Source of the DNA: an uncultured Sedimentitalea sp.
Lineage (GTDB): Bacteria > Pseudomonadota > Alphaproteobacteria > Rhodobacterales > Rhodobacteraceae
Length of the DNA stretch: 64,000 nt
Assembly (NCBI GenBank): GCA_947504115.1
Contig: CANNGH010000002.1
Span: 124,001-188,000 of the forward strand
Direction: 5' to 3'
Of the stretch, positions 1 through 64,000 are shown one piece after another. The first letter of the stretch is position 1. Each line of letters begins with the position of its first letter. Under the pieces are notes generated by a model. It did no database searches. It was not told where the DNA came from and was given only the letters and a program-made list of their open reading frames with translations. The position numbers and the translations under genes were made by a program.

Positions 1-16
1 GCCTGTAATTACAGGC
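1..16. promoter_or_regulatory. perfect 16-bp palindrome, possible operator
   Basis: GCCTGTAATTACAGGC is its own reverse complement. It lies about 100 bp before the first gene of a valine-degradation operon and is not followed by a T-run, so an operator fits better than an intrinsic terminator. The window begins here, so the upstream gene and any flanking bases of the site are unseen. No regulator is assigned. Confidence 0.35.
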
Positions 17-117
17 CCGCCCGTGCATTCGCATGTCAGTGGCACCGATCCTGCAAAACTGCTGCAAGGATTGGTGACTACACGAAAGTCCAGTTCGCCA
101 GCCGAAAGGACACAAGG

Positions 118-1260
118 ATGGATTTTGCACTCAGCGAGGAACAGACCGCGATTTTCGACATGGCCCGCGCCTTCGGGCAGGACGAAATCGCCCCCCATGC
201 CCGCCAGTGGGAGGCTGATGGGACCATCCCCAAGGCGCTCTGGCCCAAGGTGGGCGAATTGGGGTTCGGCGGCCTCTACGTGTCCGAGGAATCGGGCGGC
301 GCCGGGCTGACCCGTCTGGACGCGACGCTGGTCTTCGAAGCGCTGTCGATGGCCTGCCCCTCGGTCGCGGCGTTCCTGTCGATCCACAACATGTGCGCGC
401 GGATGCTCGACAGCTTTGCCGACGACGCGTTGAAGGCCCGGGTGCTGCCCGACGTGCTGAGCATGAACACGGTATTGTCCTATTGCCTGACCGAACCGGG
501 ATCTGGCAGCGATGCGGCGGCGCTGAAAACCCGCGCCGCGCGCAGCAATGACGGCTATGTGCTGAACGGCACCAAGGCGTTCATCTCCGGCGGCGGCTAT
601 TCCGACGCCTATCTGTGCATGGTGCGCACCGGCGAGGATGGGCCTAGGGGAATTTCCACGCTCTATGTCGAGGATGGCACGCCCGGCCTGTCCTTTGGCG
701 GGCTAGAGGACAAAATGGGCTGGCGCAGTCAGCCCACGGCGCAGGTGCAGTTCGACGATTGCCACGTCCCGGCGGAAAATCTGGTGGGCGAAGAGGGCAA
801 GGGGTTCCGCTATGCCATGGCGGGGCTGGATGGCGGGCGGCTGAATATCTCGGCCTGCAGCCTCGGCGGCGCTCAGGCGGCGCTGGACCTGACGCTGCAA
901 TATATGGGCGAGCGCAAGGCATTCGGGCAGAGCATCGACCAGTTCCAGGGGCTGCAATTCCGCCTCGCTGACATGGAAACCGAGCTTCAGGCGGCGCGCA
1001 CCTTCCTGCGGCAGGCGGCGTGGAAGCTGGACATTCAGGCCCCCGACGCCACCAAGTTCTGCGCCATGGCGAAGCGGTTCGTGACCGATACGGGCTCGAA
1101 GATCGTCGATCAATGCCTGCAACTGCATGGCGGATACGGCTATCTGGCCGATTACGGGATCGAAAAACTGGTCCGCGATCTGCGCGTGCACCAGATACTG
1201 GAAGGCACGAACGAAATCATGCGCGTGATCGTGGCGCGCGCATTGCTGGCCGAACGCTAA
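118..1260 (+). CDS. acyl-CoA dehydrogenase, probably isobutyryl-CoA dehydrogenase
   Basis: This is a soluble FAD enzyme that likely oxidises isobutyryl-CoA to methacrylyl-CoA in valine catabolism, passing electrons to ETF. The 380-residue length is normal for the family. Visible signatures are the substrate/FAD motif YCLTEPGSGSDAA around residue 120, the C-terminal LHGGYGY motif, and QILEGTNEIM near residue 360, where the catalytic glutamate of this family sits. The ATG follows an AAGGAC ribosome site. The next two genes encode a 3-hydroxyisobutyryl-CoA hydrolase-like protein and 3-hydroxyisobutyrate dehydrogenase, so the substrate is inferred from context. Short- or branched-chain alternatives cannot be excluded from sequence alone. 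Confidence 0.9.
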   Translation: MDFALSEEQTAIFDMARAFGQDEIAPHARQWEADGTIPKALWPKVGELGFGGLYVSEESGGAGLTRLDATLVFEALSMACPSVAAFLSIHNMCARMLDSFADDALKARVLPDVLSMNTVLSYCLTEPGSGSDAAALKTRAARSNDGYVLNGTKAFISGGGYSDAYLCMVRTGEDGPRGISTLYVEDGTPGLSFGGLEDKMGWRSQPTAQVQFDDCHVPAENLVGEEGKGFRYAMAGLDGGRLNISACSLGGAQAALDLTLQYMGERKAFGQSIDQFQGLQFRLADMETELQAARTFLRQAAWKLDIQAPDATKFCAMAKRFVTDTGSKIVDQCLQLHGGYGYLADYGIEKLVRDLRVHQILEGTNEIMRVIVARALLAER

Positions 1261-1274
1261 AAAAGGGGGCGCGC

Positions 1275-2330
1275 ATGTCCGACATCGAAATCCGCAAGAC
1301 CGGGCGCGCGGGTCGCATCACCCTGACCCGGCCCGAGGCGCTGAACGCGCTGACCTATGAGATGTGTCTGGCCATCCACGCCGCCCTTGAAGACTGGCGC
1401 GCGGATAGCGGCGTCGATCTGGTGGTGATCGACGCCCTTGGCGACCGCGCGTTCTGCGCCGGGGGCGACATAGCCGACATGTACCGCTCGGGGACGAACG
1501 GGGATTACGATTACGGGCGACGGTTCTGGCGCGATGAATACCGCATGAACGCGGCAATTGCGGAATATGAAAAACCCATCGTCAGCTTCATGCAGGGTTT
1601 CGTCATGGGCGGCGGCGTCGGCATCGGCTGTCACGGCTCGCACCGGATCTTGGACACCGACACGCGCATGGCCATGCCGGAAACCGGCATCGGGCTGGTC
1701 CCGGATGTGGGCGGAACCTATCTGCTGGCGCGCGCGCCGGGTCGTGTTGGGGAATATCTGGGGCTGACGGGCGCACGGATGGACCCCGACGACGCGATTC
1801 GCGCCGGTTTCGCCGACATGTTCATTCCGCGCACGGAGTGGCTGACCTTGATCGACGAACTGGAACGCGGCGGCGATACGGCCTGTCTCACCCCTTCGCT
1901 GCAGGACCCGCCGCCCGGGGTGCTGCGCACCGAGCGCGAGATGATCGACCGGCTGTTCGGCAGCGCGACGCTGACCGATATTGCCACCGCCCTGCGCGCC
2001 GAGACGCAGGATTTCGGGCAGACGACCCTTGACGCGATGCAGCGCAATTCGCCGCTGTCGATGGCCTGCGCCCTGGCCATGGTGCGCGACCTTCGCACAC
2101 AGGGCACCACGATGCGGGCGGCGCTGCGGCAGGAATACCGTTTCACCTGGCGGGCGATGGAACGGGGCGATTTTCTCGAAGGTATCCGTGCCGCGATCAT
2201 CGACAAGGACCGCCAGCCGCGTTGGCGCCATGCGGGCATGGACGTGCCCGAACAGGCGGTCGCGGCGATGCTGGCCCCGCTGGACGAGGACGAGTTGACA
2301 TTCACCACGACGGAAGGGACGGCATCATGA
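1275..2330 (+). CDS. enoyl-CoA hydratase/isomerase family, probable 3-hydroxyisobutyryl-CoA hydrolase
   Basis: A crotonase-fold protein of 351 residues, close to the length of 3-hydroxyisobutyryl-CoA hydrolases and longer than simple enoyl-CoA hydratases. AFCAGGDI near residue 65 contributes to the oxyanion hole. MPETGIGLVPDVGG near residue 135 carries the Glu and Asp expected for the hydrolase branch. It would release free 3-hydroxyisobutyrate for the next enzyme. The ORF track starts further upstream inside the preceding gene; I chose the ATG at 1275, which sits 14 bp after the previous stop behind an AAGGGGG site. It overlaps the next gene by ATGA, so translation is probably coupled. Confidence 0.88.
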   Translation: MSDIEIRKTGRAGRITLTRPEALNALTYEMCLAIHAALEDWRADSGVDLVVIDALGDRAFCAGGDIADMYRSGTNGDYDYGRRFWRDEYRMNAAIAEYEKPIVSFMQGFVMGGGVGIGCHGSHRILDTDTRMAMPETGIGLVPDVGGTYLLARAPGRVGEYLGLTGARMDPDDAIRAGFADMFIPRTEWLTLIDELERGGDTACLTPSLQDPPPGVLRTEREMIDRLFGSATLTDIATALRAETQDFGQTTLDAMQRNSPLSMACALAMVRDLRTQGTTMRAALRQEYRFTWRAMERGDFLEGIRAAIIDKDRQPRWRHAGMDVPEQAVAAMLAPLDEDELTFTTTEGTAS

Positions 2331-3199
2331 AAATCGGGTTCATCGGACTGGGCAATATGGGCGCGCCCATGGCCGCCAATCTGGCCAATGCCGGGCACGA
2401 CGTCACCGGGTTCGACATGGCCGAGGTTTCGGTCGAAGGCGTGACGATGGCCGAATCGGCCGCAGCGGCGGCGAAGGGGGCCGAGGTCGTCATCACCATG
2501 CTGCCCAACGGCGACATCCTGCGCGCCGTCGCCGCCGAAGTGATCCCGGCCATGGAGGCGGGCGCCGCCTTTGTCGATTGCTCTACGGTCGATGTGGACA
2601 GCGCCCGCGACGTGGCGCAGCAGGCCGAACAGGCCGGGTTGCTGGCCGTCGATGCACCGGTTTCCGGCGGGATCGGCGGCGCGTCGGGCGGCACGCTGAC
2701 CTTCATGGCGGGCGGTTCGGACGCGGCATTTGCCCGCGCCGAGCCTCTGTTCGACATCATGGGCCAGAAGGCCGTGCATTGCGGAGAGGCCGGGGCCGGA
2801 CAGGCGGCCAAGATCTGCAACAACATGATACTGGGCGCCACCATGATCGTCACCTGCGAGGCGTTCGCGCTGGCCGACAAGCTGGGGCTGGACCGGCAGA
2901 AGATGTTCGACGTGGTGTCGACCTCTTCGGGCTATTCGTGGTCGATGAACGCCTATTGTCCCGCGCCCGGTGTCGGGCCGACCTCGCCCGCCGACAACGG
3001 CTATAAACCCGGCTTCGCCGCCGACCTGATGCTCAAGGATCTGCGCCTGGCGCAGCAGGCCGCCGCAAGCGCCGATGCCGACACGCCGATGGGCGAACTG
3101 GCGCAGCGCCTTTACGCGCAATTCGTCGAGAACGAGGACGGCAAGGGTCGCGATTTCAGCGCCATGCTGCCCCGGTTCGAAAAGCGCGGGCGCAGCTGA
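2327..3199 (+). CDS. mmsB: 3-hydroxyisobutyrate dehydrogenase
   Basis: This NAD-dependent enzyme oxidises 3-hydroxyisobutyrate to methylmalonate semialdehyde. The protein has 290 residues. The N-terminal Rossmann motif GLGNMGAPMAANL, the substrate-binding DAPVSGG near residue 115, and the GAGQAAKICNN segment near residue 165 with the catalytic lysine are all present. It completes a three-step block with the two genes upstream. The methylmalonate semialdehyde dehydrogenase expected next (mmsA) is not downstream and may lie before the window. The start ATG overlaps the upstream stop as ATGA; the longer track ORF begins inside the neighbour. Confidence 0.92.
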   Translation: MKIGFIGLGNMGAPMAANLANAGHDVTGFDMAEVSVEGVTMAESAAAAAKGAEVVITMLPNGDILRAVAAEVIPAMEAGAAFVDCSTVDVDSARDVAQQAEQAGLLAVDAPVSGGIGGASGGTLTFMAGGSDAAFARAEPLFDIMGQKAVHCGEAGAGQAAKICNNMILGATMIVTCEAFALADKLGLDRQKMFDVVSTSSGYSWSMNAYCPAPGVGPTSPADNGYKPGFAADLMLKDLRLAQQAAASADADTPMGELAQRLYAQFVENEDGKGRDFSAMLPRFEKRGRS

Positions 3200-3233
3200 A
3201 CGCCCTGCCCCTTCAGCACGGCGGGAACCGCTT

Positions 3234-3273
3234 CGGCCCCGGTGGCGTTGTCTCCGAAACCGGGGCCGGTTTT
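3234..3273 (+). terminator. hairpin after mmsB, probable terminator
   Basis: Perfect 10-bp inverted repeat CGGCCCCGGT / ACCGGGGCCG with a 15-nt loop, followed by GTTTTG. It lies between the mmsB stop and the next GTG start, consistent with the end of the valine operon. The T-run is short, so termination may be partial. Confidence 0.5.
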
Positions 3274-3290
3274 GGCGGGGGACATCAAAC

Positions 3291-4382
3291 GTGAACGCAG
3301 CCGAGCGTCTTTACGCGCCCATCATGGGCATTTTCATCATTCTGCTTGTGCAAATCATGCTGTGGGGCGCGAATTTCCTGATTCCGCTCACGGCCGCGAT
3401 TCTGGCCTATCTGGTATTCAATCGCCCCCGCCGATGGCTGCGCCGGCTGGGTCTACCGGACATGGTGATCGCCGCGCTGTTCACCACGTTGCTGTTCGTG
3501 CTGTTCGGCGTCGCCGTGATCTGGTTCGCCGAGCCGGTCACCAATTTCGTGCAGGATCTGCCCCGGCTCCTGCGCGAGGTTCAGGCGACAGTATCCGGAC
3601 CGGATGGCGCGCTTTCGGCGGTCAGCGAGGCCGCGAAAGCGGTCGACGACGCGGTCGACGGTGCCAAGGAAAAAGGCGCGATGGAGGTCGAGGTGGTTGA
3701 AGGATCATCCGCGACCCTGACCTTCATGTCCTTGGCTCCGCGACTGGTCAGCCAGGTCATATTCGCGATCTTCATGACGTTCTTCTTGATCGCGTCGGGA
3801 GATTTCTTCGTCCAGCGCATGGTCGAAAGCATGGAATCCTTCAGCGACAAGCGCCGCGCCGTGCAGGTGGTCCACCATATCGAGGACCGTCTGGGCCGGT
3901 ATCTGGGCAGCATCGCGCTGATCAATGCGGGGCTCGGGATGGCCATCGGCGGGGCGATGGTCTTATGGGGCATGCCGAACGCGCTGGCCATCGGGCTGAT
4001 GGGATTCGTTCTTAATTTCGTCCCGTTTCTGGGTGCGGTCATGGGCGCGACGATTGCAGGTTTCGTCGCCTTCGTGAGCTTCGGAGAAATCTGGGGCGCG
4101 ATCGGCGTCTTTGCAACCTACATGGCGCTAACCTCGATCGAAGGGCAATTGGTGACGCCGATGCTGGTGTCACGCCGGATGCGGCTGAACACGCCGGTTC
4201 TGTTCCTCGTCGTGGCTTTTTTCGCTTACATCTGGTCGGTCGTGGGAATGGTGGTGGCCGTGCCGATCCTGATCGTGGCCAAGACCGTCTGCGATGAAAT
4301 CAAGGGGCTGCAACGCATCGGTCACTTTCTGGGCGACAGCAACGACGAGACCTTGCGCGAGCGCCGCGCACGTATGGAGTAG
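3291..4382 (+). CDS. AI-2E family transporter (PerM/YhhT-like permease)
   Basis: A 363-residue inner-membrane protein with paired hydrophobic segments at the N-terminus (GIFIILLVQIMLWG, LIPLTAAILAYLVF, MVIAALFTTLLFVLFGVAVIW), a long soluble stretch at about residues 90-150, then further helices (LVSQVIFAIFMTFFLIASG and the C-terminal cluster around VLFLVVAFFAYIWSVVGMVVAVPIL). This layout is typical of the AI-2E exporter/permease family, whose true substrates are mostly unknown. I chose the GTG at 3291 because the protein then begins just before the first membrane helix; the track ORF extends upstream through the terminator-like hairpin. An ATG at 3324 is a possible alternative. Confidence 0.82.
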   Translation: MNAAERLYAPIMGIFIILLVQIMLWGANFLIPLTAAILAYLVFNRPRRWLRRLGLPDMVIAALFTTLLFVLFGVAVIWFAEPVTNFVQDLPRLLREVQATVSGPDGALSAVSEAAKAVDDAVDGAKEKGAMEVEVVEGSSATLTFMSLAPRLVSQVIFAIFMTFFLIASGDFFVQRMVESMESFSDKRRAVQVVHHIEDRLGRYLGSIALINAGLGMAIGGAMVLWGMPNALAIGLMGFVLNFVPFLGAVMGATIAGFVAFVSFGEIWGAIGVFATYMALTSIEGQLVTPMLVSRRMRLNTPVLFLVVAFFAYIWSVVGMVVAVPILIVAKTVCDEIKGLQRIGHFLGDSNDETLRERRARME

Positions 4383-4404
4383 CATCGCAGCCAGAGAACA
4401 GCGC

Positions 4405-7263
<2,859 letters not shown>

Positions 7264-7328
7264 GATGCCCCCGGGAATGCAGGGTTAACAGATAAAGCGT
7301 GTTGTCCGAGTCTCCAACCCGAAAAGCG

Positions 7329-7343
7329 GAACGCAACCGGAAC
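7329..7343 (-). promoter_or_regulatory. LexA box (GTTC-N7-GTTC) before uvrA
   Basis: The plus strand reads GAAC-GCAACCG-GAAC, which is GTTC-N7-GTTC on the uvrA strand. This direct repeat is the established LexA operator form of Rhodobacter and other alphaproteobacteria. It lies 66-80 bp before the uvrA start codon and within the divergent gap shared with the DUF488 gene. Confidence 0.75.
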
Positions 7344-7402
7344 ATGGGCGGTTGCCGGCTTTTGCCCAAGGGCTAGATCACATCGGACAGGAGGATGCAG
7401 CC

Positions 7403-7753
7403 ATGGATATAAGAACGCAACGCGCCTATGACGACCCCAACCGCGATGATGGTTACCGGATTCTCGTGGACCGGCTGTGGCCGCGCGGGGTCGCCAAGGA
7501 GGATCTGAACCTTGACGAATGGAACAAGGACCTGGCCCCGAGCGACGATCTGCGCAAATGGTTCGACCACGACCCCGACAAGTGGGACGAGTTTCAGGAC
7601 CGTTACCGCAAGGAGCTGGACAAGCAGACCGAAGCGGTGAACGACCTGTTGAAACACGTCAGAAAGGGCCGCGTCACGCTGGTGTTCGGCGCCAAGGACG
7701 AAGAGCACAGCAACGCCGAGGTGCTGCGGGATTACCTGCGTGAAAAGGCCTGA
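7403..7753 (+). CDS. DUF488 family protein (YeaO-like)
   Basis: A small 116-residue soluble protein of the DUF488/YeaO family, whose function is not established. The family signature is visible as ILVDRLWPRGV near residue 20 and VTLVFGAKDEEHSNAEVL near the C-terminus. The ATG at 7403 has a clean GACAGGAGG site 10 bases upstream; the track start at 7352 is less likely. It is divergent from uvrA, and convergent with lpdA across only 6 bases. Confidence 0.85.
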   Translation: MDIRTQRAYDDPNRDDGYRILVDRLWPRGVAKEDLNLDEWNKDLAPSDDLRKWFDHDPDKWDEFQDRYRKELDKQTEAVNDLLKHVRKGRVTLVFGAKDEEHSNAEVLRDYLREKA

Positions 7754-7759
7754 AAGCCA

Positions 7760-9154
7760 TCACATGTGAATGACGCGCCCATAGGCGTCGAGCACCGATT
7801 CATGCATCATTTCCGACAGGGTTGGATGCGGGAAGACGGTGTTCATCAGGTCTTCCTCGGTGGTCTCCAGCGTGCGCCCTACGACATAGCCCTGGATCAG
7901 TTCGGTCACCTCGGCGCCGACCATGTGTGCGCCCAGCAATTCGCCGGTTTTCGCGTCGAACACGGTCTTGACCATGCCTTCGGTTTCGCCAAGCGCGATG
8001 GCCTTGCCGTTGCCGATGAAGGGAAAACGCCCGACCTTGATCTCGTATCCCAGTTCCTTGGCCTTCGCCTCGCTATAGCCGACCGAGGCCACCTGCGGCT
8101 GGCAATAGGTGCAGCCGGCGATGCTTTCGGGTTTGACGGGATGCGGATTCTGCCCGGCAATCAGTTCGGCCACCATCACGCCCTCGTGGCTGGCCTTGTG
8201 CGCCAGCCAGGGCGCGCCGGCGACATCGCCGATGGCATACAACCCCTCGACCCCGGTGCGGCAATATTCATCGGTCAGCACATGGGTGCGGTCGATCTTG
8301 ACGCCCAGTTTCTCCAGCCCCAGCCCCTCGGTATTGCCGACGATGCCGACGGCGGAAATCACCGTGTCGAAATCGAGCTTTTCCGTCTTGCCGCCGCTTT
8401 CGATATGCGCGGTCACCTTGCCCTTGGCGCGATCCAGCTTCTTGACGCTGGCCTTTTCCAGGATAGTCATGCCCTGCTTGACGAACTGCTTTCTGGCAAA
8501 GGCGGAAATCTCGGCATCCTCGACCGGCAGGATGCGGTCCATCACCTCGACCACGGTGGTGTCGGCGCCCAGCGTGTTGTAAAAACTGGCGAATTCGATC
8601 CCGATGGCGCCCGAGCCGATCACCAGCAGTTTCTTGGGCATCCGCTTGGGTTGCAGCGCGTGGCGGTAGGTCCAGACCAGATCGCCGTCGGCCTCGAGTC
8701 CGGGCAATTCGCGGGCGCGGGCACCGGTGGCCAGAACGATGTTCTTCGCTGTCAGCTCTTCGCTGCCCTTGTCGGTCTTGAAGCTGACGCGGCCCTTGGC
8801 GGGGATCGTCGCCTCGCCCATGAAAACGGTGATCTTGTTCTTCTTCATCAGATGACCGATGCCGCCCGACAATTGCCCGGCCACCTTGCGCGAGCGTTTC
8901 ACGACGCCGTCCAGATCGTAACCGGGCTTGTCGGCCTTCAGCCCGAATTCCTCCGCCCGTTCGATCAGGTGGAACACCTCGGCGCTACGCAGCATCGCCT
9001 TGGTCGGGATGCAGCCCCAGTTCAGGCAGATACCGCCCAGGTTTTCCCGCTCGATTATGGCGACGCTCATCCCCAGTTGCGCGGCGCGGATCGCGGCCAC
9101 ATAGCCGCCCGGACCGGCCCCGATCACGATCAGGTCAAAGGATTTGCTTGCCAT
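7760..9154 (-). CDS. lpdA: dihydrolipoyl dehydrogenase (E3)
   Basis: This FAD enzyme reoxidises the dihydrolipoyl groups of 2-oxoacid dehydrogenase complexes with NAD+. It has 464 residues. The N-terminal FAD motif GAGPGGYVAAIRAAQLG, the redox disulfide GGICLNWGCIPTKAML near residue 40, the NAD motif GSGAIGIEFASFY near 180, and the C-terminal HPTLSE motif carrying the catalytic His are all present. It is not next to the pdhABC genes at 25.6-29.3 kb. It could serve PDH, OGDH or a branched-chain complex; sequence does not decide. Confidence 0.95.
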   Translation of the reverse strand: MASKSFDLIVIGAGPGGYVAAIRAAQLGMSVAIIERENLGGICLNWGCIPTKAMLRSAEVFHLIERAEEFGLKADKPGYDLDGVVKRSRKVAGQLSGGIGHLMKKNKITVFMGEATIPAKGRVSFKTDKGSEELTAKNIVLATGARARELPGLEADGDLVWTYRHALQPKRMPKKLLVIGSGAIGIEFASFYNTLGADTTVVEVMDRILPVEDAEISAFARKQFVKQGMTILEKASVKKLDRAKGKVTAHIESGGKTEKLDFDTVISAVGIVGNTEGLGLEKLGVKIDRTHVLTDEYCRTGVEGLYAIGDVAGAPWLAHKASHEGVMVAELIAGQNPHPVKPESIAGCTYCQPQVASVGYSEAKAKELGYEIKVGRFPFIGNGKAIALGETEGMVKTVFDAKTGELLGAHMVGAEVTELIQGYVVGRTLETTEEDLMNTVFPHPTLSEMMHESVLDAYGRVIHM

Positions 9155-9235
9155 GTCGATATGTCCCCGGCGGTAAAACTGGTTCCGTGGTAAACCAGTT
9201 TCGCATCGGCATCAACGCCGAGCGAGGTCACCCGA

Positions 9236-9814
9236 TCACGCCGCCTTTTTCAGTTTCCGAACCGTCTGGCTATAGCCGCCGGATTCCAGGTACTCGGCTT
9301 CTTCGGGTGTAGTGGCACGATCCAGCGCATCGTTGCGATAGGGGAAGCGGCCGAATTCGCGGATCACCTCGCGATGGGCGCGGGCATGCAACATGTTGTC
9401 CGCACCGGTTTCGGGCATCCGGTCGATGATCAGGCGCACGCAGCGGTCCTGATCGCACAGGTTCTCGGAATGCATCAGCGGCAGGTAAAAGAACTGCCGT
9501 TCCGGTTCGGCGATGCGTCTGTCCCAGCCTTTCGCGATGGCAAGCTTGGTCGCCGCCAGCGCCAGACGGTCGGTGGCGAACGCCTTACCCGAGCCGCGAA
9601 ACATGTTGCGCGGAAACTGGTCGGTCAGGATGATGAAGGCCAGCTTGCCGCGCGCATCGACCATCCAGTCGCCCAACCGGCCATCGCGCGCCTCGTTCCA
9701 GGTGGATTCGAAACGGTCGCGGATGTCGCGATCGAACGCCGCGTCCTGTTCGTACCAACGACTTGGGCCGGCCTCGTCCAGCCAGAAACTCAATACGTCC
9801 TCAGGACCAACCAT
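9236..9814 (-). CDS. DUF924 family protein
   Basis: A 192-residue soluble protein of the DUF924 family, which is predicted to have an all-helical TPR-like fold and has no settled function. Typical family segments are VLSFWLDEAGPSRWY at the N-terminus, LTDQFPRNMFRGSGKAF near residue 65, and FFYLPLMHSE near 115. I chose the ATG at 9814, which has a GTGGAG site 10 bases upstream; the track ORF is about 90 residues longer and its extra N-terminus is low-complexity Arg-rich. It lies between lpdA and the MFS gene on the same strand. Confidence 0.85.
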   Translation of the reverse strand: MVGPEDVLSFWLDEAGPSRWYEQDAAFDRDIRDRFESTWNEARDGRLGDWMVDARGKLAFIILTDQFPRNMFRGSGKAFATDRLALAATKLAIAKGWDRRIAEPERQFFYLPLMHSENLCDQDRCVRLIIDRMPETGADNMLHARAHREVIREFGRFPYRNDALDRATTPEEAEYLESGGYSQTVRKLKKAA

Positions 9815-9920
9815 CGGTCTGCTCCACTCTTCACGGCCCACCTGCGTCTTGACTGTGGGACGGAACGCATGCGGGTTACAATCACAAATTGCGACAGCGG
9901 CGACATAATGCGTATCGTCT

Positions 9921-11198
9921 TCAGGCCGCAGCGGGCGAATCGGGATCGTCCTCGTCCTGTCCGGCCTCGATGGCGACCTCCTGCGCCAGTTCCAGCGCGA
10001 CCTGCGTCGCCGCTGGATACATCTGCGCCATGTGGCCGGTTTCCGACACCGGCACCGATGGGCGCCGCGTGGCGCGCCACGCAGCATAAAGCGCCAGTGC
10101 GAACAGCAATATCGCGATGTAAAGGAAGAACCCGGATGGCCCGAACACGTTGTCCCCCATCAACCAGCCGGTGATCAGCGGCCCCGCGATGGCCCCCAAT
10201 CCGTTGATGAAGACGAGGCCCCCCGACGCGGCGGCCATGTCTTCATTGTCCAGATAATCGTTGGTATAGGCGATCAGCAGGGAATAAAGCGGGTTGCTCA
10301 GCCCTCCGATCAGGAAGGCGGCAAGCAGCAGCATCCCGTATTGTCCGCCCAGAAGCATCCCGACCATCGAGCCGACACCGGCGACGCCGGCCACTCCCAT
10401 GATCAGCGCCCGCCGGTCCATCCGGTCCGACATCCAGCCCAGAGGATACTGGATCACCGTCGCACCGATATAGAACGTGGCGACAAAGATCGAGATCTGC
10501 ACCAGACTGAGCCCGATCCGCGCCCCGTAGACCGCGCTCATTCCGAACTGGGCCGCGAACACGCCGCCCAGGAGGAACATGCCGACGATACCCAGCGGCG
10601 ATGTCTGGTAGAGCTTCTTCAAAGTCATCGGTTTGGTCGTGTCGAAAGCCGGCGTCGGGCTGATCGACAGCAGGATCGGGCCAAAGGACACCGAAATCAG
10701 CACCGAGGCGATGACGAAGGTTTCATATCCCGCCGGATCGCCCACCAGCAGCAGTCCCTGTGCACTGACGATGCCGATCATCTGCACCATCATGTAAAGC
10801 GACAGCGCCTTGCCGCGGTTGCGGTTGTCGGCGGCATTGTTCAGCCAGCTTTCCGCGGTGACGTAAACGCCCGAAAAGCAGAACCCGATGATCACCCGCC
10901 CCAGCGACCAGGCGACAGGGTTGGTAAAGGCGGGATAAAGGATCATCACCGCCGAGATGAACGAGGCCAATGCCGCGAACACCCGCACATGCCCGACCCG
11001 GCGGATCATCTCGGGGGCCATGCGCGAGCCGCCGAGGAAGCCGAGGAAATAGGCCGACATGACGAAGGACATTTGCAGCGTCGTAAAGCCTTCGATCTCG
11101 CCGCGCACGCCCAGCAGGGTGCCTTGCAGGCCGTTGCCCACCATCAAAAGCCCCATTCCCAGAAGCAGCGCCCACGCGCTTGACAGAACCTGCAGCAT
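9921..11198 (-). CDS. MFS transporter, YcaD-like
   Basis: A 425-residue major facilitator protein with about twelve hydrophobic helices. The first begins at once (MLQVLSSAWALLLGMGLLMVG). The conserved loop after helix two contains GGSRMAPEMIRRVGHVRVF, and the loop after helix eight contains GWMSDRMDRRALIM, the usual charged MFS loops. The overall look is that of the YcaD group, with no known substrate. A tail after the last helix is acidic and ends DEDDPDSPAAA. The ATG at 11198 has a GGAAAGG site; the longer track ORF adds 28 hydrophilic residues that I do not accept. Confidence 0.88.
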   Translation of the reverse strand: MLQVLSSAWALLLGMGLLMVGNGLQGTLLGVRGEIEGFTTLQMSFVMSAYFLGFLGGSRMAPEMIRRVGHVRVFAALASFISAVMILYPAFTNPVAWSLGRVIIGFCFSGVYVTAESWLNNAADNRNRGKALSLYMMVQMIGIVSAQGLLLVGDPAGYETFVIASVLISVSFGPILLSISPTPAFDTTKPMTLKKLYQTSPLGIVGMFLLGGVFAAQFGMSAVYGARIGLSLVQISIFVATFYIGATVIQYPLGWMSDRMDRRALIMGVAGVAGVGSMVGMLLGGQYGMLLLAAFLIGGLSNPLYSLLIAYTNDYLDNEDMAAASGGLVFINGLGAIAGPLITGWLMGDNVFGPSGFFLYIAILLFALALYAAWRATRRPSVPVSETGHMAQMYPAATQVALELAQEVAIEAGQDEDDPDSPAAA

Positions 11199-11303
11199 TG
11201 TCTTGCCTTTCCTTCGGCCCGGCGTGAGTTTCGGTTCGTCCTGACATCGCCAATGATGGCGGGTCGCCCTTGGGCGCGACAAACCCGAGTCGCTTTTGCG
11301 ACC

Positions 11304-12368
11304 TCAGATCGCCTTACGCGCCCGCGGGATCAATAGCGAGGCGTCACCGTACGAAAAGAAACGGTATTCCCGCGCGATCGCATGGGCATAGATCGCGGCG
11401 ATCCGCTCGCGCCCCATCAGCGCCGAAACCAGCATCATCAGCGTCGATCGCGGCAGGTGGAAATTCGTCATCAGCGCGTCCGCAACGGCGAATTCGAACC
11501 CGGGATAGATGAAGATGTCGGTTTCGCCCTCCCATGGCGCGATCCGCCCGCCGCGCGCCGCCGTTTCGATCAGGCGCAACGCGGTGGTGCCCACGGGAAT
11601 GATGCGGCCCCCGGCCTGTTGCGTGGCGGCGATCTCGGCGGCGGCCTGTGCGCTGACCCGGCCGCGTTCCGCGTGCATCCGGTGGTGTGTCACGTCCTCG
11701 ACCTTGACCGGCAGGAAGGTGCCCGCGCCGACATGCAGCGTGACGTGGGTGAAGTCGACGCCGCGCGCGCGCAACGCCGCCAGCAGCGGCGCATCGAAAT
11801 GCAGTGACGCGGTGGGCGCGGCCACGGCGCCGGGATGGCGCGCGAAGACGGTCTGATAATCGGTCTTGTCGCGCGCATCGGCAGGGCGGCGGGCGGCGAT
11901 ATAGGGCGGCAGCGGCATCGCGCCGGCCTGCGCCAGCGCGGCGTCGAAATCATCCCCCGCGAGGTTGAAGGACAGCACGCCCTGCCCCTCGGCCACGTCC
12001 ACCAATGTGGCGCTGAGATCGGCGTCGAATTCGATGATCTCGCCCACGCGCAGCTTTCGCAGCGGTTTGACCAGTGCGGCCCAGCCCCCGTCGGCGCGCG
12101 GCTCCAGCAGCGTGACCTCGACCTGCGCGGCGGTGCGCCCTTGGGCACCCTCGCGCCAGCGCCGGCCCGACAGGCGCGCGGGGATCACGCGGGTGTCGTT
12201 CAGCACCAGCCGGTCGCCGGGGCGCAGCCAGTCCGGCAGATCGCTTACCCGCGCATCGGTGATCGCATCGCCCTCCGCCACCAGCATCCGCGCCGAAGAA
12301 CGCGGCACGGCGGGGCGCGTGGCGATCAGGTGCTCGGGCAGGTCGAAATCGAAATCGCTCAGCTTCAT
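11304..12368 (-). CDS. queA: S-adenosylmethionine:tRNA ribosyltransferase-isomerase
   Basis: QueA transfers the ribosyl part of SAM to preQ1 in tRNA to form epoxyqueuosine. The protein has 354 residues, normal for the family. Family hallmarks are the N-terminal [31 protein letters not shown] near residue 55, and the C-terminal [21 protein letters not shown] motif. It lies 42 bp downstream of the large YhdP-like gene on the same strand. A short hairpin around the stop codon (GTCGC-AAAA-GCGAC on this strand) may slow transcription into the MFS gene but lacks a good T-run. Confidence 0.97.
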
Positions 12369-12410
12369 GGCGCGCGCTATAGGCCCGCGCCGCGCCGGCG
12401 CGCAACCCCT

Positions 12411-15400
12411 CTAGCGCTCGCCGCCCCGGCCGCTGCCGGGATCGCGCCCGTTGCGCTGCCGCTCGGGGCCGGCGGCGGTGCCATCGACGGGGCGCGGCGC
12501 GGCGCGGAATATGTCGCGCAGCATGCCCGGCATCAGCGCCGATAGCGGGTTGACCTGAACGGAAGGGGATGCCGCCGGGCCGCTCAGCGTATAGTTGAAC
12601 CCGAAGACGCCCTCGCCCTTGCGGGTCAGGAAACTGCCGATGCTGTTGAGCAGATAGACCGGCGAGATCACGCCGCGCATGTCCAGCCATTTGCGCCCGA
12701 TGTCATAGGTGCCGTCCATCGACAACCCGATTGAGGGGCCGACCGCGCTGCTGGAAAACAGCGTGAGCTGCGTTGGCGTCAGACGGAATTTCGCATCGAC
12801 CTCGGCGAAATGGATGCCCCGTCCCGACAATTCGTCCAGCAGCCCGACAACGCTCAGCGCATCCAGCAGGGCGGCGATGGCCGGGGCATCGGTGACGCGG
12901 GTGTCGGTGATGCGCACGACGCCGTCGAACTGGCCCGGATCGCCGGTGGGGCTGAGCGTCATGTCGAACTGCCCGCCCCGTCCCTGCGTCAACAACCCGG
13001 CGGACCGGATCACCCCGCCCGCGTCATTCGATTGCAGGCGGATCGCGCTGCGCCCCGATTGCGGCGCGATCTGCCCGGCGATGCCGGTGCCGTCATTGAT
13101 CCGCGCGGTGAAGGTGCCGGCCAGGCCGCCGGCATTGCCGAACGCGCCCTGAAACCCGGTCAGCGCGATGGTATCGTTGACCTGCACCCGGTCCAGCGCC
13201 ACATCCAGCCGCCCGCCGTTCTTGCCTCCGCCCGTGCCGAATTGCGCGCCACGCAGATCCAGTGTTCCGTTCAGGACGTGGATATCCGCGGGCCTGTCGG
13301 TGCCGCGCCCGATCACTTCGACGCTGGCCTCCAGCCAGTCGCCCACGCGCACGGAACTGAGCAGCGCGCGTTCGAGCCCGCCGCCCGGTCGCGGCACCAC
13401 CGCGCCCGTCGCCGCCAGCCCCGGCGCGCGCAATTGCAGGCGGTCCACACGCATCTGCGGCCCCAGTGTCGCGGCCAGCGCGAATGTTCCCGTCGCCGCC
13501 GCTCGTTTCGACCAGCCCAGTTGCGGGATGGACAACCCGATCCCTGCGAGATCCGATTTCAACTCCAGCGAGGGCGGTTCGTCCTTGCGCAGGGCCAGCG
13601 TGAAATCGCCCCTGCCCTGCCCCGACAGGCTGCCCGGCGGCAGGCCGATGGAAAACGCATCGAGCACATTTTGCGACAGTTCGACCTGTCCGGTGACGCG
13701 GCTTTGTCCGGCGGTCTCCTTGCCCAGCTTCTGCTGCCAGACCATATCCAGCGGCACCCCGCCGATCGTGCCCGCCCCGCCAAGGGTCAGCCCGTCCTGA
13801 TCGCCGCTGATGCGCAGCGACGGAAAGGCCAGCGTCTGGCCCGGCACCAGAACCGTGCTTTGGGCCTCATGGATGGTGCCGTCGAAATCGAATACGAATT
13901 CCTCGGGCGGGACGCCCTTTTTCAGCGGCATGTGCAGTGATCCGGCAAGTCGGACCTGCCCCTGCGCAAGATCGACCGGCAGGTCGGTCGCCCGCAGCAC
14001 CCGCAGCGGCGGACGGTCCAGCAGCGACAGCGCCGCCGTGACCGAGCCGGCCACATCCAATCGCACAATGCCGGGCGCGGCCTTGCGGATCGTGGTGTCG
14101 GGGATGATGAACGAGGTTCCCGCGATCTCCAGCGGGCCGCCCTGATCCGGCGTCACCCGCCCCTGCGTGGCCGTCACGACCAGCCGATGATCGATCAGGG
14201 TGGCCTGTCCCGCAGCCCCGGTGATAGGGGGCATGGTTTTCAGGAACCGCACGGTCCCGCCGGAAAAGTCGAAATCGACGTAGATGTCGGGCTTTTCACC
14301 CGGCCGGGCGCGCAGTGCGATGTCGATGTCGTTCAACTGCCCGCCCGAAAGATTCTCGTCCAGCCACTTGCGCGGCTTGTGAAATACCGTGGCCGGCCAG
14401 AGTTCGACCAGACGCTCGGGCGTCAACCGGTCGGCGCGCCCATCCACCGCCAGCCGCCAGCCGTCCGGCTCGGCCCAGACCTCGCCGGACACCTGCAACT
14501 GCGTTTGATCGTCCGCCACATGCATCTGGCCCAGCGTCAGGCGGAACGGGTCCAGATCCAGCCGGAAATCGGCGGCCGCCCCCTTGAGCCGGATCGGATC
14601 CGCGTAAAGCCCGGCAGGGTTGAGATCGAGCGCGCCGAACGTGAACTGGCCGGTCAGCCCGCTGAGCCGCCCATCGGCGATGCCGTCAAGCCAGGCTCGC
14701 CCCTCTGCGCTGCCGCTTCCCCAGTCGCTGACCACCGACAATTCCTCGAATGTCAGCACCTGCTCGCCGGGGTCAAAGGTGAAATCGCTGCGCGCACCGG
14801 AAAACGGGATCGGACTGGTCTGGTCGGTCGGCTGCACGACGCCGGCGCCGATCTCCAGCGTGGCCGAAAGCGGCCCCAGCGCGCCCTGCGCATCGACCGA
14901 GCCGCGCAAACCGCCTGAAATCGGCGCGCGCAACACATCGAGCCAGCCAAGCGCCACCGTCTGCGCGGCGATGTCGCTGGCGTGGATGTCGCGCACCGAC
15001 ACGCCGAAGCGGGCCGCCTGTTCACCGATGCGCGTGGCATAATCGGCCTCGACCGCGCTGGCGTAATCGCCGCCGCTCAGCACCGCGAAACTGCTTGTGG
15101 CGCTCAGATCGGCGCCGTCGCGCGCCAGTGCGATCTGCCCGCCGTCCAGCGTCCAGACCCGACCGTCGCGCGCGTCTTCATAGCGCAGCGTCAGCGCTTC
15201 GATGTCGAACGAGGCGAGCGCGCGGAACTGCGGTTGCGCCAGCGTTTGCGTCCAGTGCGCCAGAAGCTGCGGCAGGCTGGCCCCGCTTTGGAATGGCGCA
15301 TTTTCCGCCCCCAGCAGCAGCGCGAAACCGCCATCGGCGTCGCGGCGCAGGGTGGCGAAGAGGCCCGACAGCAGCACATTGCGCGGTTCGATCCGGCCGC

Positions 15401-15800
15401 GCAGCAGCGGGCGCATCGCCAGGCTGGCCTCGGCGTCGGCCAGCCGCGCGATGCGCTGCCCGTCGGCGGCCGCCAGCGTGACGTCGCGCAGGTGCAGGCG
15501 CGGTCGCCAGCCCTTGTTGACCACCAGCGTCAGGTCACCGAATCCGACCTGCAAACCGCCCAGATCCTGCTCGATCCGCGTTTCGATCCGGGCGCGCAGC
15601 CAGTCGGGCGCATGCAGGGTCTGCCCGATCAGCAACACCACGGCGATGCCTGCGGCAATACCGGTCAGCGCCGTGCCCAGCAGTGCCCACAGCCCGGCGC
15701 GCCGCGCCCGCCGGATGGCGCGGCGCAGCCCGACAGCGGTCGGTTCGGGCCGCGCGCCGGCCGCTTGCTGTTGCCTGTCCGTGCCGATTGTGAAATCCAC
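12411..15800 (-). CDS. large AsmA/YhdP-like protein (DUF3971 type)
   Basis: A roughly 1129-residue protein with one N-terminal membrane helix (AGLWALLGTALTGIAAGIAVVLLI, near residue 40) and a very long periplasmic part rich in short beta strands, ending in an AsmA-like C-terminal region (GLSMDGTYDIGRKWLDMRGVISPVYLLNSIG). This matches the YhdP/AsmA-like family, which in enterobacteria forms bridge-like proteins moving phospholipid to the outer membrane. The track ORF overlaps the divergent bcp gene; I place the start at the GTG at 15800, just before the helix, leaving 30 bp between the two genes. The start is the least certain part. Confidence 0.8.
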   Translation of the reverse strand: MDFTIGTDRQQQAAGARPEPTAVGLRRAIRRARRAGLWALLGTALTGIAAGIAVVLLIGQTLHAPDWLRARIETRIEQDLGGLQVGFGDLTLVVNKGWRPRLHLRDVTLAAADGQRIARLADAEASLAMRPLLRGRIEPRNVLLSGLFATLRRDADGGFALLLGAENAPFQSGASLPQLLAHWTQTLAQPQFRALASFDIEALTLRYEDARDGRVWTLDGGQIALARDGADLSATSSFAVLSGGDYASAVEADYATRIGEQAARFGVSVRDIHASDIAAQTVALGWLDVLRAPISGGLRGSVDAQGALGPLSATLEIGAGVVQPTDQTSPIPFSGARSDFTFDPGEQVLTFEELSVVSDWGSGSAEGRAWLDGIADGRLSGLTGQFTFGALDLNPAGLYADPIRLKGAAADFRLDLDPFRLTLGQMHVADDQTQLQVSGEVWAEPDGWRLAVDGRADRLTPERLVELWPATVFHKPRKWLDENLSGGQLNDIDIALRARPGEKPDIYVDFDFSGGTVRFLKTMPPITGAAGQATLIDHRLVVTATQGRVTPDQGGPLEIAGTSFIIPDTTIRKAAPGIVRLDVAGSVTAALSLLDRPPLRVLRATDLPVDLAQGQVRLAGSLHMPLKKGVPPEEFVFDFDGTIHEAQSTVLVPGQTLAFPSLRISGDQDGLTLGGAGTIGGVPLDMVWQQKLGKETAGQSRVTGQVELSQNVLDAFSIGLPPGSLSGQGRGDFTLALRKDEPPSLELKSDLAGIGLSIPQLGWSKRAAATGTFALAATLGPQMRVDRLQLRAPGLAATGAVVPRPGGGLERALLSSVRVGDWLEASVEVIGRGTDRPADIHVLNGTLDLRGAQFGTGGGKNGGRLDVALDRVQVNDTIALTGFQGAFGNAGGLAGTFTARINDGTGIAGQIAPQSGRSAIRLQSNDAGGVIRSAGLLTQGRGGQFDMTLSPTGDPGQFDGVVRITDTRVTDAPAIAALLDALSVVGLLDELSGRGIHFAEVDAKFRLTPTQLTLFSSSAVGPSIGLSMDGTYDIGRKWLDMRGVISPVYLLNSIGSFLTRKGEGVFGFNYTLSGPAASPSVQVNPLSALMPGMLRDIFRAAPRPVDGTAAGPERQRNGRDPGSGRGGER

Positions 15801-15830
15801 CCTGCCATCTGCCGTCAACGGAGGTTCCCG

Positions 15831-16298
15831 ATGCCCGACATTTCCGATCCTGCCCCGGATTTCGCCCTGCCCCGCGATGGCGGCGAAACCGTGCGCCTGT
15901 CCGCCCTGCGCGGCGGCGCGGTTGTCCTGTTTTTCTATCCCCGCGATGATACGCCGGGCTGCACCACGGAATCCATCGCGTTTTCCGACGCGGCGCAGGC
16001 CTTTGCCGATGCCGGGGCGATTGTGCTGGGCGTATCCAAGGACAGCGTCGCCAGCCACGAGAAATTCGCCGCCAAACACGCGCTCGGCGTGCCGCTTCTG
16101 TCGGACGAGAACGGCCGGACCTGCGAGGATTACGGCGTCTGGGTCGAAAAGAAGATGTATGGCAAGACCTTCATGGGGATCGAGCGGTCGACCTTCCTGA
16201 TCGACGCCGAAGGGCGCATCGCGCGCGTCTGGCGCAAGGTCAAGGTGCCGGGCCATGTCGTCGAGGTGCTGGAGGCCGCGCGTGCCCTGGCTGCCTGA
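15831..16298 (+). CDS. bcp: thioredoxin-dependent peroxiredoxin, Bcp/PrxQ family
   Basis: A 155-residue peroxiredoxin that reduces hydrogen peroxide and organic peroxides. The peroxidatic cysteine is Cys44 in FYPRDDTPGCTTES. The residue five places on, where E. coli Bcp has its resolving Cys, is Ile here. The only other cysteine is Cys98 in NGRTCEDYGVW. The enzyme may therefore act as a one-Cys type or use Cys98. The ATG at 15831 has a GGAGG site; the long track ORF upstream is antisense to the YhdP-like gene. Confidence 0.93.
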   Translation: MPDISDPAPDFALPRDGGETVRLSALRGGAVVLFFYPRDDTPGCTTESIAFSDAAQAFADAGAIVLGVSKDSVASHEKFAAKHALGVPLLSDENGRTCEDYGVWVEKKMYGKTFMGIERSTFLIDAEGRIARVWRKVKVPGHVVEVLEAARALAA

Positions 16299-16504
16299 GC
16301 GTCAGGCGTTGCCTTTCGGTCACGGTTGCGACAGAACCGCCGCGCCGCGCTTGTGTCGGCAGGTTCTTGCCAGTTTTGCCCGCGACGACGCGACACGGGA
16401 CAAGTTTCTTGCCCAGGTCCGGATGGCTGTTTAATGACCCCAAGGCAAGGGGCACCCCAAGATCATGCTGTCCCGTATACAGGACCACACGAGGGAACGA
16501 AGTC

Positions 16505-17836
16505 TTGCGGACACGTCTGGCAATCCGAATCCACAGCCTGCTCGAGCGGAAGTTTCCCGAACGCCGCCTGTTTCTGAAATCCGACACCGACACGCGGTTC
16601 ATCCGGCTGAAATCGGAAACCCAGTTCCTGACCATGCTGGCGGGTTCGGCTGTCGTGGCCTGGGCGATCGTCGCCACCGCGATCCTGCTGATGGATTCGA
16701 TCGGGTCGGGCAATTTCCGCGATCAGGCCAGACGCGATCAACACACGTATCAACAGCGCCTCAACGCCCTGTCGCGCGAACGCGACAACCGCGCAGAAGA
16801 GGCGCTGGCCGCACAGGAACGATTCAACACCGCGCTGGCTCAGGTCTCGGCGATGCAGTCCGAACTGCTGGCCTCGGAAACCCGCCGGCGCGAACTGGAG
16901 ACCGGCATCGACGTGATCCAGACCACCCTGCGTACCGTGATGAAGGACCGCGAAAGCGCGCGCACCGCGCTGGCCGAACTGAAGGAAAAGACCAACGGGT
17001 CGGACACCGTGCTGGCCGCCGCCGAGGGCGCCCCGGTGCCGATGGGCTTCATGGCCGAGGCGCTGGCGCGCACCGCGCAGGAACGCGACCGCATCGCGAC
17101 CGACGCCCAGAGCGCGCTGGTCACGGCGCAGGAGCTTGAGCGTGAAATCAAACTGATGCAGGAGCGCAACGATTACATCTTCCACCAGCTGGAAGAGGCG
17201 ATGGCGATCTCGGTGGAGCCGCTGGACAAGATGTTCCGCAATGCCGGCCTGTCTCCCGACTCGCTGCTGAAACAGGTCCGCAGCGGCTATAGCGGCCAGG
17301 GCGGTCCGCTCACCCCTTTGGCGATATCCACCCGCGCTGACGGGCAAGCCGCACCCGACGAGGCGCGGGCGAACGGGATCCTGAACCGGATGGATCAGCT
17401 GAACATGTATCGCATCGCTGCGGAAAAGGCGCCCTTCGCCCAGCCGGTGCTGAGCGCCTTTCGCTTCACCAGCCCGTTCGGCGGGCGCCGCGATCCCATC
17501 ACCGGCGGGCGGCGGACCCATAACGGAACCGATTTCGCCGCCGCGCACGGCACCCACATCCATGCCACCGCCGATGGCGTGGTGGTCAAGGCGGGACGCG
17601 CCAGCGGCTTTGGCAAGATGGTCAAGATCAAGCACGCCTTCGGGATCGAGACGCTTTATGCGCATGCGTCGAAGATCCACGTGAAGACGGGCCAAAGGGT
17701 CTCGCGCGGGGATCACATTGCTGATATGGGTAGCACCGGACGGTCCACCGGCACGCATCTCCACTACGAGGTGCACGTGAATGGCACACCCGTTAACCCG
17801 ATGACCTATATCAAGGCTGCAAGAGATGTTTTCTAA
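16505..17836 (+). CDS. M23 family metallopeptidase (LytM domain) with coiled coil
   Basis: A 443-residue cell-wall enzyme or enzyme regulator. One membrane helix lies near residue 40 (LTMLAGSAVVAWAIVATAILLM). It is followed by a long charged coiled-coil region (about residues 70-250) and a C-terminal LytM/M23 domain with the metal ligands in HNGTDFAAAHGTHIHATADG and HLHYEVHVNG, so the active site looks complete. I chose the TTG at 16505, with a GAGGGA site nine bases upstream, because it gives a normal N-terminus; no ATG fits. The stop overlaps the bactofilin start by 11 bases, pointing to a joint role in cell-shape control. Confidence 0.85.
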   Translation: MRTRLAIRIHSLLERKFPERRLFLKSDTDTRFIRLKSETQFLTMLAGSAVVAWAIVATAILLMDSIGSGNFRDQARRDQHTYQQRLNALSRERDNRAEEALAAQERFNTALAQVSAMQSELLASETRRRELETGIDVIQTTLRTVMKDRESARTALAELKEKTNGSDTVLAAAEGAPVPMGFMAEALARTAQERDRIATDAQSALVTAQELEREIKLMQERNDYIFHQLEEAMAISVEPLDKMFRNAGLSPDSLLKQVRSGYSGQGGPLTPLAISTRADGQAAPDEARANGILNRMDQLNMYRIAAEKAPFAQPVLSAFRFTSPFGGRRDPITGGRRTHNGTDFAAAHGTHIHATADGVVVKAGRASGFGKMVKIKHAFGIETLYAHASKIHVKTGQRVSRGDHIADMGSTGRSTGTHLHYEVHVNGTPVNPMTYIKAARDVF

Positions 17837-18365
17837 AAGCAAAATTCAGGAACCCGGCTCGAAAGCGCCGGAAACGGTCAAGCCGACCGCCACCCCCACG
17901 CCGCCGCCGTCCGGCCAGCCGCAGGGCGAACACAAGCAAAGCGCGCCCAAGGCCAAACCCCCAGCCTCGACGCTGTCATCCGATCTCAACATCACCGGCA
18001 ACATCAAGACCAGCGGCGACATCCAGGTCGAAGGCACGGTCGAGGGCGATATCCGCGCGCATCTGCTGACCATCGGCGAAAGCGCGACCATCAAGGGCGA
18101 AGTCACCGCCGATGATGTGGTGATCAACGGCCGCATCGTCGGTCGCGTGCGCGGGCTGAAGGTGCGTCTGACATCGACCGCGCGGGTCGAGGGCGACATC
18201 ATCCACAAGACCATCGCCATCGAGAGCGGCGCGCATTTCGAAGGCTCGGTCCAGCGCCAGGACGACCCCCTCAGCGCCGGGCGCAGCGCCACCCGTCAGC
18301 AGCAACAGCAGGGCGCGGGCGGCAACCCCTCCGCCGGCACCCCGCCACGCCAGGACGCATCCTGA
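17826..18365 (+). CDS. bactofilin (polymer-forming cytoskeletal protein)
   Basis: A 179-residue bactofilin, a self-polymerising beta-helix scaffold. The core begins near residue 48 (SDLNITGNIKTSGDIQVEGTVEGDIR) and runs in repeating short strands to about residue 145. It is flanked by a Pro/Lys-rich N-terminal tail and a Gln/Gly-rich C-terminal tail, as is usual for the family. It overlaps the M23 peptidase gene. Bactofilin-M23 peptidase pairs are known to cooperate in local cell-wall remodelling in several bacteria; that they do so here is inferred from the overlap. Confidence 0.92.
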   Translation: MFSKSKIQEPGSKAPETVKPTATPTPPPSGQPQGEHKQSAPKAKPPASTLSSDLNITGNIKTSGDIQVEGTVEGDIRAHLLTIGESATIKGEVTADDVVINGRIVGRVRGLKVRLTSTARVEGDIIHKTIAIESGAHFEGSVQRQDDPLSAGRSATRQQQQQGAGGNPSAGTPPRQDAS

Positions 18366-18475
18366 CGCCGGCAAACGCGTGAAACTGGCGTCGCCGGGAA
18401 ACCTGCGGCGCCGGTGTCGTTTCCGGCGGCAAAGCGTGACCGATTTTTGCGATTTGCGATGCGGGCACTCGCCCG

Positions 18476-19213
18476 TCAGTGCGCGGGCGCCGCGCAGATT
18501 TTCCGGTAATCGTCGCCGATGCGCAGCATGCCCACCGCCAGAATTGCGGTGAACGCGACCGCCACCATCTCGCCGCCATCCTCGACAACGCCGAGTGCGT
18601 AGTCGAGATGCTCGGGCAGCGCGACGTGCAGCATATCTACGACCAACCCGAAAAATACCAGCGCCGCGAACGATGCGGCGACGAGGGCCGCGATGCCCAA
18701 ATCCCCCGGCTTGCGCCGGGTCCATGCCCAGATCGCGAGCGCAACCACAAGCGGCAGAACGAGGGCCCAGGCCATCAGTTCACCGAGATCCTGCGCCCGC
18801 AACCCGAGGACCGGCTGCAGGTCCAGGGACAACACGAACTTAAGACCGGCGCGTTCGTGGTATTGGGCGGAATCGTCGAACCATATGAACGCATAGATGA
18901 AACTCAGCAGCAATGGCAGCCGGGTCCGGTATTGCAGAAAGCAGAGAAAGAACACCATCGCGCTGAAAAACGCGAGGCCGTGCATGTAGCTTTCGGGGAA
19001 ACTGTCCTCGCGCGAGAGGTCCATCAGCTCCGACAGGCCGGTATCCTGCTGCTGGGTCAGCACGACAGCAAGGACGAGTATCACCAGCGTTGCTATGGCG
19101 ATCAGTTTCGTCATGCCGACGGTTGCCGCATCCCGCGCCATGAGACGGAGAAAGAGCGCGGCCTGTCCGGCGACGTTTTCGGGCGGGGCGTGGCGGAGCG
19201 TTGGTGAAGACAT
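18476..19213 (-). CDS. unknown polytopic membrane protein
   Basis: I do not recognise this family. The 245-residue product has about six hydrophobic segments, starting with MTKLIAIATLVILVLAVVL. Within or next to the helices are polar motifs: IWFDDSAQYHERAG near residue 110, VVDMLHVALPEHLDY near 195, and VVEDGGEMVAVAF near 213. Clustered Asp, Glu and His in membrane segments could bind a metal or haem, but this is inference. The start at 19213 is uncertain: the ribosome site there is weak, and the internal ATG at about residue 34, directly before the first helix, is an alternative. Neighbours (bactofilin, cyclophilins) do not suggest a role. Confidence 0.7.
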   Translation of the reverse strand: MSSPTLRHAPPENVAGQAALFLRLMARDAATVGMTKLIAIATLVILVLAVVLTQQQDTGLSELMDLSREDSFPESYMHGLAFFSAMVFFLCFLQYRTRLPLLLSFIYAFIWFDDSAQYHERAGLKFVLSLDLQPVLGLRAQDLGELMAWALVLPLVVALAIWAWTRRKPGDLGIAALVAASFAALVFFGLVVDMLHVALPEHLDYALGVVEDGGEMVAVAFTAILAVGMLRIGDDYRKICAAPAH

Positions 19214-19364
19214 GAAAACCTTGGATGAAAAAGGGGCGCTGGTCCGGGGGCCGCCCTTGGGGGCGGGTCCGACAGATGCCGCGCAATGTGCCGCTGGCGC
19301 TCCGGATAGCCGGAACCACCGGCCCGACCACGCGGGCCGGGCCGGGTATGACGACCGGTTCCGG

Positions 19365-19910
19365 TCAGTCGGTGACTGTCACGCTTTCCATGCGGTCGGG
19401 TTCGCCGACCACCGCGCCGTTGGGGCCGTCGCCACGTTTGATCGCATCGACCACATCCATGCCGTCGGTGACGCGTCCAACGACGGTATATTGCCCGTTC
19501 AGGAACGCGCCTTCGTCGAACATGATGAAGAACTGGCTGTTGGCGCTGTTGGGATCCTGACTGCGGGCCATGCCGACCACACCGCGCTCGAACGGGATGT
19601 CGGAAAACTCGGCCTTGAGGTTCGGACGCTCGGAGGCGCCGGTGCCCGCGCGGCGCATGTCGCCGCCCTTTCGCCCATATTGCACATCGCCAGTCTGGGC
19701 CATGAAGCCGTCGATCACGCGATGGAACACCACGCCGTCATAGGCGCCCGCCTGCGCCAGCGCGGTCATCTGCGCGACGTGTTCGGGGGCGACGTCCTCG
19801 AGCAGGTCGATGGTGACGGTGCCGTTGGCCTGCCCCGCCACATCGATCTTGAGACCGGTGGCCAATGCCGGGCTGGCCATCAGCGTGAAGAGAACTGCGA
19901 GTTTACGCAT
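19365..19910 (-). CDS. peptidyl-prolyl cis-trans isomerase, cyclophilin type, exported
   Basis: A 181-residue cyclophilin with a signal peptide (MRKLAVLFTLMASPALA), so it probably acts on proteins in the periplasm. The catalytic segment FHRVIDGFMAQTGD is near residue 62, and SQFFIMFDEGAFLNGQYTVVGRV follows near 125. It starts inside the last codons of the cytosolic cyclophilin gene (8-bp overlap), so the two form a translationally linked pair, one without and one with an export signal. Confidence 0.93.
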   Translation of the reverse strand: MRKLAVLFTLMASPALATGLKIDVAGQANGTVTIDLLEDVAPEHVAQMTALAQAGAYDGVVFHRVIDGFMAQTGDVQYGRKGGDMRRAGTGASERPNLKAEFSDIPFERGVVGMARSQDPNSANSQFFIMFDEGAFLNGQYTVVGRVTDGMDVVDAIKRGDGPNGAVVGEPDRMESVTVTD

Positions 19911-20409
19911 CGGCGGCCACCTTGACGCTGATCATGCGGTCCGGATTCGCCGGAGGCTCGCCCTTGGCGATGGCATCGACATGCTCCATCCCGTCGATCA
20001 CGCGGCCATAGACGGTGTATTGCCCATTCAGAAAGTGGTTGTCCTTGAAGTTGATGAAGAACTGCGAATTGGCCGAATCCGGGTTGGCCGAGCGCGCCGC
20101 GCCCAGCGTGCCCCGGTCATGGGGCAGCTTGGAAAACTCGGCCGGAACATCGGGATGCTCGGATCCGCCGGTTCCGGCGCGCCCCGGGTTGTAGTCCTTT
20201 TCCATGTTGGCGTGCTGCACATCGCCGGTCTGGGCCATGAAGCCGTCGATCACGCGGTGAAAGGCGACGTTGTCATAGGCGCCGGCGCGGACCAGCGTCT
20301 TCATGCGCTCGACATGTTTTGGCGCGACGTCCGGCAACAGCTCGATCACGACAGTGCCGTCTTTCAACTCCATCAGGATGGTGTTTTCTGGGTCTTTGAT
20401 TTCGGCCAT
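19903..20409 (-). CDS. ppiB: peptidyl-prolyl cis-trans isomerase, cyclophilin type, cytosolic
   Basis: A 168-residue cyclophilin without signal peptide that speeds Xaa-Pro isomerisation in the cytoplasm. The family core FHRVIDGFMAQTGD is near residue 54 and SQFFINFKDNHFLNGQYTVYGRV near 113. An insert around NMEKDYNPGRAGTGGSEHPD resembles the corresponding segment of the exported paralogue. The ATG has an AGGAGA site. It is divergent from pgk across about 130 bp, which must hold promoters for both. Confidence 0.93.
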   Translation of the reverse strand: MAEIKDPENTILMELKDGTVVIELLPDVAPKHVERMKTLVRAGAYDNVAFHRVIDGFMAQTGDVQHANMEKDYNPGRAGTGGSEHPDVPAEFSKLPHDRGTLGAARSANPDSANSQFFINFKDNHFLNGQYTVYGRVIDGMEHVDAIAKGEPPANPDRMISVKVAADA

Positions 20410-20539
20410 CGGACTCTCCTGTCTATACCGGCTTTGACGTTTTACCTAAAGCCGCGACGGAAGATTGCCAAGTCAGCCATTGACGATTGGCGGAAATAAG
20501 GGAAAAACCGCCCCGTTTGCGCAGTGATGGAGTTTTGCG

Positions 20540-21727
20540 ATGGACTGGAAGACGCTGGACGAGATGGCGCTGGACGACAAATCGGTTCTGGTGCGTGTCG
20601 ATCTGAACGTGCCGCTGGAAAACGGCGCTGTCAGCGACGACACCCGCATTCAGCGCATCGTTCCCACGATCCGCGACATTCTCGATGCCGGCGGGCGGCC
20701 GGTGCTGCTGTCGCATTTTGGCCGTCCCAAGGGCACGCACCGCCCCGACATGTCATTGCGTCCGCTGGCCGAACCGCTGGCTGCGGCGCTGGGGGTGCCG
20801 GTGATGTTCTGCGCCGATTGCCGGGGTCCGGCCGCGCAGGCCGCGGTGGCCGCGCAGCAACCGGGCCAGGTGGTGCTGCTGGAAAACACCCGCTTTCAGC
20901 CCGGCGAGAAAAAGAACGACCCCGATCTGGCCGCCGCCTTTGCCGAACTGGGGGACGTCTATTGCAACGACGCGTTTTCCTGCGCGCACCGCGCCCATGC
21001 CTCGACCGAAGGCGTGGCGCATCTGCTGCCCTCGTGTGCGGGGCGGTTGATGGAGGCGGAACTGAGCGCGCTGGACGCCGCCCTTGGCAATCCCGAGCGC
21101 CCGCTGGCGGCGCTGGTCGGCGGCGCCAAGATATCGACCAAGCTGGACCTGCTGGGCCATCTGGTCGAACGGGTCGATCATCTGATCGTCGGCGGCGCCA
21201 TGGCCAACACATTTCTTGCGGCGCAGGGATTCGGCGTGGGCACGTCGCTGTGCGAACATGACATGACCGACACCGCCGCCGCGATTCTGAAGAAGGCGCA
21301 GACCACCGGCTGCAAGGTGTTGCTGCCCGAGGATATCGTCGTCGCGCGTGAATTCAAAGCCGGCGCCGACAGCAGCACGGTGCCCGCCGATCAATGCCCG
21401 GCGGACGCGATGATCCTGGATGCCGGACCACGGACCGTGGCGCGCATCTGCGATGTGATGGAGCAGGCCAGGACGCTGATCTGGAACGGCCCGATGGGCG
21501 CCTTCGAGATCGCGCCCTTCGATGCCGCCACCACCGCCGCCGCGCGCAAGGCGGCCGAACGCACGCGCGCAGGTGCATTGGTCTCGGTGGCCGGCGGAGG
21601 CGACACGGTCGCGGCGCTGAAACAGGCCGGGGTGACGGATGATTTCAGCTATGTCTCGGCAGCGGGGGGCGCATTCCTGGAATGGATGGAAGGCAAGACC
21701 CTGCCCGGCATCGCCGCGCTGCTTTAG
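20540..21727 (+). CDS. pgk: phosphoglycerate kinase
   Basis: This enzyme interconverts 1,3-bisphosphoglycerate and 3-phosphoglycerate with ATP formation in glycolysis, or the reverse in gluconeogenesis. It has 395 residues, full length. The substrate-binding N-terminal motif [24 protein letters not shown] near residue 57, the nucleotide motif [12 protein letters not shown] near 195, and the C-terminal [14 protein letters not shown] are all present. A class I aldolase gene follows 105 bp later on the same strand, so the two may be co-expressed. Confidence 0.98.
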
Positions 21728-21832
21728 CGGGCGTTCACGCTAACCCGTTGCATGGTGTGCGCACCTTGCCTATGCACGGGTTGGACAGGGCATAGGCCCT
21801 TTGTACCGAGCACGATCAGGGGGATCAGGACG

Positions 21833-22723
21833 ATGAACCAGAAACAGGCAGAGCAGATGCGCGACGGCAAAGGTTTTGTCGCGGCACTGGACCAGAGCGG
21901 CGGTTCGACCCCCAAGGCGCTGGGGCTTTACGGCATTCCCGAGTCGGCCTGGGAGGGTGAGGAGCAGATGTTCGATCTGGTCCACGAGATGCGCACCCGG
22001 ATCATCAAGTCTCCGGCCTTCAAAGGCGACAAGGTGATCGGCGCGATCCTGTTCGAAAACACCATGGACCGGCAGATCGACGGCAAGCCCACAGCGGCCT
22101 ATCTTTGGCAAGAGCGCGGTGTCGTGCCGTTCCTCAAGGTGGACAAGGGGCTGATGGACGATCTGGACGGTGTGCGCCTGATGAAGCACATGGAGGATCT
22201 GGACGCGCTGCTGACGCGGGCCGTGGAAAACGGGATCTTCGGCACCAAGATGCGCTCGGTCATCGACGCCGCCAACGCGACCGGCATCGCCGCCATCGTC
22301 GCCCAGCAGTTCGAGGTGGCACGGCAGATCCTGGATCACGGTCTGGTGCCCATCGTCGAGCCCGAGGTGACGATCAGCATATCCGACAAGGCCCAGGCGG
22401 AAGACATCCTGCGCGACGAGATCGCCCGCCATCTGGACGCGCTGCCCGACGATGTGCAGGTGATGCTGAAACTGACCCTGCCCGAAACCGCCAACCTCTA
22501 CAAATCGCTTATCGATCATCCGCGCGTGATGCGGGTGGTGGCGCTCTCGGGCGGCTACAGCCGGGCCGAGGCAAACGAGCGGCTGGCGCAGAACAGCGGT
22601 GTCATCGCCAGCTTCTCGCGTGCGCTGACCGAAGGGCTTTCGGCGCGGCAGGACGACGCGGAGTTCGACCGCACGCTGGCCGAAACCATCGACAGCGTCT
22701 ACGAGGCGTCGGTCGCGGGTTGA
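21833..22723 (+). CDS. fructose-bisphosphate aldolase class I
   Basis: A 296-residue Schiff-base aldolase that interconverts fructose 1,6-bisphosphate with DHAP and glyceraldehyde 3-phosphate. It closely resembles the short bacterial class I type of staphylococci: AALDQSGGSTPKAL near residue 16, FLKVDKGL near 100, GLVPIVEPEV near 180, MLKLTLPE near 215 with the likely Schiff-base lysine, and VVALSGGYSRAEANE near 240. The start at 21833 (MNQKQAEQM) matches the family; the track ORF is 27 residues longer. It is convergent with the bacterioferritin gene across a REP-like hairpin pair. Confidence 0.95.
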   Translation: MNQKQAEQMRDGKGFVAALDQSGGSTPKALGLYGIPESAWEGEEQMFDLVHEMRTRIIKSPAFKGDKVIGAILFENTMDRQIDGKPTAAYLWQERGVVPFLKVDKGLMDDLDGVRLMKHMEDLDALLTRAVENGIFGTKMRSVIDAANATGIAAIVAQQFEVARQILDHGLVPIVEPEVTISISDKAQAEDILRDEIARHLDALPDDVQVMLKLTLPETANLYKSLIDHPRVMRVVALSGGYSRAEANERLAQNSGVIASFSRALTEGLSARQDDAEFDRTLAETIDSVYEASVAG

Positions 22724-22730
22724 TGGGAAG

Positions 22731-22794
22731 AGGGGCGGGGTGATCCCCGCCCTACGGATCCGACGGGCGTAAGGCGGGGTTAACCCCGCCCTAC
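22731..22794. repeat. two REP-like GC-rich palindromes between convergent genes
   Basis: The first unit is AGGGGCGGGG-TGAT-CCCCGCCCT. The second holds the perfect 18-bp palindrome GGCGGGGTTAACCCCGCC at 22773-22790, flanked by GTAA and CTAC. Both share the core (C)CCCGCCCTAC. They fill the 81-bp space between the aldolase and bacterioferritin stops and may serve as a two-way terminator. A third copy of the motif occurs at 44771. Confidence 0.7.
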
Positions 22795-22804
22795 GCAAAA
22801 CGGC

Positions 22805-23293
22805 TCAGGACTCGTCTTCGGCTCCGGCGCTCATGTATTTCGCCGTGAAGGCCGGTTCGCCCATGCGGTCGAGCAGGCGCAGTTGCTGATCCAGCCAGTC
22901 CCAGTGGCCTTCCTCGTCCAGCAGGATCTCCTCGAACAGGGCGCGGCTGCCGATGTCGTCGCCGTCAAAGGCGCTGCGGGCCGCCTTGGTATAGAACGCG
23001 ATGGAATCCTTCTCGTCCTTGCGGTCGGCCTCGAACATCTCTTTCAAATCCTTGGCGGGACGCGGATTCTTCTGCGGTTCCATCACCGGTTCGCCGCCGA
23101 GATAAAGCATCCGGTCGATGAAACGTCCGGCATGGTCCAGCTCCTCGTGCATCTCCTCGCGCATCTTGTCGGCAAGGCGATCGAGGCCCCAATCGTCCAG
23201 CACATGCGCGTGCAGCAGGTATTGGGTTACCGCCGACAATTCCATCGACAGCGCGGTTTGCAGGTTTGACAGGCTTTCCTTGTTCTCATCCAT
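22805..23293 (-). CDS. bacterioferritin-like ferritin lacking the haem methionine
   Basis: A 162-residue four-helix iron-storage protein. Aligned by eye with E. coli Bfr, the six ferroxidase ligands are all present: Glu18, Glu51, His54, Glu94, Glu127 and His130. The haem-ligating Met52 of E. coli Bfr is Leu here (HEELDHAGRF), so haem binding at the dimer interface is doubtful. I use the ATG at 23293, which has an AAAGGAG site eight bases upstream; the track start (GTG at 23302) overlaps that site. Confidence 0.88.
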   Translation of the reverse strand: MDENKESLSNLQTALSMELSAVTQYLLHAHVLDDWGLDRLADKMREEMHEELDHAGRFIDRMLYLGGEPVMEPQKNPRPAKDLKEMFEADRKDEKDSIAFYTKAARSAFDGDDIGSRALFEEILLDEEGHWDWLDQQLRLLDRMGEPAFTAKYMSAGAEDES

Positions 23294-23389
23294 TGTGATC
23301 ACTCCTTTCGTGTCAGTGGTCCGGTGGAATCATCATCCGACATAAGGCCGTGACGCTGGCCGACAAGGCGGCGGGCGACAATGCCGCAG

Positions 23390-25009
23390 TCAGCCCAGAC
23401 GCGACAGGATCGCATCGCTATCCAGTCCCGACACGCTGCCCGGCACCATCCCGCGCTCGCCGGTCAGGCGGGTGGCGATATAACCATCCGAGACCGCAGC
23501 GGGCGCGGTTTCGATCAAGGTGGCCGCCGTCAGCAGACTGGCCAGGCTTTCAACGAACCAGCGCGCCTCGCCCTCGTCAGACAATTTCGGCCAGCGGGCG
23601 CGATGGGCATCGAGCGCGGTGTCATAGTGCCGGTTCGCGCCGCGCGCCGCGTCCAGCGCGTGGTTCAACGCCTCGCCCGCCAGCGGCTCCTTCGCCAGCG
23701 TGCGCAGGATATCAAGGCAGATGACATTGCCCGACCCTTCCCAGATGCCGTTCAGCGGCGCCTCGCGGTAGAGCATGGGCATCGGCGTGTCCTCGATATA
23801 GCCCATGCCGCCCAGCACCTCCATCGCCTCGGCGATCACCGGCACGCAGCGCTTGTTGTTGAGGAACTTGACCAGCGCCACGCCGATCCGCGCCAGCGCG
23901 CGGTTCTCCGCCCCCTGCCCGTCAAAGGCGCGCGCCATGGCAAGGCCCGAGGCCAGCGCCCCCTCCCAATCCAGGGCCAGATCGGCCAGGACCGCGCGCA
24001 TCAGCGGCTGGTCGATCAGGCGGCGCTGAAAGGCGCTGCGCCCGTTGACCCACCAATGCGCCTCGCTCAGTGCCGCGCGCATCAGGCCGGCGGGGGCGAT
24101 GGCGGTGTCGAGACGCGTGTGATGAACCATCTCGATGATGGTGCGCACCCCTGTCCCCTCGTCGCCCAGACGGTAAGCCAGCGCATCGACATATTCGATT
24201 TCGGCACTGGCATTGGCGCGGTTGCCCAGCTTGTCCTTGAGCCGTTGCAGGCGGATGGAGTTGCGTTCACCCTCCAGCCAGCGGGGCACGAGGAAACAGG
24301 TCAGCCCGCCGTCGGCATAAGCCAGCGTCAGGAAGCCATCGGACATCGGCGCCGAACAGAACCATTTGTGGCCGGTCAGGCGGTAATGATCGCCATCGCG
24401 CCGCGCCTGCGTGGAATTGGCGCGCACATCCGATCCGCCCTGTTTCTCGGTCATGGCCATGCCCATCGTCGCGGCCCGTTTCTGGGTGACGGGGCGCAGC
24501 GAGGGATCGTAATCCGCCGCCGTCAGGCGCGGCTGCCAGAGTGCGGCCAGATCGGGATCACCCGACAGCGCGGGCACGGCGGCATAGGTCATGGTCAGCG
24601 GACAGCAGGTGCCCGGTTCGACCTGAGACAGCATATAGACATGCGCGGCGTGGGTGACGTGACCCCCCGGCTGACCGTCCCATGCGGCGGCGGCATATCC
24701 CTGCCGCGCGCCGACGCGCAGGCAATGGTGATAGCCGGGATTATAGGCGATCTCGTCCAGCCGTCGCCCGGCGCGGTCAAAGGCGACCAGCCGGGGCGGG
24801 TCGCGACGCGCGTCTTGCGCCGCCTGCGCCATTTCGGCGCTGCCATAGGCGGTGCCGGCGCGGGCCAGATCGTCGGCGCGTCCGCCGAACCGGTCGATCG
24901 CGCCCTGCAGGGGCATGTCGGTGGACCACAGATCGCGCGAGTCTTGCGGCACCGGCTGGTTCGTGACCTCGTGGGTGCCGAGTTGATCGCGAGCGGGAAT
25001 GGGGCGCAT
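23390..25009 (-). CDS. acyl-CoA dehydrogenase, AidB-like
   Basis: A 539-residue flavoprotein, the size of AidB and clearly larger than catabolic acyl-CoA dehydrogenases. AidB-like features are the N-terminal THEVTNQPVP segment, AYNPGYHHCL near residue 78, TEKQGGSDVRANSTQA near 180, and KWFCSAPMSDGFL near 208. AidB belongs to the adaptive response to alkylating agents and binds DNA, though its enzyme activity is unclear. Whether this copy is stress-linked is not shown here; no ada or alkB is nearby. The ATG at 25009 has an AAGGAGG site. The longer track ORF is rejected. Confidence 0.85.
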   Translation of the reverse strand: MRPIPARDQLGTHEVTNQPVPQDSRDLWSTDMPLQGAIDRFGGRADDLARAGTAYGSAEMAQAAQDARRDPPRLVAFDRAGRRLDEIAYNPGYHHCLRVGARQGYAAAAWDGQPGGHVTHAAHVYMLSQVEPGTCCPLTMTYAAVPALSGDPDLAALWQPRLTAADYDPSLRPVTQKRAATMGMAMTEKQGGSDVRANSTQARRDGDHYRLTGHKWFCSAPMSDGFLTLAYADGGLTCFLVPRWLEGERNSIRLQRLKDKLGNRANASAEIEYVDALAYRLGDEGTGVRTIIEMVHHTRLDTAIAPAGLMRAALSEAHWWVNGRSAFQRRLIDQPLMRAVLADLALDWEGALASGLAMARAFDGQGAENRALARIGVALVKFLNNKRCVPVIAEAMEVLGGMGYIEDTPMPMLYREAPLNGIWEGSGNVICLDILRTLAKEPLAGEALNHALDAARGANRHYDTALDAHRARWPKLSDEGEARWFVESLASLLTAATLIETAPAAVSDGYIATRLTGERGMVPGSVSGLDSDAILSRLG

Positions 25010-25121
25010 GATCTGATCCTCCTTGCGGTCAGGATAGGCGAATCGCGCCGGTTTTCCCACCGGAGCGTTACGTTGCACCGTAAAAACCCCGCCCCCCGGC
25101 CATGCAGGGGATTCACAAGAC

Positions 25122-25150
25122 GAATCGAGTATGCGATATTGCCGCCCAGA
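25122..25150 (+). promoter_or_regulatory. candidate sigma-70 promoter for ftsB-like gene
   Basis: TTCACA, 17 bp, GATATT (5/6 and 4/6 matches to the consensus). Transcription would start near 25157, which is after the in-frame ATG at 25150 and before the TTG at 25186, supporting the latter as start codon. Confidence 0.4.
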
Positions 25151-25185
25151 TGCCCGCAAAGGGTGCCCAGCAAGGCAGAGCAGTT

Positions 25186-25485
25186 TTGATCCGTTCCAGC
25201 AGACCCGGTTTTGGCGCCCTGATCTATTTCGCCATCGCGTTTCTTTTGTGCACCTACTTCACCTTTGCCGCCGTGCAGGGCGATTACGGCCTCTTCCGGC
25301 GGGTCGAGATTGCCGCGGAGGCCGAGACGCTGCGCACGCAGCTGGACCGGATGCAGACCCAGATCGCCACCATGGAGAATCTCACGCGGCGCCTTTCGGA
25401 CGATTATCTGGACCTCGACCTGCTGGACCAGCAGGCCCGGTCCGTGCTTGGCCTGTTGCGCGCGGATGAACTGGTGATCCGTTGA
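25186..25485 (+). CDS. FtsB/DivIC family septum formation initiator
   Basis: A 99-residue single-pass membrane protein. The helix GALIYFAIAFLLCTYFTFAAV near residue 9 is followed by a coiled coil (AAEAETLRTQLDRMQTQIATMENLTRRL) and the LDLLDQQARSVLG motif. This is the layout of FtsB, which with FtsL and FtsQ activates septal wall synthesis. I chose the TTG at 25186; an ATG at 25150 would add twelve residues, but a candidate promoter overlaps it. The gene precedes pdhA by 133 bp. Confidence 0.85.
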   Translation: MIRSSRPGFGALIYFAIAFLLCTYFTFAAVQGDYGLFRRVEIAAEAETLRTQLDRMQTQIATMENLTRRLSDDYLDLDLLDQQARSVLGLLRADELVIR

Positions 25486-25573
25486 ATTCGGAGCGCGCGC
25501 CGCGCACAAGTCTGGACGCGCGCGAAACGCCGAGTCATTATGACCTCGAAAGCTGCCCGATTTTATGCTTCTG

Positions 25574-25593
25574 ATAGTTTAGCGCTAAACTAT
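25574..25593. promoter_or_regulatory. perfect 20-bp palindromic operator before pdhA
   Basis: ATAGTTTAGCGCTAAACTAT is a perfect palindrome ending 25 bp before the pdhA start codon. The central GC step with symmetric TTTAGC/GCTAAA halves resembles operators of LacI-type regulators, but I cannot name the regulator. The position suggests repression of the PDH operon at the transcription start. Confidence 0.6.
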
Positions 25594-25618
25594 TTCCATC
25601 GAAGGGGATGATCACCAC

Positions 25619-26629
25619 ATGGCTGCCCGGAAAACCACCAAGCAACCCAACGTCGCCGCCGAGGATCTGAAACGATATTATCGCGAGATGCTGCTGATCC
25701 GCCGATTCGAGGAAAAGGCCGGTCAGCTTTACGGCATGGGCCTGATCGGCGGGTTCTGTCACCTCTATATCGGTCAGGAGGCCGTGGTCGTCGGTCTGGA
25801 AGCCGCCGCCGAGGAAGGCGACAAGCGGATTACCTCCTATCGCGATCACGGCCACATGCTGGCCAGCGGCATGGATCCGGACGGAGTGATGGCGGAACTG
25901 ACCGGACGCGAAGGCGGCTATTCCAAGGGCAAGGGCGGCTCGATGCACATGTTCAGCCGCGAAAAGCATTTCTATGGCGGGCATGGCATCGTCGGTGCGC
26001 AGGTGCCGATCGGGGCCGGGCTGGCCTTTGCCGACCGCTACAAGGAAAACGGGCGGGTGACCTTCACCTATTTCGGCGATGGTGCCAGCAATCAGGGCCA
26101 GGTCTATGAGACCTTCAACATGGCCGCCCTGTGGAAACTGCCGGTGGTTTTCGTGATCGAGAACAACCAGTATGCGATGGGCACGGCGCAAAAGCGCTCG
26201 ACTTCGACACCCGAACTCTATACCCGCGGCGAAGCCTTCGGCATCCCCGGCGAACAGGTGGACGGAATGGATGTGCTGGCCGTGAAGGAGGCCGGCGAAA
26301 AGGCGGTGGCGCATTGCCGGTCCGGCAAGGGACCGTACATCCTTGAAATCAAGACCTACCGCTATCGCGGCCATTCGATGTCGGACCCAGCGAAATACCG
26401 CACCCGCGAAGAGGTGCAGAAGGTGCGCGAGGAACGCGACTGCATCGAACATGTGCGCACCCTGCTGCTGGACGGCAAGCATGCCAGCGAGGAGGATCTG
26501 AAAGCCATCGACAAGGAAATCAAGCAGGTGGTCAACGACGCCGCCGAGTTTGCCAAGAACAGCCCGGAACCGGCGCTGGACGAACTCTGGACCGACATCT
26601 ACGCCGAAGCGGCGCCACAGAACGCCTGA
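25619..26629 (+). CDS. pdhA: pyruvate dehydrogenase E1 component, alpha subunit
   Basis: With the beta subunit this forms the thiamine-diphosphate enzyme that decarboxylates pyruvate and acetylates the E2 lipoyl group. The protein has 336 residues. The ThDP-binding motif is visible as [31 protein letters not shown] near residue 155 (GDG through NN). The phosphorylation-loop-like segment [15 protein letters not shown] is near 245. It opens a tight pdhA-pdhB-pdhC operon behind the 20-bp palindrome. Confidence 0.97.
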
Positions 26630-26643
26630 AGGGATACCGAGCA

Positions 26644-28014
26644 ATGGCAACCGAAATTCTCATGCCCGCCCTGTCGCCGACCATGGAGGAAGGCACGCTG
26701 TCCAAATGGCTGGTTAAAGAGGGCGACACCGTCTCGGCCGGTGACATTCTGGCCGAAATCGAAACCGACAAGGCCACGATGGAATTCGAGGCGGTCGACG
26801 AAGGCATCCTCGGCAAGATCCTGATCGACGAGGGCAGCGAGGGCATCAAGGTGAACACGCCGATCGCGGTGATGGTGGAGGACGGCGAAAGCGTCGAGGA
26901 CGCCGCCGCCGAGGCAAAAGCCCCTACCACCCAACCGGCGGCGGAAAAACCCGCGCCGCAGGCCAAGGCCGCCGACAGCGCCCCGCCCGCCCCCGAATCC
27001 GACACCAGCCCCGACTGGCCCGAAGGCACCACGCTGAAACAGCAGACCGTGCGCGAGGCCCTGCGCGATGCCATGGCCGAGGAAATGCGCCGCGACGAGG
27101 ATGTGTTCCTGATGGGCGAGGAGGTCGCCGAGTATCAGGGCGCCTACAAGATCAGCCAGGGCCTGCTGGACGAGTTCGGCGCGCGCCGGGTTGTCGATAC
27201 GCCGATCACCGAACACGGCTTTACCGGTCTTGCGGTCGGCGCGGCCTTTGGCGGATTGCGCCCCATCGTCGAATTCATGACCTTCAACTTTGCCATGCAG
27301 GCGATGGATCAGATCGTGAACTCGGCCGCCAAGACGCTTTACATGTCCGGCGGGCAAATGGGCGCTCCAATTGTGTTCCGCGGTCCCAACGGCGCGGCGG
27401 CGCGTGTGGCCGCCCAACACAGCCAGGATTTCGCGGCCTGGTACATGCAGATTCCGGGGCTGAAAGTGGCGATGCCCTATTCGGCCAGCGATGCCAAGGG
27501 GTTGCTCAAGACAGCGATCCGCGACCCCAATCCGGTGATCTTCCTGGAGAACGAGATCCTCTACGGGCGCAGCTTCGACGTTCCCGACATCGAGGATTAC
27601 ACCGTGCCCTTCGGCAAGGCCCGCATCTGGCGCGAAGGCGACGACGTTACCATCGTCAGCTTCGGAATGGGGATGAGCTATGCCTTGGAAGCAGCCGAAA
27701 AGCTTGCGAAAGACGGGATCGAGGCCGAGGTGATAGACCTGCGCACCTTGCGCCCGATGGATACTGCCGCGATCATCAGGTCGGTGCAAAAGACCAACCG
27801 CTGCGTCACCGTCGAGGAGGGATGGCCGCAAGGCTCGGTCGGCAGCTATATCAGTTCGGTACTGATGCAGGAGGCGTTCGACTGGCTGGACGCGCCCGTG
27901 ATCAACTGCACCGGCAAGGACGTGCCGCTGCCCTATGCCGCCAATCTCGAGAAATTCGCGCTGACCAGCACCGATGAAGTGATCGAGGCGGTGCGCAAGG
28001 TCACCTACAAATAA
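26644..28014 (+). CDS. pdhB: pyruvate dehydrogenase E1 component, beta subunit with N-terminal lipoyl domain
   Basis: A 456-residue fusion. Residues 1-80 form a lipoyl domain with the lysine in [18 protein letters not shown] Pro/Ala/Lys-rich linker runs to about residue 130, then the E1-beta transketolase domains follow ([35 protein letters not shown] onward). The extra lipoyl domain on E1-beta is a known trait of alphaproteobacterial PDH. It is nearly identical in sequence to the lipoyl domain of the following E2 gene, which suggests domain copying. It lies 14 bp after pdhA. Confidence 0.97.
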
Positions 28015-28026
28015 GGAGGAAGGGCC

Positions 28027-29322
28027 ATGCCCACGGAAATCCTGATGCCCGCCCTCTCGCCGACGATGGAGGAAGGCACGCTCGCCAAGTGGCTGATCAA
28101 GGAGGGGGACATTGTCGCGGCGGGGGACCTGCTGGCCGAGATCGAAACCGACAAGGCCACGATGGAATTCGAAGCCGTGGACGAAGGCACCATCGGCAAG
28201 ATCCTGATCGAGGAAGGCACCGAAGGCGTCAAGGTCAACAGCCCCATTGCCGTGCTGCTGGCCGAAGACGAAAGCGCCGAGGATATCAACACCACATCCA
28301 CCCGCGCGCCGGAAGCCGCCAAAGCGGCTGACGCGGGCGACAAGGCGGCCCCCGCAGGGGGCTCCGCGAAGTCCGCTGCCGCCCCTGCGGCGCCCCGAAC
28401 GGACAGTGGCGACCGCATCTTTGCCTCCCCTCTCGCGCGCCGGATTGCCGCCGACAAGGGGCTGGACCTGTCGCAGATCGCCGGATCGGGGCCGCGCGGT
28501 CGCATCGTCAAGGCCGATGTCGAAACCGCCAGACCTCAGGAAACACCGCGCCGCGAAGAGTCGCCGGCTCCCGCAGCGGCCATGGCCGCCGGGCCGTCGG
28601 CTGATACGGTGGCGAAAATCTATGCCGACCGCGATTACGAGGAAATCAAGCTCGACGGCATGCGCAAGACCATCGCCGCACGCTTGACCGAGGCAAAGCA
28701 GTCGATCCCGCATTTCTACCTGCGCCGCGATATCCGTCTGGACGCGCTACTGAAATTCCGCGGTGACCTGAACAGACAACTGGAGGGCCGAGGCGTAAAA
28801 CTTTCGGTCAATGATTTCATCATCAAGGCCTGTGCGCTTGCCTTGCAATCGGTGCCCAAGGCCAATGCGGTCTGGGCGGGCGACCGCGTCCTGCAACTGA
28901 CCCCCTCCGACGTGGCCGTCGCCGTTGCCATCGAAGGCGGATTGTTCACGCCGGTGCTGCGCGACGCCGAGATGAAATCGCTCTCGGCGCTTTCGTACGA
29001 GATGAAAGACCTCGCCGCCCGCGCCCGCGATCGCAAGCTGGCCCCCCATGAGTATCAGGGCGGCAGTTTCGCGGTTTCCAACCTCGGCATGTACGGGATC
29101 GACAATTTCGACGCCGTCATCAATCCGCCGCATGGCGCGATTCTCGCGGTTGGCGCCGGGGTGAAGAAACCGGTGGTCGGCAAGGATGGGGAACTGGCGG
29201 TGGCGACGATCATGTCCGTCACCCTGTCGGTGGATCACCGGGTCATCGACGGCGCGCTGGGTGCGGAATTGTTGCAGGCGATCGCCGACAATCTGGAAAA
29301 TCCGATGGTCATGCTGGCCTAG
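28027..29322 (+). CDS. pdhC: pyruvate dehydrogenase E2, dihydrolipoyllysine acetyltransferase
   Basis: A 431-residue E2 core enzyme that passes the acetyl group to CoA. Domains in order are a lipoyl domain (residues 1-80, lysine in ETDKATMEF), a linker, a peripheral subunit-binding domain ([29 protein letters not shown], about 135-170), and a catalytic domain ending in [17 protein letters not shown] with the active-site His and Asp. The E3 gene is not in this operon; lpdA at 7.8 kb is the candidate partner. Confidence 0.97.
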
Positions 29323-29372
29323 CGGGTCTGCCGGCAAGCCGCGCAACATCGGCGCGGCTTGTCCGGATATCC

Positions 29373-30182
29373 TCAATCGTAGTCGGGAAACAGCTGATCC
29401 ATGCTGATCGAGGGCTGACCGCATCCCGCTTCACCAACGATCCGTGCCGGCACACCGGCCACCGTCTTGAAGGCCGGAACCTCGTTCAGAACCACCGACC
29501 CAGCCGCGATTCGGCTGCACTGCCCGACGGGAATGTTCCCCAGAACCTTGGCGCCGGCGCCGATCAACACGCCATCGGCAATCTTGGGGTGTCGATCCTC
29601 TTTCTCTTTTCCGGTGCCGCCCAACGTCACCGAATGCAGCATCGAGACATTGTTGCCCACCACCGCCGTCTCGCCGATCACGATGGAGTGGGCGTGGTCG
29701 ATCATGATGCCCTTGCCGATACGTGCATTCGGATGAATGTCGATCCCGAAGATTTCGGATACCCGCATCTGGATGAAATAGGCCAGATCGCGCTTTCCCT
29801 GCGTCCACAGCCAATGCCCGACGCGGTAGGCCTGCACCGCCTGATAGCCCTTGAAATACAGGATCGGCTGCAACAAGCGATGGCATGCCGGATCGCGCTC
29901 GTAAACCGCAACCAGATCGGCACGTGCCGCATCGATCAGATCCGGACAATCCACATAAGCCTCATCCGCGATTTCCCGCAGCACCACCATCGACATCTCG
30001 TTTGAATACAATTTGGCCGCAAAACGGTAGGACAGCGCCTTTTCCAGCGTCTTGTGGTGCAGAATGCAGGCGTGGACCAGCCCGCCCATCAGAGGCTCCT
30101 TGCGGATGGCCTCCTGCGCTTCGTCCCGGATCCGGTCCCAGACCGGATCGACCGGAGAGATGTTCCTGCGTGTCTCAGCCAT
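29373..30182 (-). CDS. cysE: serine O-acetyltransferase
   Basis: This enzyme acetylates L-serine with acetyl-CoA as the first step of cysteine synthesis. It has 269 residues, full length. After a helical N-terminal domain, the hexapeptide-repeat beta-helix begins near residue 150 (IHPNARIGKGIMIDHAHSIVIGETAVVGNN), with the catalytic His in DHAHS. It follows the GTA cluster on the same strand after a gap of about 100 bp beyond the 101-residue unknown gene, and could be reached by read-through from it. Confidence 0.95.
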   Translation of the reverse strand: MAETRRNISPVDPVWDRIRDEAQEAIRKEPLMGGLVHACILHHKTLEKALSYRFAAKLYSNEMSMVVLREIADEAYVDCPDLIDAARADLVAVYERDPACHRLLQPILYFKGYQAVQAYRVGHWLWTQGKRDLAYFIQMRVSEIFGIDIHPNARIGKGIMIDHAHSIVIGETAVVGNNVSMLHSVTLGGTGKEKEDRHPKIADGVLIGAGAKVLGNIPVGQCSRIAAGSVVLNEVPAFKTVAGVPARIVGEAGCGQPSISMDQLFPDYD

Positions 30183-30282
30183 GGCGACGCCTCCTTCTTT
30201 CGGCTCATATTAGCCATCTAACGCGGAGAACACCAATCGCAAAGCGGCGATACGACCGAATCGGTCTTTGCCAGGCAGGACC

Positions 30283-30588
30283 TCATTCGGCAAAGCCGCG
30301 GGCCACGCCAAGATGGTGTTCGACCAGTCCGCTCAACACGATTTCGAAACAGCGGCAATAATCCGGATCGTCAAAGCCCGGCTCATCGGCCAGAGGCCGT
30401 TTGCGCGCCGCGGCCATGAGCGAGCCATTGCCCCAAAGCGGATGCACGCGCCCGGTTTGACGCCGATAGCGGTCAGCGTGCTCGGCCTCGCGGATCACCC
30501 GCCTGCAAACGACCTCCCGCGCGTCGGGTGTGACCATCAGCAGCGCGCGTGCCGCGCTGCTGACATCTCCGTGCAAAATAGGCCGCAT
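30283..30588 (-). CDS. unknown 101-residue protein at the 3' end of the GTA operon
   Basis: I do not recognise a characterised family. The product has 101 residues, is soluble, and is rich in Arg, Ala and His. Its most distinctive segments are VHPLWGNGSLMAAARKRPL in the middle and DPDYCRCFEIVLSGLVEHHLG near the C-terminus. It starts four bases after the gp15 stop, so it is almost certainly transcribed with the GTA genes. No signal peptide or membrane helix is seen. It could be a GTA accessory gene or a neighbour caught in read-through. Confidence 0.75.
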   Translation of the reverse strand: MRPILHGDVSSAARALLMVTPDAREVVCRRVIREAEHADRYRRQTGRVHPLWGNGSLMAAARKRPLADEPGFDDPDYCRCFEIVLSGLVEHHLGVARGFAE

Positions 30589-30592
30589 GCCG

Positions 30593-33500
30593 TCAAACCG
30601 GCAATCTGGCGATCACGCCGGGACCGGGCCCGTAGCGCGCGGAAATCTGTGCCACCTCGACATGAACCGAGGCATCAACGGCGTCCTGCGCCTGCATCGC
30701 GACGGAATAAACCCAGTCAGGCGTGTTCACCGTCACCGATCGCAGGATCGTTTCGCCTCGCCGGACCTGGACAAGATAACGTTCCTGCTCCTCGCCCATC
30801 GGCACCTCGACACCGTTCCAACTGTCCCCGTCAACGCGCGTCCGCCGGATCCAGCGTGCCCGAACGGTGCCCTCCGGTGTCCGCTCAAGACGCAGATGAC
30901 ATGGCGAGTATGGCCGCAACCCGTTGCCGTCGAACGCTTCCACCCGGTGCACATAAACCGGATCGTCATAACCGCGCCGTGCCGGGCCGATACGGTAATG
31001 CTGCGCCACCCGGCGTTGCACGCTTTTCAGGGCGATCTGCTGCACTGCCCCCTCCAGCAGGACGAACCACGACCCCGCAGGCCAGACGTCAGGCATGAGG
31101 GCGTCACTGCCCAACTGGCCCCGCAGGCGACCGGACAGCCACCAGGTATCGCGCTCGATCAGATCGGCTTGCCGGAACTGGAACAGTTCCCACCGGTCGC
31201 CCGATCCATCGCCGATGGCTGCGAGGTTCGCACCGTTCAGTAACGCCTCGCGGCTGCGACTCTCCAGCGCGCCGTTGAACAGCCTGACCTGAAGCGGCGC
31301 CCCGTTGTCCCAAAGCCCGGATCTGGCCCGATGCAGCGGCGTTTGAGTCTGGCCCATTGTCGCGCGCGCGGCGATGATTTCGTTCAGCGCATAATTGTCA
31401 TCGCTGCCCGACGTGTAAACCGCCACCGATCCGGGCCATGGCGTGGCCGTTACAGCAAGATGCGGTGCGTGCGGGACCTCGTCCCCGCTCATCAACGGCA
31501 GATCCATGAACAGCGGCAAAACCGGAACCAGAGGTTCGAAGGCGCTTTGGACGGGATCATCATCCGCCATTTCCGATGGGGAATAGACGTCCGGCTCTAT
31601 CCTGACGGCCTCGATCAACTGAAGCGCCGATTGCTCGACACGGTCGATACGGTAGAGGCTGTCACCCTCCCCTGCATCCGCCGGAAGACGCACGACATCG
31701 CCCGCGCCCCAGGCCATCCGCGAAGGCGGCAGCGCGAACCGCACGGTTTCGCGGGCCACACGCGCTTCGGTCAGCCAGCGTTCGACTGTCTGGCGCCCTT
31801 CGGCGCGGGTCATCGCCAACGGCAATTCGCTGGTCGTGACCGCGTGGGTCGCTGCATCGGGCAGAACCGCTTCTTCCGTGGCGACACCATGATCCGCACC
31901 TGACTTGATGAAACGCACCCGCACGCGACCGGACAGGTCCGCCTCGCTGTCACGCACCTGATCGACCAATCCGTCGATCTCATCGGTTTCCGCAAACGTT
32001 TGGCGATCCAGGTCACGCGGTCTGGCGATACCCCGCATGACGAATTTCAGAATACCATCCCGCTCGATCGCATCGAACCCGTAGCGCAGCATCAGCGGCT
32101 GCAAGGCCTTGCGCGCGTCTGCGACCTCTTCCATCGTATAGCCGCGCACGATTCCATGCAGCATCGACGTGTCGATTGCCGTCACCCCCGTGCGCTGACA
32201 GATCTCATGGACGACCGATGCCAGCGTCCGGCTTGCCGTGCGCCCATTCAGCCAATGGCCGCGCGCATGGTTCGCACCGTCGCTCCATTGTTCGCGATTG
32301 TTGGGAAAAACCGGAAACGGGCGCGCATCCCAAGCCCAGACATAAGCGTTTGCGAGATCCAGCATCGGCGCGTCGTAAAGCGGAGATATCGGGTTGTTTT
32401 CCGCCTTTCGCCAATGGCCCAGAACCGCCTCCAGATACCGGCGCTGGATCAGGTCGTCGCGCTGGCCGTTGGAATATTCCGGCAGGCTGGATTCCGACGA
32501 CTTGCTGTCGAGGAACTTGTTGGGCTGGTTGGTCCCCTTGTCCACTGCCGCGCAGCCGAATTCCGTAAACCAGATCGGTTTGGATCGCGGCACCCACGCG
32601 GTCGGCGCAGTCTGACGAACCCCGCCGATGCGTTCGTGATGCGTGTTCTGCCACCAGTTGCGAATATCCTTGTAGCGCCAGATCCACGGCTCATCATGGT
32701 CATCGTCGGAAATCGGCGTGCGGATCTGCGCCGCCCGCGCCTCGGGCGAATGGTAAAACCAGTCGTACCCTTCGCCACCCTCGACGTTCGCCTCAAGATA
32801 CCCGTGTTCATGGATGCTGTGCCAACCGGCCGCGGCATCGGCATGATCGTCCCCGTCGCGCCAATCCGACAGCGGCATGTAATTGTCGATTCCGACGAAA
32901 TCGATGTCGCCATCGGCCCAAAGCGGATCGAGATGGAAATACCGATCACCGCTGCCGTCCTGCGGCTGATAGCCCCAGTATTCCGACCAATCCGCCGCAT
33001 AGCCGATTTTCGTTTCGGGCCCAAGCAGCACGCGAACCTCGCTGGCAAGCGCGCGCAACGCCGCGACGGCGACAAATCCATCCTGCCCGCGGATCTGCGT
33101 CAGACCGCGCATTTCCGATCCGATGCAAAAGGAATCGACCCCACCGGCGGCTGCGCACAGCGCCGCATAGTGCAGAATGAAACGGCGCAGGCTCCATTCC
33201 TGCGGGCCATTATAAAGCACCTGCCCCGGCCTGACCTGAAAATCACTGGCCCTGGCCGAACCGAAAAACGCCGCGACCTGCTGGGCCGCCTGCGCCGTCC
33301 CGTCCGGCGATCCGTCCCGCCCCGGTGCCATCGACAGCGTAATCCGCCCGCGCCACGGCAATGCCGGCTGGTTTTCGGCTCCGGTCCAAGGATCAAGCAG
33401 CCCGTTCCCCTCCTGCTGATCCATCAGGATGAACGGATAGAACATCACCCGTTGGCCCTTTTCGCGAAGGTGCCGGATCGCTTCGATGACCGACCGGTCG

Positions 33501-34522
33501 GCCGGGGTGCCGCCATAGATCGGACGCCCGGCTTTCTGCGCAATCTCCTCTGCCGCGCCGCGGTTCAGCCCCGAAACCTGCCAACGCATGTTGCTGCCTT
33601 CATACGCCTTGCGCTCGACCTTGGGTTTTATCCGGCACTCGCCACAGCGCAGGTCATCGCCGAACCAGGATACCACGAGCGAGGTCGCCCCGCAGCTTGG
33701 CAGTTCCTCGTTCAGGGCATCCACGGAGGTGACAAAATCGCTCTTGCCCGATGGCGAATGCGTATTAGCCGGCCACGCGCTGCCCGGCCCGTCCGAGTAA
33801 TAGACCGGGGTCGTCGCCAGCGCGTATTCTCCGGTGCCGGGTATCATCGCGACGCCTTCGATCAATTGACCGGGATCTTCCGCGAACCCCGGCGCACCGG
33901 GTTGCTCGGCCCGAATGACCTCGAACGAGAATTGCGGAACGCGGTTGCCGAACCGCTCCAGCGGCAGATCCTCGATCACCACATAGGCCGTGCCGCGATA
34001 CGCCGGCACCATGCCCGCACCCTCGACCGCTTCCATGGTCGGATCGGGCGACTGATCCAGTGTTCCGGAATAGATGCGCAGATTCAGATCATCGCGCGCG
34101 ATCTCTTCGCCATCTGCCCACCCCCGCCCGACGGTCTGGATCTCGCCCTCGCACAGCGCGACCGCCAGCGATACCGAATAGCTGTACGCGGTCGTTTTCG
34201 GCGGTGTCGGTCCGCCCTTGCCACCCCCGCTGGTGGTCGTGGTCTCCTGAAAATCCGATGCCCAGATGACCTGTCCGCCGACGCGGCAGCGGCCATAGAC
34301 CTGTGCAATCGGCATGCCATCGCCCGCATGGGTCAGGCGAAACCTGTCGACCTTGCCGGTCTCGACGGGCGCCGACCCAGATCCGAGCAGGCGCTCGTCG
34401 ATCATCCGCCCCAATGTCGCGCCAACCGCGCGCCCCACCGCAACCGAAGACAATCCCGCGAGCGTGCCTCCGATCGAGCCACCAATGGCCGCGCCAGCAG
34501 CCGAAAGAAGTATCGTCGCCAT
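30593..34522 (-). CDS. GTA gp15, tail-tip/host-interaction protein (megatron type)
   Basis: A giant protein of 1309 residues at the distal end of the tail. It opens with a hydrophobic Gly/Ala-rich segment (ATILLSAAGAAIGGSIGGTLAGL), which in RcGTA is thought to help the tip enter the membrane. Next come phage-tail domains, then a glycoside-hydrolase-like TIM barrel at about residues 400-720 (VGIDNYMPLSDW, PIWFTEFGCAAVDKG), then tip-attachment and C-terminal receptor-contacting parts. The ATG at 34522 shares its A with the gp14 stop (TGATG); the track start is a GTG three bases earlier. No frameshift is seen over nearly 4 kb, which argues for selection on function. Confidence 0.93.
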   Translation of the reverse strand: MATILLSAAGAAIGGSIGGTLAGLSSVAVGRAVGATLGRMIDERLLGSGSAPVETGKVDRFRLTHAGDGMPIAQVYGRCRVGGQVIWASDFQETTTTSGGGKGGPTPPKTTAYSYSVSLAVALCEGEIQTVGRGWADGEEIARDDLNLRIYSGTLDQSPDPTMEAVEGAGMVPAYRGTAYVVIEDLPLERFGNRVPQFSFEVIRAEQPGAPGFAEDPGQLIEGVAMIPGTGEYALATTPVYYSDGPGSAWPANTHSPSGKSDFVTSVDALNEELPSCGATSLVVSWFGDDLRCGECRIKPKVERKAYEGSNMRWQVSGLNRGAAEEIAQKAGRPIYGGTPADRSVIEAIRHLREKGQRVMFYPFILMDQQEGNGLLDPWTGAENQPALPWRGRITLSMAPGRDGSPDGTAQAAQQVAAFFGSARASDFQVRPGQVLYNGPQEWSLRRFILHYAALCAAAGGVDSFCIGSEMRGLTQIRGQDGFVAVAALRALASEVRVLLGPETKIGYAADWSEYWGYQPQDGSGDRYFHLDPLWADGDIDFVGIDNYMPLSDWRDGDDHADAAAGWHSIHEHGYLEANVEGGEGYDWFYHSPEARAAQIRTPISDDDHDEPWIWRYKDIRNWWQNTHHERIGGVRQTAPTAWVPRSKPIWFTEFGCAAVDKGTNQPNKFLDSKSSESSLPEYSNGQRDDLIQRRYLEAVLGHWRKAENNPISPLYDAPMLDLANAYVWAWDARPFPVFPNNREQWSDGANHARGHWLNGRTASRTLASVVHEICQRTGVTAIDTSMLHGIVRGYTMEEVADARKALQPLMLRYGFDAIERDGILKFVMRGIARPRDLDRQTFAETDEIDGLVDQVRDSEADLSGRVRVRFIKSGADHGVATEEAVLPDAATHAVTTSELPLAMTRAEGRQTVERWLTEARVARETVRFALPPSRMAWGAGDVVRLPADAGEGDSLYRIDRVEQSALQLIEAVRIEPDVYSPSEMADDDPVQSAFEPLVPVLPLFMDLPLMSGDEVPHAPHLAVTATPWPGSVAVYTSGSDDNYALNEIIAARATMGQTQTPLHRARSGLWDNGAPLQVRLFNGALESRSREALLNGANLAAIGDGSGDRWELFQFRQADLIERDTWWLSGRLRGQLGSDALMPDVWPAGSWFVLLEGAVQQIALKSVQRRVAQHYRIGPARRGYDDPVYVHRVEAFDGNGLRPYSPCHLRLERTPEGTVRARWIRRTRVDGDSWNGVEVPMGEEQERYLVQVRRGETILRSVTVNTPDWVYSVAMQAQDAVDASVHVEVAQISARYGPGPGVIARLPV

Positions 34523-34968
34523 CACCGGATCTCCTGCGGAAAGTCAAAACATGCCACCACACGCCGCCGCCACGGCGCGCTCAACGGGCTTTCGATCACG
34601 CCATGCCCCGAATAGGCATGGACAAAGCGGGGATCATCGCCGGTCTCCGTCACGATCCCCAGATGCTTGGCCACCGATCCGGCGCGCATCCGGAACAGGA
34701 TGACGCATCCCGGCTCCAGTGCGCCCGCCCGCCGCTCAATCAGATGACGTCGCGCCGCGCGCCAAAGCCGCTCGTCCCGCTGCGGCTCGGACCAGTCCAT
34801 CGAATAGGCCGGAATTGCCTCCGGCTCGTGACCATGGAGTTCGCGCCAGACGCCCCGGATCAATCCCAGACAGTCCGTTCCCGCCCCGCATGTCGCCGCC
34901 TGATGCCGGTAGGGCGTGCCGACCCAGCGCCGCGCGGCGGCAACGATGCTCTCACGTGCCACGCTCAT
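34522..34968 (-). CDS. GTA gp14, NlpC/P60 cell-wall peptidase
   Basis: A 148-residue NlpC/P60-type cysteine peptidase that in RcGTA sits at the tail tip and opens peptidoglycan for DNA entry. The catalytic Cys is in TCGAGTDCLGLIRG near residue 33. The His is in AKHLGIVTETG near 104, and VHAYSGHGV supplies the third polar position. It begins with an ATGA overlap on gp13; the longer track ORF includes 18 residues from within gp13. Confidence 0.93.
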   Translation of the reverse strand: MSVARESIVAAARRWVGTPYRHQAATCGAGTDCLGLIRGVWRELHGHEPEAIPAYSMDWSEPQRDERLWRAARRHLIERRAGALEPGCVILFRMRAGSVAKHLGIVTETGDDPRFVHAYSGHGVIESPLSAPWRRRVVACFDFPQEIR

Positions 34969-35852
34969 CGCCGGCTCTTTCCCGTGTTCGCACCCGATCG
35001 CCTCGGCACGGCCATGACCCAATCATCGCCGGGAATATCGGGAAAACCCTGAAAATTGACCAGATTGTTGAACTTCAACCGGCAGGTCTCCATGCGCTTG
35101 TCGCATCCCGCCTCCAGCCGCACCCGGTCGCCCGGACCGATAGGGGCGCGAATCGGCTCCCACAATTCGATCAGACGGGCGTTGCCGTCGAACCGGTCAT
35201 GCTTGATCAGCCCCCACAGCCCGTTGGCGGCACCGCTCAGAACGCTCAGCCGACCGCGCGCAAACCAGCCGGGTTCAAATTCCGTCATCCCGCTCCAGCG
35301 AAAAATCCGACCGTCCTCGACATGCGCAATCGCAAGCGTTTCCGCGTATCCGGGCTGCTCTAGGTCGAACGCACAGGCCCTGTCGCCCAGCACGGCGGTG
35401 CACGGCGTTTGATAGATCCGGCCCAGCGGGCGGTTCAGCGCCTCGGTCAGCCCGCGCAACTCGGCATGGAACGCGCCGCCGCTGCGCCGCAACTGTCCGA
35501 GGGTACCGCGAAACTGCAACCAGCGCACGGTGACATCGGCCCAGTTCACCAGCCAAGCGCGCACTTCTGCCTGATCGAACCGCCCGGCCTCGATATCCTC
35601 TTCGGTGATCGCCGCGTCGCTCAACGCGCCGATCGCCTCGCTGTTGTCCACCGATAGCCCGGTGCTCTGCTGAAGCGCCATCGCCGACAATCCGGTATCG
35701 GCCCGAAATGTAAGTCCCTCGAACGCCAGCGAACAATCGTGATCGGTAAAGCCATACTGAACTCCGTCCCTGCGCGTGATCGCCCAGGCCCGGCACAACG
35801 TCGTCAGCCCGCCGGCGACATGATCCTGAAATCGCGTGTCCATGCCTGTCAT
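34965..35852 (-). CDS. GTA gp13, hub protein (DUF2163)
   Basis: A 295-residue baseplate protein of the DUF2163 family; in the RcGTA structure gp13 forms the hub between the distal tail ring and the tip. Family features include LCRAWAITRRDGVQYGFTDHD near the N-terminus, GRIYQTPCTAVLGDRACAFDL near residue 150, and CDKRMETCRLKFNNLVNFQGFP near 265. Several cysteines (CDKRMETC) resemble the conserved pairs of this family. It overlaps gp12 as TGATG and gp14 as ATGA. Confidence 0.92.
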   Translation of the reverse strand: MTGMDTRFQDHVAGGLTTLCRAWAITRRDGVQYGFTDHDCSLAFEGLTFRADTGLSAMALQQSTGLSVDNSEAIGALSDAAITEEDIEAGRFDQAEVRAWLVNWADVTVRWLQFRGTLGQLRRSGGAFHAELRGLTEALNRPLGRIYQTPCTAVLGDRACAFDLEQPGYAETLAIAHVEDGRIFRWSGMTEFEPGWFARGRLSVLSGAANGLWGLIKHDRFDGNARLIELWEPIRAPIGPGDRVRLEAGCDKRMETCRLKFNNLVNFQGFPDIPGDDWVMAVPRRSGANTGKSRR

Positions 35853-36484
35853 CACACCCGCACCTCTACAACCGGCACGTTCGGCACGTCGCCCGCCTGA
35901 AAACTGGCCACGCTGGTCTGGATGCGATCGGTATCGAACCGCACCGGCACGTCGAACTCGAATCCGGCGGTAATCTCCATCGTCTCCGCCGGAGGATGCC
36001 GAAACACGATGCGCCCCGTGGTCAGGTCCACGTCGAAATCCACCGCCTCGCGCATCTCGTCCTGCTCGATGCCGATCCGCACCGTTCCGGCCACCGGCTT
36101 GAGGATGGGCCGCGCATAGCTGAACCCGCCCGAACGATAGGTCTTGATCAGCTGGAACTCGCTGCGATGTCCGTCAGCAACCGCTATGACCTGATCGCCG
36201 AACGCCACCTCCGCCGAGGCGCGCGCCGATTTGAAGTCCGACCAGTCCTTCCAGCGGAATCCGAACATCTGCCCGCGCCGCGCCTCGAAAAACGCGATCA
36301 GCGTTTCCACGTCGTCCAGGCTACGCATCCCAAGCCCGGCATCATAACGCCGTCGGGAATGCGCCCAGGGCGTGTTGCGTTCCTCGAAGCCGTTGGCCAG
36401 CGTCACCACATCCGTGCGCCGCTCCGGCCCCCCGACCGAGCCGAAACTCAGACTCGCCGGAAATCTCACCTCGTGAAAGCTCAT
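35852..36484 (-). CDS. GTA gp12, distal tail protein (DUF2460)
   Basis: A 210-residue protein of the DUF2460 family that caps the tail tube and connects it to the hub. The N-terminal FHEVRFPASLSFGSVGGPERRTDVV and RRGQMFGFRWKDWSDFKS near residue 72 are typical. The ATG has a strong GGAAGGGG ribosome site nine bases upstream, one of the few GTA tail genes here that does not overlap its upstream neighbour. Confidence 0.93.
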   Translation of the reverse strand: MSFHEVRFPASLSFGSVGGPERRTDVVTLANGFEERNTPWAHSRRRYDAGLGMRSLDDVETLIAFFEARRGQMFGFRWKDWSDFKSARASAEVAFGDQVIAVADGHRSEFQLIKTYRSGGFSYARPILKPVAGTVRIGIEQDEMREAVDFDVDLTTGRIVFRHPPAETMEITAGFEFDVPVRFDTDRIQTSVASFQAGDVPNVPVVEVRV

Positions 36485-36508
36485 CTTGTTTTCCCCTTCC
36501 TGTCCGAA

Positions 36509-37171
36509 TTAGCGGTTGCGATTGCCGCGCCCCATGGCGCGACCCATCTGCGCGGCGATCTGCGCCTGGCTGCGGCGAAATCCCTGCACGTCGGGCGTTG
36601 TGATGTTCATCACCACGTTCACCGGCGCCGCCCCGCCCGCGCTGCGCACGCCCAGCTTGCCATCGGCCCCGCGCGCCAGCGGCATGATCGCCTCGGGTCC
36701 GGCCTCGCCCATCAATCCGCGCCCGCCGCGCATGGGAAAGCTGACCGGCCCGCTGACCACGCCCCCATTGGCAAACGGCATCACCCGCCCCTGCGCGAAA
36801 CCGGCACCATCGGCAAAGGGTAGCATTCCCTCGACCATCCCATTGACCCCGCGCGCCAGCATCCCGCCAACGTGATCGGTCACCGGTTTCATCGCCGCCG
36901 AATAGGTGGTCTGGATCATCGACCGCGCCACCGTTTCCAACGCGTCAGACAGCTTGACACCGTCGAACACCAGGCCGTCGAACGCCCGCCGCAGACCCTT
37001 GGACAAACCGCGTTCCAGCACCGCCACGTCCTTGCCGGTCGCCGCCAATGCCTCACGCATACGGCGCAATTCACTGTCAAACCCCGCCGCCATGCTGGCC
37101 GCGGCGCCAAGGCTGTCCTCCAGCGCGGCGCTCTGCTGTTCCAGATCGCCCATCGTGTCCTGCTCACTCAT
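36509..37171 (-). CDS. GTA gp11, tail tape measure protein
   Basis: A 220-residue tape measure, short because the RcGTA-type tail is short. A coiled-coil N-terminal part (MGDLEQQSAALEDSLGAAASMAAG) is followed by a central Gly/Met/Ala-rich stretch (GGMLARGVNGMVEGMLPFADGAGFAQGRVMPFANGG) and a basic C-terminus (MGRAMGRGNRNR). It starts eight bases inside the end of the chaperone-like gene; the track ORF runs further upstream in error. Confidence 0.9.
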   Translation of the reverse strand: MSEQDTMGDLEQQSAALEDSLGAAASMAAGFDSELRRMREALAATGKDVAVLERGLSKGLRRAFDGLVFDGVKLSDALETVARSMIQTTYSAAMKPVTDHVGGMLARGVNGMVEGMLPFADGAGFAQGRVMPFANGGVVSGPVSFPMRGGRGLMGEAGPEAIMPLARGADGKLGVRSAGGAAPVNVVMNITTPDVQGFRRSQAQIAAQMGRAMGRGNRNR

Positions 37172-37367
37172 CGCCCTCTCCTTTCGGCTGGTCGGGCCAG
37201 GCCGCCAGCAACGCATCCAGCCCCGCCCGCGAGAGCGGAGCGGCATCGCCGCCCTGCCCCAGCATCAATCGCAATTCCGCCGGGGTCAGACGCCAGAACA
37301 CATCCGGCGCCAGACCCAGCCCTTGCATCCCGGCCCGCATAAGCGCGGGCCAGTCGAACCCGCTCAT
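37164..37367 (-). CDS. GTA tail assembly chaperone (rcc01693 family)
   Basis: A 67-residue protein not listed under its own start in the ORF track. It is the C-terminal part of the ORF 37164..37673, beginning at an ATG that overlaps the gp10 stop as ATGA. The sequence FDWPALMRAGMQGLGLAPDVFWRLTPAELRLML matches the small rcc01693-type tail chaperone found between gp10 and gp11 in GTA clusters. It probably acts with gp10 on the tape measure during tail assembly. Confidence 0.87.
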   Translation of the reverse strand: MSGFDWPALMRAGMQGLGLAPDVFWRLTPAELRLMLGQGGDAAPLSRAGLDALLAAWPDQPKGEGDE

Positions 37368-37684
37368 TGCGGCTCGGGCACCACGAAGGCGCGTGCCAGC
37401 AACTCGGCCGCCACGCGTGCCGCTGCCAACGGCCCGCCCTCGATGTCGGCGCCACCCAGTTCGGCGGGGGCCATGTCGATGCCCCCGCCCCGCAAGCCCG
37501 CAGCGATCAGCGCCAGCACATCGCGCGCCGAAAACCCGCCGCTTTCGAACCGCTGCACCAGATCGACCAGCGATCCCGCCTCCAGCGCCTGTTCCAGTTC
37601 CGCCAGCGCACCCAGCGTCAGCTTCAGCACACGGCGCTGGCCGTCGATCACCAGCGCCGCCTCGCCCGTCCATGGATTGGCCAT
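37364..37684 (-). CDS. GTA gp10, tail tube chaperone-like protein
   Basis: A 106-residue protein of the GTA gp10 family. It reads NPWTGEAALVIDGQRRVLKLTLGALAELEQAL, followed by FSARDVLALIAAGLRGGG. Such proteins are thought to chaperone tail assembly. I use the ATG at 37684; the TTG at 37693 in the track overlaps the gp9 stop and is a possible alternative. It is followed by the small chaperone with ATGA overlap, as phage tails often have two chaperone products. Confidence 0.87.
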   Translation of the reverse strand: MANPWTGEAALVIDGQRRVLKLTLGALAELEQALEAGSLVDLVQRFESGGFSARDVLALIAAGLRGGGIDMAPAELGGADIEGGPLAAARVAAELLARAFVVPEPQ

Positions 37685-37689
37685 GGCGA

Positions 37690-38103
37690 TCAAAGCGCGG
37701 TAAAGGTCAGCGCCCCGGCGCTGGCCAGCGACAGCTCATAGGTCGCCTCGCCATTGTGACTGCCGGCATATTCGATGGAGGTCACCTGAAACGGCCCCTC
37801 GACGATACCGAAATCGGGGATGATGACCTGAAAGCCCGGCGTCAGCCCCTCGAAGAACAATTGCCGCGCGCGCTCATCCGTGCTGGCATCGCGAAACACC
37901 CCCGATCCGGAAATCGCCGCCGAGCGCACACCCGCGCCGCCCAGCAATTCACGCCAGCCGCCCTGGCTTTCCAGGCTGGTCACATCCACGCTCTCGGCGT
38001 TGAAACTGACCCGCGTAGCCCGCAGCCCCGCGATGGTCTGGAACTGCCCGTCGCCGGTCATGTCCACCTTCACCAACAGATCCTTGCCGTTCTGAGCACC
38101 CAT
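37690..38103 (-). CDS. GTA gp9, major tail (tube) protein
   Basis: A 137-residue tail-tube protein that builds the hexameric rings through which DNA passes. The GTA/TP901-1-like signature is seen in LLVKVDMTGDGQFQTIAGLRATRVSFNAESVDVTSLESQGGWRELL. It has a clear AGGAG site and does not overlap gp8, fitting the higher expression needed for a multi-copy subunit. Confidence 0.95.
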   Translation of the reverse strand: MGAQNGKDLLVKVDMTGDGQFQTIAGLRATRVSFNAESVDVTSLESQGGWRELLGGAGVRSAAISGSGVFRDASTDERARQLFFEGLTPGFQVIIPDFGIVEGPFQVTSIEYAGSHNGEATYELSLASAGALTFTAL

Positions 38104-38118
38104 ATCCGTATCTCCTGT

Positions 38119-38541
38119 TCAAACTGTCTGATTGTCTTCGACGCGCGCACGAAACCGCATATCGATCCGGCGCACGCGCCCCGCCTTGCCGGTGCGTCTG
38201 GCATCGGCCCGATCGAACCACATCCCCACCAGCCGCCCCCCCTCCAACGGCAGGTCGCGGTTCAGCAGCGCATCGCCGATCGCACCCGCCACCGCCTTGG
38301 CCCGGGCAAAGCCAGCGCCATCGCTGATCACCGACACGGTAAAGCGATGCTCCGCCCCCGCGCCGCTTATGTCCGACCGGTCCCGCACCGTTTCCGCGCC
38401 GATGCTCACATAGGTCTCGGGCACCTCGCCCATCGGCAGCGCGTCATAGATCGCCGTGCCGACCAGCGCGCTTACCGCGCTGTCGCCCAGCAGATGCTGA
38501 TACACCGCACCCTGCAGATCGCCCGCGATTGCATAGGTCAT
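38119..38541 (-). CDS. GTA gp8, tail terminator (DUF3168)
   Basis: A 140-residue DUF3168 protein that ends the tail tube at the head side. YQHLLGDSAVSALVGTAIYDALP near residue 14 and FTVSVISDGAGFARAKAVAGAIGDAL near 67 are the family segments. It starts with an ATGA overlap on gp7. The track ORF adds 54 wrong residues from the gp7 region. Confidence 0.92.
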   Translation of the reverse strand: MTYAIAGDLQGAVYQHLLGDSAVSALVGTAIYDALPMGEVPETYVSIGAETVRDRSDISGAGAEHRFTVSVISDGAGFARAKAVAGAIGDALLNRDLPLEGGRLVGMWFDRADARRTGKAGRVRRIDMRFRARVEDNQTV

Positions 38542-38876
38542 GTCGCCACCTCCTCTTCCGCGAAACAGGTCAGATACCGCCCGAACGGGTCCCGCTCGGC
38601 CACGGCCTGAATGACGAACACCCGCGCACCTTCGCGAAGGCGCTGTCCCGGCTTGGGCCGCGACGGCGCGCCAACCGGGGCAGAGCGGACCACGATCTTC
38701 CATCCGACCGTGGAAACCGGCGCGCCGGATTCGTCGCGCTCGCGTCCGGTGCGCAACGTGGCGTCACCCCACAGATTGCCCAGTACGGTCCAGGTCTCGA
38801 CATATCCGCCCGCGTTGTCGGGCTGGCGCACCGGGGTTTCCAGCGCCAGAAAGCGGGTCAGATGCGGCACGCTCAT
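38538..38876 (-). CDS. GTA gp7, head-tail stopper (head closure protein)
   Basis: A 112-residue head closure protein that seals the portal side after packaging. Family features are LETPVRQPDNAGGYVETWTVLGNLWGDA near residue 12 and FVIQAVAERDPFGRYLTCFAEEE at the end. Both ends are ATGA overlaps (with gp6 and gp8). Confidence 0.92.
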   Translation of the reverse strand: MSVPHLTRFLALETPVRQPDNAGGYVETWTVLGNLWGDATLRTGRERDESGAPVSTVGWKIVVRSAPVGAPSRPKPGQRLREGARVFVIQAVAERDPFGRYLTCFAEEEVAT

Positions 38877-39466
38877 CGTGCTACCCCCAGCCGCATCACC
38901 CGGTAACGCTGGATCAGGCTGGTCACGCCGAAAGGCATGCACCCGGCGCTCAGCGCGGTTTCATGACGGTATTCGTGATAATGCGCCGCCAGCAGCAGCA
39001 CCGCCTGGCCCAGATCGGCCGGCAGATCGCCCCAGTCCTCGGCCATGCCGGCAATCATCCGAACCACCAGTTTGCCGCCCATCGGGACCGCCGGCAGCAA
39101 GGCTCCCACGGGTCGCAAACGGGGCCGCTGGCTGTCCGGCTCCAGCCGGACGCTGTCCAACGGCAGCACGGTTTCGCTGCCGCCCGCATCCGTCGTCGTG
39201 ACGGCGGCGATTGCCAGCACCGGGGCCACCGGCAGCACCTGCCCCGCACGGTCGCGCCAGCCCGCCAGCTCCCAGCTGAACTCGCGCCGGATCAACACCT
39301 TGCCGGTGCGCGCCTCGATTGCGACAATCGCCGCTCGCAGGAACCCTCGCAGAATCCCATCCTGCAACCCGTCATCGCCAAACCCGGTTCCCAGCCGCAA
39401 ATGCGCCTTGAACTGTTCCACCGGCAGGGCCGCATCGGGCACGGTGGTTTCTTCGATCAACATCAT
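38873..39466 (-). CDS. GTA gp6, head-tail connector (adaptor)
   Basis: A 197-residue adaptor that links the portal to the stopper. LIEETTVPDAALPVEQFKAHLRLGTGFGDD at the N-terminus is characteristic of the phage connector/DNA-packaging family, as is the helical ILRGFLRAAIVAIEARTGKVLIRR. The start ATG at 39466 (or the adjacent one at 39463) follows a 171-base structured gap after the capsid gene; the track ORF crosses that gap. Confidence 0.92.
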   Translation of the reverse strand: MMLIEETTVPDAALPVEQFKAHLRLGTGFGDDGLQDGILRGFLRAAIVAIEARTGKVLIRREFSWELAGWRDRAGQVLPVAPVLAIAAVTTTDAGGSETVLPLDSVRLEPDSQRPRLRPVGALLPAVPMGGKLVVRMIAGMAEDWGDLPADLGQAVLLLAAHYHEYRHETALSAGCMPFGVTSLIQRYRVMRLGVAR

Positions 39467-39600
39467 CAATTCACATCCCATGCTCGGACCCCTCCGGGGC
39501 CAATCCAGTCTGGTCGGCAGGCGCGTGCCACCCCACGTTGCTCGGACGGAGGGGGAGCAGCTAGACAACGCGAGGGGTCTCTTCCCGGCACGCGCCCACC

Positions 39601-39626
39601 ACAGCCCCGACCTGCGCCGGGGCTGT
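39601..39626 (-). terminator. hairpin after the capsid gene within the GTA operon
   Basis: Perfect 9-bp inverted repeat ACAGCCCCG / CGGGGCTGT with an 8-nt loop, beginning 12 bases after the gp5 stop. No T-run follows, so it is more likely an RNA-stabilising or partial-termination element than a full terminator. The rest of the 171-base gap (39467-39637) holds further inverted repeats, described under findings. Confidence 0.6.
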
Positions 39627-39637
39627 ATCCGGCCCTC

Positions 39638-40819
39638 TTACGAGGTGCCGAATTTCAGCAGCTTGATCGCCGCGAAATCGCTGACGTCGCCACCCACACG
39701 CTTGGTCGCATAGAACAGGACATGCGGCTTGGCGCTGAACGGGTCACGCAACACGCGCAGATCGGGGCGCTCGGCGATGGTGTAACCAGCGGCGAAATCG
39801 CCGAAGGCCACCGCCATCGCGTCCGCAGCGGGATCGGGCATATCTTCGGCGATCAGCACCGGATAGCCCATCAACCGCGCGGGCTCGGCCGCGGCCAGAC
39901 CGTCGGACCACAGGAACCGCCCGTCATTGTCCTTGAGCTTGCGCAGATGGCCCGCGGTTTTCGAGTTCATCACGAAACTTGCGTTGGCCCGGTATTGCGC
40001 CCCCAGCGCATAGACCAGTTCGATGATCGCATCGCCGTCGCCAATATCGCCACTGACGCCCGTGGGAACATAACCCAGATTGCCCCAGGTCCAGACGTCA
40101 TTATCAACCGATGCATGGTTCAGAATGCCACGCGGCTTGTCCAGACCGTCGCCGGCGATGAAGGCCGCCGCCTCGGCGCGCGCGAACTTGTCGGCGATGC
40201 GCCCGGCCAGCCAGCCCTCGATGTCGAATGCGCTGTCATCCAGCAGCCGCTGGCTCGCCTTGGGCAGCGCGCTCAGCTCGTGCAATGCGATGGTGATGCG
40301 GTCGATGATCGGCGTTGCGGTTTCGGAAACCGCGCCGGTCTCGCTCGCCCAGCCGGCCCCGACCTCGCCATGATCGACCAGCACGTCATAGGTCGTCGCC
40401 TCGACATTCACGACCGAGGCCACGGCCCGGATCGACGCGGTCGAACGCAGCACCGACTGCACCCGCTCGGATGTCTGCGGATCCACCAGGAACCCGCCAT
40501 CGCCGTTCACCGCCGTGGACATCGCCTTGCTCTCGACCTCCAGCCCGCGCAGACCGTCATCGTCACCCGAGCGCAGGTAGGCATTGAACGCCTTCTGGTG
40601 GGGCGCACCGGCATCGGTGCTGGCGGCCAGATGCGGACGCGCCGCGGCAATTGATTTTCTGTTCAGCATGTTCACTCGCTCTTCCGTTTGTTGCAGTCTG
40701 GTTTCAAATTCGTCCCTGAAGCCCCTGATCTCGCTGACAAAGCCGGTCATCGCCTGCTTTACCTCGCGAACCATGGGCACACCGTCCCCGGCCAAGGCCG
40801 ATCCATCGGTCTTGCTCAT
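39638..40819 (-). CDS. GTA gp5, major capsid protein (HK97 fold)
   Basis: A 393-residue HK97-type capsid protein. The N-terminal ~90 residues form a charged coiled-coil scaffold (VPMVREVKQAMTGFVSEIRGFRDEFETRLQQTEERV) that the gp4 protease removes in RcGTA. The shell domain follows (GGFLVDPQTSERVQSVL near 145, ASETGAVSETATP near 195). The ATG at 40819 gives the family length; the track start lies inside gp4. The protein is intact to its C-terminal LKFGTS. Confidence 0.96.
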   Translation of the reverse strand: MSKTDGSALAGDGVPMVREVKQAMTGFVSEIRGFRDEFETRLQQTEERVNMLNRKSIAAARPHLAASTDAGAPHQKAFNAYLRSGDDDGLRGLEVESKAMSTAVNGDGGFLVDPQTSERVQSVLRSTASIRAVASVVNVEATTYDVLVDHGEVGAGWASETGAVSETATPIIDRITIALHELSALPKASQRLLDDSAFDIEGWLAGRIADKFARAEAAAFIAGDGLDKPRGILNHASVDNDVWTWGNLGYVPTGVSGDIGDGDAIIELVYALGAQYRANASFVMNSKTAGHLRKLKDNDGRFLWSDGLAAAEPARLMGYPVLIAEDMPDPAADAMAVAFGDFAAGYTIAERPDLRVLRDPFSAKPHVLFYATKRVGGDVSDFAAIKLLKFGTS

Positions 40820-40856
40820 CGTCACATCCTGTCTGTTGTGAGAATTCGGCGCGCGG

Positions 40857-41453
40857 TCAGCGTCGCGCCAGTTCCAGCCGCGCGTCCTCAAGGACGGCTG
40901 CCAATTCGCGCATGGCGGCGTCGGTTTCCGGCTCCTGCCCCTTTTTCGCCACCCGCGCACTGGGCAGCATCGGGAATGTCACCAGCGACACCTCCCAAAG
41001 CTCCAGTTCACTCAAGAGCCGTTGGCCCTTGTCGTTCTTGCCCGCCCGCCGCGTGCGATAGCCGATCGACAGCCCGTCGATCACCCCCGCCGCGACCAGC
41101 GCCGCCGCCTCGCGCCCGGACTGCGTGCTGTCAAGAATCCGCCCCTTGACCCACAACCCGCGCTGGTCTTCGCGCACCTCGTCCCAGACGCCGATCGGCT
41201 TGGCCGGATCGTGCTGCCAGAGCATCTTGATGCTTTGCCCGCGCCCTTTCAGCGCCTTCAGCGACAGCCCATAGGCGCCCTCCTGCACGACGTCGCCGCC
41301 CTGATCCGCCTGCCCGAACAGGCTGGCATAGCCCTCGATCACGGCCCCGTCGCTGACGCTCAGTGCCGCGCCGAACCCGGCAAACTTGCATTCCAATCCG
41401 CTATCGATCTGCATCAACCGCTCCTCATAACCCATTGAAGTTCCGCCTGTCAT
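40857..41453 (-). CDS. GTA gp4, prohead protease
   Basis: A 198-residue HK97-type (U35) prohead protease that cuts the capsid scaffold. The catalytic His is in KMLWQHDPAKPIGVW near residue 75 and the Ser in AAGVIDGLSIGYRTRRA near 125. The ATG at 41453 overlaps the gp3.5 stop as ATGA; an ATG at 41435 with a better AGGCGG site is a real alternative. Confidence 0.93.
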   Translation of the reverse strand: MTGGTSMGYEERLMQIDSGLECKFAGFGAALSVSDGAVIEGYASLFGQADQGGDVVQEGAYGLSLKALKGRGQSIKMLWQHDPAKPIGVWDEVREDQRGLWVKGRILDSTQSGREAAALVAAGVIDGLSIGYRTRRAGKNDKGQRLLSELELWEVSLVTFPMLPSARVAKKGQEPETDAAMRELAAVLEDARLELARR

Positions 41454-41683
41454 GGTGCCGCCGCGATGAAGGACTGCACGGCCTGGCCCAGGATCATCGC
41501 CGCCACGCCGTAGACCGCCAGCCACAACCGCCGCTCCAGCCGCTCCATCCCTTCCTCAAGCCGGTCCAGCCGCTTGTTAAGGTTGTCGTTATGGATCTGG
41601 CTGACCCGCTCATGCGCCACCAGCCGCAGCCCCGGGGCACATTCGAACGGTTCGTATTTCGCCCGTCCGTCATTCATCGTCAC
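41450..41683 (-). CDS. GTA gp3.5, head formation protein (rcc01685 family)
   Basis: A 77-residue protein found between portal and protease in RcGTA-type clusters. A basic/acidic amphipathic stretch (IHNDNLNKRLDRLEEGMERLERRLW) precedes a C-terminal membrane helix (AVYGVAAMILGQAVQSFIAAA). It overlaps the portal stop by 14 bases. The homologue in R. capsulatus is reported as needed for head formation; the exact job is unclear. Confidence 0.88.
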   Translation of the reverse strand: MTMNDGRAKYEPFECAPGLRLVAHERVSQIHNDNLNKRLDRLEEGMERLERRLWLAVYGVAAMILGQAVQSFIAAAP

Positions 41684-42860
41684 CGGCCTCCGCCAACGCA
41701 GGCAGGCCCAGCAGCGCGCGTTTTTCCACGTCGCTCAGAAAATCTGCCCGGGCCACACGCGCCCATTGCGCGTCGCGCTCGCTGGCCAGCGCCGGAACCT
41801 GATCGAGATCCGGTTTCAACTCCAGCACCTCGCCGGTATATCGCCCCAGCCAATCCGACAGCGCCGACGCGACCCGCGTCGCCAGCGGCAGCACGGTCAG
41901 CCGATAGAATGCGCGGTTCGCCTCCTGGTAATTGGCATAGGTCGCATCGCCCTGGATCCCGATCAGCATCGGCGGCACCCCGAAGGCCAGCGCGATCTCG
42001 CGCGCCGCCGCCTCCTTGGTCTTGTGGAATTCCATGTCGCTGGGCGAAAACCCCATCGGCTTCCAGTCCAGCCCGCCTTCCAGAACCATCGGCCGCCCGG
42101 CATTGCGCGCGCCCTGATAATTCGCCTCGATTTCTTCGGACAGGCGCTGGAACTGGTCTTCGGCCATGCTGCCATGGCCATCGCTGCCCCGGAAGACCAG
42201 CGCCCCGCTGGGTCGCGCCGCATTGTCCAGCAGCGATTTCGACCAGCGGCTCGCGCTGTTATGCACATCAAGCGCCATCGCGGCGGCCTGCAGGGGCGAG
42301 AACCCGTAGTGGTCGTCATGTGGATGAAAGGTCTTCACATGACAGATCGGCGACACCGCCCCGCTGGCATCGAACCGCACCTTGCGCCCGCCGACGCTGT
42401 ATTCATAAGCCACCGGCCAGCCATCGCTGCCGGGAACCACGCTCATCCGGTCCGAGCGCAGCACATGCAGCTCCACCGGCGCCGCCTGCCCCTCGACGCA
42501 GACCGCCTCGATATAGGCGTTGCCCGACAACAGCAGTTGCGCGAACAGCGCCTCCATCAACTCGGCCCGTCCCTGCGCCTGGTTGGGCTGACGCACCAGC
42601 GCCAGCAGCGGGTGCTGGTCATAGCGTCGGTCGCAATCCTGCAACACCAGCGGCAGCGCCGCCGCCGCCTCGGCAATCAGCTTGACCGTCCGGAACCCCA
42701 CCGGGTTGCCCGAAAACCCGGTGCGCGTCAGCGAGACCGTATCGCGCGGGCTCCAGGTCACGCGCCCCGAGCTGGAATAGGCGACCACTCGCCCGGTTGC
42801 GCTCGCCTTGCTCTCGGGCACACGCGCCTGGGCCCCGCGACGCAAGAAATCAAATACCAT
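41670..42860 (-). CDS. GTA gp3, portal protein
   Basis: A 396-residue HK97-family portal protein that forms the dodecameric DNA gate of the head. Typical segments are TGFSGNPVGFRTVKLIAEAAAALPLVL near residue 45, LLSGNAYIEAV near 108, and the C-terminal ALAFGVPPMLIGIQGDATYANYQEANRAFYRLTVLPL near 285. The ATG at 42860 has an AGGAG site; the longer track ORF is rejected. Confidence 0.95.
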   Translation of the reverse strand: MVFDFLRRGAQARVPESKASATGRVVAYSSSGRVTWSPRDTVSLTRTGFSGNPVGFRTVKLIAEAAAALPLVLQDCDRRYDQHPLLALVRQPNQAQGRAELMEALFAQLLLSGNAYIEAVCVEGQAAPVELHVLRSDRMSVVPGSDGWPVAYEYSVGGRKVRFDASGAVSPICHVKTFHPHDDHYGFSPLQAAAMALDVHNSASRWSKSLLDNAARPSGALVFRGSDGHGSMAEDQFQRLSEEIEANYQGARNAGRPMVLEGGLDWKPMGFSPSDMEFHKTKEAAAREIALAFGVPPMLIGIQGDATYANYQEANRAFYRLTVLPLATRVASALSDWLGRYTGEVLELKPDLDQVPALASERDAQWARVARADFLSDVEKRALLGLPALAEAGDDE

Positions 42861-42983
42861 CTGTGATGCTCCTATCTGTTCATCGCGCTGGTCTGACATG
42901 CGCCAACCGGCCCTTCGAAAACCGTTTTGACAGACCAATGGTAAAACTTGGGAAATGCACCGTGCGGTGGTTTGGCAACGGTG

Positions 42984-44354
42984 TCAGAGAACCCGCAGAC
43001 GCGGCCGCAGGATCTGGCGCGAGGGCGCGATGATCAACTCATGCAGCGCCCAGACCAGCGCATCGACCCGGTCGGGCGATCCCGCGCCTTCATAGCCGCG
43101 CGCGGTCATCAGGCACATCTGTTCTTCCAGCAGGTCCATGCCCGCGACGTGGCGCACCCGCCCCTGTTCATACAGCGCGGCCACAGGCTCGGCCCGCGCC
43201 GCCTTGCCGCGCGTGGCATGCACCGCCTTGAACGGCACCAGCGGGTCCACCTGCCGGATCACCTCTTCGACCAGTTGTCCGCCCTGATTGACCTCGGCCA
43301 CCAGCCGCTCGGCGCCGAATCGCTCCATCGCGGCGATCGCCGCCCTTGCCCAGCCGACCGGGCCGACCCCCTGCACCGTGCAATCGGCCAGCACATAGGC
43401 GCGCCAATCCTGCGGCGGTCCCTGCGTGCAGGCCCCGACCACGACAATCCCGCATTCATCTGCCGTCTTGCCCGAACTCACCGCCGGGTCCAGCGCGACC
43501 ACCACGCGGTCCAGCGCCGGCACCGATGCGATCCGTGCCGCCTCAAACATGGCACCGCTCCACAGCGCGCCCTCGGCATCGGCCAACAGCACGCCGTCCA
43601 GTTCCTGTCGCCCCAGCCGCGTGCCGGCATAGCGCGCCCGCACCTCTTGCAGAAAGCTCGCCGCCAGATTGGCACGGTTCGCCTCGGTCGGCGCATGGGT
43701 CACCACGGTCGAAGATGCGGCCAGCAACCGCTTCAGCACGCCGACATTGCGCGGTGTCGTCGTCACGCAAACACGCGGATCATCGCCCAATCGCAGCGTG
43801 AATTGCAGCATGTCCCATGTTTCCTCGGCCTTCTTCCACTTGGCCAGTTCATCGACCCAGGCCGCGTCGAATTGCGGCCCGCGCAGCGCGTCGGCGTCAT
43901 GCGCCGAAAACGCCTGCGCCGTGGCACCGTTGGGCCAGACCAGCTTGCGCTCGCCGGCCTTCCAGACCGGTCGGCGATCCGGCGGCGAACATTCCAGTAT
44001 CCCGCTCTCGCCAAACACCATCACGTCGCGCACCTGATCATAAGTCTCGCCCACCAGCGCCACGCGCCGCGCGCGCCCCGTGTCCATCGGCGCGCCGCCC
44101 TCGACCTGTGCGCGCACCCATTCGGCCCCGGCGCGGGTCTTGCCCGCACCGCGCCCGCCCATGATGACCCAGGCCCGCCAATCGCCCTCGGGGGGCAGTT
44201 GATGCGGCAGCGCCCAGAACTCGAAAAGAAAAGGGAGGGCAAAAAGCCCTCCCTCCCCGATGTCATCCAGAAACGTCTCGCGGATCGCAGCAGGCGCGCA
44301 AGCGAACCAATCTGCACCCGACTTCAAGTCGAGCCTGCACAAGGTCGAGCGCAT
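42984..44354 (-). CDS. GTA gp2, terminase large subunit
   Basis: A 456-residue packaging motor with an N-terminal ATPase and C-terminal nuclease domain. Walker A is VIMGGRGAGKTRAG near residue 65 and Walker B is FDAAWVDELAKW near 158. The nuclease domain shows VVALDPAVSSGKTADECG near 285 and DRVDALVWALHE near the end, both with metal-binding Asp. I chose the ATG at 44354, preceded by AAGGGGG, which overlaps gp1 by 92 bases; the track ATG at 44399 would add 15 residues. Confidence 0.93.
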   Translation of the reverse strand: MRSTLCRLDLKSGADWFACAPAAIRETFLDDIGEGGLFALPFLFEFWALPHQLPPEGDWRAWVIMGGRGAGKTRAGAEWVRAQVEGGAPMDTGRARRVALVGETYDQVRDVMVFGESGILECSPPDRRPVWKAGERKLVWPNGATAQAFSAHDADALRGPQFDAAWVDELAKWKKAEETWDMLQFTLRLGDDPRVCVTTTPRNVGVLKRLLAASSTVVTHAPTEANRANLAASFLQEVRARYAGTRLGRQELDGVLLADAEGALWSGAMFEAARIASVPALDRVVVALDPAVSSGKTADECGIVVVGACTQGPPQDWRAYVLADCTVQGVGPVGWARAAIAAMERFGAERLVAEVNQGGQLVEEVIRQVDPLVPFKAVHATRGKAARAEPVAALYEQGRVRHVAGMDLLEEQMCLMTARGYEGAGSPDRVDALVWALHELIIAPSRQILRPRLRVL

Positions 44355-44607
44355 AGCCCCCTTGCACGATTCCGGCCTGTCTTTGTTGTTGTTCGACAAG
44401 GCTTGCCTCCACCTTCTGACAGGTCCGCAGCAACGTTTCCAGCGCTGCGACCTGTTTGGTCCCAGTTACAAGTTCCGCATCCTCCCCGGCCTGTATCTGC
44501 CTGCTCAGGTCTGATGCCTGTCTGCGCAGGTCGCGAACCGAATCTTCCAGCGAAGCCAGCAACTCCGCTGTCCGTTGAATCCGCTCTTCCGGGGTAATCA
44601 AAGTCAT
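44263..44607 (-). CDS. GTA gp1, terminase small subunit
   Basis: A 114-residue, mostly helical protein (RTAELLASLEDSVRDLRRQASDLSRQIQAGEDAELV, then VEASLVEQQQRQAGIVQGG). In the first-gene position of a GTA cluster this is the small terminase, which in RcGTA has lost sequence-specific DNA recognition and so allows random packaging. It ends well inside gp2 (92-base overlap). A leader of about 100 bases with a terminator and a micro-ORF precedes it. Confidence 0.88.
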   Translation of the reverse strand: MTLITPEERIQRTAELLASLEDSVRDLRRQASDLSRQIQAGEDAELVTGTKQVAALETLLRTCQKVEASLVEQQQRQAGIVQGGYALDLVQARLEVGCRLVRLRACCDPRDVSG

Positions 44608-44655
44608 GTTTGCCCATCGACCTCATGCGAGAGTGATCTCCGCACGAGAGAAATG

Positions 44656-44689
44656 AAAAAGCGACCGGCGGGATCACTCCCGCGGCCGC
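44656..44689 (-). terminator. intrinsic terminator in the GTA leader (candidate attenuator)
   Basis: On the minus strand GCGGCCGCGGGA-GTGA-TCCCGCCGGTCGC-TTTTT: a 12-bp stem with one G-U pair and one bulge, a GNRA-type loop, then five T. It lies between the candidate GTA promoter and gp1, so transcription of the GTA genes from that promoter must pass it. Confidence 0.75.
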
Positions 44690-44709
44690 TTGCCCACTTC
44701 TTCTAGCAT
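44674..44709 (-). CDS. putative 11-codon GTA leader peptide
   Basis: ATG to TGA encodes MLEEVGKRPRE. The A of the ATG lies eight bases after the candidate -10 box, so the message could be leaderless. The stop codon falls in the loop of the downstream terminator, so a translating ribosome would cover the 5' arm of its stem. No ribosome site is seen, and the ORF is short enough to arise by chance; it is listed because of its position. Confidence 0.35.
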   Translation of the reverse strand: MLEEVGKRPRE

Positions 44710-44716
44710 GACACAA

Positions 44717-44745
44717 CCTATACGCGAATTCGGCCGGTATGTCAA
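44717..44745 (-). promoter_or_regulatory. candidate sigma-70 promoter of the GTA operon
   Basis: On the minus strand TTGACA, 17 bp (TACCGGCCGAATTCGCG), TATAGG. The -35 is perfect and the -10 matches 4 of 6. It is about 110 bp before gp1 and after the mltG stop. No full CtrA box (TTAA-N7-TTAA) is seen near it, in keeping with indirect control by CtrA. Confidence 0.6.
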
Positions 44746-44770
44746 CCCCGAATGCAACAGTTCTGCCATC

Positions 44771-44791
44771 GTAGGGCGGGGTTCACCCGCC
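44771..44791 (+). repeat. third copy of the REP-like palindrome
   Basis: GTAGGGCGGGGTTCACCCGCC, related to the two units at 22731-22794. It sits between the mltG stop and the GTA promoter and may end mltG transcription. Confidence 0.6.
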
Positions 44792-44806
44792 TCCCCCCGC
44801 CGAAAT

Positions 44807-45961
44807 CTACTGCCCCGGTCGGTTCGCTTCGATGTCGCGCCACTTGGCGACATTACGGTTATGCTCTTCCAGCGTCTCGGCAAAGGCATGCCCCCCCGAG
44901 CCATCGGCCACGAAGAACACGAACTCCGTCCGCGCCGGCGCCACCGCCGCCTCAAGGCTCGCAAGCCCCGGATTGGCGATCGGCGTCGGTGGCAGCCCTT
45001 CGATCACATAAGTGTTCCATGGCGTCGCCTGGCGCAACTCGCTCTGCCGCAATCCGCGTCCCAGTACGCCCTTGCCCTTGGTCACGCCATAGATCACCGT
45101 CGGATCGGTCTGCAAACGCATGCCCCGTTGCAGCCGGTTCACGAACACGCTGGCGACCTGCCCGCGCTCATCCGGAACGCCGGTCTCCTTTTCGATGATC
45201 GAGGCCAGAATCAGCATTTCCTCGGGACTGTCCAGCGGAATGCCCTCTTCTCGACTCTCCCAGGCGGCGGCGATTCGCAGATCCTGACGGTTTTGCATCT
45301 GCGCCACCAGATCGGCCCGCAACGTCCCCGGCACCACTTCATAGCTGTCCGGCGCCAGACGGCCTTCGGCCGGCACGTCACCGACCTCGCCCTCCAGCAC
45401 GTCGATCGCCTTCAGCGCCTCGACCACCTGCCAGTTGGTCACCCCCTCGGCCAGCGCGATGCGATAGCGCGTATCCACCTCATCCCGCTTTGCCACATAA
45501 GCCTCGGGAGCTTCGTCGACCAGCGGATCGAACTCGGCCAGTTCCACGAATTCGTTCGTCGCCGGATCCAGTTCGCGCACTCGCGCGAACGTGTGGTTCA
45601 CCCCCACCCGATAAACGATCTCGGTTCCGCAGGTGCTGGCTCCGCCACGGGTGATCTGATCGACGATCTGCTCCATCGACGCGCCGGGCTGCAACAGAAA
45701 GCTGCCCGCTTTCAGCTTGCCTGCCTTGTCGGTGTAATCCGCCCCGATCCGAAAGATCGTCGGATGCCGCACCGCGCCCTGATCCGCGAGATCGCGACTG
45801 ACCTTGATGATGTTCGACCCGCGCTCAACCCGCAGGCAGATCGCCTCGCCCAGCGGCCCTTCTGCCGTATATTGCGACTTGCCCCACAGGATCACGCCGC
45901 CGACAAGAAACAACCCCACGATCAGGAAGGTCAGCATGTTCGAGGCAAGGCTGCGCCACAT
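44807..45961 (-). CDS. mltG: endolytic murein transglycosylase
   Basis: A 384-residue inner-membrane lytic transglycosylase that cuts nascent glycan strands and so sets their length. One N-terminal helix (MLTFLIVGLFLVGGVILWG) is followed by a LysM-like part and the catalytic domain with the Glu in LILASIIEKETGVPDERGQVASVFVNRL near residue 250. It overlaps the fabF stop by one base (TGATG), the usual pairing in this group. Confidence 0.96.
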   Translation of the reverse strand: MWRSLASNMLTFLIVGLFLVGGVILWGKSQYTAEGPLGEAICLRVERGSNIIKVSRDLADQGAVRHPTIFRIGADYTDKAGKLKAGSFLLQPGASMEQIVDQITRGGASTCGTEIVYRVGVNHTFARVRELDPATNEFVELAEFDPLVDEAPEAYVAKRDEVDTRYRIALAEGVTNWQVVEALKAIDVLEGEVGDVPAEGRLAPDSYEVVPGTLRADLVAQMQNRQDLRIAAAWESREEGIPLDSPEEMLILASIIEKETGVPDERGQVASVFVNRLQRGMRLQTDPTVIYGVTKGKGVLGRGLRQSELRQATPWNTYVIEGLPPTPIANPGLASLEAAVAPARTEFVFFVADGSGGHAFAETLEEHNRNVAKWRDIEANRPGQ

Positions 45962-47226
45962 CAGTCGATCTTTCCGAACAGGACGCTGGCATTGGTGCCG
46001 CCAAAGCCGAAGGAGTTGGACAGCGCCACGTTGATCTCGCGCTCGCGCTTGGTGTTGGGTGCCAGATCCACCGGCGTGTCCACCGCCGGATTGTCCAGAT
46101 TGATCGTCGGCGGCGCCACCTGATCGCGGATCGCCAGGATCGAGAAGATCGCCTCGATCGCGCCCGCCGCGCCCAGCAGATGCCCCGTCATCGATTTGGT
46201 CGAGGACATGGTGACCTTGCCGGCCGCGTTGCCCATCATTCGCTCGACCGCCGCCAGTTCGATGGTGTCGGCCATGGTGCTGGTGCCATGGGCGTTGATG
46301 TAATCCACCGCCGAGGGCTCCAGTCCCGCATGCTTCAGCGCGGCCCGCATCGAGCGTTCCGCCCCGTCGCCATCCTCGCTCGGCGCGGTGATGTGATAGG
46401 CATCTCCCGACAGGCCATAGCCCAAAACCTCGGCGTAGATCCGCGCGCCGCGCGCCTTGGCGTGCTCGTATTCCTCCAGCACCACGACGCCCGCGCCCTC
46501 GCCCATCACGAACCCGTCGCGGTCGCGATCATAGGGGCGGCTGGCGGCCTTTGGGTCGTCGCCATATTTCGTGCTCAGCGCCTTGCAGGCATTGAACCCG
46601 GCAATCCCGATTTCGCAGATCGCCGCCTCGGCGCCGCCGGCCACCATCACATCGGCATCGCCATACCGGATCAACCGGCTGGCATCGCCGATGGCATGGG
46701 CCCCGGTGGAACAGGCCGTCACGACCGCATGGTTCGGGCCCTTGAAGCCGTGCCGGATGCTCACCTGCCCGGACACCAGATTGATCAGTGCGCCCGGAAT
46801 GAAGAACGGCGACACCCGGCGCGGTCCGCGCTCCTTGATCAGAACGGCCGTGTCCGCGATCGAGTTCAGCCCGCCGATCCCCGAACCCAGCATCACGCCG
46901 GTGCGCTCGCGGTCCTCTTCGGTCTCGGCGCTCCACCCGGAATCGCGTACCGCCATATCCGCAGCCGCAATCCCGAACAGGATGAAATCGTCGATCTTGC
47001 GCTGTTCCTTGGGCGGCAGCCAATCGTCGGCGTTGAACGTACCGTCGCTGCCGTCGCCGCGGGGCACCTCGCAGGCATAGGTCGTCGCAACGCCGCTGGC
47101 CCGCGCATCGAACCGCGTGATCTGCCCCGCTCCCGACCGTCCCTCGAGAATCCGCGACCAGCTTTCCTCGACCCCGCTGGCCAGAGGAGTCACCAACCCC
47201 AGCCCTGTCACTACAACTCTGCGCAT
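45961..47226 (-). CDS. fabF: beta-ketoacyl-ACP synthase II
   Basis: This condensing enzyme elongates acyl-ACP with malonyl-ACP. It has 421 residues. The Cys-His-His active site is complete: VTACSTGAHAIGDA near residue 170, NAHGTSTMADT near 310, and KSMTGHLLGAAGA near 345. It belongs to a cluster with fabD, fabG and acpP on the same strand, interrupted by a HisA-like gene. Confidence 0.97.
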   Translation of the reverse strand: MRRVVVTGLGLVTPLASGVEESWSRILEGRSGAGQITRFDARASGVATTYACEVPRGDGSDGTFNADDWLPPKEQRKIDDFILFGIAAADMAVRDSGWSAETEEDRERTGVMLGSGIGGLNSIADTAVLIKERGPRRVSPFFIPGALINLVSGQVSIRHGFKGPNHAVVTACSTGAHAIGDASRLIRYGDADVMVAGGAEAAICEIGIAGFNACKALSTKYGDDPKAASRPYDRDRDGFVMGEGAGVVVLEEYEHAKARGARIYAEVLGYGLSGDAYHITAPSEDGDGAERSMRAALKHAGLEPSAVDYINAHGTSTMADTIELAAVERMMGNAAGKVTMSSTKSMTGHLLGAAGAIEAIFSILAIRDQVAPPTINLDNPAVDTPVDLAPNTKREREINVALSNSFGFGGTNASVLFGKID

Positions 47227-47355
47227 CCGCTGCCCTCTTGCCTCAACTCGCCTGCGTGCTCAATCGTCCCACGCTCTTACCGCGCGCGGGGGGAGGTGGG
47301 CAAGGGCGCAGCGCATGGCAAATGGCCGGGTTTCGCCAATCGTTCGCGCTGGGGG

Positions 47356-48099
47356 TTACTGGAATTCCGCAATCGGTTCCGGCTCCGGACGGGCGATGGC
47401 CAGCGCCTCGGCCAGATCCACCGATCCGTCCATCAGCGCCCGCCCCATGATCGCCCCGGCGATGTTCTGCACGTATTTCAGCCGCGAGACGTCATCCAGA
47501 CTGCGCACCACGCCGCTCGCGATCACCGGCGCGCGCATGTTGGCGGCCAGCCCCGAGATCACGCCCAACTGCGCATCGATCTCGCCGATGTCGCTGTCGA
47601 TATCGGTCACGATGAACCCGGCCAGCGGCAGGTCGGCGAACCCTTCGATGAACCCCTCGGGCGTGAAGGCGCTGGCACTGCGCCACCCGTCCACCATCAC
47701 CTGTCCCTGCCAGACATCCACCGCCAGAACGATCTGGTCGGGGTGATACTTGACCAGATCGCGCACCGCCTGCGGCTCCCATTTGGCCCAGCTGCCGATC
47801 ACGATATGACCCGCGCCCTTGTCCAGCCAATGCAGGACACCGTCGCGGCTGCGCAACCCGCCGCCCAGTTGCACGGGGATACCGGCGGCGCGAATGATCC
47901 GCTCGATCACGTCGGCATTGTCGCCCTGCCGAGCCACGGCGTCCAGATCGGTCAGATGCATCCAGTCGGCCCCCGCCGCCGCAAAGCTGCACGCCATCTC
48001 GACCGGGTCCACGTCGTGAACCGTCGGCTCGTCCAGCCTGCCATGTGCCAGCGTCACGCAGCGCCCCTGCTGCAACTGTATCGTCGGATAGATCCTCAC
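47356..48099 (-). CDS. HisA/HisF-related TIM-barrel protein, divergent HisA paralogue
   Basis: A 247-residue HisA-like barrel. Phosphate-binding motifs are kept (VQLGGGLRSRDG near residue 75, GAIMGRALMDG near 220). The first catalytic Asp of HisA, in the N-terminal IPAxDL motif, is Gln here (RIYPTIQLQQG). The second Asp (VLAVDVWQGQV) is present, and the TDISRDGT motif reads TDIDSDIGE. No other histidine genes are near; it sits between acpP and fabF. It may have left histidine synthesis for an unknown reaction. The GTG at 48099 has a GGGGGAA site. Confidence 0.8.
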   Translation of the reverse strand: MRIYPTIQLQQGRCVTLAHGRLDEPTVHDVDPVEMACSFAAAGADWMHLTDLDAVARQGDNADVIERIIRAAGIPVQLGGGLRSRDGVLHWLDKGAGHIVIGSWAKWEPQAVRDLVKYHPDQIVLAVDVWQGQVMVDGWRSASAFTPEGFIEGFADLPLAGFIVTDIDSDIGEIDAQLGVISGLAANMRAPVIASGVVRSLDDVSRLKYVQNIAGAIMGRALMDGSVDLAEALAIARPEPEPIAEFQ

Positions 48100-48261
48100 G
48101 GTCGTTCCCCCGGTTATGGCATTGCGCCCGCGATCATAACACAGACCGGCCCGTTCCCGCATGCGGCAAAAGTTTCGTCGCGTTGACGGCGGCTTGCGTC
48201 ACTGACGGCCACGAAAGCCCGAAAGCAGCGCCTATCCGGCCGCCTGTCGCGTCTCCGCGCA

Positions 48262-48297
48262 AAGAAAAACGGCGCCTTCCGCCAGGGAAGACGCCGC
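48262..48297 (-). terminator. intrinsic terminator after acpP
   Basis: On the minus strand CGGCGTCTTCC-CTGGC-GGAAGGCGCCG-TTTTTC: an 11-bp stem with one mismatch followed by a T-run, 25 bases after the acpP stop. It separates acpP from the HisA-like gene. Confidence 0.85.
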
Positions 48298-48321
48298 TCT
48301 CTACCTGAGGTCCGCCTGGGA

Positions 48322-48555
48322 TCAGGAGGCTTCCTTGATGAATTTCACCGCATCGCCAACGGTCTGGATGGTTTCGGCCGCATCGTCGGGGATCTCGATA
48401 CCGAACTCTTCCTCAAAGGCCATGACCAGTTCGACCGTATCCAGACTGTCTGCACCCAGATCGTCGATGAACGAGGCGTTATCGGTCACCTTGTCCTCTT
48501 CAACACCCAGATGCTCCACTACGATCTTCTTCACGCGGTCTGCGACATCGCTCAT
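48322..48555 (-). CDS. acpP: acyl carrier protein
   Basis: A 77-residue acidic ACP carrying growing fatty acids on phosphopantetheine. The modified Ser is in [24 protein letters not shown]. The ATG at 48555 has a GAGGAA site; the track ORF of 146 residues includes 69 upstream residues that are not real. It has its own promoter and terminator, fitting its high expression. Confidence 0.98.
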
Positions 48556-48675
48556 TTCAGTTCCTCGTTCCTTTACGGGCCAGCGGCCCAAGTCTTCGCC
48601 CGATCCGGGCCGGTGATCCCGGTGGTCCGGGCGTGGAATGGCGGCACCAGCGGCCCCGCTCGCGTATTTCCGGTG

Positions 48676-48703
48676 CCTATAGCACAGTCGTTGACGATGG
48701 CAA
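48676..48703 (-). promoter_or_regulatory. candidate promoter of acpP
   Basis: On the minus strand TTGCCA, 16 bp, TATAGG, giving a 5' leader of about 115 bases before acpP. The -10 box equals that proposed for the GTA promoter. The 278-base gap between fabG and acpP holds nothing else that I can support. Confidence 0.5.
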
Positions 48704-48833
48704 ACGCTTTCGCCGGGGGGCCAGAGCACCCCGGAATCGCAGCCTGCGCACCATCGCGACACGATAGGGTATCGCCGTTACCGCCACAAGACACCGGCTG
48801 TTTGCGCCCCCTGATCAGATGCCGAACGGCCCC

Positions 48834-49571
48834 TCACAGCATCGCCATGCCACCGTTGACATGCAGGGTGGCACCGGTGACATACCCCGCCTCGGGGCTG
48901 GCCAGATACAGCACGGCGGCGGCGATCTCGTCCGGGCTGCCCATGCGTCCGGCCGGCACCTTGGTCAGGATCGCCGATTTCTGCTCATCCGTCAGCTTGT
49001 CGGTCATTGCGGTCTCGACGAAACCTGGCGCGACCGCATTCACCGTGATGCCACGGGTGGCGACCTCATAGGCCAGAGATTTGCCCATGCCGACCACGCC
49101 CGCCTTGGCGGCGGCGTAATTGTTCTGTCCCGGATTGCCGATGGCGCCGACCACGCTTGTGATATTCACGATCCGTCCCCAACGCGCCTTCATCATGCCG
49201 CGCAGCACACCCCGGCACAGCCGGAAGGTCGCGGTCAGGTTCACGTCGATCACGCTCTGCCATTCCTCGTCGGACATGCGCATGAACAGGTTGTCACGGG
49301 CGATCCCGGCATTGTTCACCAGGATGTCCACGCGGCCCATCGCCTGAGCGGCCTGTTTCGGCAGCGCCTCGACCGCCTCCATGTCGCTGAGGTTGCAGGG
49401 CAGCACATGCGCGCGCTCGCCCAGTTCCGCCGCCAGCGTCTCCAGCGGTTCCTGCCGTGTGCCAGACAGGCCCACGCTCGCCCCCGCGCCGTGCAGCGCG
49501 CGCGCGATATCACCGCCGATGCCGCCCGAAGCGCCGGTGATCAGCGCGCCCTTTCCAGTCAGATCAAACAT
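48834..49571 (-). CDS. fabG: 3-oxoacyl-ACP reductase
   Basis: An NADPH-dependent short-chain dehydrogenase of 245 residues that reduces 3-ketoacyl-ACP. It shows the coenzyme motif TGASGGIGGDIA near residue 13, NNAGIARD near 88, the catalytic Ser in NITSVVG near 137, and YAAAKAG with Tyr and Lys near 151. It lies 26 bp after fabD on the same strand. Confidence 0.97.
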   Translation of the reverse strand: MFDLTGKGALITGASGGIGGDIARALHGAGASVGLSGTRQEPLETLAAELGERAHVLPCNLSDMEAVEALPKQAAQAMGRVDILVNNAGIARDNLFMRMSDEEWQSVIDVNLTATFRLCRGVLRGMMKARWGRIVNITSVVGAIGNPGQNNYAAAKAGVVGMGKSLAYEVATRGITVNAVAPGFVETAMTDKLTDEQKSAILTKVPAGRMGSPDEIAAAVLYLASPEAGYVTGATLHVNGGMAML

Positions 49572-49597
49572 GCTTCTCTCCCTGTGTTATGGCCGGT

Positions 49598-50536
49598 TCA
49601 ACCAAGGCTGGCCGCTGCATCCCTGACCTCGTCGGGGGTGCCGATGGCACGGGTGGCGATGCTGCGGTCGATCCGCCGGATCATGCCGGACAGCGCCTTG
49701 CCGGCCCCGATCTCCCAAATCTCGTCCACGCCATCGGCGGCCATCGTCAGCACGCTCTCGCGCCAGCGCACGGCACCGGTGACCTGCTCGACCAGCAGCG
49801 CGCGGATTTCCTCGGGGGCGCTGACCGGTGCAGCGCTGACATTGGCGATCAGCGGCACCGAAGGGGCCTTGATCGTCACCGCCTCCAGCGCCTCTTTCAT
49901 CACCCGCGCCGCCGGCTCCATCAGCGCGCAATGGAACGGCGCGCTGACCGGCAGCATCAGCGCCCGCTTGGCGCCGCGCCCCTTGGCCAGTTCGACGGCC
50001 CGTTCCACCGCCGCCTTGTCGCCGGACACCACGACCTGCGCCGGATCGTTGTCATTCGCCGCTTCGCAAACATCGCCCTGCGCCGCCTCGGCGGCGATCT
50101 CGCGCACCGCCGCGAGGTCAAGCCCCAGCAGCGCCGCCATCGCACCCTGCCCGACAGGCACCGCATCCTGCATCGCCTGCCCGCGCGTGCGCAGCAGCCG
50201 CGCGGTGTCTGCGATGCTGATCGCCCCCGCCGCCGCCAGTGCCGAATATTCGCCCAGCGAATGGCCCGCCACATAGGCCGCAGCGCCCAACTCGACACCC
50301 TGGGCCGCCAGCGCGCGCATCGCCGCCAGCGATGTCGCCATCAATGCTGGCTGCGCATTGCGGGTGAGCGTCAGATACTCGATCGCGCCGCTCCAGATGA
50401 GATCGCTCAGCTTCTCCCCCAGCGCCTCGTCCACCTCGTCGAAAACCGCGCGCGCCTGCGGATAGGTTTCGGCCAATGCGCGGCCCATGCCGATGGCCTG
50501 CGCGCCCTGACCGGGGAATACGAATGCTTTGCTCAT
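49598..50536 (-). CDS. fabD: malonyl-CoA:ACP transacylase
   Basis: A 312-residue enzyme that loads malonyl groups onto ACP. The nucleophile Ser is in VAGHSLGEYSALAAAG near residue 92, the His in SAPFHCALMEPA near 200, and the N-terminal FVFPGQGAQAIGMG motif is intact. The ATG at 50536 gives the usual length; the track ORF reaches 255 bases further into the rpsF leader. It is divergent from rpsF. Confidence 0.97.
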   Translation of the reverse strand: MSKAFVFPGQGAQAIGMGRALAETYPQARAVFDEVDEALGEKLSDLIWSGAIEYLTLTRNAQPALMATSLAAMRALAAQGVELGAAAYVAGHSLGEYSALAAAGAISIADTARLLRTRGQAMQDAVPVGQGAMAALLGLDLAAVREIAAEAAQGDVCEAANDNDPAQVVVSGDKAAVERAVELAKGRGAKRALMLPVSAPFHCALMEPAARVMKEALEAVTIKAPSVPLIANVSAAPVSAPEEIRALLVEQVTGAVRWRESVLTMAADGVDEIWEIGAGKALSGMIRRIDRSIATRAIGTPDEVRDAAASLG

Positions 50537-50646
50537 GACGTCTCCGAATGATAACCGGTTTCGCATTAACTCGCACGTTGTCAAAGCACAACGCCTGCGC
50601 ATGCGCGCAACCACGCGAATTCCGCCGGAAATGCCGCCCCGCAGCC

Positions 50647-50674
50647 TTGCCTGACCGTCCAAAGCGTGTATATG
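50647..50674 (+). promoter_or_regulatory. candidate promoter of the rpsF operon
   Basis: TTGCCT, 16 bp, TATATG, about 110 bp before rpsF in the gap shared with fabD. Confidence 0.45.
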
Positions 50675-50745
50675 GGGCCATCCCGGCGCATCGTTTTGAA
50701 CCGCGCAGACTCTCGTGGCGGGGCCGCGACCGGGATGCTGGCCCC
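50674..50745 (+). promoter_or_regulatory. structured leader before rpsF, possible S6:S18 autoregulatory element
   Basis: GGGGCCA-TCCCGG pairs with CCGGGA-TGC-TGGCCCC, a 13-bp helix with a 3-base bulge on the 3' side. It encloses a smaller hairpin TCGTGGC-GGG-GCCGCGA. S6:S18 complexes are known to bind a bulged hairpin in the rpsF leader of many bacteria; that this is such an element is inferred from position and shape. The bulge here does not read CCG. Confidence 0.4.
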
Positions 50746-50784
50746 TCCTATGAAATGCGCCTCGATACAAGAACAGGAGTCCAC

Positions 50785-51138
50785 ATGCCACTCTATGAGC
50801 ATGTCATGATTGCGCGCCAGGATCTGTCCAGCACGCAAGCCGAAGGTCTGATCGAACATTTCGGAACCGTGCTGGCCGACAATGGCGGCACGCTGGTCGA
50901 CCAGGAATACTGGGGCGTCAAGACGATGGCCTACAAGATCAACAAGAACCGCAAGGGTCATTACGCCTTCCTGCGCTCGGACGCGCCCGCCGGGGCTGTT
51001 CAGGAAATGGAACGCCTGATGCGCCTGCATGACGACGTGATGCGCGTGCTCACCATCAAGGTGGACGAGCACAAGGAAGGCCCGTCGGTGCAGATGCAGA
51101 AACGCGACGAACGCGACAGCCGTCGCGAGCGCCGTTGA
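50785..51138 (+). CDS. rpsF: 30S ribosomal protein S6
   Basis: A 117-residue S6 that pairs with S18 on the 30S platform. YEHVMIARQDLSSTQAEGL begins the fold and WGVKTMAYKINKNRKGHYAFL near residue 43 is characteristic. The C-terminal tail is strongly charged (QKRDERDSRRERR). The ATG at 50785 has a CAGGAG site; the longer track ORF is rejected. It is the first gene of rpsF-rpsR-rplI. Confidence 0.98.
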   Translation: MPLYEHVMIARQDLSSTQAEGLIEHFGTVLADNGGTLVDQEYWGVKTMAYKINKNRKGHYAFLRSDAPAGAVQEMERLMRLHDDVMRVLTIKVDEHKEGPSVQMQKRDERDSRRERR

Positions 51139-51167
51139 TCGAACGCTTGAGTAAAGGACGCTAAACC

Positions 51168-51395
51168 ATGGCAGCCAAACCATTTTTCCGTCGCCGCAAA
51201 GTCTGCCCCTTCTCGGGCGACGACGCACCGACTATCGACTACAAAGACACCCGCCTGCTGCAGCGCTATATCAGCGAGCGCGGCAAGATCGTGCCCTCGC
51301 GCATCACCGCGGTGTCGGCCAAGAAACAGCGCGAACTGGCCCGCGCGATCAAGCGCGCCCGCTTTCTGGCGCTGCTGCCCTACGCCGTGAAATAA
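51168..51395 (+). CDS. rpsR: 30S ribosomal protein S18
   Basis: A 75-residue S18, the S6 partner. It reads [14 protein letters not shown] at the N-terminus and [32 protein letters not shown] at the end, full length. It lies 29 bp after rpsF. Confidence 0.98.
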
Positions 51396-51407
51396 GGAGA
51401 TAGGCAG

Positions 51408-52031
51408 ATGCAAGTGATCCTTCTCGAACGCGTGGCCAAGCTGGGCCAGATGGGCGATGTCGTCGAGGTCAAGCCCGGCTTCGCGCGCAACTACCTGCTG
51501 TTGCAGGGCAAGGCGCTCAGCGCCTCGCAGGCCAATATCGACGCCTTTCAGGAGCAGAAAGCCCAGCTCGAGGCGCGCAACCTGGAGTCCCGCAAGGAGG
51601 CCGAGGCGCTGGCCGACCGTCTGGGCGACGAAACCTTCGTGGTGATTCGCCAGGCGTCCGATGGCGGCAACCTCTATGGCTCGGTCACGACCCGCGACGC
51701 CGCCGACGTCGCCACCGAGGCGGGCTATTCCATCGACCGCAAACAGGTCCTGATCCGCACACCGATCAAGGAACTGGGCCTGCATGAAATCGAGGTGCAT
51801 CTGCATCCCGAAGTCATGGTCACGATCACCCTCAACGTCGCCCGCTCTCCCGAAGAGGCCGAGCTTCAGGCGTCGGGACGCTCGATCCAGGAACTGGCCG
51901 CCGAAGAAGAGGCCGCCGCGGATTTCGAGGTTTCGGAACTGTTCGACGACATCGGCGGGGCCGCATCCGAGGACGACGCGCCCCAACGCACGACCGAAGA
52001 GTCCGAGGACGAGGACAACCGGACGGAATGA
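51408..52031 (+). CDS. rplI: 50S ribosomal protein L9 with long acidic tail
   Basis: A 207-residue L9; the usual length is about 150. The N-terminal [36 protein letters not shown] and the C-terminal domain up to about residue 150 are standard. The last ~55 residues are very acidic ([20 protein letters not shown] onward), an extension seen in other Rhodobacteraceae. It ends the operon before a strong terminator. Confidence 0.97.
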
Positions 52032-52053
52032 CATCCGTCACCATGTCGACATC

Positions 52054-52083
52054 AAGGGCCGCGCCTGTCGCGGCCCTTTTTTT
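52054..52083 (+). terminator. intrinsic terminator after rplI
   Basis: GGGCCGCG-CCTGT-CGCGGCCC followed by seven T: a perfect 8-bp stem, extended by A-T pairing with the preceding AA. It lies 22 bases after the rplI stop, in front of the convergent recG end. Confidence 0.92.
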
Positions 52084-52096
52084 CGTCATGGGGCCT

Positions 52097-56397
<4,301 letters not shown>

Positions 56398-56459
56398 TCA
56401 GGTCCAGCGTGGAAACGACATCGACCGGCGGCGCCGTCGCCGGTCATCCGGTCCGGAAA

Positions 56460-57176
56460 TCAGGCGCCCACGGCGAGCCGCGGATTATCCAGTTCCTCTC
56501 CGCGCGGATCGCGCAGGACATAGCCCCGGCCCCAGACGGTTTCGATGTAATTGTCCCCGCCCGTGGCGTTGCTGAGCTTCTTGCGCAGTTTGCAGATGAA
56601 CACGTCGATGATCTTCAACTCGGGTTCGTCCATGCCGCCGTAGAGATGGTTCAGGAACATCTCCTTGGTCAGCGTCGTGCCCTTGCGTAGCGACAGAAGC
56701 TCCAGCATCTGATATTCCTTGCCGGTCAGATGCACCGGCTCGCCCTCCACCTCGACCGTCTTGGCATCGAGATTGACCGAGATCTTGCCTGTATGGATCA
56801 TCGATTGCGAATGCCCCTTGGACCGCCGGATGATCGCGTGGATCCGCGCCACCAGTTCCTCGCGGTGGAACGGCTTGGTCAGGTAATCGTCCGCACCGGA
56901 CCCGAACCCCTTGATCTTGCTGTCAGTATCATCCGCTCCCGACAGGATCAGGATCGGCGTCTGGATGCGCGCCAGCCGCAACTGGCGCAGAACCTCGTGG
57001 CCGTTCATGTCGGGCAGGTTCAGATCCAGCAGGATCAGGTCGTAATCATAAAGCTTGGCCAGATCGATGCCCTCTTCGCCCAGATCGGTGGCGTAGACAT
57101 TCAGATTGGCATGGGTCAGCATCATTTCGATGCTCTTGGATGTTGTTGGGTCGTCCTCGACCAGCAGCACACGCAT
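56460..57176 (-). CDS. ctrA: cell-cycle response regulator CtrA
   Basis: A 238-residue OmpR-family regulator, nearly invariant in alphaproteobacteria. The receiver domain has the phospho-Asp in [18 protein letters not shown] near residue 51. The winged-helix domain follows residue 125 and includes [27 protein letters not shown]. In Rhodobacterales CtrA is required for GTA and motility gene expression rather than for viability. A near-consensus CtrA box lies before the gene, and sciP, which encodes a CtrA inhibitor in Caulobacter, is immediately upstream. Confidence 0.98.
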
Positions 57177-57235
57177 TCTCGTTATACTCCGCCTGTTTCG
57201 TATCCCTCGGTGGCATTAACCCTGTCCCAAAAGAG

Positions 57236-57250
57236 TTAACCACACGTTAC
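57236..57250. promoter_or_regulatory. near-consensus CtrA box before ctrA
   Basis: TTAA-CCACACG-TTAC matches TTAA-N7-TTAA(C) except for one base in the second half. A further TTAACC half-site lies at 57215. It sits 60-74 bp before the ctrA start, in the 100-bp gap after sciP, consistent with CtrA autoregulation. Confidence 0.6.
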
Positions 57251-57276
57251 CGTAATCTTCTTTATGGCGCCACATC

Positions 57277-57555
57277 CTAAGGTTGTCGATACTTTTGCAA
57301 CGCGGTCGCTTTCAGCGCGTCCTCGCCATGGGTCGCGACGGCCCGCATCCACGAGGCAAACTCCTCTTCGCTGAGGTCGTATCTGCCGAGCGCCTCGCTC
57401 TTGGGCAACAGCCCGTACAGCACCCCGCGCACCACCGCCGCCTTGCGTGACGCGACCCATCGCCGCGTGGTGGCGGGCGGCAGGTCGGCCCGCGTCATGA
57501 CGGTGCCGTCCGGCAGCGTGACCGCACGCGGCCCATCCAGTTTTTTCAGAAACAT
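57277..57555 (-). CDS. sciP: SciP-like CtrA inhibitor (DUF1153)
   Basis: A 92-residue helical DUF1153 protein. It reads DGTVMTRADLPPATTRRWVASRKAAVVRGV, then GLLPKSEALGRYDLSEEEFASWM, matching the length and sequence pattern of SciP, the small CtrA-inhibitory protein of Caulobacter that binds CtrA at target promoters. It lies directly upstream of ctrA on the same strand. By analogy it would tune CtrA-controlled genes, including GTA genes; that role is inference here. Confidence 0.88.
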   Translation of the reverse strand: MFLKKLDGPRAVTLPDGTVMTRADLPPATTRRWVASRKAAVVRGVLYGLLPKSEALGRYDLSEEEFASWMRAVATHGEDALKATALQKYRQP

Positions 57556-57625
57556 CGCCTGCTTTCCCTTGCATCCCGCGCTCAGGGTTGCATCAACAGG
57601 TTTAACGGGTCATGAAACCGGCCCC

Positions 57626-57653
57626 TTGAGAATCCTTCGGATTTTCCTATATT
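57626..57653 (+). promoter_or_regulatory. candidate promoter of mnmA
   Basis: TTGAGA, 16 bp, TATATT, placing transcription start about 25 bases before the mnmA start codon. Confidence 0.5.
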
Positions 57654-57686
57654 CTGCGCAACTTTCCCCGAACAGGAGCCGCCGCC

Positions 57687-58832
57687 ATGGCGCTGGACAC
57701 AGAGACGCCGCTGAACTCACTCGGCTTTGCCAAACCGCCGGCGCAGACCCGCGTGGTGGTGGCGATGTCGGGTGGCGTGGATTCGTCGGTCGTGGCCGCG
57801 CTGCTGGCGGATCAGGGCTATGACGTGGTGGGGGTCACGCTGCAGCTTTACGACCACGGCGCGGCGCTGGCGAAAAAAAGCGCCTGCTGCGCCGGGATCG
57901 ACATCCACGATGCCCGCCGGGTGGCCGAGGAACGCGGTTTTCCGCATTACGTGCTCGATTACGAAAACATCTTCAAGGATGCGGTGATCGACGAATTCGC
58001 CGACAGTTATCTTGCGGGTGCGACGCCGGTGCCCTGCATCCGTTGCAACGAACGCGTCAAGTTCAAGGATCTGCTGGAAACCGCGCGCGATCTGGATGCC
58101 GATTGCATGGCGACGGGCCATTATATCCAGCGCAAGGTCGGGGAAAGCGGGCCGGAGTTGCATTGCGCCGCCGATGCCTCGCGCGACCAAAGCTATTTCC
58201 TGTTCTCGACCACGCCGGAACAGCTCGATTTCCTGCGCTTTCCACTGGGTCATCTGCCCGGCAAACAGGCGACCCGCGATCTGGCGGCACAATACGGGCT
58301 GGCCGTGGCGGACAAGCCCGACAGTCAGGATATCTGCTTCGTGCCCAACGGCGATTATGCGAGCGTGATCGAGAAACTGCGCCCCGGCGCGGCGGATCCC
58401 GGCCAGATCGTCCACGCGGACGGGCGCGTGCTGGGCGAACATTCCGGCGTCATCCACTACACGATCGGCCAGCGTCGCGGTCTTGGCATCGGCGGTCTGT
58501 CCGAACCGCTTTATGTAGTGAAACTGGACGTCGAGAAGAAGCAGGTGATCGTCGGCCCCAAGGACATGCTGGCCACCCGCGAGGTTCCGGTACGCGAGAT
58601 CAACTGGCTGGGCGATGCCCCCATCACCAGCCGGGCGGAATGGCCGATCTCGGTCAAGTTGCGGTCCACCCGACCCGCAAGCGAGGCCATCTTGCGCCCC
58701 CTGTCGGACCGGGAGGCGACGGTGGAACTGCTGTCACCGGAAGAGGGCGTTTCGCCGGGGCAGGCCTGCGTGTTCTATGAAACCGGCGGCAGCCGCATCC
58801 TTGGCGGCGGCTGGATCTGGCGCGGCTACTGA
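57687..58832 (+). CDS. mnmA: tRNA 2-thiouridylase
   Basis: This enzyme makes the 2-thio group of wobble U34 in tRNAs for Lys, Glu and Gln. It has 381 residues. The PP-loop is [17 protein letters not shown] near residue 27. The two catalytic cysteines are expected in [16 protein letters not shown] near 115 and [11 protein letters not shown] near 215. The C-terminal domain ends in GGGWIWRGY. It is convergent with lpxB, whose end it overlaps by seven bases. Confidence 0.96.
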
Positions 58833-59980
58833 CCAAACCCCGCCAGCACGGCGCGCGCCGCACGCAGGCCCGGCTCCTCGCCGCCTTGGCCCAGCCGCTG
58901 CATCGTCAGCGCCATCGCCTGTTCCTGCGCCTGCGGGGCGGCGTGAACCTGTTCCAGTTGCCGGGCTATCAGATCGGGTTTGCACGCAGGGCCAAGGCAT
59001 TCCGGCACGGTGCGGGTCTCTGACACCAGATTGACCAGCGTCACCGTGTCGATCAGCGCCATGCGCCGCATGATCTGCCAGGTCAGCCACTGGAAATCAT
59101 AGGCCACCACCATCGGCGTCTGCGCGGCCGCCAGTTCCAGCGACACGGTGCCCGATGCCGCCAGCGCCAGATCGGCCCCGGCAAAGGCGGCACGCTTGTG
59201 CGCCCTTGCGGTTTGCGCATCATGTGCGCGGGGGTCCAGAACGACGGGCGGGACCGGCCAGGAAGCGGCCTGCTCGCGCACCAGCGCCGCCACCGGGGCG
59301 GCGGCGGGCAGGACCAGCCGCATCCGGGGGTGCCGCGCGGCGAAACGTCCAAGCGCCGCGCCAAAGATCGGGGCAAGGCGCGCGACCTCGCTCCGCCGCG
59401 ATCCGGGCAGCACAAGCACATATGGCCCCTCCAGATCGTAAGCTGCCCGGAAAGCGGCGATCTCGGCCGCATCGGCCTGTGGTTGCGCAACGACCGGATG
59501 GCCGACGAAATCGCACTCCATCCCGGCGGCCTGCATCAACGGCGGCTCGAACGGCAGCAGGGCCAGCACGTGGTCGATCACCCGCGCCATCCTGGCCGCG
59601 CGCCCGGGCCGCCACGCCCAGACCGAGGGCGCGACATAATGCACCGTGCGGATCGCGGTCTGCGCCTTGACCAACCGCGCGACGCGCAGGCAGAAATCGG
59701 GGCTGTCGATGGTGATCAGCACATCCGGCGCGGTGTCGATCACCGCGCGCGCGCTTTCGGCGATGCGGCGTTTCAGGTGGCGGTATTTCGGCAGGATCTC
59801 GGCCAGCCCCATGACGCTGAGTTCGTCCATGGCGAATCGGCTGTGCAGCCCCTGCGCCTGCATCAACGGCCCGCCGATCCCGTCGAAGGCGACATCCGGG
59901 CACAATTGCCGCAACCCCGCCATCAGCGCCCCACCCAGGGCATCGCCCGATGGCTCGCCTGCGATCAGGAACACCCGCAT
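58826..59980 (-). CDS. lpxB: lipid-A-disaccharide synthase
   Basis: A 384-residue membrane-associated glycosyltransferase that joins UDP-2,3-diacylglucosamine and lipid [18 protein letters not shown] at the N-terminus, [19 protein letters not shown] near residue 115, and FVGHPVVAQ near 160 are typical. It shares one base with lpxI (TGATG) and ends the envelope operon. Confidence 0.96.
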
Positions 59981-60768
59981 CAGCCCGTCCGCACCCAGAG
60001 GAACAGGCCCAGACGATCACATTCCGCCACGACCTGCGCGCGGTGCAGCACCAGAACGCCACCTGCCGCGATCACGATGCCGTCAAGGCCCGCCTCGGCA
60101 GCGCGATGAACGGTATGCGGCCCGACGGCAGGCAGATCGGCGCGGCGGTCCTGATCGGGCTTCGGTGCCTTGAACAGGATACCGCCGGACCCGTCGGGGC
60201 GCGCGCGCAGGCTGTCCAGCATCCAGTCGGTGCCGAAAAGCGTCTCGATGGCCAGGGCCTGACCGTCGCGCACGACGCAGCATTGCCCGACATCGACGCG
60301 CGACATGGCGGCGATGATCGCCTGCCCGCGCTCGGCGTCGCGCTGCGCGCGCTCAACCGGCTGGCGAATGGTGGCACATCCCGGTGCGGCGACCAGCCCC
60401 GGCGCGATGTCATGCGCGGGGCGTATGGTAAATCCTGCGTTCTCGAAAATCCGCATCACACCGCGCAATGCGCCGTCATCGCCTTGCATCATCGCCTGTT
60501 GCAGGACGGGTATCAGTGGCTTCGTCGCGTCATCGATTTCCGCCGGGTCGATAGCGGGCCGCGTGATCGCCCCGGCCAGGCAGATATCGCGCACGCCGCG
60601 CGTGCGCAGATCGGCCAGCACGGTGCCCAACCGCTCCAATCGAAACGTCACGTCAATCGCGAGGCCGTCGGGCGCATGCCCCTCGAGCGCGCAGACCAGC
60701 GGAGCCTCGTCGAGTTCGGCCAGCAACGCGGCGGGAAGATCGCCCGAGCCGACGATCAGGGCCAGCAT
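59980..60768 (-). CDS. lpxI: UDP-2,3-diacylglucosamine pyrophosphatase LpxI
   Basis: A 262-residue LpxI (formerly DUF1009), which makes lipid X in alphaproteobacteria that lack LpxH. Typical segments are LALIVGSGDLPAALLAEL at the N-terminus, ICLAGAITRPAI near residue 60, and DRRADLPAVGPHTVHRAAEAGLDGIVIAAGGVLVL near 210. It lies between lpxA and lpxB with almost no spacing, as expected for consecutive steps. Confidence 0.95.
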   Translation of the reverse strand: MLALIVGSGDLPAALLAELDEAPLVCALEGHAPDGLAIDVTFRLERLGTVLADLRTRGVRDICLAGAITRPAIDPAEIDDATKPLIPVLQQAMMQGDDGALRGVMRIFENAGFTIRPAHDIAPGLVAAPGCATIRQPVERAQRDAERGQAIIAAMSRVDVGQCCVVRDGQALAIETLFGTDWMLDSLRARPDGSGGILFKAPKPDQDRRADLPAVGPHTVHRAAEAGLDGIVIAAGGVLVLHRAQVVAECDRLGLFLWVRTG

Positions 60769-60769
60769 G

Positions 60770-61555
60770 TCAGCGCCCCGGCGTCAGGAAATGGCGGTCG
60801 CTGTCCGTCGTCACGAAATCCACGATTTCCTGCACATAGGCGCTGTCGGTCCGCTGACCCAGCGCGCGGGCGCGGTCGTGAAACGTGCCGTCGCCCTGCT
60901 CCAGAACGCGAAAGGCGGCGCGCAAGGCCGCGATATCCTCGCGCGGAATGCCGCGCCGTTTCAGTCCGACAAGGTTCAGCCCGTGCAACCGACCGCGCTC
61001 GGCCTGCACCAATCCGTAGGGGATCACGTCATTGGTCACCATAGTCACCGCCCCGATGATCGCGCCGCGCCCGATGCGCACCCATTGATGCACCCCCGAA
61101 AGCCCGCCGACGATCACGTCGTCTCCCAGCACGCAATGCCCCGCAATGGCGGCGGAATTCACCACGATCACCCGGTCGCCCACCTGCGCGTCATGGGCGA
61201 TATGGCTTCCGGCCATGAACAGCCCGTCATCGCCGATCCGCGTGACGCCGCCCCCACCCGCGGTGCCGGGATTCATCGTCACATGCTCGCGGATGCGGTT
61301 GCGCGCGCCGATCAAAAGCCGGCTGTGTTCGCCCTTGAATTTCAGATCCTGCGGAATTTCACCGATCACCGCGAAGGGAAAAATCACCGTATCGGCGCCG
61401 ATCTCGGTGTCGCCGGTGATCACCACGTGGCTTTTCACCTCGACCCGGTCGCCCAGCACAACGTTCTCACCGATCACGCAGAACGGTCCGACCGATACGC
61501 TCTCGCCCAGCGTCGCGCCGGGTTCGATCACCGCCGAAGGATGGATCTGCGCCAT
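60770..61555 (-). CDS. lpxA: UDP-N-acetylglucosamine acyltransferase
   Basis: A 261-residue left-handed beta-helix enzyme, the first step of lipid A synthesis. Hexapeptide repeats begin IHPSAVIEPGATLGESVSVGPFCVIG. The catalytic His is in LFMAGSHIAHDAQVGD near residue 125. It starts four bases after fabZ. Confidence 0.97.
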   Translation of the reverse strand: MAQIHPSAVIEPGATLGESVSVGPFCVIGENVVLGDRVEVKSHVVITGDTEIGADTVIFPFAVIGEIPQDLKFKGEHSRLLIGARNRIREHVTMNPGTAGGGGVTRIGDDGLFMAGSHIAHDAQVGDRVIVVNSAAIAGHCVLGDDVIVGGLSGVHQWVRIGRGAIIGAVTMVTNDVIPYGLVQAERGRLHGLNLVGLKRRGIPREDIAALRAAFRVLEQGDGTFHDRARALGQRTDSAYVQEIVDFVTTDSDRHFLTPGR

Positions 61556-61558
61556 CCC

Positions 61559-62023
61559 CTAGGCTTTCGGGAAATCGATCATCGCGGTGAATTCGGCCTC
61601 GGCGGCCAACTCACCGGCAACGGTTGCCTGCCCGCCGAATTTCCACACCTTGCCGCCCGGCTTGCCGCGCAGCGTGGTCACGCGCATCTCCAGCACATCG
61701 CCGGGGCCGACCTTGCGGCGGAACTTGCATTTGTCGATGGCCATGAAATAGATCAGCAGATCCTTGTCCGCCATGTCCAGCGCCGTGCCGATCATCACCC
61801 CCGCCGTCTGTGCCATCGCCTCGACGATGGTGACGCCGGGCATGACCGGGGTGCCGGGGAAATGGCCCTGAAAATGCGGCTCGTTCATGGTGACGTTCTT
61901 GATGCCCGTCGCGCCGTTCGTGCCGTCGATATCCACCACCCGGTCCACCAGAAGAAACGGGTAGCGATGCGGCAGGATCGCCTGGATCGCCTGGATATCC
62001 GCGCTCTGCAAACTGTCTGTCAT
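61559..62023 (-). CDS. fabZ: 3-hydroxyacyl-ACP dehydratase FabZ
   Basis: A 154-residue hot-dog-fold dehydratase of fatty acid synthesis. [16 protein letters not shown] is near residue 16, and the active-site His and Glu lie in [23 protein letters not shown] near 55. Its place in the bamA-ompH-lpxA operon is the common gram-negative arrangement. Confidence 0.97.
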
Positions 62024-62092
62024 GATCCGGCTTTCCGTTCTGGCGTTTATGCGCGCCTAGCTATCAACCTGCGCGGCGCTCGGCAAGACGCG

Positions 62093-62689
62093 CTATTGCG
62101 CATCCTCGACGGGCTCGTCCGTCTCTTCCGCATCCTCGGCACCGTCGCCGATGGTCGCGTCGATCCGGGCGACCGCCAGATCGGTGATGTCGGTGCTGTC
62201 CGCGCTCAGGAACACGCTGGAGCGTTCCAGGATGACGCTGGCACCGCTTTCGCGCATCAGCGTCACCAGGATCGGGCGCGCGACGCTCAGGAATTCACCC
62301 CGCGCACTGTCCTGCCGCTCGCCCAGATCGCGGGCCTTGGCCTCCTGCTCGCGCCGGATGCGCTGCACCTTTTCGTCGAAGGCATCGGCAAGCGTGCGAA
62401 ACGCGGCCGGTTGCATTTCGGCGCGGCGCTCGGTCAGCGCGCGCTCCTCCTCCATCAACTCGGCCTCGATCCGACGGTTCTCGGCGGCCAGCGCGGTGCC
62501 CTGGGCCTCGATCTCGCGCATCACGCGCTGGCCATAGGCCGAGTCGGCGAACAGACGGTCGGGCGCGACTGTCAGGATCGCGCTGTAGGGCAGACTGTAG
62601 GACAAATCAGGCGACCGCGTCTGCGCAGCGATCGGTCCGCCGAAAGCGATAGCCAGGGCGACAATCGCCCCGGCCGCAGATCGCAACAT
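62093..62689 (-). CDS. OmpH/Skp family periplasmic chaperone
   Basis: A 198-residue Skp-like protein that would hold unfolded outer membrane proteins for BamA. The signal peptide is MLRSAAGAIVALAIAFGGPIAAQ. The rest is a long charged helical region (about residues 65-125) as in Skp, with a Glu/Asp-rich end. I chose the ATG at 62689, which has a GGGGGA site and gives a clean signal peptide; the track start is six codons earlier. Confidence 0.9.
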   Translation of the reverse strand: MLRSAAGAIVALAIAFGGPIAAQTRSPDLSYSLPYSAILTVAPDRLFADSAYGQRVMREIEAQGTALAAENRRIEAELMEEERALTERRAEMQPAAFRTLADAFDEKVQRIRREQEAKARDLGERQDSARGEFLSVARPILVTLMRESGASVILERSSVFLSADSTDITDLAVARIDATIGDGAEDAEETDEPVEDAQ

Positions 62690-62708
62690 CCGATCCCCCG
62701 ACGCCAAG

Positions 62709-64000
62709 CTAGAATTTCGCCTGGATGGTCAGATCGAAGGACCGCTCCTCATCGTAGTCTTCCTTGCTGATCGCCTTGGAAAAGTTGAAGCGCAGCGGCC
62801 CGATCCCGGTGGTCCAGAGCAGCGACAGGCCGACCACATGGCGCCACGCGCCGTCGGCGCCGCGAATATCGCCGCTACCGGCGGTGTTCACATTGTCCAG
62901 ATCCCAGAGGTTTCCGACATCGTAGAAAGCACCGCCGCGCAGACCCAGTTCCTCGGGCAGGCCCAGCGGGAATTCGGCCTCGAACCGCGCGACCGCATAA
63001 AGGTTGCCGCCAAGCGCGTCGTTGACACCATTGGAAAAGTCACGCGGGCCGACCCCGGCCGGGTCAAAGCCGCGGAACGTGTCGGTGGTCAAAATGTACC
63101 GGTCCAGGGTGCGGCTGAAATTGTCACCCCGCCAATGCAGCGCGCCACCCTCGAACGTGGCGCGCAAGGTGACCTCCTCGTTCAGGATACGGGTCTGTGC
63201 GACGGCCTTGGCATTGGTGCGGATGAATTCGTTGTCGCCACCCAGACCGGCGAAATCGGCGCCCAGTTCGAACAGCCAGCCGGCATTGGGGTTCAACCCG
63301 GTCAGACGGCTGTCATAGCTGTAAGTGAAGCCCAGCGAACTGGTGTCACGCTCGCCCATGGCGATTTCGTTGGCGATCACCGCGCTGGTGGTCACGTTGC
63401 TCCCGCGCGATTTCATCTCGCTCTGCTGCCAGGAATAGCGCACCTGCAACCGGCTGTTTTCGCCCAGCGGAAAGGACAGCGACGGGTTGAAGAACGCGCG
63501 GTCGGTATTGTAGTTGGCAAAGCTCGACTCGCGGCTCGACAACCCCAGATTGATGCCAAATGCCAGATCGCGGCCCAGCAGGTAGGGTTCGACAAAGCTC
63601 AGGACATATTCTTCGGTGTCCTCGGCGGTCGACGCCGAAAACGACAGCCGCTGGCCGCGACCCAGGAAGTTGTTTTCCGACAGGCCAAGCGCCACGCCAA
63701 AGCCGTCATTGGCCGAATACGATCCGCCAAGGCTGAGCGATCCGGTCGGCTGTTCCTCGACATTCACGTCGACGACCACCTGTTGCGGGCTCGACCCCTC
63801 CCGCGCCTCGACATCGGCCTCGGCGAAATACCCCAGCGCGCGGATGCGTTCGGCGCTTTCGCGGATCTCGCGCGGGTTGAAGGGATCGCCCTCGACGATG
63901 CGGAACTGCTGGCGCACGACGCGGTCCAGCGTGGTGGTATTGCCCTCAATGTCGATGCGTTCGACAAAAACGCGCGGTCCCTTGGTCAGCGCGAACTGCA
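62709..64000 (-). CDS. bamA: outer membrane assembly factor BamA, C-terminal part (cut by window)
   Basis: About 430 residues of BamA are present; the N-terminus lies beyond the window. The visible part starts within a late POTRA domain (RVFVERIDIEGNTTTLDRVVRQQFRI), continues through SGDPFN-like VEGDPFNPREIRESAERIRALGYF, and enters the 16-strand barrel. It ends in a phenylalanine (SFDLTIQAKF) as expected for a barrel protein recognised by the Bam complex. The ORF is open to the last base, so the track ATG/GTG at 63917 is not the true start. Confidence 0.96.
   Translation of the reverse strand, partial: QFALTKGPRVFVERIDIEGNTTTLDRVVRQQFRIVEGDPFNPREIRESAERIRALGYFAEADVEAREGSSPQQVVVDVNVEEQPTGSLSLGGSYSANDGFGVALGLSENNFLGRGQRLSFSASTAEDTEEYVLSFVEPYLLGRDLAFGINLGLSSRESSFANYNTDRAFFNPSLSFPLGENSRLQVRYSWQQSEMKSRGSNVTTSAVIANEIAMGERDTSSLGFTYSYDSRLTGLNPNAGWLFELGADFAGLGGDNEFIRTNAKAVAQTRILNEEVTLRATFEGGALHWRGDNFSRTLDRYILTTDTFRGFDPAGVGPRDFSNGVNDALGGNLYAVARFEAEFPLGLPEELGLRGGAFYDVGNLWDLDNVNTAGSGDIRGADGAWRHVVGLSLLWTTGIGPLRFNFSKAISKEDYDEERSFDLTIQAKF

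Follow-up and report, generated by a model that had tools for sequence, protein, structure and literature searches.

A conserved, covarying RNA element between the capsid gene and g6 in the GTA clusters of Rhodobacteraceae

The capsid–g6 junction

The minus strand of the window, by which we mean the whole 64,000-nucleotide stretch of DNA that was analysed, carries an RcGTA-like head–tail cluster in the order terminase, portal, protease, capsid (g5), adaptor (g6), g7, g8 onward. The junction considered here is delimited by the following features.

39638–40960, minus strand: g5, major capsid protein ORF (Pfam Phage_capsid, E=2.8e-87; best PDB match Rcc01687, 6tb9)
39638–39640, minus strand: stop codon of g5
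38873–39466, minus strand: g6, head–tail adaptor (connector) (Pfam Phage_connect_1; homologue of Rcc01688 by position)

In the PDB comparison, the closest solved structure to the window capsid is Rcc01687 of the R. capsulatus GTA. The real start codon of g5 probably lies inside the annotated ORF, and g5 of RcGTA is 398 aa long (PMC7296036). From the g5 stop codon to the g6 start at 39466 there is a gap of 171 nt, whose sequence occurs once in its genome. The original prediction singled out this gap as an exception in an otherwise tightly packed operon, and comparison with 20 relatives bears this out: with the window included, the g5–g6 junction has a median of 163 nt, as against medians of mostly −4 to about 30 nt for the other scorable head–tail junctions, among which g6–g7 and g7–g8 are start–stop overlaps of 4 nt (−4), while the term–portal and portal–protease junctions are longer than about 30 nt but were scored in few clusters. 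In the Rhodobacteraceae sample with a homologous capsid, the median g5–g6 gap is 157 nt. A small protein encoded in the gap was considered and rejected, since the open frame upstream of g6 is not conserved and lengths differ by non-multiples of three.

Hairpin H1 and the element P2

The gap holds a hairpin (H1) directly after the capsid gene, then a conserved element (P2), and then a putative partner of the P2 loop.

39601–39626, minus strand: H1 hairpin, 9 perfect bp (11 bp in the MFE structure), beginning about 11 nt past the capsid stop
39516–39600, minus strand: P2, conserved RNA element of about 80 nt (match to covariance model R1, 84.6 bits)
39587–39597, minus strand: 5′ arm of outer helix P2a, pairing with 39519–39529 and including the 10-bp repeat of the original prediction
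39519–39529, minus strand: 3′ arm of P2a, pairing with 39587–39597
39567–39574, minus strand: 5′ arm of inner helix P2b, pairing with 39532–39539
39532–39539, minus strand: 3′ arm of P2b, pairing with 39567–39574
39559–39566, minus strand: 8-nt 5′ bulge GUCUAGCU, consensus GUCYAGCU, near-invariant by column counts
39555–39558, minus strand: 5′ arm of apical stem P3, GCUC, pairing with GAGC at 39540–39543
39540–39543, minus strand: 3′ arm of P3, GAGC, pairing with 39555–39558
39544–39554, minus strand: apical loop CCCCUCCGUCC, near-invariant, containing CCUCC complementary to the Shine-Dalgarno sequence
39489–39496, minus strand: purine-rich segment CGGAGGGG, putative pseudoknot partner (8 bp) of loop bases 39547–39554 (inverted repeat in the window plus comparative complementarity)

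The original prediction was built on repeats within this single sequence. The perfect 9-bp hairpin that it placed just after gp5 is present at 39601–39626, as is a 10-bp inverted repeat, GGCGCGTGCC/GGCACGCGCC (39520/39587), which forms part of the conserved outer helix P2a. An 8-bp inverted repeat, GACCCCTC/GAGGGGTC (39487/39572), can likewise be read in the window, but it is not conserved, and its counterpart in relatives does not rise above shuffled sequence. The two long-range pairs were said to cross as in a pseudoknot, and geometrically they do, but 39487/39572 draws on bases that belong to the conserved helix P2b; comparison with relatives instead supports a crossing pair of 39489–39496 with 39547–39554, an additional inverted repeat (CCCCTCCG/CGGAGGGG, 39489/39547) absent from the prediction. 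The direct repeat TGCTCGGAC (39481/39539) exists as described but is at chance level, and we rejected it as a meaningful feature, since 9-nt direct repeats have P=0.10 in shuffles and this one occurs in only 6 of the checked copies. When the gap was dinucleotide-shuffled 400 times, a minimum of two inverted repeats 9 bp or longer had P=0.0025, and four that were 8 bp or longer were found in 0/400. The folding energy of the single window gap does not stand out on either strand (z about −1.4), so single-sequence folding could not settle the question of structure; it was set aside as evidence because it is uninformative in GC-rich DNA, where the R. capsulatus copy gives z=+0.4.

Comparative evidence, by contrast with such folding, strongly supports the proposal of a structured RNA here. 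With the gaps set side by side, a near-invariant core, GUUGUCYAGCUGCUCCCCUCCGUCCGAGCAAC, sits within a longer stem and is preceded by an H1-type hairpin of variable sequence. The structure model of P2a, P2b, bulge, and P3 (22 pairs) was scored on an alignment of 44 sequences (A2), in which 96.7% of cells are paired and 18/22 pairs have double changes, as compared with 31–59% paired cells in slid controls, and no measure was reached by any of 500 shuffles (0/500). For 92 further sequences collected with R1, which stood outside model building but whose alignment (A4) was fitted to the model, 95.3% of cells are paired and 21/22 pairs have double changes. To avoid the bias of this fit, the same 92 sequences were realigned by MAFFT alone and column pairs were ranked by corrected mutual information; the top nine covarying column pairs of this structure-free alignment are proposed pairs, one of them also appearing in the neighbouring register. 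By helix, double changes occur in 9/10 pairs of P2a in A2 and in 10/10 in A4, and in 8/8 pairs of P2b in both alignments. The 4-bp stem P3 is paired in 97.6% (A2) and 95.7% (A4) of cells and has one C–G to U–A change, in L037. An alternative apex from RNAalifold (UC/GA and GC/GU pairs) fits similarly in count but has fewer double changes, and GCUC/GAGC was preferred on the strength of L037 and the held-out set. The apical loop is near-invariant as CCCUCCGUCC across P2 copies, with columns C55, C56, and G57 of A2 invariant in the 44 sequences, and it includes CCUCCG, a complement of the Shine-Dalgarno sequence. The mean folding energy of 153 P2 copies is −40.8 kcal/mol (mean z −2.87). In A4, about 14% of the cells are G–U or U–G, which are mismatched on the other strand, and this argues that selection acts on the coding-strand RNA and not on a DNA palindrome; a DNA-level palindrome or mobile repeat was rejected because of these common G–U pairs and because the gap is single in its genome. 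On this comparative evidence, H1 and P2 are a selected RNA structure of the coding strand.

The presence of H1 is conserved among relatives while its sequence is variable, and its mean energy in 153 relatives is −24.9 kcal/mol (mean z −2.58). No U-run follows H1 or P2: the 8 nt past H1 hold 0–1 T in 134/153 relatives, the 10 nt after P2 hold at most 6 T, and a terminator scan returned no terminator-like site. An intrinsic (Rho-independent) terminator at H1 or P2 was rejected on these grounds. The same observations bear on an attenuator, in which transcription would stop partially after the capsid gene and polymerase would be let through by GafA, a GTA activator with a relationship to the anti-terminator GafYZ. 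A precedent for this exists in Caulobacter, where GafZ is an anti-terminator and the GTA cluster has a GC-rich structured terminator, terGTA (PMC11150451). However, terGTA sits after the first gene of its cluster and is built of three 150-bp direct repeats (PMC11150451), and a simple terminator would need no invariant loop and bulge, so that, together with the missing U-runs and the empty terminator scan, we consider attenuation quite improbable. Many GTA-like capsid genes of other Alphaproteobacteria (L465–L493) also have a strong hairpin of unrelated sequence after them, which suggests a greater age and a broader occurrence for the H1-type hairpin than for P2.

Distribution of P2

The covariance search in Rhodobacteraceae that had been proposed as a check finds P2 in 149/298 sampled genomes, with compensatory changes in nearly all pairs; sampling was mostly one genome per genus. 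R1 gives one match per genome, except in one genome with two matches and two GTA capsid contigs. In that assembly (G081, 83% complete with 4% contamination), contigs C33 and C175 hold two GTA capsid loci (L025 and L057), each with its own P2, representing either two clusters or a mixed bin. All 153/153 copies checked lie between a GTA capsid gene and g6, 29–87 nt past the capsid stop and 16–96 nt before g6, and P2 is found at this same junction in well over a hundred genera. In a class-wide sample, P2 occurs in 3/385 genomes, all three of them Rhodobacteraceae, and the other Alphaproteobacteria of that sample gave no R1 match.

A scan with the core pattern over one genome per species for 84,980 species, together with IMG/VR, yielded at least 238 loci. 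Among the 238 listed, 231 are flanked by capsid and g6. Another six run into the end of their stretch but have one of these genes beside them, and the last, in a Longimicrobiales MAG (L302), is an unrelated match. Many of the viral-filed contigs from IMG/VR (L344–L423) are 4–19 kb pieces with a GTA capsid–RNA–g6 junction, and these are probably chromosomal GTA clusters rather than phages; that the listed contigs do not exceed 19 kb is what one would expect if GTA clusters had been entered as viruses. No P2 match was found in the nearest phages or in the RcGTA-like Mesorhizobium phage vB_MseS-P1, and the phage and plasmid collections searched held no P2 homologue. By comparison, then, P2 is specific to the capsid–g6 junction of Rhodobacteraceae GTAs, and GTA clusters that have it can be recognised by its sequence, with the RNA core serving as a simple marker for viral-filed contigs. 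Rfam 15 gave no match up to E=5 for the window stretch and none up to E=1 for six relatives, and no description of a capsid–g6 element was found in the literature searched; the element is unrecorded in both Rfam 15 and that literature.

About one-third of the GTA-bearing genera in the sample are without P2 at the model threshold, and P2 is thus not essential for a working junction. In five relatives (L004, L044, L064, L065, and L080) a small ORF of about 100–145 aa lies in the capsid–g6 gap where P2 would be; the protein of L004 matches phrog_5707, of unknown function, and that of L065 matched no PHROG. Such ORFs, and the extra genes that phages have between capsid and adaptor, are what would be cited for the gap as an inert spacer or the decaying remnant of a lost gene, an explanation that is extremely improbable, as compensatory changes in nearly all pairs, seen across well over a hundred genera, are incompatible with neutral drift.

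The element appears to be present in the R. capsulatus GTA itself. Genome G780 encodes a capsid that matches PDB 6TB9 (R. capsulatus Rcc01687) without a difference across 383 residues, from which we infer that G780 is R. capsulatus. It carries P2 at the same place (R1 46.4 bits, E=1e-6, E-values from the covariance model being rough), in the order H1, P2 with GCCUAGCUGCUCCCUCCGUCCGAGUGGC, and then UUUUCGGAGAG ahead of the g6 start. P2 was found in 11/12 loci searched from this genus. The congener G786 (L506) has kept H1, lost P2, and has a short capsid–g6 gap, and thereby provides a natural P2 deletion for comparison.

Loop pairing, proposed function, and related systems

The segment between P2 and g6 is more complementary to the P2 loop than shuffled sequence (−11.36 versus −8.64 kcal/mol, n=136), although the p value of 6e-16 is overstated because the sequences are related. 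Loops are predicted to pair better with their own segment than with permuted ones (p=0.0016, permutation without phylogeny), whereas by the same procedure there is no covariation of the loop with the g6 Shine-Dalgarno sequence (p=0.89). Most often the predicted pairing favours a purine-rich stretch whose centre lies 15 nt ahead of the g6 GGAG (IQR 13.5–17.5), and in 37/137 the favoured partner is the g6 Shine-Dalgarno itself. Among GTA genes with a usable start, the g6 leader has the strongest complementarity to the loop. The base before the g6 GGAG is C or T in 131/142 (92%) of clusters with P2 versus 15/21 (71%) without (p=0.011), a difference that we rejected as proof of loop pairing and regard as suggestive, since P2-less GTAs favour C too. 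Taken as a tendency, these comparisons give modest support to a pseudoknot between the loop and a purine segment that precedes the g6 Shine-Dalgarno by about 15 nt.

In the window species, the usual CGGAG of g6 is replaced by GGGAUG. An in-frame ATG at 39479–39481 is an alternative g6 start, with GGAGG nine bases before it; the preceding GGAGGGG consists of the same bases as the loop partner 39489–39496. The purine segment could therefore also serve as a Shine-Dalgarno sequence for this ATG, and the g6 start may be shifted upstream in this species.

A loop complementary to Shine-Dalgarno sequences might instead act in trans, with H1–P2 giving rise to a small RNA excised from the capsid 3′ UTR in the manner of CcsR-type RNAs. 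RNase E-made, 3′-UTR-derived small RNAs are common in Rhodobacter sphaeroides (CcsR1–4, PcrX; PMC8625941), yet the segment that the loop matches is in cis, at a constant spacing ahead of g6, and the element is never found away from the capsid–g6 junction, and we regard a trans-acting RNA as improbable. The near-invariant loop and bulge may instead have a protein ligand: P2 would then be a putative binding site at which a structural protein of the GTA, a regulator of the GTA, or an RNA-binding protein of the host recognises GUCYAGCU and the loop and exerts feedback on the operon's translation or stability. Freely varying helices combined with a loop and bulge that hardly change are the usual signature of a ligand site, and the conservation of these unpaired bases exceeds what pairing with the purine segment needs. 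As this proposal does not account for why the loop is preferentially complementary to the segment ahead of g6, we judge it possible but rather unlikely.

The lack of U-runs and the complementarity in cis favour over these rivals a cis-acting RNA in the GTA mRNA that would separate the capsid gene from the g6–g7–g8 module, limit g6 initiation, and protect capsid mRNA through H1, a reading to which, judging from sequence comparisons, we assign a probability of about one-half. H1 would cap the capsid segment at its 3′ end and slow its decay. P2 and the pseudoknot would be a barrier to ribosomes that have terminated at the end of capsid and could otherwise start again at g6, and the loop would pair just upstream of the g6 ribosome-binding site, or alternatively with that site, lowering g6 initiation; the effect would pass to g7 and g8 through the start–stop overlaps. 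Capsid subunits would as a result be numerous, and adaptors, stoppers, and terminators scarce. The original prediction had likewise suggested that such a structure stabilises the capsid message or lowers downstream expression, giving more capsid than connector, and this function is plausible and belongs to the family of explanations that we prefer. It fits the stoichiometry of the RcGTA particle, in which the g6 adaptor is a dodecamer and the stopper a hexamer in a particle whose shell is derived from T=3 (PMC7296036).

A further step, tentative and in our view somewhat doubtful, would be to see in P2 a new GTA-specific class of RNA switch, in which one loop chooses between the purine-rich site and the g6 ribosome-binding site, possibly through a protein bound at the bulge. 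If true, such a switch would restrict neck-protein synthesis to the proportion that capsid output calls for. For the question of how about ten times more capsid than neck protein comes from a phage-derived operon whose genes mostly overlap, P2 offers a specific, conserved, and mutable RNA at exactly the capsid–neck junction, also in the genetic model R. capsulatus, with a P2-less congener at hand.

Several known systems resemble parts of this arrangement. Mu-gpT-DE (Rfam) is a downstream element of Mu-like capsid genes. It shares with H1–P2 a structured element downstream of a major capsid gene, but belongs to another phage lineage, and no Rfam model matches the window or its relatives. The CcsR/cuckoo-type RNAs of Alphaproteobacteria have loops with CCUCC-type motifs. 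The P2 loop CCCUCCGUCC is likewise a hairpin loop complementary to the Shine-Dalgarno sequence; P2 differs in having no Rfam match, a single copy, an invariably intercistronic position, a larger two-helix stem, and a conserved bulge. CcsR RNAs are cut from a 3′ UTR (PMC8625941). Like terGTA, the capsid–g6 element is GC-rich, structured, and placed within a GTA operon where it could affect the genes behind it, but H1–P2 follows the capsid gene and is a single covarying RNA; direct repeats of the 150-bp terGTA type are not in the gap, where a 9-nt direct repeat after g5 is the only one. Finally, intercistronic hairpins of the puf operon of Rhodobacter capsulatus, from the same family, are reported to slow 3′ decay and give more product of the upstream genes (Klug 1987 and Chen 1988, as cited in PMC8625941 and PMC9690577). 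No counterpart of P2, with its invariant loop and bulge and its link to the next ribosome-binding site, is named there. In both systems, however, a strong hairpin stands right after an abundantly needed gene in a polycistronic mRNA, and H1 matches in place the puf-type decay terminator, being a stable hairpin that directly follows the gene whose product is needed in excess.
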